From the NCBI GenBank assembly GCA_002007315.1, contig LNZQ01000208.1, forward strand, positions 6,784 to 41,397: a DNA stretch of 34,614 bases, written 5' to 3'. Below the pieces are notes generated by a model, which saw nothing but the letters and a program-made list of their open reading frames with translations, did no database searches and was not told where the DNA came from. This document shows, in pieces, positions 1 through 34,614 of the stretch. Source of the DNA: Epulopiscium sp. Nele67-Bin004. Lineage in GTDB: Bacteria > Bacillota_A > Clostridia > Lachnospirales > Cellulosilyticaceae. The position numbers were made by a program, and so were the translations under genes. Within the stretch, counting starts at the first letter, position 1. Every line of letters starts with the position of its first letter.

Positions 1-493
1 AGCCTGCTGGCTCGCTCAAGTTCATAGACACGCTAAATTTTTTCATAGCTTTTTCATCGTCAAGAACTTCTTGTGGAAGTGATTTTTTTAGTCCTCGCTC
101 AAATGAGGCGATTATTTTTTCTCGAACGTCTTTTTCGTATGCGACAGGATATGACAACAAATATTGTAAGTATATACCGTTTCTCATATTGTTGATGGCA
201 AGCCCCAAGTAGTATGCGTATATTTCAAGCGGGTTGAAATCTGCGTCGCCTAGTTCCAAAAATTGTGGCAAGTCGGTTGTATATTTCGTTTTATCTTTAA
301 GTCGCATTTTAAGCGTTTTGCTTGCACACCATTGTTTTATATCGTTAATAAATGCGTAATAATCGTCGTTACTACTGCTTGTATATTGTTCAAATGCCGT
401 GTGTGAAACTGTTAGTGTCGACCATTTTGTGTGGGGACGTGCGTCCAAAGCCTTGTAGTCGCTGATAAAGCTTTGAATGTCGATAAGCTCCAT
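1..493 (-). CDS. Hsp70/actin-type ATPase-like protein, N-terminal part (runs off the window)
   Basis: The reading frame starts at ATG 493 and stays open to the window edge, giving 164 codons; the rest lies outside. The stretch around residues 90-145 (motifs NPLEIYAYYLGL, YPVAYEKDVREKI, FERGLKKSLP) resembles, from memory, a Firmicute family annotated as Hsp70-like chaperones or actin-fold ATPases. The nucleotide-binding loops are not in the visible part. The ATG has only a distant AAGGA upstream. A much better site (AGGAGG at 523-528 followed by GTG at 516) lies just upstream, but in another frame that stops after 34 codons. One extra base near 493 would join the two frames, so a frameshift or sequencing error at the start is possible. 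The GrpE-like coiled-coil gene at 5009-5887 may encode its partner. Family assignment is tentative. Confidence 0.5.
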   Translation of the reverse strand, partial: MELIDIQSFISDYKALDARPHTKWSTLTVSHTAFEQYTSSSNDDYYAFINDIKQWCASKTLKMRLKDKTKYTTDLPQFLELGDADFNPLEIYAYYLGLAINNMRNGIYLQYLLSYPVAYEKDVREKIIASFERGLKKSLPQEVLDDEKAMKKFSVSMNLSEPAG

Positions 494-540
494 TGAAACT
501 TATCATCCTTAGTCACACTAAATCCTCCTTGGTATTGTTA

Positions 541-583
541 TTCGGACGTATGCGGACGGCCAATGACCGTCCCTACATCGTCC
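541..583. repeat. Palindromic intergenic repeat (GGACGG...CCGTCC)
   Basis: A GC-rich island in AT-rich DNA with a short hairpin (GGACGG 554-559 pairing with CCGTCC 567-572). The core closely resembles the cluster at 4873-4982: both contain the pattern GGCC-A/G-ATGACCG followed by CCCTAC. It lies between the first gene and the Rpn tail gene. Confidence 0.6.
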
Positions 584-605
584 CCGTAATTGTTATCTTA
601 TTTTT

Positions 606-797
606 TTATTTTAATTCTTTTTTTAGTTCTTCAATTTCATCATTGGATAAACCCGTGATACTTGCTATAAATTCGTTATTTGCACCAGTTAAAAGTGCTC
701 TTTTTGCGATGTCTAAAGTAGCTTGAGCAATCCCTTGTATGATACCTTTTTGTATCCCTCGTTCTTCCACTGCTGGATCATAAAATGTTTTTGTCAT
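606..797 (-). CDS. Free-standing Rpn C-terminal tail protein (63 aa)
   Basis: This small ORF repeats the C-terminal part of the upstream Rpn gene. Its first 16 residues (MTKTFYDPAVEERGIQ) are identical to those starting at residue 275 of that gene, and it then continues with a different tail rich in GI/A repeats and charged residues. ATG 797 is preferred over GTG 818 because GAGGG at 806-810 precedes it at normal spacing. The stop codon of the big gene (799-801) lies one base upstream, which suggests translational coupling. A 51-bp exact direct repeat (757-807 and 959-1009) covers this start and the matching site inside the big gene. It could be a leftover of tail recombination or a functional small regulator like the C-terminal RpnS products described for E. 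coli rpn genes. Which one cannot be decided from sequence. Confidence 0.65.
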   Translation of the reverse strand: MTKTFYDPAVEERGIQKGIIQGIAQATLDIAKRALLTGANNEFIASITGLSNDEIEELKKELK

Positions 798-807
798 ATC
801 AATCACC
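757..807. repeat. Direct repeat copy 1 (51 bp, within Rpn tail)
   Basis: Identical over 51 bp to 959-1009. It carries the ATG codon and most of the ribosome binding region of the free-standing tail gene. The repeat suggests tail duplication by unequal recombination. Confidence 0.9.
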
Positions 808-1821
808 CTCTTGACCACTGTCTGCTCTAAGTTGCTTTACTTCTTCAACTGTTAAACCTGTTTTAAGTGCAATCGTACTATCTTCCAGTATATCTAACAG
901 GTTTTTTGCTACTTGTATAATACCTTTTTGTATCCCTGTTTGTATCCCTTTTTGTATACCTCGTTCTTCCACTGCTGGATCATAAAATGTTTTTGTCATA
1001 TCAATCACCTCCACCTTAAATTTGTCATCTTTAATAAAATTATGGTTCAAGTTCTCAACAATGTTAGTCATCGCCAAAAACATTGAATGTACATCGTTAT
1101 CCTCGAGCACAGGCAAAATATTTTTCATAATCCCATGCAACTCCCTTATAGTGTCAAGCAAATGTTCTTTTTCAGCTGTAATTTGACGAAGTTTTTCTTC
1201 CTCCGAAATGTTTTTCTTGCCTGCTATATACCTAAGCTTTTTGCGATGGCTAAACACTTTTAGTGGCAATAAATTGTACATCTCACGCTCGTGAAGTTCC
1301 CCGATGCTAAACTCCCAAAGCCTTTTTGTTGGTATCGCATACTCCACACTTGTATTATTAGGGAAAATTATTTTAACTTCAAGGTCTTCAATATTTTTAT
1401 TTTCCTCCAAATACAACACAGCTTGATACGGCATAGTTAGCACAAGTTTCCCATCGATGTATTCATACGTTTCTTGAGCAAGTGAAATCCCATACCCAAC
1501 CATTCGACTTGGCATAGACTTGTCTTTAATCGTTTGTATTTCTAGGTGATACAATTTTTTATCAATTTCCGAAATTGAATCTGCCTCAATCTCATCATAG
1601 TTTAAGTCTGCTCGCTGAAATCCCCCATCACGTGGTTTAATAATCACGGTGTCTGGGTCTAACGATAAGTCGAAAAAATTGTTAAGCGTACCAACGATAC
1701 ACCTAGGCGACAACTTTAGTAGCGATTTAACGATAGCGTCAAGACTAATATTTTCGGTATCGTTTGCTGTATTTTCTGGATTGTTATTTGGGTCGATATT
1801 TTCAGTATCTTGGTTATTCAT
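799..1821 (-). CDS. Rpn-family PD-(D/E)XK nuclease / transposase-like protein
   Basis: A 340-residue protein of the Rpn/PDDEXK_2 group (recombination-promoting nucleases, also annotated as nuclease-family transposases). A nuclease-like core spans about residues 50-180, with acidic residues in the DLNYDEIEAD stretch and the E-x-Q of YHLEIQ (residues 91-96) as likely catalytic elements. A helical middle follows, then a C-terminal tail with the usual repeats GIQKGIQTGIQKGI (about 289-302). The first 25 residues are Asn/Asp-rich and low-complexity. The start is supported by AAAGGAGG just upstream of ATG 1821. Inside the gene, GGAGG at 1008-1012 stands 8 nt before the in-frame ATG at 999, so a 66-residue C-terminal protein could also be made. 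E. coli Rpn proteins cut DNA, and the family has been linked to recombination and phage defence; that role is inferred here. Confidence 0.85.
   Translation of the reverse strand: MNNQDTENIDPNNNPENTANDTENISLDAIVKSLLKLSPRCIVGTLNNFFDLSLDPDTVIIKPRDGGFQRADLNYDEIEADSISEIDKKLYHLEIQTIKDKSMPSRMVGYGISLAQETYEYIDGKLVLTMPYQAVLYLEENKNIEDLEVKIIFPNNTSVEYAIPTKRLWEFSIGELHEREMYNLLPLKVFSHRKKLRYIAGKKNISEEEKLRQITAEKEHLLDTIRELHGIMKNILPVLEDNDVHSMFLAMTNIVENLNHNFIKDDKFKVEVIDMTKTFYDPAVEERGIQKGIQTGIQKGIIQVAKNLLDILEDSTIALKTGLTVEEVKQLRADSGQEGD
959..1009. repeat. Direct repeat copy 2 (51 bp, inside the Rpn gene)
   Basis: The partner of 757-807. It contains the in-frame internal Met 275 codon (ATG at 999). The adjoining bases complete a strong GGAGG (1008-1012) 8 nt upstream of that ATG. 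Confidence 0.9.
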
Positions 1822-1877
1822 TTGTTTAAACCTCCTTTAAATTAGTATACACCACAGTTTGTGCCGTTATCAAGTTT

Positions 1878-1912
1878 AAAAAAATAGAGGTAGCATTCAG
1901 ATATCTACCTCT
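1878..1912 (-). terminator. Rho-independent terminator of the primase-helicase gene
   Basis: An 8-bp stem (AGAGGTAG 1886-1893 with CTACCTCT 1905-1912) is followed, on the minus strand, by a run of seven T (1878-1884). It lies downstream of the minus-strand primase-helicase gene, beyond the repeat array at 1941-2062. Confidence 0.7.
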
Positions 1913-1940
1913 ACTATATCTATTTGTTTTGTTATAAAAA

Positions 1941-2062
1941 GGTCGACAGGTCTACGAGGTCTACGGGTTATTATTAAACATTATAAAAAAATTTTTCTTG
2001 CTACATTATTTTTTGTTACAACATTAATAGAAAACCCCTCGACCATCGTCGACCCGTCGACC
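1941..2062. other. Inverted GGTCKAC repeat array around an AT-rich core; candidate origin
   Basis: Three repeats read rightward on the left (GGTCGAC 1941-1947, GGTCTAC 1949-1955, GGTCTAC 1958-1964). Three read leftward on the right (CTCGACC 2038-2044, GTCGACC 2048-2054, GTCGACC 2056-2062). The two 27-bp arms are an imperfect inverted repeat around a 68-bp core (1968-2035) that is almost pure A and T. The array ends 7 bp from the stop of the primase-helicase gene. Repeated protein-binding sites flanking an easily melted core next to a P4-type replication protein are the layout of an iteron origin. A long hairpin affecting transcript ends is the alternative. Confidence 0.5.
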
Positions 2063-2069
2063 GTAAACT

Positions 2070-4508
2070 CTATTTCATCTTAATTCCTAACCAAACGTTT
2101 TCACTTTTACCACCAACTTTTTTAGACTTCTTCATATACCCCTGAGATTTCAAATCTTTTGAAAACTTTTGAATATTATCAGGCTTATGCTTTCCATTAC
2201 TATCCGTTTCACCACACCAAAAAGTATATGTTGTATACAAATTTTTACTTATCTCAAATGCCGACTCGTCCTCAACACATCTTTCTTTAATGAAAGCCAA
2301 GCAAGTACTCGCTTCATTTTCAAACTCATCTTTTTGTTCCTGAATAGCCACGCTCTCCGAAAACTTGAATTCCTGTCCATAAATCAACCTTGCACCCTCA
2401 ATCAGCCACTTAAGCACAGCACCTCCGCAGCTTTCAAACAACTCATCGGCGTAATTTTGCTTTTGCACATCATCCCCAATTTTCGTATTAAAAGGAATAA
2501 TCTTCAACCTACGCAAAATTCCCTCGTCAACCTCACCAAGTTCTGGCAAATGGTTCGTATACATAACCGTTGAATGGCTCGGCTTAAACCAAATCGGGTC
2601 TTGATACTTCCGTTCACCGCCAATATCGTCCGTTGAGCAAATATTTTTCACAGCTTTTGAGTTCAAAAACGCCCCTTCTTGAAGCTCCGCAGTTATAACA
2701 AGCCTTTTGCCCTTCAGCTCAGCAAGTTCAGGTTTAATATTTCGCATCATACTATTAACAAAAATATCCGACGACAAATACCCAGTGTATATCCCCAAAA
2801 CTTGTCCAATCAAGTTAAACAGCGTCGACTTCCCATTTTTCCCGCTTCCATATGCAATAACCAAACACTCGGTAAACACCTTCCCGAACATCATCATCCC
2901 GCACGCCTCTTGCACATACCTAATAAGTTGTGCATCGCCTGCAAAAATCTTATTAAGGAAGCTTTTCCAAATCGCCATCTGCTCTGCGTCGTCACTTGCG
3001 GATATTTTCGTAACTTTAGTTGAATAATCGCTCGGAGCATGTGCCATGATTTCGCCCTCTTTCGTCAAGTCCCAGACTCCATCTGGCGTATACAACAAGT
3101 TCCACTTCGCATCAACTTCATCAAGATCCACTTCAAAACACGACTGCGACAGCTCCAAAACTCCCTTGATTTTCCCCGACATTCTAGCCGATTTAATAAA
3201 CTGTGCAAATTTATTTGCCTCTATAAATTCTTTGGCGATAGCCCTATCCTCATCGCTCCATTCTTTCGGCAACTTATGGACATCACGCCCTATTTTTTCC
3301 ACTTCAATTTTGCACTTCTCAAGCGTGTAATACAACTCCCTAATTTTTAGCCTAGCAATATCCATCATAAACTGCGTGAAATCAATATACAAATTTTGAA
3401 CTGCAAGCTTAGAAAATTGCCAATGCGAGCCTGTCCAAATGTGCCACCCAAGCCCCACAACGTACATTGCGTCCTCGCTATGCAGCTTATAAAACACCTC
3501 CGCCATAGATGCATCATCTAAAGATTTGGGCTTTAAAAATGCATAAGTTTCCTCAAGTATAAGTTTCGCCTCTTGTTCTTTTTTCGTATACACGTCTGGC
3601 AAAACGTAATCATCGCTCTGTTCAATAAGTTTCTGAAACTTGCACGCACTTTCCCAAATCGTCCTAATCTCCGCCAAAGGTAACGGTGTTTCACAATCTT
3701 GCGACCGTTTCCAAAATGCAAGCTTAGTTTCATCAGAAATGCCGTTTCGCTTTAGCAATTTAACCGCCTCAACATGCAAAGTCGTATTCCGCTCACCATC
3801 TTTAATGTTTTCACCTTTATTTGGAATGTAAATATGCTTATTTGGCGATACTTCAAATTTAGCTCCTTTTGATTGTTTTGGCTTGTCCGATTTCGCAGTT
3901 TTGGCTGGCTCAAGTTTTTGTTCTGCCTCGTTTACCCAATTTGGCGGCGTGTATGGCTCTCTATCTGGAATTGACCTTGCAGCTTTAACATATTTTTCTA
4001 TGCTAGTTTCGTTGTTTGTTGCCTCAACATAAAAACATCTAGGCGACAGTTGCCCAAAGAAAAATCTTGTTATGTCCAAAGCATTTTGATCAAAATACGG
4101 AAACAGCTCACATATATATTTTTTAAGTTGCTGATAATACTCTTTATCAGTTGTAGAATCTATCTCAAAATACGCATGAAACTTAGGGCGTGCGGCTTTC
4201 CCGTTTTTCTCTTTCATGTGGCTTTTGCTCTCCACATAATAAAAAGAAACAAAGCCTCCCATCGCCAAATGCAAATCTTTCGGCGTCACCCAGTTATTTG
4301 GGTTATCGCTGTGTGTATTATCAACGTCTAGCATAATACAGTTCGTCGCTATAAAGCTGCTTGCCTGTCTCGCACCTTCAAAACATTCAACCGCCATGTG
4401 GTCTTTTTGCATCGCTTTCCTAAAAGACTGTAAATCTGTAACTTCTACCAAATTTTGATATATTTTATTTTTTGGATTGTTAACAACGTTAGAACAATAA
4501 ATATTCAT
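2070..4508 (-). CDS. P4/D5-type primase-helicase (AEP primase fused to SF3 helicase)
   Basis: An 812-residue replication protein of phages and plasmids. The N-terminal part looks like an archaeo-eukaryotic-type primase: DVD at residues 61-63, the His of RPKFHAYF near 100, and LDITRFFFG near 144-152 fit the three catalytic motifs. The C-terminal part is a D5/P4 superfamily 3 helicase with a Walker A motif GSGKNGKST at 554-562, a second strand near 602-611, and a TNHLPE...EGILRR segment near 651-667 that fits the sensor and arginine-finger region. RBS AAGGAGATGA precedes ATG 4508. A good promoter lies at 4587-4615 and a terminator at 1878-1912, so the gene is a single transcription unit. The putative repeat-flanked origin is immediately downstream. 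No integrase or capsid gene is visible, so this is an isolated replication module or remnant of a mobile element. The protein itself looks intact. Confidence 0.88.
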   Translation of the reverse strand: MNIYCSNVVNNPKNKIYQNLVEVTDLQSFRKAMQKDHMAVECFEGARQASSFIATNCIMLDVDNTHSDNPNNWVTPKDLHLAMGGFVSFYYVESKSHMKEKNGKAARPKFHAYFEIDSTTDKEYYQQLKKYICELFPYFDQNALDITRFFFGQLSPRCFYVEATNNETSIEKYVKAARSIPDREPYTPPNWVNEAEQKLEPAKTAKSDKPKQSKGAKFEVSPNKHIYIPNKGENIKDGERNTTLHVEAVKLLKRNGISDETKLAFWKRSQDCETPLPLAEIRTIWESACKFQKLIEQSDDYVLPDVYTKKEQEAKLILEETYAFLKPKSLDDASMAEVFYKLHSEDAMYVVGLGWHIWTGSHWQFSKLAVQNLYIDFTQFMMDIARLKIRELYYTLEKCKIEVEKIGRDVHKLPKEWSDEDRAIAKEFIEANKFAQFIKSARMSGKIKGVLELSQSCFEVDLDEVDAKWNLLYTPDGVWDLTKEGEIMAHAPSDYSTKVTKISASDDAEQMAIWKSFLNKIFAGDAQLIRYVQEACGMMMFGKVFTECLVIAYGSGKNGKSTLFNLIGQVLGIYTGYLSSDIFVNSMMRNIKPELAELKGKRLVITAELQEGAFLNSKAVKNICSTDDIGGERKYQDPIWFKPSHSTVMYTNHLPELGEVDEGILRRLKIIPFNTKIGDDVQKQNYADELFESCGGAVLKWLIEGARLIYGQEFKFSESVAIQEQKDEFENEASTCLAFIKERCVEDESAFEISKNLYTTYTFWCGETDSNGKHKPDNIQKFSKDLKSQGYMKKSKKVGGKSENVWLGIKMK

Positions 4509-4586
4509 AAGTCATCTCCTTAATTATTTAAAATTTTTAATAGTTAGGTCAATAAATTATGTATAATACGAGCTATTTGTACTTAT

Positions 4587-4615
4587 ATTATAACATATTT
4601 TTACACAATTGTAAA
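4587..4615 (-). promoter_or_regulatory. Promoter of the primase-helicase gene with overlapping palindrome
   Basis: On the minus strand, TTTACA (4610-4615), a 17-bp spacer and TATAAT (4587-4592) form a near-consensus sigma-A promoter. The -35 box is one arm of an inverted repeat, TTTACA-ATTG-TGTAAA (4600-4615), which could be an operator. Confidence 0.65.
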
Positions 4616-4671
4616 TAAATTTTAAATTTTTATCAAAATAAAAGTAAAATTTTTAGGTAAGTTGTCAGTAT

Positions 4672-4854
4672 TTATTGTTTGTTGAGAATTTTTCTTGTTT
4701 TCTCACGATAATATCTAGTTAGCGTGCCGATTTCTGTATTATTAACGATTTCTTGCTCTTTTTCTTTCGGTATATCGATAATAACTTTTTTCTCAAAATT
4801 GTTTACGAATTTGTAAATATAAACTTCACCTCCAAAAACTATTAATATTTGCAT
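4672..4854 (-). CDS. Small hypothetical protein (60 aa)
   Basis: ATG 4854 is chosen because AAAGGAGG lies immediately upstream; the longer version beginning at 4899 would start inside the GC-rich repeat cluster. The protein has a short hydrophobic, beta-rich beginning (MQILIVFGGEVYIYKFV) and a charged helical end rich in Lys and Glu. No signal peptide or clear membrane segment is seen, and I do not recognise a family. It sits alone between the primase promoter region and the repeat cluster and is transcribed in the same direction as its neighbours. Confidence 0.5.
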   Translation of the reverse strand: MQILIVFGGEVYIYKFVNNFEKKVIIDIPKEKEQEIVNNTEIGTLTRYYREKTRKILNKQ

Positions 4855-4872
4855 GGTTTCCTCCTTTGTTTT

Positions 4873-4982
4873 TTCGGGCGGCCCTGTACGGACGGTCACT
4901 GGCCGTCCTTTTTATTCGGGCGGCCTGTACGGACGGTCACTGGCCGTCCTTTTTATTCGGGCGGCCGATGACCGCCCCTACG
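4873..4982. repeat. Cluster of three GC-rich palindromic repeats
   Basis: Near-identical units begin with TTCGGGCGGCC at 4873, 4915 and 4956 (period about 42 bp). The first two contain GGACGGTCACTGGCCGTCC; the last ends GGCCGATGACCGCCCCTACG. Each can fold into a hairpin. A relative occurs at 541-583. Their GC content contrasts sharply with the surroundings. They resemble the palindromic intergenic repeats dispersed in many Firmicute genomes. Confidence 0.75.
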
Positions 4983-5008
4983 CATTACGCCCTGTATGGG
5001 CAATTGAT

Positions 5009-5887
5009 TTACACCGTCACAACGGATTTTTGGATCAATTTGCCTGTGTTTGTATTTTTTATCCCTCTAAATTTAACACTTGTTATAATATTGTTTGCAA
5101 GTCCAATTCTAATGTGGTCATCAGTGTCAAACGCTTCTCCCGCAGCAACTTCAACTCGCTCAAATTGTGGATACATTTTCATATACATTTCAAACATCAA
5201 GTCAAACACTTCTCTAAGTTCATCTGCTGTTTCTTCCTCATTGATATACAAATACACGACATACTCCCAAAACATTTTAATTTTGTCATAATCGCCAATA
5301 CACAAAATCATATCCATAATAGTCGTTGCATTTCTAAAAATGTTCGCAATCCCATCTTGTGCGTCCATAGTCAACTTATCATAACTTCTATGTAGCTGTT
5401 CAGCAATAGCATATTTTGTCGTATAATAACTTGTAACTTTCTCAGCCTCGTTCAGCTTCATAGCAACTTCATTGTGGCTTGACTGCAACTCGGCTAGCTG
5501 TCTGTTAGTCGTTTCAACTATTCCCTCAAGCGTTTCAATTTTTTCTTGATACTTCCAAATCGACTCCTCAAGTTCGCCTTTTTTCTGTTTAGTATCAGCA
5601 AATTCAATCTCAATTTTACCAAGTGTATTTTCAAGATTTTCAATAGTTTGTGCTTGTTTTGTGTTACGCAAACTGTTAACCTGCAACGTTCCAAGCTGGT
5701 CTGTCACTTGTTGGTTAAGCTGCTTAACTTGGTCTTGCGACGCTTGAAGTTGTTCATTCAAACTCTGCATTTCTGCTGACATATCAACTGGCGGTGGCGT
5801 GTTCCCCTCCATAAATTCACCCAAAATAGTTTTTAATATCGCTATATTTACAACTTGCTCATCATCATATTGCTCAAATATTTTCAT
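5009..5887 (-). CDS. Long coiled-coil protein with GrpE-like C-terminus
   Basis: A 292-residue protein. Residues 35-150 are a long coiled coil rich in Gln, Glu and Lys (QSLNEQLQASQDQVKQLNQQ and following). A helical segment (160-240) leads to a C-terminal end of the form G-E-A-F-D-x-x-x-H (250-258) and GKLIQKSVVTV (282-292). Those two patterns mirror the beta domain of the nucleotide exchange factor GrpE, which contacts Hsp70. Together with the Hsp70-like start at 1-493 on the same strand, this suggests a chaperone/exchange-factor pair, here separated by the Rpn and primase genes. The start is supported by AGGAGG upstream of ATG 5887. The GrpE link rests on short motifs only. A purely structural coiled-coil role is possible. 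Confidence 0.55.
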   Translation of the reverse strand: MKIFEQYDDEQVVNIAILKTILGEFMEGNTPPPVDMSAEMQSLNEQLQASQDQVKQLNQQVTDQLGTLQVNSLRNTKQAQTIENLENTLGKIEIEFADTKQKKGELEESIWKYQEKIETLEGIVETTNRQLAELQSSHNEVAMKLNEAEKVTSYYTTKYAIAEQLHRSYDKLTMDAQDGIANIFRNATTIMDMILCIGDYDKIKMFWEYVVYLYINEEETADELREVFDLMFEMYMKMYPQFERVEVAAGEAFDTDDHIRIGLANNIITSVKFRGIKNTNTGKLIQKSVVTV

Positions 5888-6196
5888 AAAATCCTCCTAG
5901 TATAAAGTTGTTCTTTTTTATATTATACAATAAATTACTAAAATATTCCATATAAAACATCAAAATTTGTCAGTGGAAAAAATTGGTTTTTATCCATAAA
6001 TTTTGTTATTTCATTTTTATTTTACATAATAGTTAACATTTATTAATTATAATTTAATAATTGTACGTTATCATTATTAAAAATATGGTAAGAAACACAA
6101 GCAATCAAATATTTTAAATATATTAAATATCAAAATATGCAAGTAACATAATCTGTTAATTAAATATATTCCCCCCCAGATGGCAATTATATATAT
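5888..6196. other. AT-rich intergenic region, no gene seen
   Basis: About 310 bp of very AT-rich DNA between the coiled-coil gene and the terminator at 6197. It must carry the coiled-coil gene's upstream signals on the minus strand. I see no tRNA, riboswitch or reliable ORF in it. Confidence 0.6.
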
Positions 6197-6230
6197 AAAA
6201 ACAGTCACTTAAAGAGTAGCGACTGTTTTT
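6197..6230. terminator. Bidirectional terminator after the 182-aa gene
   Basis: AAAAACAGTC (6197-6206) pairs with GACTGTTTTT (6221-6230), with further partial pairing inside. T runs follow on both strands. It sits directly after the stop of the minus-strand gene at 6233. Confidence 0.8.
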
Positions 6231-6232
6231 TT

Positions 6233-6781
6233 TTATTCAAAATCTGTAATTATATATCTGTTTGAAACTTTACGCCAAGTATATACGTCTTCCCCTCGCA
6301 CAACTAAATAATAAGCAAAATCGTTATCATCAGATTTGTATGACTCACTATAAGTTAAATATCTCGAAAAATCACTTAAAAATACTTTCGCATTATTTTT
6401 TGTTTCCAAATAGCCATTTTTTGCACACCACTTTTGAAATGCCTCTGGCGTGTTTGACACCACTGGAATATTTTTGCCTATCAACAAAAATTCGTTTTCC
6501 CCATCGAAGTTTTTGTTGTATACGTATGTAAACGTATGGTTTTTGAAAGTTATATCAAATGGTTCATTTTTTGTGATAGAACTTATTTTAATTTCTTGTT
6601 TGCATAATTGTCTGTTTAATCTGTTTAATATTTTACCTTTTATTTCATTTCTGCTTAAAGTTTTTATTTCTGTATTGCTTAGCCCTAAAAAATTTTCTTG
6701 CAATTGCAAAATGTAATAACGCTCACAAAGTTCAGTTGTAACAAATTGCTTAAAAGCTTGGTACGTGTTGTTGCATATCAT
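6233..6781 (-). CDS. Hypothetical protein (182 aa)
   Basis: An unrecognised protein without signal peptide or membrane segments. The N-terminal half is helical and Lys/Asn-rich (residues 1-75). The C-terminal half alternates beta-like segments with aromatic residues (FTYVYNKNF, YYLVVRGEDVYTWRKVSNRY). A run of G residues (GGGGGG) just upstream of ATG 6781 serves as the ribosome binding site. The gene is framed by two terminators of similar sequence (6197-6230 and 6841-6873), so it is a single-gene unit. Nothing in the neighbourhood indicates its role. Confidence 0.7.
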   Translation of the reverse strand: MICNNTYQAFKQFVTTELCERYYILQLQENFLGLSNTEIKTLSRNEIKGKILNRLNRQLCKQEIKISSITKNEPFDITFKNHTFTYVYNKNFDGENEFLLIGKNIPVVSNTPEAFQKWCAKNGYLETKNNAKVFLSDFSRYLTYSESYKSDDNDFAYYLVVRGEDVYTWRKVSNRYIITDFE

Positions 6782-6840
6782 AATAATATCCCCCCCCTTA
6801 TTCCTAAATTATATACTACATTTTTATAAATTATTACACA

Positions 6841-6873
6841 AAAAAGCAGTCACTTTAATAGCGACTGCTTTTT
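6841..6873. terminator. Terminator of the AEC transporter gene
   Basis: AAAAAGCAGTC (6841-6851) pairs with GACTGCTTTTT (6863-6873), with T runs on both strands. The T run overlaps the stop codon of the minus-strand transporter gene. Its sequence is close to that of the hairpin at 6197-6230. Confidence 0.8.
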
Positions 6874-7812
6874 TTATATTAGAGCTAAATTTTTTAAAAC
6901 TGTAATCCACCCTACAATTGTAACTATAGACAAAAGTGAATTTATTACGACTATTTGACCCGCAAGCTCGTCATTTGCATTAACACTTTGTGCCATAGTA
7001 AATGAAGCAACTGCTGTTGGACTTCCAAACATAATCATAAGTGTTGCAAGTGCAGGGCCTGTAAATCCAAGCCATATACTTATTGGAACGAAAATCCCAG
7101 GTATAATTATAAGTTTTCCAAGCACCGCTAACGAAAGCAACTCTTTGTATTTTTTCAAGTTTCCAAACTCAAACGTTGCTCCAAGCGTCATAAGTGCAAC
7201 TGGTGTTGCAATCCCAGCAAGATCAGACAACACTCCTGTAACAAGTACAGGTAGTCTAATTCCTGTTATTGCAAAACAAAATGCAAGTACTGTAGCTATA
7301 ATAAGCGGATTTTTAAGTATTTTCTTTATTAATGTTGCTTTGTTGTAGTCTTTTCCAGCAAAAATATTTAATGCAATTATCGAATATAAATTGAATAGTG
7401 GTATAACAAATGCCGTCACGATAGCAGCTGTTCCCGTATTTTCTGGGCCATACAGCGACGCCATAATCGGTACACCAAACAAAATAAAGTTACTTCTAAA
7501 AATACCTTGGATAACTACACCTTTATCTGTATCTTTTTTTACGATTTTCGGTATAATAGCCATCAACACCAAAAATGCAACAGTAACGCTTGTCATAGAA
7601 AATACAACAAGTTTTGGCGAAAATAAACTATAAAAATCGCTGTTGTAAATGTTCATAAACAACAATATCGGCAAAAATGTGTTAAAACACAGTCCACTTA
7701 ATTGTTTTGCAAACGCCTTATCCATCATTCCTATATGATTTAAAAAATATCCGAGTATCATCATACAAAACAGTGGAAACATAACTGATATAGCAATATA
7801 TAAATTTTCCAT
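6874..7812 (-). CDS. AEC-family (auxin efflux carrier-like) permease
   Basis: A 312-residue integral membrane protein, typical in length for the AEC/Mem_trans family. It has about ten hydrophobic segments in two five-helix halves, beginning LYIAISVMFPLFCMMILGYFL and ending in a hydrophobic stretch near VVINSLLSIVTIVGWITVL. A conserved-looking MTLGATFEFG segment lies around residues 208-217. Bacterial members export or import organic acids and amino-acid-related anions such as malate; the substrate cannot be told here. RBS GGGGGAGG lies upstream of ATG 7812. It is followed by its own terminator. The glycosyltransferase-esterase gene upstream is on the same strand, about 65 bp away, and could share a transcript. 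Confidence 0.9.
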   Translation of the reverse strand: MENLYIAISVMFPLFCMMILGYFLNHIGMMDKAFAKQLSGLCFNTFLPILLFMNIYNSDFYSLFSPKLVVFSMTSVTVAFLVLMAIIPKIVKKDTDKGVVIQGIFRSNFILFGVPIMASLYGPENTGTAAIVTAFVIPLFNLYSIIALNIFAGKDYNKATLIKKILKNPLIIATVLAFCFAITGIRLPVLVTGVLSDLAGIATPVALMTLGATFEFGNLKKYKELLSLAVLGKLIIIPGIFVPISIWLGFTGPALATLMIMFGSPTAVASFTMAQSVNANDELAGQIVVINSLLSIVTIVGWITVLKNLALI

Positions 7813-7876
7813 ACAACCTCCCCCTCTAAGTATTATTATACCATAAAACGGGAGGTTTGTACGCCCCTAACCTACA

Positions 7877-10072
7877 TTATTTGTTCGTATAATTTTTTAG
7901 TGCATAGCTATACGCTGTCATAACACCGTTTATCGCTCGCCTTGACACTTCTGCATTCGGCTTGGATATGTCAAAACCGTGATAACAACCGTCATACACA
8001 TCACATCTTGCTACTATATTTTCAACTTGAAGCTTTTTTGTATAATTTATCGTGTCTTCATAAAAAGGGTCTTCGCTACCAATAAAAGTATACATCGGTG
8101 GCAAGTTTGAAAAATCGCTTGCATTTAAAGGCGAAGCATACGCAGGCACGTCATCTAAGTTGTATAAATCGCCTAAATATAGTTTCCATGCTATTTCATT
8201 TCGGTATACGTCCCACAAAAACTGCTTGTGTGTGTTATTGTCTGGGATATTTTTGTGGTTAATCATTGGATATAACGGCATTTGAAACTTTATTTCCACT
8301 TTGGCTTTATCTCTAGCATACATGCATAGTGCAACAGCAAGTCCACCACCTGCACTAACTCCTCCAACAACAAATCCATCTTCTTTTATTCCCAATATGT
8401 CAGCGTGTTCTTTCATCCAAACTAACGTGTCATAACATTCATGTAGTGCCGTTGGATATGGTTCATCAACAGACAGCGTATAATCTGGGGCAATAACTAA
8501 AGTGTTTGTTTCGGTCACAAATTTTTCGATCAAATGTTCTTCACTAGTGAGCGACGTCATCGCATATCCGCCACCGTGTAGCCACAAAAGTCCTGTTGCA
8601 TCTTGAACTGTTTCCCGTGTTCGATACACATACACTGGTATAACTTTAGTTTCGGTCATAATATATTGCTTGATTTTTATGAAATTCTTTTTGATTATGC
8701 TAGGCATGTTTTGAGAAGTTCGGCTACGTTTGCTAAGTTTTTTTAGGCTCTCCACGTCATCAAAACTCGCCATAAAATCACTAACTATACCGACTGTGCG
8801 TAATTCTTTAAGTATATATTTTATGTTGTGTTGTTTGTGAATAAAATTGTAAAGTTTATCGTTGTCTACTTCGTTTCGCATTTCAAATGCAAAATTTCGA
8901 GCTGTTTCTTTATATAGAGGGTTGTTGTATAAGTCGTCAAATTTTTCAGCCAAATTGTCTATCGTGATTTTATTTATGTTGATACCTTTAGGTCCAAGTT
9001 GCAGTTTGCTAATCCACTCATTCCACATCGGTTGGTCAACTGTGTGAGGAATAGCCATCGTTGCACAAGCAGACGAAATAGCAGAATGCGTCGTTCCAGC
9101 TCCACCGTGATGCACCACCGCATACATTTTGGGCAATATATAATCGTACGGGATAGATGATACGAACAGAGTTGTTTCCTTATTATATCTGTCTGGCTCT
9201 ACAAGTCCACCGCCAGAAATATTTATTATCGCAGGTATGTTGCACTTTTTTAACGCCTCAAGAACTATAACTGTGTTGCGTTTAGGGTCAGTGTTTAACA
9301 TGCTGCCAAAAGTTATAAACATAATTTTGTCATGCTTTTGAAGAAACTGCTCAAGCTCGGGAGGGGCTACCCAGCCTGTAGTTTTATCACGCTCCAAAAA
9401 TCCGCTTACACATACATTATCGCCAAACTCTTGGACTAATATACACTTTGAAACAGGATAAATTATTTTAATATTTTTTAGTGCATGAAGAAGTTTATCT
9501 GAGCAGTCTTCTCCTTTAAAATAGAAATCGTACACTGGTTTTATCGACGAAACCATTGCGTTATTTGCGACGTAATAAGTACTTCTGTTTAATATTGTAC
9601 CAAAGTCTTTATTCACCCCAACAGTAGCTGTTCCCTCAACTTCGTGCACAACGCAAGGCACAGGCGACAACATTATCACTTGCTTTTTCGTGTGTATGTG
9701 CCACGGTATCGCATAAATCGCCTTTGGGTGAAAAATAATGCAATCGGGATTAACAGCGTCCACGATTTCTTTTTGTTTATGAATTAAATCTATTCTAATA
9801 GCGGTAGAATTTTTTGTCATATTGGCAATTGCTTTTGCTTTTGTTATAGCTTTCGTGCCACTCATAGCCTGCTTTGCATCGTCACTCTCAACAAGGTCTA
9901 AAAACTCACTACCAAGCGAAAAAAATTCAAAGTTTTCTTCCTTGGCAAAATGTTTGTATTGCTCTGGAAAAGCACAAACAACGTCGTCCCCCCGCTCCCT
10001 AAGCACGTTCCCCACAGCCAAAAACGGCTCACAATCGCCTCTAGTCCCGATTGATAACAGTAAAACTTTCAT
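7877..10072 (-). CDS. Glycosyltransferase (GT1-like) fused to HSL-family esterase
   Basis: A 731-residue two-enzyme protein. Residues 1-430 form a GT-B glycosyltransferase of the UDP-glucuronosyl/sterol glucosyltransferase type: start MKVLLLSIGTRGDCEPFLAVG, and the nucleotide-sugar signature HHGGAGTTHSA at 321-331 followed by QPMWNEW at 347-353. Residues 470-731 form an alpha/beta hydrolase of the hormone-sensitive-lipase family: oxyanion motif HGGG 499-502, nucleophile Ser573 in GVSAG, acid Asp668 in GSEDP, and His698 in CYHGFD. All catalytic residues are present. The two domains are joined by a Lys/Ser-rich linker near 440-470 in one continuous frame. The likely role is adding a sugar to a hydrophobic acceptor and cleaving or transferring an acyl group on the same or a related molecule (glycolipid, macrolide or polyketide). 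AGGAGG precedes ATG 10072. Confidence 0.88.
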   Translation of the reverse strand: MKVLLLSIGTRGDCEPFLAVGNVLRERGDDVVCAFPEQYKHFAKEENFEFFSLGSEFLDLVESDDAKQAMSGTKAITKAKAIANMTKNSTAIRIDLIHKQKEIVDAVNPDCIIFHPKAIYAIPWHIHTKKQVIMLSPVPCVVHEVEGTATVGVNKDFGTILNRSTYYVANNAMVSSIKPVYDFYFKGEDCSDKLLHALKNIKIIYPVSKCILVQEFGDNVCVSGFLERDKTTGWVAPPELEQFLQKHDKIMFITFGSMLNTDPKRNTVIVLEALKKCNIPAIINISGGGLVEPDRYNKETTLFVSSIPYDYILPKMYAVVHHGGAGTTHSAISSACATMAIPHTVDQPMWNEWISKLQLGPKGININKITIDNLAEKFDDLYNNPLYKETARNFAFEMRNEVDNDKLYNFIHKQHNIKYILKELRTVGIVSDFMASFDDVESLKKLSKRSRTSQNMPSIIKKNFIKIKQYIMTETKVIPVYVYRTRETVQDATGLLWLHGGGYAMTSLTSEEHLIEKFVTETNTLVIAPDYTLSVDEPYPTALHECYDTLVWMKEHADILGIKEDGFVVGGVSAGGGLAVALCMYARDKAKVEIKFQMPLYPMINHKNIPDNNTHKQFLWDVYRNEIAWKLYLGDLYNLDDVPAYASPLNASDFSNLPPMYTFIGSEDPFYEDTINYTKKLQVENIVARCDVYDGCYHGFDISKPNAEVSRRAINGVMTAYSYALKNYTNK

Positions 10073-10151
10073 AATAAATCCTCCTTTTGAAAATGTATAG
10101 TTTTATTATACACTACTTTATCCAATAAGTAGATACAAAAATTTTACAGTT

Positions 10152-10178
10152 TAAAATTGCAAATAATTTGCAATTTTA
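10152..10178. promoter_or_regulatory. Palindromic operator candidate (Zur/Fur-family-like)
   Basis: A perfect inverted repeat with 12-bp arms (left arm TAAAATTGCAAA, 3-bp centre TAA). It ends two bases before the -35 box of the zinc-binding gene pair. AT-rich palindromes with this ATT-G-C-AAT layout resemble Fur/Zur family sites. The genes it precedes are zinc-binding, so a zinc-responsive regulator is the first guess. Confidence 0.5.
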
Positions 10179-10180
10179 TA

Positions 10181-10209
10181 TTGACGCCAAATTTATTTTA
10201 AACTATAAT
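10181..10209 (+). promoter_or_regulatory. Promoter of the zinc-binding protein operon
   Basis: TTGACG (10181-10186), a 17-bp spacer and a perfect TATAAT (10204-10209) form a near-consensus sigma-A promoter. AAAGGAG then precedes ATG 10244. It is the first promoter in the window serving plus-strand genes. Confidence 0.8.
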
Positions 10210-10243
10210 AAGTTAGTAAAAACTTATAAAAGGAGAAAGTATT

Positions 10244-10894
10244 ATGAGAAAAACGCTAATAACTTTAGGTGTGTTTTGTGTTGCAAGTCCAGTTCTTGCA
10301 TCACAACCAACGTTTTCTGTTGTATGTGCAACGCCTGAAGTGTTTGAATGGGCTACAGAAATGACATCAGGAGTTGAACATATTGAAATTTCACTACTTG
10401 TTGACCAATATATAGAACTTGAAGAAACAGAATGGACACCAAGCGAGGAAGCGATTTTGCAACTTCAAAATAGTGACATTTGTATTTATTTAGGCACAGA
10501 AAACGAACAATGGATTTCAGAAACAATTTCTGAAATAACTGAAGTAAAATCGTTAAATTTACTTAATGAATTAAACGGATATTTAGTTGAAACTAGTGAA
10601 AATCACTTTGTGTTTGAAGCTATTACGGACGAATGTAACTCTGATTGTGAGGAACATATTCACCCTGACGACTGTGACCACGAACATATTCATACCGAAG
10701 ATTGCGACCATAGCTATCATATTCATTCGCACGATTGCGACCACGACCACGATACTCATGGCATTATTTTTGAACCACAATTCATAATTGACTCAACGTT
10801 GGCGATAGCTATCTTAATGACAGAGCTTGATATCGCAAATTCTAGTCAATATCAGCTAAATTTTGTTACTTACATGAGTTATCTTGAACAATAA
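10244..10894 (+). CDS. Secreted His/Cys-rich ZnuA-like protein, reduced paralogue
   Basis: A 216-residue protein with a signal peptide (MRKTLITLGVFCVASPVLAS). Residues 22-110 align in pattern with the N-terminal lobe of ZnuA-type zinc receptors and with the next gene: VVCATPEVFEWATEM matches VLCSSYPVYEWASAI, and ICIYLGTENEQWISE matches MLIYIGGETEGWISD. The PHNY zinc ligand motif of that gene is missing. Residues 129-175 are a metal-binding run of His, Asp and Cys (HIHTEDCDHSYHIHSHDCDH). The C-terminal lobe of a full receptor is absent except for a short homologous piece. It therefore looks like a degenerated or specialised copy, perhaps a zinc buffer or chaperone outside the cell. It is co-transcribed with the next gene, whose ATG lies 20 bp after its stop. 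Confidence 0.75.
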   Translation: MRKTLITLGVFCVASPVLASQPTFSVVCATPEVFEWATEMTSGVEHIEISLLVDQYIELEETEWTPSEEAILQLQNSDICIYLGTENEQWISETISEITEVKSLNLLNELNGYLVETSENHFVFEAITDECNSDCEEHIHPDDCDHEHIHTEDCDHSYHIHSHDCDHDHDTHGIIFEPQFIIDSTLAIAILMTELDIANSSQYQLNFVTYMSYLEQ

Positions 10895-10914
10895 ATTTGA
10901 GAGGGGAATTTTTT

Positions 10915-12138
10915 ATGAAATTACAAAAAAAGCTGTTAGCGTGCCTAAGTATGCTAACGTTATCAAGTCAACTTGTTGGGTGTAGCAACTCAATTAGTGC
11001 CGTTCCAACAACGTCTGACGCATTGAAAGTGCTTTGCTCAAGCTATCCTGTATATGAATGGGCAAGCGCAATTGTAGGGGATACGCCTGATGTTGAAGTT
11101 ATGTTGCTTATGAACAACGGGGTTGACCCGCACAATTATCAAGCGACTGCTGACGATATTATTAAAATTCAAACTAGCGATATGCTTATTTATATCGGCG
11201 GCGAAACTGAGGGTTGGATTAGCGATGCATTAGCTAATGCTCCAGATGTAGAAGTTGTTAATTTGATGGAACATTTGGATAGTTTTTTGCTTGAAACTAG
11301 TGACCCTTGTTGTGAAGAAGATCACGTTCACGATGAAGATTGTGACCATTCTCACGACGAACACGAACACGACGACTGTTGCGAAGAAGATCACGTTCAC
11401 ACCGAAGATTACGACCATTCTCACGATGAGCACGAACACGACGACTGTTGCGAAGAAGAACATGTTCACACCGAAGATTGCGACCATTCTCACGACGAAC
11501 ACGAACACGACGACTGTTGCGAAGAAGAGCATATTCACACCGAAGATTGCGACCATGACCATTCAGAAGAAGTGCACGTTCACGGCGAAGACTGCGACCA
11601 CGGTCACGACCACTATTATGACGAACATATCTGGCTTTCTGTTAAACTTGCAATCGAATCTTGCGACATCATCACAGACGCAATTAGCGATTTAGACCCA
11701 GACTCAGCAAAACAATATGCTATCAACTCGGCATCATACGTGTTTGACTTAGAAGAGCTTGACGACAAATTCCAAGCTGTTGTTGACAAATACGACAACA
11801 ATATGCTTATATTTGGCGATAGATTTCCATTTAGATATTTAACAAACGACTATGGCATCAACTACTGTGCGGCGTTCGCAAGTTGTACAACTGACACAGA
11901 AGCATCTTTTGAAACTATAATCGGTTTAGCCGAATCACTAAACAACACATCTGCAAACGCTGTAAACTACATTACACTTGAAGACGTTGCCAAAACTGTT
12001 GTTCAAAGTTCAAACGATACATCAACGCCACTTATTCAATGGAACTCAATAGAAAATATCGACTTTTTAGACCCAGACATAAGCTATATTTTCTTTATGG
12101 AACAAAACTTACAAGCACTTGAAGAAGCATTAAAATAA
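10915..12138 (+). CDS. znuA: Zinc ABC transporter substrate-binding lipoprotein (ZnuA/AdcA-like)
   Basis: ATG 10915 is chosen over the upstream in-frame TTG 10897 because GAGAGGGG (10899-10906) sits 8 bases before it. The 407-residue protein has a lipoprotein signal ending LVGC (Cys23). The ZnuA N-lobe follows, with GVDPHNYQATADDI carrying a zinc-ligand His. Next is a long metal-binding loop (residues 130-240) of four 23-residue repeats of the form DDCCEEDHVHTEDCDHSHDEHEH-like, and then the C-lobe starting EHIWLSVKLAI with a second ligand His. The usual third ligand position is GDRFPFRYL instead of an HxAF motif, a variant I recall from Clostridial members. It captures zinc (or manganese) outside the membrane for an ABC importer. 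No permease or ATPase gene is next to it, so its partners must lie elsewhere. Confidence 0.88.
   Translation: MKLQKKLLACLSMLTLSSQLVGCSNSISAVPTTSDALKVLCSSYPVYEWASAIVGDTPDVEVMLLMNNGVDPHNYQATADDIIKIQTSDMLIYIGGETEGWISDALANAPDVEVVNLMEHLDSFLLETSDPCCEEDHVHDEDCDHSHDEHEHDDCCEEDHVHTEDYDHSHDEHEHDDCCEEEHVHTEDCDHSHDEHEHDDCCEEEHIHTEDCDHDHSEEVHVHGEDCDHGHDHYYDEHIWLSVKLAIESCDIITDAISDLDPDSAKQYAINSASYVFDLEELDDKFQAVVDKYDNNMLIFGDRFPFRYLTNDYGINYCAAFASCTTDTEASFETIIGLAESLNNTSANAVNYITLEDVAKTVVQSSNDTSTPLIQWNSIENIDFLDPDISYIFFMEQNLQALEEALK
11302..11577 (+). repeat. Four tandem 69-bp coding repeats (His/Cys/Asp metal loop)
   Basis: Units start at 11302, 11371, 11440 and 11509, each coding 23 residues with a CCEE-[DE]-H-[VI]-H pattern, then DCDH and His-rich ends. 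A fifth, partial unit (VHGEDCDHGHDH) follows. The two middle units are nearly identical in DNA, indicating recent slippage or duplication. Confidence 0.9.
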
Positions 12139-12145
12139 ACACATT

Positions 12146-12181
12146 AAAAAGGAGATAACCCCATCAGGCTATCTCCTTTTT
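12146..12181. terminator. Bidirectional terminator between znuA-like gene and chemoreceptor
   Basis: AAAAAGGAGATA (12146-12157) pairs perfectly with TATCTCCTTTTT (12170-12181), giving T runs on both strands. It closes two convergent genes. Confidence 0.9.
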
Positions 12182-12182
12182 G

Positions 12183-14165
12183 TTACTTAACTATGAAATT
12201 TTGCATTTGCGTTTGTAAGTTATCTGCTTGTGTTTCAAGCTCTTCACTTATCGCCACATTTTGTTGCGAAATCGCTGCATTGTGTGCAATTTCTGTTGTA
12301 AGCGTTTCGGTATCTTTCATAATTTGTTGCAACGCATCACGTTGTCCCAAAGCATTATCCCTAATCGCCTTAAACATATTTGCTGTATCGCTACTAGCCC
12401 CCATAATTTGTTCCAATGATTTAGTTGTAAGCGACACCATTTTTTCACCAGTTTCTACACTTTCAAGACTAGTATTTATTAACGTGTATATATCTTGAAC
12501 GATTTCCGAAGTTTTAGTTGATAGTTCACGAACTTCAGTTGCTACTATCGTAAATCCTCGTCCTGCTTCTCCTGCTCGTGCAGCCTCAATACTTGCGTTT
12601 AGTGCAAGTAAGTTTGTTTGGCTCGCAATTTCTTCAATAGATTTAATAACTTGTAATATCTCTTGAGTTGACGTGCTAATACTTCCCATCGCCTCAACCA
12701 TTTCGTCTGCAACTTGTTTGCTGTCGTCAGCCTTTTTATTCATATCAGTTATAACACCATAACCTTTGTCTATTGACTCAATGTTATCTATTATATCAGT
12801 TGCAACATTTGTAGTATTATCTTTAAAAGTCATTAATAAAGATGCTTGTACTTCACTTGCACTCGCAAGCTCTTTAGCAGAATGATTTATATCAACCGCT
12901 GCTTGACCAACTCTTATTGTTGAAGCTGTTGTATCTGATAATAAAGCTTTTAGCTTGTCTGATATAGAAATTAAAGAAACTTTTATCGCATTAAATTCCC
13001 CAACATAATCTCCTGTTGGAACTGGTCTAAAGTCACCCTCAGAATAAGTTGTAAGTACTTCTGAAATTTCTCCGATATAACTATTTAAGTTTTTTGAAAC
13101 AACTTGTAATGAATTTGTAAGCATTTCTATTTCCACACTATTTTGAGCTAAGTGAGAAACATCACTTTTCAAGTTACCTTTACTTATTTCAGTTAATACA
13201 TTCGCAACATCTGAAACAGGCGATATATAAGTCGCAACAAATCTACGAATAATTACAAAACTTATAACCATTGATGCTATCATCATAAGTGCACCGATAA
13301 TTATTTGAGTAATTACAGCGTTAATTGTATAGCGGTAAGGATAGTTTGTAATAACTTTCCAACTTGTGTTTCCAACTTCACTGTAAGCTGCATAAACTTT
13401 TGTTCCATAAATATTGTTAGCCATAGCAATTGTGTTTGTCCCTGCTTTTTCTACGTTGCTATAATCAGCTTTATTAGTGTCAAGTAGATTAACAGTTCTT
13501 TGTGTGTTTGGGTGATAATTTTCGTCTGGGTGAATTAAAATATCAAAATCATCACTAACGACAAATGTGTATAACCCATCGCTTTCTTTTAGACCGTCAA
13601 TAAGGTCTTTTAAACTTGAAAGCGTTACGTCCATACCTAAAACAGCACCAACGCCACCAGTTCTATTACTAACTTTTGTCGCAAGTGTTACAACCATATC
13701 ACCTGTCGACGCATCTATATAAGGTTCTGTAATAATTGTGCTATTAGAGTTAACAGCATCTATATACCATGACCTAACAGTTGGGTCAAAACTTGGGTCA
13801 GACCAACCGCTCGAGTGTGCCCACCCCTTAGCTGGAGTTGCAAGATATATGTCTATAACTCCTGCTATATTTTGTTTAGAATTTGAAAAATAACCTTCTA
13901 AATTATTCAAATCTGTGTAACTTTGATTAAATTCAAGCTCTGTTGCAATTGTGTTTATAAAAGCAAGTCTTTCATCCATCCAAGCATCAAATCTAGCATC
14001 AGCTATATCTGTAATCCCAAGCACTCGTGTGTGAGCTTGAGAAATCATAAGCCGTGAAATATCAATACCTTTCCACACTACATTAATAAATACTAAAACA
14101 ATTATTAGGCTGTACACTATCAAATTTATTTTTGATGAAAGTGTGCTCCTTGACTTCATTTGCAT
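12183..14165 (-). CDS. Methyl-accepting chemotaxis protein with dCache sensor (copy 1)
   Basis: A 660-residue transmembrane chemoreceptor. It has TM1 at about residues 13-31, an extracellular double Cache domain (35-280), TM2 at 283-305, HAMP at about 306-360, and a signalling domain with the hairpin tip [20 protein letters not shown]. The ligand pocket shows R131-x-W133-Y134, Y149 and D179, spaced almost as in the amino-acid-binding dCache motif; the tyrosine expected five residues before the Arg is a Phe. An amino-acid ligand is therefore a fair guess. AAGGGG precedes ATG 14165 (an in-frame ATG two codons later is also possible). The neighbouring gene is a full-length paralogue on the same strand, 104 bp upstream, so the pair arose by tandem duplication. 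It signals through CheA/CheW to the flagella or other outputs. Confidence 0.95.
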   Translation of the reverse strand: MQMKSRSTLSSKINLIVYSLIIVLVFINVVWKGIDISRLMISQAHTRVLGITDIADARFDAWMDERLAFINTIATELEFNQSYTDLNNLEGYFSNSKQNIAGVIDIYLATPAKGWAHSSGWSDPSFDPTVRSWYIDAVNSNSTIITEPYIDASTGDMVVTLATKVSNRTGGVGAVLGMDVTLSSLKDLIDGLKESDGLYTFVVSDDFDILIHPDENYHPNTQRTVNLLDTNKADYSNVEKAGTNTIAMANNIYGTKVYAAYSEVGNTSWKVITNYPYRYTINAVITQIIIGALMMIASMVISFVIIRRFVATYISPVSDVANVLTEISKGNLKSDVSHLAQNSVEIEMLTNSLQVVSKNLNSYIGEISEVLTTYSEGDFRPVPTGDYVGEFNAIKVSLISISDKLKALLSDTTASTIRVGQAAVDINHSAKELASASEVQASLLMTFKDNTTNVATDIIDNIESIDKGYGVITDMNKKADDSKQVADEMVEAMGSISTSTQEILQVIKSIEEIASQTNLLALNASIEAARAGEAGRGFTIVATEVRELSTKTSEIVQDIYTLINTSLESVETGEKMVSLTTKSLEQIMGASSDTANMFKAIRDNALGQRDALQQIMKDTETLTTEIAHNAAISQQNVAISEELETQADNLQTQMQNFIVK

Positions 14166-14269
14166 GGCATTTCCCCTTTTCGTAATCTAGTCGAATTAAT
14201 TTGTACTCTGTAAATTTTACGTTATAATTATGAACAAATTATGAACTCAACGTTAAAATACAACTAAAA

Positions 14270-16252
14270 TTACTCTATTATGAAGTGTTCCATTTTTGAC
14301 TCAAGATGACTTGCCTGTGCTGCAAGTTCTTCACTTATAGCTAAGTTCTCTTGAGATATAAATGTGTTTTTACCAATCTCTTTAGCTAATGCGTCAGTAT
14401 CTTCTTCAATATGTTCCAATGCTTCACGTTGTCGCATTGCGTTATCTCTAACTTCTTTTGAAATATTTGCTGTTTTATAACTAGCTTCAATGATTTCTTC
14501 AAGTGCATGAGCAGTTAAATTAACCATTTCTTCGCCCTCTTTAACACTTTCTAAATTCAATTTAATCATTTTGTAAATATTTTTAACAACTTCGGTAGTT
14601 TGAGTTGACAATTCACGTACTTCAGATGCAACAACAGCAAAACCACGACCCGACTCCCCTGCGTGTGCTGCCTCTATAGTAGCGTTTAGTGCAAGTAAGT
14701 TTGTTTGTCTAGCTATTTCTTCAATTGATTCACTAATTTGTTGTATCTCTGACGTTGAAACGCTAATTCTACCCATCGCATCAACCATTTTGTGTGCAAG
14801 TTCTTTACTATTATCTGCTTTTTGTGCCATCTCTTTTACAGTGTTGTAAGACTCTTCTATTGACTCTAAGTTATCTATTACATCGTGAGTAACTTTTGTA
14901 GTATTCTCTTTAAAATTTTCTAACAATGCTGATTGTTCTATCGAAACATTTGCTAAATAAGTTGCCGAATTTGCAATTATTAGCGATGCACCTGCAACGT
15001 CATGTGTTGAGTCCGTAGTGTCTGAAAGCAACGCTTTTAATTTATCACTTATAGAAATTAATGATACTCTTATAGTATCAAACTCTCCCATATAGCTTTG
15101 TTGTGGCACAGGTCTAAAGTCGCCCTCCGCATACGTTCCAAGTATGTCAGATATTTCAGTAATATAACTTGATATATTTTTTTCAACTCGTTCTAGCGAG
15201 TCAACTAGTATTTCCATTTCTTCACTATTTTTAGTAATTCCAGCTATATCAACATGAAAATTACCAGCACTTATTAACAACAACGCATCTGCAATATCAT
15301 GAACAGGCCATATATAAAGTTTTACAAACTTTTGTATAACTATTACACTTATTGCAATAGATACTATCATCATAAACAATCCTATAATAGTTTCAAATAA
15401 CAATGTGTTTGTCGTGTTTTTAGTTGGATAGTTTACGATAATTTTCCAACCTGTTTGTGGAACTCGGTTAAATGCTGCAAACACATTTTCGTTATATATA
15501 TTTTTTGATACAGCCACTGTGTGCTCACCTGCCGAAATTGTAGCACTATAATCTGCTTTTGTATCGTATAAATTCGTTGTTTTTAGTATACTCGGAGTTA
15601 AACTAGAATCAGGGTGCATTATTATGTTGCCATTTGTGTCTATAACAAATGCGTATAACCCGTTATCAGTCACAGTAGCTTGTATGACATCTGCCAAGTT
15701 GTGTAACGATATGTTCATAGCTACAACACCAACTATGTTATCTCTTTCATTAACTACTTTTTTTGCAAATGTTACAACCATTTCATTTAGTGCCGTATCA
15801 AAATACGGTTCTGTAACAATTACTTCATCTGCATCAGTTGCCGCCACATACCAATTTGCACTTGATATATCAAATGTTGCATCTGGTTTCCAATATTCCG
15901 AATGTATCCAGTTGTTATTTATTGAACTAGCCATATACAGAGCCGAAACACCTTCAATATCATTTTTAATATCTACTAAATAATCTTGTAACTTATCCCA
16001 ATCTTTATAGCTTTCATAATACGTTATTTCGTGTGCTAATGAATTTAAAAATGTAGTTTTTTCATTAATCCACGTTTCAAACTTTTGTGCTGAAATATCG
16101 TTGACTGATAACACCATCGTATGTGCTTGTGCCATCATCAGTCGTGATGTATCATACACTTTCCAACCAGTATTGATTACCATTAGAGTAATGATTAGTA
16201 CGTATACTCGGTAACGTAATTTTGTTGCTAATTTAGGCATATTATTTTTCAT
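14270..16252 (-). CDS. Methyl-accepting chemotaxis protein with dCache sensor (copy 2)
   Basis: Same length (660 residues) and domain order as the downstream copy. The cytoplasmic part is well conserved (tip [26 protein letters not shown], and the shared stretches [17 protein letters not shown] and EGDFRPVP). The sensor domain has diverged: at the amino-acid pocket the Arg is replaced (SANWY, A132), W134, Y135 and Y150 remain, and the Asp is Asn (VAMNISL, N180). It should therefore recognise something different from copy 1. A run of seven or more G provides the ribosome binding site before ATG 16252. Confidence 0.95.
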
Positions 16253-16385
16253 GTTAGTGCCCCCCCTGTCCTACTTTTAATATTTAGATTGTACCAAAAC
16301 AATTTAAACGACATATTACGAATTATCGAAATTAATTTTATAAGTCAGTAATTACATGTAATAATCTTCAATATTTCTATCGTTG

Positions 16386-16423
16386 ATAGCATGCTATACA
16401 AGATTAATATTTTAGTGTATAAT
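16386..16423 (+). promoter_or_regulatory. Promoter and palindrome upstream of the ABC exporter
   Basis: TATACA (16395-16400), a 17-bp spacer and TATAAT (16418-16423) form a plausible promoter. A perfect 12-bp palindrome ATAGCATGCTAT (16386-16397) overlaps the -35 box and may bind a dimeric repressor. No regulator gene adjoins. Confidence 0.55.
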
Positions 16424-16452
16424 AAATAAAAATAAAAATAGGGGGTTAAAAA

Positions 16453-18177
16453 ATGAAACGATATCTAAAGTATATCAAACCATATTGGATATACTTTGTG
16501 CTTGCACCCGTTTGTATGTTTATTGAAGTTTATTGCGACCTACAAATTCCATACTATGCGGCACAAATTATAAACCAAGGGATTGCAAATATGGATAGCA
16601 GTCAAATTATAACAACAGCACTAACAATGATATTTTATATTTGTTGTGCTATATCATCAGGGGTTGGAGCAGCGTATTTTGCAACTCGTGCATCTGTGAA
16701 CTTTGCTACAGATTTGCGTGAAGATGTATTCACAAAAATTCAAGAGTTTTCATTTGCAAATATAGACAAATTTAGTACAGGTTCACTAATAACAAGGCTT
16801 ACAAACGATATAACACAGCTTCAACAGCTTGTTGTTATGTGTTTAAGAATGTTAATAAGAGGGCCAGGTATGTTGGTCGGTGCAGTATTTATGGCGTTCA
16901 CTATAAACAAAGATTTATCTATGATTTTTTTAGTGTTAATTCCAATTTTATCGATAATTATATACTTTGTTGTACTTTTTTCTTATAAAAAATTTGTATT
17001 TTTACAAGATAGAATAGACGACTTAAACGGTCGTGTACGTGAAGTTTTAGTTAACATTCGTGTAATAAAAGCATTTACACGTGAAGATTACGAGGAAGAA
17101 AAATTTATTGAAGTAAACTCATCTCTAAAAAATACATCTCTATCAGCATACGGAATAACTTTACTTCAGACACCATTAATTACGCTTTCAATAAACATAG
17201 CTACAATAGCAATTTTGTACATCGGTAGTCTTGCACTTGATAGAGGAGATTTACAAATTGGGGACATTAGTGCATTTATTACGTATTTGACACAAGTTCT
17301 TGCATCTGTAAGTATGCTTGGAATGATTTTTTTACAAAGTTCAAAAAGTTTTGTTAGTTCAAAACGTATTACAGAAGTATTAACAGCTGTAATAGATGTT
17401 GCAGATGGTAACAATGCTGAAAAAACAGTTGAAACAGGTGATATTAGATTTGAAAATGTTTCTTTCAAATACACACAAAACAACGAAGAAGTTGTTCTTT
17501 CAAACATTTCAGTTGACATAAAAGCAGGCGAAACTGTTGGTATTATCGGTTCAACTGGTTGTGGAAAAACAAGTTTTGCACATCTTATTCCAAGGTTATA
17601 CAATGCCAACTCTGGTGATATATACGTTGGTGGTGTAAACGTTAAAGATTACTCATTGCACAACTTGAGAGATGGTGTTGCAGTTGTATTACAAAACAAT
17701 GTACTATTTTCTGGAACTATTAAAGAAAATTTGCAATGGGGTGATCCAAACGCTTCTGAAGATAAAATCCAGCAAGTTTCAGATTGGGCAGCAGCTCATG
17801 ATTTTGTTAGTGGATTTGATGACGGATATGACTCAAAAGTTGAACAAGGCGGGGTAAACTTCTCAGGTGGTCAAAAACAACGATTATGTATTGCTCGTGC
17901 ACTACTAAAAAGTCCTAAAATATTAATTTTGGACGACTCTACAAGTGCGGTTGATACAGCTACAGAACGTAAAATTAATCATCACTTATACAATGAACTT
18001 GGTGACACCACAAAAATTATTATTGCACAACGTATTACTTCTGTAATAGATGCAAATAAAATTATCGTTATGGACGACGGTAAAATTGAGGCAATTGGTA
18101 CACATAGCGAATTGTTGAAAAATAGTACGACGTACCAAGAAATCTATCATTCACAAATGGATAGGAGGGCAGAATAA
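16453..18177 (+). CDS. ABC exporter subunit A (TM domain + ATPase with degenerate site)
   Basis: A 574-residue half-transporter: six membrane helices (about 15-300), then an ATPase domain with Walker A GSTGCGKTS (366-374), signature FSGGQ (about 470) and Walker B ending LDD. The catalytic glutamate is replaced by Asp495, the hallmark of the inactive site in heterodimeric exporters such as BmrCD, LmrCD and TM287/288. The stop codon overlaps the ATG of the next gene (TAATG), so the two subunits are translated together. AGGGGG stands just before ATG 16453. It probably exports drugs, lipids or peptides; the substrate is unknown. Confidence 0.93.
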   Translation: MKRYLKYIKPYWIYFVLAPVCMFIEVYCDLQIPYYAAQIINQGIANMDSSQIITTALTMIFYICCAISSGVGAAYFATRASVNFATDLREDVFTKIQEFSFANIDKFSTGSLITRLTNDITQLQQLVVMCLRMLIRGPGMLVGAVFMAFTINKDLSMIFLVLIPILSIIIYFVVLFSYKKFVFLQDRIDDLNGRVREVLVNIRVIKAFTREDYEEEKFIEVNSSLKNTSLSAYGITLLQTPLITLSINIATIAILYIGSLALDRGDLQIGDISAFITYLTQVLASVSMLGMIFLQSSKSFVSSKRITEVLTAVIDVADGNNAEKTVETGDIRFENVSFKYTQNNEEVVLSNISVDIKAGETVGIIGSTGCGKTSFAHLIPRLYNANSGDIYVGGVNVKDYSLHNLRDGVAVVLQNNVLFSGTIKENLQWGDPNASEDKIQQVSDWAAAHDFVSGFDDGYDSKVEQGGVNFSGGQKQRLCIARALLKSPKILILDDSTSAVDTATERKINHHLYNELGDTTKIIIAQRITSVIDANKIIVMDDGKIEAIGTHSELLKNSTTYQEIYHSQMDRRAE

Positions 18178-20015
18178 TGTCAAACGGAATGTCAAACAAA
18201 GGTGCAACTGACCGAATGCCAGTAGGTGGGCCTGGTCCTGGAAGTCGCCCCCCAATGGGTGGTGCACCAAAACTACAACTAAAAAATTCCAAAGAAACTA
18301 TATCAAGACTTTGGGGATATTTGGGCAAAAAAAATGTGTTGCTCGTTATTGCTCTTGTGCTAGTTTTTGCAAACGCTATATTTAGCATCGCTGCATCATA
18401 TATGATTAGACCGATAACAAACGCACTTACTGAACGAGCTGGAATGGGAGTGCTTATAAATTATTTGGTACTTATGTTTATTTTGTATTTTGTAGCAGTA
18501 TTAAGTAGTTATTTTCAAACAAAACTTATGTTAATAGTTGCTCAAGATGCACTAGAAAAAATTAGGGAAGACTTGTTCCAAAAGATGCAAAAACTACCCC
18601 TAAAGTTTTTTGACACAAACAACAACGGAGATTTAATGAGCCGTTTTACAAACGACATAGACTCTATGAATCAAATGCTTTCAACAACATGTGCTCAACT
18701 TATAGCTGGTGTAACGACGCTTATCGCAACAGTTGGGATTATGTTGTACACAAACTGGTTTTTAACGCTTGTAATTTTAGTAACTGTACCATTATTTAAT
18801 TTAGTTTCTAAAAAGATATCACAACGCAGTATGAAGTATTTTAAAGCACAACAACAAGCACTAGGTGACTTAAATGGTTATATCGAAGAAAGTATTACAG
18901 GTCAAAAAGTTGTTAAAGTGTTTAACCACGAAGAAAAAATAGTTGAAGAATTTGTTCAGCTAAACAATGACTATCGTGAACAATCGTTTCAAGCTCAATT
19001 TATAAGTGGTACGATGGGGCCGATTATGGGGTCATTAACTCAACTTACTTACACTATCATTGCTTGTATTGGTGGTCTTTTATGTGTATTTAGAGGGTTT
19101 GACATTGGTGGATTTACAATTTTCTTAAATTACTCAAGAAGTTTTAGCGGTCCAATAAATGCAATATTTATGCAAATAAACGTAATATTTGCTGCACTTG
19201 CTGGTGCTGAACGTGTGTTTGAAGTTATTGATGCTGAAGCTGAAATCGAGGACGAACCAGATTGCGTCACAGTTGACCATCTAGTTGGAAAAGTTGCATT
19301 AGAAAACGTTCAATTTGGGTACAAACCTGGCGTACCAATTTTGAAAAATATTTCACTTGTGGCACAGCCATCACAAAAAATTGCATTCGTTGGTTCAACA
19401 GGAGCTGGAAAAACGACTGTTACAAACTTGTTAAATAGATTTTACGATATTGAGGGTGGTCAAATACTTATTGATGATATCCCATTAAACAAGTTTAAAA
19501 AATCATTCCTTAGAGAAAATATCGCAATGGTTCTTCAAGATACGCATTTGTTTACTGGTTCAATTATGGACAACATTAGATATGGGCGACTTGATGCAAC
19601 TGATGAAGAAGTTATTATTGCGGCAAAAACAGCAAATGCACACGACTTTATTAAAAAACTTGAAGATGGTTATAATACCGTTCTTGATAATGACGGTGGA
19701 AACTTGAGCCAAGGGCAACGCCAACTTTTAAATATCGCTCGTGCTGTTATTTCAAAAGCACCTATTTTGGTGTTAGACGAGGCGACAAGTTCAGTTGATA
19801 CTCGTACGGAACGCCACATCGAGCAAGCGTTAGACCGACTTATGAAAACTCGTACAACGTTTATTATTGCTCACAGACTTTCAACAGTTAGAAACTCTGA
19901 TACGATAATCGTTCTTGAAAAAGGTAATATTATCGAAAAAGGTAGCCACGATGAACTGTTAGAATTCGGAGGCAAATACCACAGTTTGTACACTGGTGCA
20001 TCAAAATTGGAATAA
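18177..20015 (+). CDS. ABC exporter subunit B (TM domain + active ATPase)
   Basis: A 612-residue half-transporter with a Gly/Pro/Met-rich cytoplasmic extension (about residues 1-35) before six membrane helices. The ATPase domain has Walker A GSTGAGKTT (from residue 406), signature LSQGQ and a complete Walker B with catalytic Glu535 (VLDEATSSVD). It therefore supplies the active Walker B site, while the partner has the degenerate one. It overlaps the first subunit by one base. A GC-rich hairpin follows the stop codon at 20021-20040. Confidence 0.93.
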   Translation: MSNGMSNKGATDRMPVGGPGPGSRPPMGGAPKLQLKNSKETISRLWGYLGKKNVLLVIALVLVFANAIFSIAASYMIRPITNALTERAGMGVLINYLVLMFILYFVAVLSSYFQTKLMLIVAQDALEKIREDLFQKMQKLPLKFFDTNNNGDLMSRFTNDIDSMNQMLSTTCAQLIAGVTTLIATVGIMLYTNWFLTLVILVTVPLFNLVSKKISQRSMKYFKAQQQALGDLNGYIEESITGQKVVKVFNHEEKIVEEFVQLNNDYREQSFQAQFISGTMGPIMGSLTQLTYTIIACIGGLLCVFRGFDIGGFTIFLNYSRSFSGPINAIFMQINVIFAALAGAERVFEVIDAEAEIEDEPDCVTVDHLVGKVALENVQFGYKPGVPILKNISLVAQPSQKIAFVGSTGAGKTTVTNLLNRFYDIEGGQILIDDIPLNKFKKSFLRENIAMVLQDTHLFTGSIMDNIRYGRLDATDEEVIIAAKTANAHDFIKKLEDGYNTVLDNDGGNLSQGQRQLLNIARAVISKAPILVLDEATSSVDTRTERHIEQALDRLMKTRTTFIIAHRLSTVRNSDTIIVLEKGNIIEKGSHDELLEFGGKYHSLYTGASKLE

Positions 20016-20020
20016 AATAT

Positions 20021-20040
20021 AGGGGACGCTTGTCCCCTAA
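20021..20040. terminator. Hairpin between convergent genes
   Basis: A perfect 8-bp stem (TAGGGGAC with GTCCCCTA, loop GCTT) follows the exporter operon and overlaps the stop of the convergent small gene. Only weak T runs follow, so termination strength is uncertain. Confidence 0.5.
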
Positions 20041-20393
20041 TAAACTAAACAAACTATTAATGCTACTGCAAGTATCGCAAGGCACACCCACAAAAACATT
20101 TCTATTCTGTCATAAACTTTATCTTTCTCCGATTTAGTTTTCACAGCAACGACGCCTTTATCAGTCACCCTCGTGTCAAGCACTGTAGCAACTGACGCAT
20201 TGTTATAACTGCCGCCTGTGCTATACGGATTGTATTCACTATAACCTTTAAGTTTCATATGATTTGTAATAAGCTCATCTGCATATGCCGCCAAATTTTT
20301 GGGCGTATTTTCAACGTATTTATCTTTAACTCTAAAAGTAACATCTTCGTACCAATCGCCACTTGTTCCTTTTAAATATATGTCTTGTGCCAT
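20037..20393 (-). CDS. Small tail-anchored hypothetical protein (118 aa)
   Basis: No signal peptide. Residues 1-90 are soluble and charged, and a single hydrophobic segment (about 97-117, FLWVCLAILAVALIVCLVY) ends the protein, so it is probably anchored by its C-terminus with the bulk in the cytoplasm. A Gly/Ser/Tyr/Asn-rich stretch lies near residues 54-65 (YNPYSTGGSYNN). GGAGG lies upstream of ATG 20393. It is on the same strand as spoIIE, about 60 bp downstream of that gene's stop, and might be co-transcribed with it. No family recognised. Confidence 0.65.
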   Translation of the reverse strand: MAQDIYLKGTSGDWYEDVTFRVKDKYVENTPKNLAAYADELITNHMKLKGYSEYNPYSTGGSYNNASVATVLDTRVTDKGVVAVKTKSEKDKVYDRIEMFLWVCLAILAVALIVCLVY

Positions 20394-20453
20394 AGTTCAC
20401 CTCCAAACATTTTAGTATTTGGAGTATTGCCACACACTAACAATAATATACAA

Positions 20454-22805
20454 TTAATCTAATTTTTCCCAAATTCGTCCAACAACAACCGTCATATCGT
20501 CGCTATACTCACCCGCAAGAAGTTTTCGGCTACGCTCAAGCAAATAATTTGCAAGTTGCACAGGGTCGCCGCATTTTTCTTCAATAATAAATTGTTTAAA
20601 CGCTTCCTCACGCCCAAGTGCGTCATCTGTAGTTGACAACAAGCCGTCAGTTACCATAACAATTGTGTCGCCATATTCCAGTTGCACAACGTGAGTTTCG
20701 ATATCAACATCTTTAATTATCCCAACTGGCAAACTGTGCGAACGTATCGTTATAACCTCATCGCCACGAAGCACAAATGTTGTTGCTGCTCCAGCTTTAA
20801 GCAGTTTTGCAACCCCCGTACTTGTGTCAATTATCGTAACATCAATAGTGGAAAACACCTCGTTGTCCATTCTAAGAACAAGCGAAGAATTAATAATTTT
20901 TAGTGCAACTTCCTCAGTAAGTCCTGCTTCCATAAATTCTTCAAGCATCTCAATCGTAACTTTACTCTCTTTTCTAGCAACTTCGCCACTGCCCATTCCA
21001 TCGGCAACAGCCATCAAATATTTGCCGTTTTCAAGTTGCATAAAACTATGCACATCGCCACACACGTTGCCTTTTGCACATATCGCAGCCCCCGCCATAA
21101 CGCCAAATCGCTGTTTTGGAATGATGCTATAATAACAAACTTTTTCGCCACAAATATGATTTTGAACTTCAAGTCTTATACCCAACACTTTTTCAAGCGT
21201 TCTAATAACATCTGTGTCTGGGCGTTCTTGACACGCTTTTGTGCGAAGTTCTAAAACTTTCAGATTTTCTTCTTTTTCAAGCAAAATTATATCAACAACG
21301 ATAATACCAACTGAATTTAACGTTTCCGCAATAAGCCTCTCAAGCTCTTTGTTAAACACAACTTCTTGTGCGATTTCTTGCGTTATAGTGTTGATACTTT
21401 CTGCAACTGCTTCCATTTGTTGTCCCATAAGCATTTTTGTTTCAATAACTCGATTTTCGTAATACACATCTTGCCTAACCAAATCAAGTCTAAAATTTAA
21501 TAGTGCAGCAAAACTTTCGACCATTTTACATCTAATTTTGAACGGCTCAGGTATGTCACCCCTAACAATTTTGCCATTTCTTTGCCCAGCCTCAATCATT
21601 TCAACGCTCATTTTATACATTTGTTCTGCGTCATACTCCCAACAATGTTTTCTTAAACCGCAGTCTTCGCACATTTTATTAATTGTATCTTCAAGTACAA
21701 TGTCAATTTTTTGTCTATCAAGAGTTGCTGTTCTATACTGCTCGTCTTGAAACGATTTTCCAAGCTTAAAAAAAGCTTTTCTAAAATGGTCAAGTCGTGA
21801 GGCAACAATTTCTTGAATGTGCATCATATGTACTTTTTCATCATCTTCAACACGTTTATCTTTAAACCAGTTTGCAAGCCCAAAATATCTATTTGGTATC
21901 ATAATACTTATTAAGGAAGAAACTAAAAACGCCCCAATAAGCGGCATATCAATAACGCCTGCATTAAAAATAATAAATCCTATTATTTGACCAAGACCCA
22001 TACCGAATATAACTCCAATTTTGCCCATCGGTACAAGAACTCCGCCAAACATACTCGCCATACTATATATAAACGAGAAGTTCATTGGTATGTAATTTAT
22101 AAGTGTAAGCACAGCCCCTATAACGACACTAATCGTTACGCCGATGTTCACACCGCCTAAGTATATCATCGCCGTCAAAAACACGTATACAGCAATGTCC
22201 CTAAAATATATTTCAGTAAAAACTGGTACTTCCATATAAAAATCTATAGTCCCAGCCAAAATTCCTACAAACATCAAAATCATACTAATAGCTTCTTTTT
22301 GAGTCAACATATATTGCCTATGCTCAAGAAGTGCACCAACTCCAAAGTCAAGCACATACATAAGTAGACAAGCTACCATACATTCAACGATATTTTCTAT
22401 AACGCCAACGACGCTAAACCCTGTTAAAACTAAATTAACTGCTTTGACAACAAAAAGTGATACTGATATAATAACCATTTGATTGACAAGATTAAACTTA
22501 ATTTTTGCACGTTCCATCATACTTCTAAAAACAACAATAAATCCCACGATAATTAAGTAGTTCATTGCAAAACTATTAAATATCGCAACGGACACATAAC
22601 CCAAAATGGCGAACAAACCGCACCACCTACGGGCTTTTGGCTGCCTATGCAACGTGCCAAGATACGCCACGCCCAAAGTATAATATTCGCTTTCGATACA
22701 CACTCTGGCAAACATAAACGCACATACACACAAAATAATTTGTGCCCATTCAACTCTAATCGCATTTTTCTCTAATCGTTTTTCTCTAATTACCATTTTT
22801 TCCAT
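20454..22805 (-). CDS. spoIIE: Stage II sporulation protein E, membrane PP2C phosphatase
   Basis: 783 residues, close to the usual SpoIIE length. The N-terminal third has about ten membrane helices (residues 15-310), then a central regulatory region with Cys residues (CGLRKHCWE). A C-terminal PP2C-type phosphatase carries DGMGSG near residue 600, TDGLLS near 718 and SDDMTVVVGRIW close to the end, which supply the metal-binding aspartates. In sporulating Firmicutes it localises to the polar septum and dephosphorylates SpoIIAA to switch on sigma F in the forespore. In Epulopiscium-type giants the same machinery is used for making internal daughter cells. RBS AGGAGGT precedes ATG 22805. All recognisable catalytic motifs are intact. 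Confidence 0.96.
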   Translation of the reverse strand: MEKMVIREKRLEKNAIRVEWAQIILCVCAFMFARVCIESEYYTLGVAYLGTLHRQPKARRWCGLFAILGYVSVAIFNSFAMNYLIIVGFIVVFRSMMERAKIKFNLVNQMVIISVSLFVVKAVNLVLTGFSVVGVIENIVECMVACLLMYVLDFGVGALLEHRQYMLTQKEAISMILMFVGILAGTIDFYMEVPVFTEIYFRDIAVYVFLTAMIYLGGVNIGVTISVVIGAVLTLINYIPMNFSFIYSMASMFGGVLVPMGKIGVIFGMGLGQIIGFIIFNAGVIDMPLIGAFLVSSLISIMIPNRYFGLANWFKDKRVEDDEKVHMMHIQEIVASRLDHFRKAFFKLGKSFQDEQYRTATLDRQKIDIVLEDTINKMCEDCGLRKHCWEYDAEQMYKMSVEMIEAGQRNGKIVRGDIPEPFKIRCKMVESFAALLNFRLDLVRQDVYYENRVIETKMLMGQQMEAVAESINTITQEIAQEVVFNKELERLIAETLNSVGIIVVDIILLEKEENLKVLELRTKACQERPDTDVIRTLEKVLGIRLEVQNHICGEKVCYYSIIPKQRFGVMAGAAICAKGNVCGDVHSFMQLENGKYLMAVADGMGSGEVARKESKVTIEMLEEFMEAGLTEEVALKIINSSLVLRMDNEVFSTIDVTIIDTSTGVAKLLKAGAATTFVLRGDEVITIRSHSLPVGIIKDVDIETHVVQLEYGDTIVMVTDGLLSTTDDALGREEAFKQFIIEEKCGDPVQLANYLLERSRKLLAGEYSDDMTVVVGRIWEKLD

Positions 22806-22913
22806 ATTTTACCTCCTAGCGTATACGGATAGTATACAGCAAAATACATAAAATTTTTGTAAATAAAAGGAATAAAAATCTAAAAACTTTCAGACACTAT
22901 TAGATAGAATTTG

Positions 22914-22942
22914 TTGTCATTTTTCAACTAAAGTAGTATAAT
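22914..22942 (+). promoter_or_regulatory. Promoter of the parvulin gene
   Basis: TTGTCA (22914-22919), a 17-bp spacer and TATAAT (22937-22942). AAAGGAG follows and then ATG 22967. It is divergent from spoIIE; a GTATAC-GGATA-GTATAC repeat (22821-22837) lies on the spoIIE side. Confidence 0.75.
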
Positions 22943-22966
22943 AAAAAATAAAAGGAGTAAATTAAA

Positions 22967-23710
22967 ATGGAAAAACATGTATTAGCGAAAGTTAATGGTA
23001 GAGAAATTACCGACAGAGAACTATCAGCACTAACTAGAAACCTTGGGCAAAACGCAAATCAATTTAGAGATGAGGAAGGCAGACAAAAACTTATCGATGA
23101 ATTAATACATCAAGAATTATTGTATTCTGACGCCCTAGAATCTGGACTTGACAAAGCTCCTGATTATATCGCAGCGGTTGAAGATATGAAAGTATCACTA
23201 TTAAAACAATACGCACTTAGCAAACTTCTTGAGCAAGATGGGGCTGTGTCAATGGAAGAAGCCGAAGCATACTACAACGCCAACAAACATATGTTTGCTA
23301 GACCTAGCCGTGCTGTTGCGTCGCACATTCTCGTGCCAACAAAAGAAGAAGCAGATGAAATTCTTGCGGAAATTAAAGGTGGGAAAAACTTTGCTGAAGC
23401 AGCTGCACAGTATTCGCACTGTAACTCAAAACTTCGTGGGGGTGACCTTGGAGAGTTTTCAAGAGGTATGATGGTTCCTGAGTTTGAAGAAGCGGCGTTT
23501 GCTATGAAAGATGGCGAAATTAGCGAGCCTATCAAAACTCAATTTGGTTACCACATAATCCAACTTGACACTATCAAAGAGCCAGGGACGCCTGCATTTG
23601 AGGAGATTAGCACGGACGTTGGTCGCACATATCAAGATGTTAAACGCCAACAAGCTTACGAAAACAAAATGAAATCGTTAAAAGAAAAATACAAAATCGA
23701 AATTATGTAA
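22967..23710 (+). CDS. Parvulin-type peptidyl-prolyl isomerase (cytoplasmic PrsA/SurA-like)
   Basis: 247 residues. Residues 1-100 form a SurA/PrsA-like helical chaperone segment (VLAKVNGREITDREL and following). Residues 113-208 form a rotamase (PpiC) domain with the typical VASHILVPTKEEADEIL, GGDLGEFSRGMMVPEFEEAAFAM and TQFGYHIIQL patterns. There is no signal peptide or lipobox, unlike exported PrsA, so it should act in the cytoplasm. It has its own promoter and stands alone, divergent from spoIIE. It assists folding by turning proline bonds. Confidence 0.92.
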   Translation: MEKHVLAKVNGREITDRELSALTRNLGQNANQFRDEEGRQKLIDELIHQELLYSDALESGLDKAPDYIAAVEDMKVSLLKQYALSKLLEQDGAVSMEEAEAYYNANKHMFARPSRAVASHILVPTKEEADEILAEIKGGKNFAEAAAQYSHCNSKLRGGDLGEFSRGMMVPEFEEAAFAMKDGEISEPIKTQFGYHIIQLDTIKEPGTPAFEEISTDVGRTYQDVKRQQAYENKMKSLKEKYKIEIM

Positions 23711-23720
23711 TAGGCGATAT

Positions 23721-23749
23721 TGTAGGGGTCGGTATACAATGCCCCTACA
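23721..23749. terminator. Hairpin after the parvulin gene (GTAGGGG/CCCCTAC)
   Basis: TGTAGGGGT (23721-23729) pairs with GCCCCTACA (23741-23749) around a TATA-rich loop. It lies between convergent genes. The CCCCTAC end is shared with the intergenic repeats at 541 and 4873, so it may be a shortened member of that family used as a terminator. Confidence 0.5.
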
Positions 23750-23770
23750 GTATCTATGTCCCTCAATCGT

Positions 23771-23947
23771 TCATTGTTCTCTCTCTTTAGGAAGTTGCAC
23801 AACGTTTGGCTGCACTTTGTTTAACGCTGTTTGTTTTATCTTATTAGTATCAATTCCGTCAAGCAAATTTGGGTCATCAGTGTCAATGTCTAGTAAATCC
23901 TCAATATCATCAACATCAATATCATCAAATATATCTGTTAGTTTCAT
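23771..23947 (-). pseudogene. Truncated anti-sigma-like protein (58 aa, cytoplasmic domain only)
   Basis: The peptide starts at ATG 23947, overlapping the sigma factor stop as ATGA. It is nearly identical to the first 56 residues of the full anti-sigma-like protein (MKLTDIFDDIDVDDI and LLDGIDTNKIKQ), then ends with EREQ and a stop just before the membrane segment would begin. It is thus either a decayed copy or a soluble version of the sigma-binding domain. The overlap with the sigma gene is kept, so it is probably still translated. Confidence 0.7.
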
Positions 23948-24480
23948 AGCCTGCACCCCTCCAATACTTGTTGTAATTTTTTCTTGCCACGAGATATTTT
24001 CGTATGCACCGTATTTTCTGGTAGTCCAAGATACGTCGCGATGTCTGCTATTTTTTCCATAAAAAAGTATCGGCGTAAAAATATTTCTTTGTCTGGCTGT
24101 GGCAATGTGTCGATAGCCGAAATTATTTGCGAGTTAACTTCTTTAGTCATAAGCTCCGTTTCTGGTGTGTTCGTATCTATAATAACGTCGTCCGTGTCGT
24201 CAATAAGTTCTATTGATGTTTGGCGTAGCTTGTTTAGCACTGCATTTCTAGTTATTTTTGCGATGTATGCTTTAAGCTTATCGGGGATAATACTTCCCCG
24301 AACTTGCCACATTTTAACGAACACATCAGACGTAAGCTCCTCAACGTCTTCATTTGATAGTTGCGTGCCTGCAATTTTTCGTATAACTGCAATAACGTAT
24401 TTTGTATATTCATCGATAAGTTTTTCATAGCAATTGATGTCGCCTTTTATCAGCCCCTCGGCAATTTGAATGTCTGTCAT
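23944..24480 (-). CDS. ECF-type RNA polymerase sigma factor
   Basis: 178 residues with region 2 at about 10-80 (CYEKLIDEYTKYVIAVIRKI, DVFVKMWQVRG) and region 4 at about 115-175 (LPQPDKEIFLRRYFFMEKIADIATYLGLPENTVHTKISRGKKKL, a helix-turn-helix for the -35 box). An acidic linker lies between them. GGAGGAGAGG precedes ATG 24480. The upstream anti-sigma-like gene ends 19 bp before it, and a truncated anti-sigma copy is coupled downstream. It should direct transcription in response to an envelope or external signal sensed by the anti-sigma partner. Confidence 0.92.
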   Translation of the reverse strand: MTDIQIAEGLIKGDINCYEKLIDEYTKYVIAVIRKIAGTQLSNEDVEELTSDVFVKMWQVRGSIIPDKLKAYIAKITRNAVLNKLRQTSIELIDDTDDVIIDTNTPETELMTKEVNSQIISAIDTLPQPDKEIFLRRYFFMEKIADIATYLGLPENTVHTKISRGKKKLQQVLEGCRL

Positions 24481-24499
24481 ACCCCTCTCCTCCTGCTAT

Positions 24500-25663
24500 T
24501 TATTTCAATACGATTTCGTGCCCCTCAATAATTACTGAATACAACTCCTCCATCGGTATAAATTGTACGTCTGTTGTCCCAAAGTTCATTTGTAGTTCTG
24601 AGTCTTCAACCACATATTTATACGAACCTAAAAGTTCTCTATGGCTAACAGCGCTATACGTTCCCTCAAGTATTGTGCCATCTACCAATTTTAACGATAC
24701 GTCATGCCATTGATTTCCAACAGCGATATCATCAAGCGTCAAAGAAACGTTTATGCCCATTTTTGATACACTTACACGGTCAACTGTACTTGTATCTAGT
24801 TTTAAGTTTGGAAATGCCTCAACTATTTCCATATCCGTTGATAAGTGCAACGTCCCAGTCCAGCTTTGTTCAACAATAGTTTCACGTAAGTAGCGATTTG
24901 TTGCCAAATACTCAAAATCTTCAGTAACAGCTTCCAATTCATACATATCGCTTATTATCGTTGGTGGCTCAAGCTCAGATAACATATATGGCGACTGTTC
25001 TTCAAGTAAATACGTGGCAACAAGATTTTCAATAGTGATGTTGACTTCTTCGTCTATAACTTCTGTGCTATAAAAGTTGCACACTAGCATAAGTTGTGAA
25101 AAATCTTCTGATAACTCAGCGCTATATCCATACATGTTTATACTGTCAGACTCAATGTCAAAAATATCAAAGTTTATGCTACTAATATATTTGCCGTTGT
25201 GTACAAGTCTGTCTGCGTCATAATCCATTTCAAAAAATGGTGTGCCGTCCTCTTTTTCAAACACAAGCAAAAACATTCCTGTTTGGTCTGTAACTATCGT
25301 TTCTGCTCCAACTAACACAATGTCGCCTTCTTTTTCCGACACAAAATCTATCGTTTGTATGTCCTCATACACATAACCTGTGTCCCCCTCAAATGTGCTC
25401 ATAAAATGTGGTAAGTTGTTTGCTAAAACTGCCGTGCTAGTTAATGCTAATGCTGCTACTAATAATAAATTTCTAATTTTCATTTTTCCTCGTCCTCTCT
25501 GTTTTGGAAGCTGCACAACGTTTGACTGTGCTTTGTTTAATGCCACTTGTTTTATTTTATTTGTGTCAATTCCATCAAGCAAATCTGGGTCATCAGTATC
25601 TATGTCAAGTAAATCTCCGATGTCATCAACATCAATATCATCAAATATATCTGTTAGTTTCAT
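24500..25663 (-). CDS. Membrane-anchored anti-sigma-like protein
   Basis: 387 residues. An acidic cytoplasmic segment (1-60, MKLTDIFDDIDVDDI) leads to a single membrane helix (about 63-82, IRNLLLVAALALTSTAVLA) and a large extracellular beta-rich region of about 300 residues. This layout fits anti-sigma factors of the RsgI/DUF4179 type, in which the inner part holds the ECF sigma and the outer part senses a signal. I do not recognise a specific ligand domain. Its ATG overlaps the stop of the truncated sigma gene (ATGA), so translation is coupled. The complete sigma gene follows after 19 bp. Confidence 0.75.
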   Translation of the reverse strand: MKLTDIFDDIDVDDIGDLLDIDTDDPDLLDGIDTNKIKQVALNKAQSNVVQLPKQRGRGKMKIRNLLLVAALALTSTAVLANNLPHFMSTFEGDTGYVYEDIQTIDFVSEKEGDIVLVGAETIVTDQTGMFLLVFEKEDGTPFFEMDYDADRLVHNGKYISSINFDIFDIESDSINMYGYSAELSEDFSQLMLVCNFYSTEVIDEEVNITIENLVATYLLEEQSPYMLSELEPPTIISDMYELEAVTEDFEYLATNRYLRETIVEQSWTGTLHLSTDMEIVEAFPNLKLDTSTVDRVSVSKMGINVSLTLDDIAVGNQWHDVSLKLVDGTILEGTYSAVSHRELLGSYKYVVEDSELQMNFGTTDVQFIPMEELYSVIIEGHEIVLK

Positions 25664-25935
25664 AAACCCCCCTCCCCTATCTGCTCAAATTTGTTTATAA
25701 CGATAGATTTTGTTATTTTTGCGATGCATATTTTAAGTTTGTCAGGGATAATGTTTTCCCGAACTTGCCATATCGCTACAAAAACGTCAGTTGTAAGTTG
25801 TTCGATATCTGTATTTGATAGTTTTGTGCCTGCCAGTTTTCGTATAATTGCAATGACATATGTTGTGTATTCATCAATAAGTTTTTCATAACAATGAACA
25901 TCGCCTTTTATAAGTCCATATGCAATATCTGTCAT
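25660..25935 (-). pseudogene. Truncated ECF sigma factor (region 2 only, 91 aa)
   Basis: The first 84 or so residues match the full sigma factor at 23944-24480 closely (GLIKGD-x-x-CYEKLIDEYT-x-YVIA-IRK-AGT-LSN). After NKFEQIGEGGL it stops, so the linker and region 4 are gone. The final GEGGL corresponds to the EGCRL end of the full protein, and the ATGA overlap with the anti-sigma gene is intact. An internal deletion therefore removed about 87 codons. It cannot recognise a -35 box, but might still bind the anti-sigma protein or core polymerase. AAAGGAGAGG precedes ATG 25935. Confidence 0.75.
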
Positions 25936-26003
25936 AAACCTCTCCTTTCAGTCGTCTTATACTTACATAAACACACGTAGCCCCCAAAACCTTTCACAAA
26001 ATG

Positions 26004-26033
26004 CAAAAAAATAGCAACCATTAAGATTGCTAT
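26004..26033 (-). terminator. Terminator of the helicase-nuclease-LexA gene
   Basis: ATAGCAA (26011-26017) pairs with TTGCTAT (26027-26033), followed on the minus strand by seven T. The stem overlaps the stop codon of the helicase gene. Confidence 0.75.
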
Positions 26034-28390
26034 TGCGTTTGTTTAATAATTCCTATTAGTTTGCCTTGCACAGAAAAGTCGCCATCAATTATAGATATCG
26101 GTTCAAAATCGTCATTCGCACTAAGTAGCAACACAAGTCCACCTGTTTGAACAACTCGTTTTAGCGTTGCCGAACCATTGTATACAACTACGCCTATCTC
26201 GTTGTTTTGCACCGATTGTGAGCTATCAACAACGACATAATCGCCATCATCAATGTTTGCATCAATCATGCTATCGCCTTTAACTTGCAATATATACAAA
26301 TTTTCGGCTGTTTTTATATACTTAGACGGAAGTTTAAACGTCCCTTTATCATCATCAAGTATTTCTATTGGAATTCCTGCTGCAATATCGGCATATATTC
26401 GCAGTTTCGTAAGTTCGTCCTCAACGACGTTATCCTCATTTAAAATTTCTTGCGTGTGCGTATCTTTAATAAATTCGTGTTCTCTAAACGTCTTAACATC
26501 TATATATTTGTAGTGTTCAAGCCCTTTCGTTAAAATTGTTTTATCACATTTTGGTATGTCGCTAATGTAGTTCATATCTTTATCTATAAATATAATGTGG
26601 CGTCCATTTGTGGCAACACCGTATTTGCAATCACTAGCGTGCATGTAAGATTTAAGCTGTCTAACAGCGTCCATTATATCGACATCTTTATTTTTCGTTT
26701 CAACTATAATGTGTGGTTCTCCCGTTTTTTGATTGATAACAGCTACGTCAGCTTTGCAAGCTTTTGAGCCAATGTTAATTTTATACTCAATTTTAACAAC
26801 CTCTTTCGGATAGTCATAATTAGTTATAAGTTCATTTATAATCCACTGTCTAACAACTTCTTCTTTTGTGTGGATATCAGCAATTTCTTCCTTATAATAG
26901 TAGTTGTCTGGATTTATAGAGTGCAACGCCCTAATACGTGAATTTATATTCATGCACAAAAATTTATTGTCTATTTGAGAAATAAACTTTGACGGTGTGC
27001 CCGACGAAAACATATATAGCTCTTTTTTCGCACGAGTCATTGCCACATAAAAAAGTTTTCGTTCGCCAACTTCTTCTTCAAGCAATTCTTCATAACTTAG
27101 CCCATCTTGTTTGTGCGGAATTATATTTTCGTTCAGGTCTATAATTATAACAACTTTAAACTCAAGCCCTTTAATCGAATGCATCGTGAGCAATTTAATT
27201 GAATCCTCGTTAAATTTCATCTCTTTTGCCACCATCTCACACAAAATGTTTTGCCCTATCAAACAATTTTTCAGTTGCTCAAGCGACGTTTTACGTTTAG
27301 CTACAATTGCAATATCTCTAAGTTTATAATCAAGCTGTTTTATAAGCTTAATCACCGCAAGTTGCTGGTCAGTATAACTGTTGTATCCACGATATACGGG
27401 GTATGAGCCGTGTTGAGATAGCAGAGTTGGTGTTATAAAATTATCGTCTTTAATTAGCTCTTTATCATAGTGGAGCAAACTATATGCACAGCGAGAAATT
27501 TCAGTTGTTGTGCGATAATTTTTATTTAATTTGTATGAGCGATTTGCCCCAATGTCATAGCCAATACTTCGGTATGTGCGATTTTTTACAAGCCAAGCTT
27601 GGGGGTATATACTTTGAGCAACGTCCATAATTAGCCACACCGAACAAGTTTTTGAGTTGTTGCTCAACCTGCTTATTATATCAAATTGAACTTTTGTTAA
27701 ATCTTGTGCTTCGTCTATAATAATGTGTTCATACTTAAAAATTTTGTTATTGTTATTGTTCATATATTGTAACGCTAAAATGTTTGTATCAATCCCATCA
27801 ACGCTATTTTTCTGGCTTAAAATTTCACCAATTGTATCTTTTAAAAAATATATTGCTTCCCTAGCCTCAGAATTTCTCGTTAGACGATAACCACCGTCCC
27901 CACTCATACGCCCAATACGCTCAACGTCTTGATATTGCTCAAGTGTATTGTACCCACAACCTTTTATCCACTTGATTTCATCGAGTAGAAATTTATGATA
28001 ATTTTGATGCAAGTATCTACAATTTGGGTATTTTGATTGTGCAATTTGTAATGCCTCGTTAAATGAGGGGGTGTCATTCCACAATGTTTTTAATTCTGGA
28101 TGTCCTGCTTTAAAATATCCATATGAAATGCTATCTATGTTTTTGATATCAACTACGCTTTTTGCTGTAGGTATCGTCATATTAATCATTTGTTCGATAT
28201 AGTTGCTTAACGACTTGTTGTATGTCACAAACAGTATTTTTCCTTTAGGTGACTGCTCGGCAAGCAACTTAACTCTTTCAACACCAACTGTAGTTTTTCC
28301 AGACCCTGCAATGCCACGAATTACAGCGTGACCACTTAGAGGGGACTCCACAATTTTTTGTTGTTCTAAATTTAGTGCCAAAATTTCCAC
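26030..28390 (-). CDS. SF1 helicase - HsdR-type nuclease - LexA/S24 autoprotease fusion
   Basis: A 786-residue protein counted from GTG 28390; TTG 28381 is the better-spaced start after AAGGAA and would remove three residues. Residues 1-470 are a UvrD/Rep-like helicase: Walker A GIAGSGKTT 26-34, DEAQD 226-230, HSIKGLE 404-410, LFYVAMTRAK 446-455. Residues 505-605 are an HsdR N-terminal-type nuclease domain with D548 and E564-x-K566. Residues 660-786 are a LexA/UmuD-type S24 domain: cleavage-site-like A671-G672 in AAGIP, Ser707 in GDSM and Lys744. The distances (36 and 37 residues) match LexA and UmuD, so self-cleavage looks possible. It could be a DNA-damage-triggered repair or phage-defence enzyme. 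No partner gene adjoins. Its own terminator follows. Confidence 0.9.
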   Translation of the reverse strand: MEILALNLEQQKIVESPLSGHAVIRGIAGSGKTTVGVERVKLLAEQSPKGKILFVTYNKSLSNYIEQMINMTIPTAKSVVDIKNIDSISYGYFKAGHPELKTLWNDTPSFNEALQIAQSKYPNCRYLHQNYHKFLLDEIKWIKGCGYNTLEQYQDVERIGRMSGDGGYRLTRNSEAREAIYFLKDTIGEILSQKNSVDGIDTNILALQYMNNNNNKIFKYEHIIIDEAQDLTKVQFDIISRLSNNSKTCSVWLIMDVAQSIYPQAWLVKNRTYRSIGYDIGANRSYKLNKNYRTTTEISRCAYSLLHYDKELIKDDNFITPTLLSQHGSYPVYRGYNSYTDQQLAVIKLIKQLDYKLRDIAIVAKRKTSLEQLKNCLIGQNILCEMVAKEMKFNEDSIKLLTMHSIKGLEFKVVIIIDLNENIIPHKQDGLSYEELLEEEVGERKLFYVAMTRAKKELYMFSSGTPSKFISQIDNKFLCMNINSRIRALHSINPDNYYYKEEIADIHTKEEVVRQWIINELITNYDYPKEVVKIEYKINIGSKACKADVAVINQKTGEPHIIVETKNKDVDIMDAVRQLKSYMHASDCKYGVATNGRHIIFIDKDMNYISDIPKCDKTILTKGLEHYKYIDVKTFREHEFIKDTHTQEILNEDNVVEDELTKLRIYADIAAGIPIEILDDDKGTFKLPSKYIKTAENLYILQVKGDSMIDANIDDGDYVVVDSSQSVQNNEIGVVVYNGSATLKRVVQTGGLVLLLSANDDFEPISIIDGDFSVQGKLIGIIKQTQ

Positions 28391-28535
28391 TTCCTTAACA
28401 TTTTTTCTTTTTAATTTAATATTATATCATATAATCCGATAAAGTAATACTATTCTTTCTACTTCACCAATCAATAATGATTTTTGTCATTGTAAATTTT
28501 GGTAAATAATACCAATTTTGTCGTAATATATAATA

Positions 28536-28564
28536 TTGTGTACCCCACCCCCTTGTGGTATAAT
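28536..28564 (+). promoter_or_regulatory. Promoter of the SLH lectin-like gene
   Basis: TTGTGT (28536-28541), a 17-bp C-rich spacer and TATAAT (28559-28564), 37 bp before ATG 28601. AAGGAGAG is the ribosome binding site. Confidence 0.65.
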
Positions 28565-28600
28565 ATATGCATAGATTACAATAATAAGGAGAGAATTTTT

Positions 28601-31369
28601 ATGAAATTAGGTACTAAATTACGGAAACGGCTTGCATTTTTGCTAGCCTCTAGTATAATTTTTGCATCTACATCATCAATTAATAGTGCAAATTATACAC
28701 GGCAACAAACTAATTCTACTATAATTGACGTTGGATATATACAAATTAACGAAAATGAACTTTATTATTTTCCAGATTTAACTGTAAATATCCCGAACAA
28801 CAACAAAGTGTTTGGATTAAACCTTTTTTATGATGACGCAAACAAAGATGGCGTTGACGGAATATTATCACTTGTAGACCCCCAAATCGAAGGTCTTACG
28901 TATACAAAAATGACTAACTTAGACGGCGAGCAAGGTTCTGTGTTATATGCTTTTTCAGGTGGAATTGACGCCCAAACAGCCCAAGAGTTTTTGCGAGCAC
29001 TTCAATTTGATATTACAGGGAACACCCCTCTAAATATCATCGTTGACCAAAACGAAGTTGTTTTGCCAGAAAGCGAAAACGAAATTTATTTTACAAAATA
29101 TATACCTGAGGACGACCCAGAAAACGTTCACTATTATTTTTATGTGAATGAACTTGTTGATTGGGACACTGCTTATGAGCTTGCCAAAAGCTATCGCTAT
29201 ATGGGTATGAAAGGTTATCTAGCAACGATTACGACACCTGGAGAAGATCAACTGTTGACTTCAATATCAAAACTTGGTGGTTGGACATCTGGTATACGTA
29301 TAGACCCTACATACCTTTTCGGCGAAAACGGAGTTGATAGCGATACAATATCGGCAAATTTGACGGCAAAAACTGGGATTTTTAATTCTGGGCTTGGTCA
29401 TAAAAGCAATAGCGGTCACGTTCAACTTATTGATCGTTTTTATTGGGCGGCAGGGCCTGAGGCGATTGCCCAAAAAGATGATATTGGCGATATGACCAAA
29501 AACAACTGGGGCTTTTACAACTATGACGGAACTAACGGCACAACGTCGTCGGCAATTCGCTGGGATAACGGATATGAGCCGTACCAAAATTTTACTAAAG
29601 CAAATGGCGAAAACGAGCCTAACGATGGTGGGACTGTTGCAACCAAAGAATATATCGTACAAGTTAACTGGGGTGGGACAAACGTTTTTGCGTGGAACGA
29701 CCTTGCCGCAAAAGAACTCTGGATTAGGGGGTACTTCGTTGAAATGTCACCTTATGAGGGGGGCGTAGTTCCAGGATATGAAGATAATATTATTGAAACT
29801 AACATTAATATTATAATGGAAGATTTGCCAGTTTATGACCCTGATTATCAGCCGACGGAGTTTCCAGATGAACTGCCAACGCCTGAGCTTGACGGCATGG
29901 TAGACGATGTTTTTCCTGACGAACTGCCAACACCTGAGCTTGATGGCATGGTAGACGATGTTTTTCCTAACGAACTGCCAACGCCTGAACTTGATGAGGC
30001 TGGTGAAGTGTTGTTTCCAGACGTGTTGCCAACGCCTGATCTTGACGGCTTAGACGATGTTTTCTCAGACGTGTTGCCAATGCCTGAGCTTGATGGGACT
30101 ATAGATGATGTTTTCCCAGACGTGTTGCCAATGCCTGAACTTGATGGGACTATAGATGATGTTTTCCCAGACGTGTTGCCAATGCCTGAACTTGACGGGC
30201 TAGACGACGTTTTGTATCCAGATATGTTGCCGACTCCAGAGCTTGACGGGCTAGACGACGTTTTGTATCCAGATGTGTTGCCAACTCCAGAACTTGATGG
30301 ACTAGACGACGTTTTGTATCCAGACGTGTTGCCGACTCCAGAGCTTGACGGACTAGACGACGTTTTGTTCCCAGACGAACTCCCAATGCCAGAGTTATTT
30401 CCTTATGTAGAGCCTGACAATGACGATGATAAAGCCGAAGATGACAACTCTAGTGACGATAATACTGCAGAAACTGAAAATAATACTAACTATGAGATTA
30501 AAGATAAAAATGACATTATAGAACAAGATGAACCAATTATTTTAGAGCTTGAAGCACGTATGTCACGTATGCTTTCTGGATTTGAAATTGACATAATATC
30601 TGATTGGGACTTTGAAATTGACATTATTGAGACAATATTAAATGCTAAGGTTGACCTTGAACTAATTGACGCTATAATTGATGCTGGCATCGAACCTGAA
30701 ATAGTTGAACAATTAGTGTGCGGTCATATCGACGCTGAACAATTTAAACAATTATGTAACGATTATGAAATAAACATTATATATGAAGAACCGTACATTT
30801 TTGGATATCCAGATTATACTTTTATGACGGATAACAATTTGACACGTGCCGAAGTTGTTGCGATTGTGTCACGTTTGCACAAAGTAGAAATGGACGAAAC
30901 TGCAACTTATACTTCATCGTTTAATGACGTGTATCCAACAAACTGGCACGCAAATAGTATAGGATTTGTCGAACAGCAAGGTATTTTGAACGGCTACAAA
31001 GACGGTTCGTTTAAACCTAACGTCGCTATTACTCGTGCCGAATTTATCGCCCTAACTGCTCCACTTGGGGTTGCAACCGAGCCAAAAGTTGATTATTTCC
31101 CATTTGATGATGTTTCGCAATCACATTGGGCTTATGAATCACTGCATATTGCATATTCACAAGGGTGGGTCGCTGGCTATGAAGATGGTAAGTATCGCCC
31201 AGACGAGGCTATAACTCGTGATGAGGCTGTTGCTATCATTAATCGTATTATAGATAGACGACCAAATCCGATGTTTTTTGACGTAATATTTGATGATATG
31301 CATGAAAGCCACTGGGCATATGAAGATGTAATTTTGTCAAGCAATTATTATATTAGATTAGACAAATAA
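28601..31369 (+). CDS. Secreted C-type-lectin-like protein with repeat stalk and SLH anchor
   Basis: ATG 28601 is chosen because AAGGAG and a signal peptide (LAFLLASSIIFASTSSINSA) follow the expected pattern; the longer frame from 28499 would start upstream of the promoter. The 922-residue protein has an N-terminal beta domain (about 35-170). Next is a C-type lectin-like domain (about 177-385; GYLATITTPGEDQLL at the start, GENEPNDGG, and AWNDL...GYFVEM at the end). A stalk of ten 17-residue repeats follows (423-601, LPTPELDGLDDV pattern), then an acidic linker and a C-terminal region with S-layer-homology motifs (FNDV...TRAEF, FDDV...TRDEA, FDDM). SLH modules hold the protein to the wall polymer, the stalk extends it, and the lectin domain binds a sugar or protein ligand outside. 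A role in adhesion to host or food particles is inferred. Confidence 0.88.
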   Translation: MKLGTKLRKRLAFLLASSIIFASTSSINSANYTRQQTNSTIIDVGYIQINENELYYFPDLTVNIPNNNKVFGLNLFYDDANKDGVDGILSLVDPQIEGLTYTKMTNLDGEQGSVLYAFSGGIDAQTAQEFLRALQFDITGNTPLNIIVDQNEVVLPESENEIYFTKYIPEDDPENVHYYFYVNELVDWDTAYELAKSYRYMGMKGYLATITTPGEDQLLTSISKLGGWTSGIRIDPTYLFGENGVDSDTISANLTAKTGIFNSGLGHKSNSGHVQLIDRFYWAAGPEAIAQKDDIGDMTKNNWGFYNYDGTNGTTSSAIRWDNGYEPYQNFTKANGENEPNDGGTVATKEYIVQVNWGGTNVFAWNDLAAKELWIRGYFVEMSPYEGGVVPGYEDNIIETNINIIMEDLPVYDPDYQPTEFPDELPTPELDGMVDDVFPDELPTPELDGMVDDVFPNELPTPELDEAGEVLFPDVLPTPDLDGLDDVFSDVLPMPELDGTIDDVFPDVLPMPELDGTIDDVFPDVLPMPELDGLDDVLYPDMLPTPELDGLDDVLYPDVLPTPELDGLDDVLYPDVLPTPELDGLDDVLFPDELPMPELFPYVEPDNDDDKAEDDNSSDDNTAETENNTNYEIKDKNDIIEQDEPIILELEARMSRMLSGFEIDIISDWDFEIDIIETILNAKVDLELIDAIIDAGIEPEIVEQLVCGHIDAEQFKQLCNDYEINIIYEEPYIFGYPDYTFMTDNNLTRAEVVAIVSRLHKVEMDETATYTSSFNDVYPTNWHANSIGFVEQQGILNGYKDGSFKPNVAITRAEFIALTAPLGVATEPKVDYFPFDDVSQSHWAYESLHIAYSQGWVAGYEDGKYRPDEAITRDEAVAIINRIIDRRPNPMFFDVIFDDMHESHWAYEDVILSSNYYIRLDK
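29867..30403 (+). repeat. Ten-plus tandem 51-bp coding repeats (Pro-Glu-Leu-Asp stalk)
   Basis: Ten units (one is 48 bp) plus a partial last one code for D-x-LP-x-PELDG-x-DDV-x-YP. Neighbouring units are almost identical in DNA (units 1-2, 5-6, 8-10), indicating recent expansion in blocks. Repeat number is probably variable between strains. Confidence 0.9.
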
Positions 31370-31401
31370 ATTACAGAAAAGATATAAATAACTAAATATT
31401 T

Positions 31402-31848
31402 TCACACTTGATGCACACAACATAGACGTGCTTTTTTTTTGCCCAAAATACTACGAGTTTTTATATTTATTGCATTTAAAATAGCAACCTCATCCATTTC
31501 TATCATATCTATATATTTTAATTCACGTTTATTTAACTCATCTACAACTTTAGTGTTTAGAGCACTAAGGCATAAAATCGAACTATACATACTATCTAAA
31601 AAAGATGTTATCGAAACGCTTTCTTTGCTTAACGGTGTAAATAAATTGTTGCCATCACGACTAAATGGGATAGGCCCTACAACGTATTTACACTTTGCAA
31701 CATCTTTTAATGATTGTGCAACTGTCACTTCTTCTGGTAAATCTGGGTGTTCCAAGGCATAAACCAACGTGTTAAACCCTTGATTTACCAAAATTTGAGC
31801 AAGTCGTACAAATCTTAAATCTCCACCAACAATTGCTATTGATACCAT
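31402..31848 (-). pseudogene. dpaA: Dipicolinate synthase subunit A remnant, N-terminal domain only
   Basis: ATG 31848 is chosen because AAGGGGG lies about 8 bases upstream. The 148 residues match the N-terminal domain of DpaA/SpoVFA: IAIVGGDLRFVRLAQIL, then VVGPIPFSRDG, and DMIEMDEVAILNAI, where the family continues with PT-x-EG and an NAD-binding domain. Here the family sequence ends exactly at NAI, and an unrelated tail (NIKTRSILGKKKARLCCVHQV) with a run of nine A on its coding strand follows to the stop. The catalytic NAD-binding half (about 150 residues) is absent, so this copy cannot make dipicolinate, the calcium chelator of endospores. dpaB is not adjacent. It may be an inactive relic. 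Confidence 0.75.
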
Positions 31849-31997
31849 AAAGTATCGCCCCCTTAAAAAAGTAGTCGTTAATATAAAGTATGTAACTAGG
31901 CACGAATGGTGAGTAAATTTCTGGTTTTTTTGCATAAAATTAGAAATCTTTTAATAATCCAATCATACATTTATTTTATATTAATTTTTATCTAGGA

Positions 31998-32912
31998 GTG
32001 ATTACTTTGAAAAATAAAGACCGCATAATATTTTGGGCAACAGCACTTGTAATTATTACAATTGTTACACGGATTATGTCAATTAGACAGACACATATTG
32101 ACCGTGCAAAAGACATTTCACTATACAATGCACGACTTGCAGTTAGTGAGGTGTCTATTAGCATGACTGAAATGTACACACTTATAAACGCCTTATCTAT
32201 CCAATACGAAATGGGCTACGAGCTTGGGCGAATTGACCTTGAGGCACTGAAACAATATTTAGCTTTGCAAGCGGAAAATAGTGAAACTGTTAAAAATATG
32301 TATATTGGTTTTGCCGATGGAACGCTTATCGTTTCCGACGATTGGAAGAAGCCAGAGGGCTACAATTTGTTTGAGCGACCGTGGTATGCGGAGGCACTTG
32401 AAACAGATGGTTTAAACATATCTGACCCATACATAGATGAGTCTACTAAACAATTAGTTGTGGCTGTGTCACGTCCGCTATATTATTCTGATGGCGAACT
32501 TATGGGAGTTTTTGGTACAAATATATATTTATACAACTTTATATCTTTAGGCACAAATCAAATTAATTCAGGTAAATACGTTTTTTTGATTGATGAAGAT
32601 GCTGATATAGTTATGCACCCTAGGCTACCTTTTATGTCGACTGAGGACGGAATGCCCAACTTGCTAGATATTGACCCAGCTTATAAAGAAGTGCTTGACC
32701 TCTACCCCGCCGAAAGCACTCATATAGAAACAAGAGAAGGCTACAGAACACTTTCAATGTATATGGAAGTGCCAAATACCAACTACAAAGTTGTTTCAAA
32801 TTATTTATCTTCAACGCTTATATATGAGATACTTGAGGAAATTTGGACTAATGCCGCAATAGTTTGTGGGGTGATTTTTATTATTCTTATTACACTTAAA
32901 GAGGCTTTGTGA
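31998..32912 (+). CDS. Orphan dCache sensor protein with two TM helices, no output domain
   Basis: The open frame begins at GTG 31998, but that codon overlaps the TAGGAG site (31993-31998). TTG 32007 (301 residues) is at the right spacing and is the likelier start. One N-terminal membrane helix (about 9-26), an extracellular double Cache domain and one C-terminal helix (AAIVCGVIFIILITL) are followed by only a few residues. There is no HAMP, chemoreceptor, kinase or cyclase domain. The pocket keeps R-x-WY (ERPWYAEA) and Y (DPYID), but has Asn for Asp (TNIYLYN), like the second chemoreceptor. It could be a truncated chemoreceptor or a stand-alone sensor that works with another membrane protein. 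No remnant of an output domain is visible in the AT-rich DNA after it. Confidence 0.8.
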   Translation: MITLKNKDRIIFWATALVIITIVTRIMSIRQTHIDRAKDISLYNARLAVSEVSISMTEMYTLINALSIQYEMGYELGRIDLEALKQYLALQAENSETVKNMYIGFADGTLIVSDDWKKPEGYNLFERPWYAEALETDGLNISDPYIDESTKQLVVAVSRPLYYSDGELMGVFGTNIYLYNFISLGTNQINSGKYVFLIDEDADIVMHPRLPFMSTEDGMPNLLDIDPAYKEVLDLYPAESTHIETREGYRTLSMYMEVPNTNYKVVSNYLSSTLIYEILEEIWTNAAIVCGVIFIILITLKEAL

Positions 32913-33063
32913 AAATAATACCAAAATAGTCCATAAACATCATACTATTTTCTTCCAATACTTCCAATAATATTCAAGTTTTTTGTAAAATATTTTTTTC
33001 TCATAGCTGTGTATAATTACTAAAAAAAATACAAAAAATATATACGGTATAGGCGAAATATTG

Positions 33064-33092
33064 TTGACATGTCTTGTAAGGTTAGGTATAAT
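33064..33092 (+). promoter_or_regulatory. Consensus promoter of ptsI
   Basis: A perfect TTGACA (33064-33069), a 17-bp spacer and a perfect TATAAT (33087-33092). AAAGGAG follows 8 bases before ATG 33152. The full consensus suits a highly expressed PTS gene; no terminator or antiterminator is seen in the leader. Confidence 0.9.
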
Positions 33093-33151
33093 GTATAAAA
33101 GTACATTATTAAACTAACATATTAAATTTTATATATCAAAGGAGCTACATT

Positions 33152-33235
33152 ATGAAACTAGTAGGTATTGGAGCATCAAACGGAATCGCAATAGGTAAAG
33201 TTTTTGTGCCAATCTCAAGTATGACTTATATTTGA
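33152..33235 (+). pseudogene. ptsI: PTS enzyme I start, cut at the contig junction
   Basis: MKLVGIGASNGIAIGKVFV is the standard N-terminus of phosphoenolpyruvate-protein phosphotransferase (EI, normally about 570 residues), the first enzyme of sugar uptake by the PTS. After about residue 19-23 the sequence departs from the family and hits TGA at 33233. The following DNA is of a different type. The gene is thus truncated by a chimeric join rather than by decay: its promoter and ribosome binding site are perfect. The exact break is somewhere between 33209 and about 33270. Confidence 0.8.
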
Positions 33236-34614
33236 AAGGTACTTAATTTCAGACAGAGGTTAATTTGTCTGAAGAAAAGAGAACTGTTGGCAGGGCTGCT
33301 GCGTATATTTAGGTGAACTAGGCAATTGCCTAGAGCGGCACTTTGGCAAGGGCGGCGAAATGTGGACCAATAATTGTGTTGGGCAACATGCTTAAATTTT
33401 CCAACCGGCCACTGTATTCGTGCAGGTATGTGCCAGCACGTATGGCGGGTAGTCATCAGTGTTTCTACACTGAGAGATTCACTCAGTGTTCAATCTTGTA
33501 CAGCTGTTGTGCCTCATCCCCGCGCTCCACAGCCCACAGGGATGAGGTGGATTTTTGCCTGAAAAATATGGATACGAAATGCTACGCGTCACATTTGGAC
33601 TCCCGTAAAAGTTAAATTTACTCTTTTCAGGTCCGGTGACAGAGCGACACTGCTCGTCAGGGTGCTCAGGCAACTTGCACACAGAGCGGTGCTCCACAGG
33701 CGCTCTGTCGGCTTTTCTTTGCGCTGGTCAGTTCCGCTCCCCTCCTCGACTCTTTTCTAATGAAAGCTAGAAAACCACAGACTCTGTCTGTTCCTGTTTT
33801 TGTCAGCATATGCACATAAAATGTCTGTATACTGCGTAATGCGCATACTTTTAACAGCCTTTTGTTGATACTTTGAGCACATGATGCATTAGTTTGTGTG
33901 TTTCTGCTGTGTTGTGTTGCAAACAGAGGGACGGCACAATTGTTTTTCGCCTAGAGCGGCAGAGGAGACCCTGCTTGTTGTAGAATTAATAAAGACATGT
34001 GTGTTTTTGTGTGGAGAAATGTCGCAGGTATCATTGCAAAACCACCGTTAAGGTGAAATTTGACAGTAAGGAGAATACATCTGAGTTTACATGAGTTAGT
34101 TGAAAGCCTGCTGTGTGTAATCAAGATGCTTGAAAGTGACGCCAAAGGGCCGTAACCATGCGTCAGTTTTTGACGAGCTGGGAGTTTGTTGGATTATCAC
34201 TCAAACTAAAATTAACATCAGCATGGCCGGAACATTGCTTGCATCTGACTGTCTTAGGAAAACAAAGCAAAGTAACCACCCAAAAATAACAAGAAATTTG
34301 CCCATATCATCACAAAGTCAGATAGAAGAAATGGAGTGAAACATACCAGGTAAACAAATTACAAAACTTGACATGTTTAATCTAGATGGAACAATTTTGA
34401 TTCATTGGATAAAGTGTTTTTATCTCAGTTCATTCAAAGACGTCACTCATGAAAAACAAAAAACAACAAAACATGTCTTCTATATTAAAGTTTGTCTGAT
34501 TTGTACTTCAATCTTTGAAAAACATGCAGGTGTAAAAGCATAATTAAATATCACAGATGTGTCTTAACAGTATTTGCTTTGAATTTCTTCAAGCTAAATT
34601 TGACATGCAGTCAT
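33236..34614. other. Non-bacterial (probably vertebrate host) DNA joined to the contig
   Basis: The composition changes from AT-rich coding DNA to mixed, higher-GC DNA without any ORF over about 90 codons and without ribosome binding sites. It contains a 16-bp perfect palindrome CTAGGCAATTGCCTAG (33318-33333). The string GCCTAGAGCGGCA occurs twice (33328-33340 and 33949-33961), a phrase I associate with dispersed repeats in fish genomes. Stretches such as TGTGTGTTTTTGTGTGG and AATAAA are also vertebrate-like. I see no bacterial gene in it. Confidence 0.65.

Follow-up and report, generated by a model that had tools for sequence, protein, structure and literature searches.

A helicase-nuclease with a predicted LexA-type self-cleaving tail, and a Clostridium branch that keeps the tail without the nuclease

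The window analyzed here is a stretch of 34,614 nucleotides from Epulopiscium sp. Nele67-Bin004. The gene under study is an uninterrupted open reading frame of 786 codons on its minus strand (26030..28390), the strand of all the features given below, and is listed with a GTG start. The sequences of the relatives start at residue 4, and 8 nucleotides upstream of a TTG at 28381 there is a Shine-Dalgarno-like AAGGAAG (28390..28396, overlapping the listed GTG), so that translation probably starts at this TTG. The protein would then have 783 amino acids, as does the database entry for the window protein (P0002), and all residue numbers used here would be 3 lower. A hairpin scan found an intrinsic-terminator-like hairpin with a T run at the stop codon (26010..26034); two such sites occur in the 3.3 kb scanned and 1.6 are expected by chance, the position at the gene end being what speaks for this one. 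Pfam finds SpoIIE, an SLH protein and a dipicolinate synthase domain in the surroundings, which makes a spore-forming host probable. Among the matches listed, the nearest relatives with a name belong to Niameybacter and the Cellulosilyticaceae.

The initial annotation described one polypeptide made of a UvrD-like helicase, an HsdR-type nuclease and an S24 domain. All three were found by Pfam, as UvrD-helicase at residues 6-262, UvrD_C with its best stretch at 389-461, HSDR_N_2 at 509-613 (E 1.1e-24) and Peptidase_S24 at 665-779 (E 3e-27), each of the four scoring above its gathering cut-off, and the residues proposed as catalytic or cleaved (D548, E564, K566, A671-G672, S707 and K744) are at the positions it gave. 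The helicase part (residues 4-480, 26951..28381) contains a Walker A motif, GIAGSGKT (residues 26-33, 28292..28315), in which G26 and A28-T33 are invariant in an alignment of 46 rows, and a motif II, DEAQD (residues 226-230, 27701..27715), in which D226, E227, Q229 and D230 are invariant in the same 46 rows and in 119 of 119 long rows. K32, D226, E227, D256, Q259, H404, G408 and R453 (motifs I, II, III, V and VI) are kept in 118 to 119 of these long rows, and by these motifs the N-terminal part is an SF1A helicase of the UvrD/Rep type. UvrD-type helicases also lead the solved-fold matches in a comparison restricted to residues 1-483. Unlike UvrD, PcrA and Rep, this helicase is compact (about 480 amino acids) and is extended by a nuclease and an S24 domain; it scores 75-100 bits against cut-offs of 911-1144 in four NCBIfam models, the best equivalog score being 100.5 bits versus a cut-off of 965.

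The HsdR_N-type nuclease domain (residues 509-613, 26552..26866) contains a putative D...ExK site formed by D548 (26747-26749) and E564-T-K566 (26693..26701), both invariant in the 46-row alignment. It is followed by a junction (residues 614-664, 26399..26551), where strands are predicted in both structural models, and by a LexA-type S24 autoprotease domain (residues 665-779, 26054..26398), for which PF00717 gives 95.1 bits against a cut-off of 23.3 and LexA C-terminal domains are the best PDB sequence matches. Residue conservation places the predicted cleavage site at A671-G672 (26375..26380), where a cut would create a new C-terminus ending in Ile-Ala-Ala; the predicted catalytic residues S707 (26270..26272) and K744 (26159..26161) are invariant in the 46 rows. 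Mean identity to the window protein is 44% in the helicase, 45% in the nuclease, 43% in S24 and 26% in the junction. A counterpart of the junction seems to be present in the short form described below.

Out of 7997 candidate proteins scored, 1085 match at E <= 0.001, and S24 is in the same chain in 118 of the best 120 of these 1085 homologues. In the other two, P0034 and P0035, the Ala-Gly site is present and the sequence then breaks off or changes within S24. Moreover, 29 of the 37 fusion ORFs found on genome contigs are longer than 780 amino acids and span all domains. Together these counts exclude an assembly join of two genes at about residues 640-660, which the initial annotation had named as a possible flaw. 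The 29 full-length proteins from genome contigs are 28-41% identical to the window protein over the best segment; as aligned, all 29 have A671, G672 and K744, and 28 also have S707 and the three residues of the nuclease site, the sole exception (L031) having lost both the nuclease site and the serine. Desulfosarcina, Planococcus, Lachnospiraceae and an Aminicenantes bin are represented in this set. Since the databases hold many copies, where the names shown for the long form are 'S24 family peptidase', 'repressor LexA' and 'DNA 3'-5' helicase', the helicase-nuclease-S24 architecture is that of a widely distributed family and no curiosity of one genome.

The fusion gene is accessory and patchy. 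In the order of Clostridium zeae, 91 of 225 genomes match the long-form model; at least 29 genomes have a long form over its full span (interrupted by one stop in two of them), at least 63 a short form and at least 10 both, these being lower bounds as at most four candidates per genome were scored and one short form (L155 of genome G001) fell below the threshold. The long form is present in 2 of 8 genomes in one genus sample. Counting the seed genomes, one phylum sample has any match in 21 of 398 genomes (15 full length) and one family has a match in 21 of 151, and in another phylum the single match among 198 genomes is the seed genome itself.

In each of the three domains the catalytic residues hardly vary. 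Among 121 aligned rows, K32, D226, E227, D548, E564, K566 and A671 are invariant, and G672 is kept in 119, S707 in 120 and K744 in 118; in the 119 long rows, which are these 121 minus P0034 and P0035 (excluded by length), the counts are 119 for A671, 117 for G672, 119 for S707 and 118 for K744. Both sets include the window twice (P0001 and P0002). The spacing in the window is 36 residues from the Ala-Gly site to the serine and 37 from the serine to the lysine, as had been annotated. The same spacing is found in UmuD, where the scissile site is Cys-Gly. In LexA it is 35 and 37, and RecA triggers cleavage of Ala84-Gly85 near Ser119 and Lys156 (excerpt of PMC3834820). For a larger comparison we pooled stop-to-stop ORFs with database proteins, which gave 187 intact long rows, 181 of them distinct by the last 600 residues. 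The 36/37 spacing is kept in 155 of these 181 and in 115 of 115 short rows, and the new C-terminus would be IAA or VAA in 169 of the 181 and again in all 115 short rows. By comparison, the LexA proteins of the hosts (n=21) would end in VTA or ITA in 13 cases, VAA in 6, VPA in 1 and VSA in 1. A changed scissile site (AD, SG or AS) with serine and lysine kept occurs in five rows (L188, L197, L199, P0066 and P0106) that represent four or five proteins. The prediction that the protease is active is thus well supported by the conservation of Ala-Gly, Ser and Lys and by the spacing, and the opposite outcome, in which most homologues would lack one of these elements, was not what we found.

With the NCBIfam LexA model, whose cut-off is 110.95 bits, the S24 part of the window protein scores 89.7 bits; in 11 of 22 hosts the S24 tail of the fusion is by itself above this cut-off, reaching up to 136 bits. 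The model aligns to the window protein only from model position 68, the N-terminus being that of UvrD. A structural model of the short form (pLDDT 83.4, pTM 0.61) matches UvrD, and its tail matches LexA structures: RecA-bound LexA 8gms_A (TM to target 0.83, rmsd 2.4, 122 columns) and the LexA mutant 1jhe_A (TM to target 0.84, rmsd 2.2, 122 columns). The model also aligns with 8trg over 142 columns, at an rmsd of 9.5. In the long-form model, residues 673-677 have a pLDDT below 50, and no S24 entry appears among its best 50 Foldseek matches. A tree built from 58 S24 rows, in which many supports are weak, separates the long and short fusions from LexA and other S24 proteins by two changes, and L035 stands apart on a long branch. 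A single gain of the S24 tail is thus probable, and L035 may represent a second fusion.

The short form came from a LexA-model search of whole genomes, which returned S24 domains in ORFs of about 490 amino acids. It consists of the N-terminal, helicase half of the long form plus S24 (about 500 amino acids) and is often named LexA in databases despite having no LexA head. A protein search gave 470 matches; where a name is shown among the best 120, it is Clostridium or Clostridiaceae, except for one partial entry that is labelled as another phylum. We counted residues in 115 rows of 470-560 amino acids after dropping 5 of the 120 (293-447 amino acids). Of these 115, 114 have the Walker A lysine and 31 the motif II glutamate. 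The motif III glutamine and the motif IV arginine are mostly replaced, and not one row has an aligned residue at motif VI or at the nuclease positions; A671, G672, S707 and K744 are kept in all 115. When long and short rows were scored together, 13 short rows came out as having a changed nuclease, which we take as alignment noise. This clade without nuclease and motif VI and with Ala-Gly, Ser and Lys intact is one of three new findings, the others being the nuclease loss in genes that have no S24 and the lack of an SOS box in the scans, both given below. Its loss of helicase and nuclease residues around an intact protease site indicates that the protease site is the part under its own selection, and with so many catalytic residues lost the short form is more likely the derived one. 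On a tree rooted at midpoint only, 19 short rows form one side of a branch with an SH-aLRT of 100. By ORF length and matched range, the at least 63 genomes with a short form comprise 37 in which both halves match, 20 with the N-terminal half only and 6 with the S24 part only. An obligate antitoxin role of the short form towards the long form is unlikely, as both were counted together in 10 genomes, against 63 with the short form and 29 with the long one, all three counts being lower bounds.

Loss in the other direction was found in six natural genes of the same order that have no S24 (L206-L211). Helicase motifs I, II and VI are intact in all six; three have lost the nuclease residues and the other three the nuclease domain. 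Motif V reads GLQ instead of GLE in L207 and L208. The six genes correspond to two losses on the tree, and L031, with its dead nuclease site and no serine, may be a third. Among the long forms checked, we saw no case of S24 being absent beside an intact nuclease site in an undamaged gene. The genes considered for this were L228, whose frame is split and whose S24 is intact in the ORF that follows, a gene with S24 in another frame (L032), three genes that end at contig edges (L021, L058 and L227) and L023, which we take as a broken gene and at whose locus a motif scan found no S24 site. The coupling is one-way, the entire short clade keeping S24 without the nuclease, and one exception, L198, keeps S24 with E564 changed to V. 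It is a pattern drawn from few independent events and no proof, and it is compatible with cleavage turning the enzyme on or off alike.

The exact sequence GAACnnnnGTTY, the motif used for clostridial LexA in an excerpt of PMC4234289, is found near the start in none of 59 long-form regions (53 distinct, window included) and none of 6 short-form regions, and in 18 of 20 host lexA genes; shuffling gives expectations of 0.7, 0.06 and 0.5, respectively. Looser motif scans likewise gave no support to an SOS-regulated fusion gene. The absence of the box fits an enzyme that is made in advance. A separate full-length LexA is present in 20 of 22 hosts, which speaks against the fusion as a replacement of host LexA; in the hosts G015 and G017 the fusion is the only match to the LexA model. 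As no SOS box was found and most hosts have their own LexA, the protein that bears the S24 domain is most likely also the one it regulates.

No conserved operon partner was found, the largest shared neighbor cluster occurring at 6 of 38 loci in mixed positions. As controls for 128 neighbors of the fusions we used 97 proteins, which came from 20 stretches in 12 of the genomes concerned; the neighbors were taken from 140 that passed the filter (110-899 amino acids, within three genes), the 12 omitted including all those of L032, L034 and L062, and 30 of the 128 were rescanned singly. PADLOC families matched number 110 for the fusion neighbors versus 13 for the controls, a contrast that overstates the enrichment because one reverse transcriptase accounts for 34 families and one PsyrT for 15. 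Clear cases are a locus that adjoins PsyrTA (L017), one with a DRT-type reverse transcriptase and a MzaE-like gene nearby (L023) and one near a match to a type IV restriction enzyme model (L025); weaker ones have Old (L014, E 3e-25) or GIY-YIG and a Schlafen-type helicase (L001, Pfam). A JetD match (E 8.5e-68) is among the pooled fusion neighbors, with no locus assigned. The defence-island context that the initial annotation had anticipated therefore holds for a few relatives, which have clear defence genes within three genes, and does not extend to the window, where PADLOC found no clear defence gene among 10 proteins scanned. Two window proteins have weak mad3-type matches of a kind that the control stretches also give.

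A phage origin of the gene finds no backing. None of the phage records covers 80% of the protein, although 43 have partial matches, and at 70 or more loci on viral contigs the matches reach no further than query residue 515. On plasmids, one of 746 matching records covers 80% (Ilyobacter).

The short clade keeps the cleavage site, the S24-less genes have lost the nuclease, no SOS box was found at the fusion genes and most hosts have a separate LexA; for these reasons the S24 domain appears to be a post-translational switch that selection has kept on the enzyme. DNA damage probably operates this switch, and most likely turns the enzyme off. We propose a single-gene, ATP-driven helicase-nuclease acting on DNA, in which the following would happen. 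RecA coats single-stranded DNA that arises from damage, at stalled forks or from invading DNA, and the filament is predicted to hold S24 in a cleavable form. The Ser/Lys dyad would then cut the Ala671-Gly672 bond, detaching the 115-residue S24 core and leaving a helicase-nuclease that ends in Ile-Ala-Ala, and ClpXP-type proteases would remove this fragment. The enzyme would thereby be off and the cell's own repair intermediates spared from shredding. ClpXP-type proteases do remove such C-termini, xAA ends being ClpXP signals in the ssrA tag and in the E. coli LexA fragment, and E. coli ClpXP destroys HsdR after damage, which is known as restriction alleviation.

That cleavage happens, that RecA triggers it and that it turns the enzyme off rather than on are all steps we infer from sequence, and they are not equally firm. 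Self-cleavage is very probable and RecA is likely to be its trigger. Given both, we lean towards off, because the Ile/Val-Ala-Ala end resembles ClpXP signals and because restriction alleviation of HsdR is a precedent for damage-induced removal. As a whole, RecA-triggered self-cleavage that removes the enzyme, a built-in restriction alleviation, is a reading that we put forward tentatively. Several observations count against it: the S24 part of the window protein is below the LexA cut-off, and so are about half of the fusions in the 22 hosts; L198 and the short clade make the coupling one-way; five rows have a changed site; and L023 has a nuclease site without S24, though in an apparently broken gene. 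The IAA end may also reflect protease preference only, VAA occurring in 6 of 21 host LexA proteins as well. Besides off and on, release from RecA-coated DNA was considered as an outcome of cleavage. A doubtful extension is that the long form is a constitutive, self-limiting helicase-nuclease that reads RecA filaments and the Clostridium pseudo-helicase a derived, second class of damage sensor, in which the self-cleaving switch would be kept along with the lysine of Walker A, the rest of the engine being gone.

It is less likely that the intact protein is inactive, for instance as an S24-linked dimer, and that RecA-triggered cleavage frees the helicase-nuclease as an abortive-infection effector on phage or cell DNA. 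Such an on switch would suit an accessory, patchy gene with loci beside PsyrTA, the reverse transcriptase and the type IV restriction match, and S24-less forms with a dead nuclease would fit the toxicity of an unleashed one. However, ordinary DNA damage would then kill the cell, the new Ile-Ala-Ala end resembles a degradation signal, and defence genes are clear near few loci only and at none of the window proteins scanned. An S24 domain that is independent of RecA, either purely structural in dimerization or a protease fired by another signal, is improbable. An excerpt of PMC7101444 reports IrvR, an S24 protein, as an exception to RecA control, but a structural role does not account for Ser, Lys and Ala-Gly being near-invariant in two functionally different subfamilies. 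Less probable still is a UvrD/PcrA-like anti-recombinase of repair housekeeping with no part in defence, whose substrate would be RecA and whose release or destruction S24 would time; the UvrD-type folds and the lone position of the gene agree with it, but patchy distribution and a nuclease are ill-suited to housekeeping.

S24 switches are known on repressors and polymerase subunits, where they serve gene control and mutagenesis. The family has a switch of known type on an enzyme where it was not expected, and a branch that has kept the switch alone. An S24 tail conserved this widely on a DNA-cutting motor would imply that RecA filaments can directly switch a DNA-attacking enzyme as well. The S24 tail would offer a simple answer to how cells protect their own repair intermediates from DNA-cutting motors. 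The proteins themselves are already in databases under S24, LexA or helicase names; the architecture is undescribed in the titles and abstract starts of the open-access literature searched, a scope in which subscription papers are mostly not included.

With LexA, UmuD and lambda CI the fusion shares the Ser-Lys dyad, the Ala-Gly site and the 36/37 spacing, LexA being the best family and structure match of the tail. Unlike in these proteins, the tail sits on a helicase-nuclease with no DNA-binding head, and unlike LexA the fusion has neither an N-terminal winged-helix domain nor an SOS box that we could find. HsdR resembles it in having an HsdR_N-type nuclease with D...ExK, a motor and nuclease in one chain, and, as proposed here, an off-switch after damage; it differs in that its motor is SF2, whereas that of the window is SF1, and in that the cleavage would be made by the enzyme itself. 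No match to HsdM or HsdS, the partners in a type I restriction system, was found among 8 further window proteins scanned with Pfam or 10 with PADLOC. Gabija differs in lacking an S24 tail, and no GajA match was found among the 10 window proteins; C3a187, the PADLOC candidate named NERD+UvrD, differs in the order suggested by its name, the window nuclease being on the opposite side of the helicase. The helicase part nevertheless matches both GajB and C3a187, with E values of 3e-32 and 6e-37.

The S24 tail of the fusion protein is not present in all of its relatives. Six natural relatives (L206, L207, L208, L209, L210 and L211) lack it; in these the nuclease site or domain is also gone and the helicase motifs are retained. 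In the fusion proteins of three other loci (L188, L197 and L199) the scissile Ala-Gly is changed to Ala-Asp or Ser-Gly, with the Ser and Lys intact. The fusion at L035 (5681-8107) is highly divergent, and its S24 domain clusters on a long branch with other S24 proteins; it possibly arose from an independent fusion event. A clade of Clostridium proteins of about 500 aa (L156:1489-2991, L152:943-2442, L155:1958-3406 and L157:2256-3713) combines a degenerate UvrD N-terminal half with an intact S24 domain. These proteins are often named LexA in databases, yet the LexA head is absent.

At the Desulfosarcina alkanivorans locus L017, the fusion gene is immediately preceded upstream by matches to the PsyrT (E-value 2e-291) and PsyrA (7e-135) models, at 6391-9795. 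At L023 a DRT-type reverse transcriptase (7860-9632; RT-Protease XI model, E-value 1e-154) adjoins a fusion gene that breaks off ahead of its S24 domain. Near the Clostridium zeae copy, a Schlafen-type helicase domain is fused to a GIY-YIG nuclease domain (L001:6651-8279).

Downstream of the fusion gene in the window and on the same strand (23944-25935) lie, in order, an ORF of 91 aa, which by eye resembles the N-terminal part of a sigma protein and is without Pfam match, a gene for a 387 aa protein for which the Pfam search likewise gave no match, and a sigma-70-like gene with regions 2 and 4. An SLH-domain protein is encoded at 28499-31369, its SLH part preceded by numerous Pro/Asp-rich repeats of the type PELPTPELDG. 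Elsewhere in the window, two neighbouring minus-strand ORFs of identical length (660 aa; 12183-14165 and 14270-16252) are possibly a tandem duplication, judging by length and adjacency.
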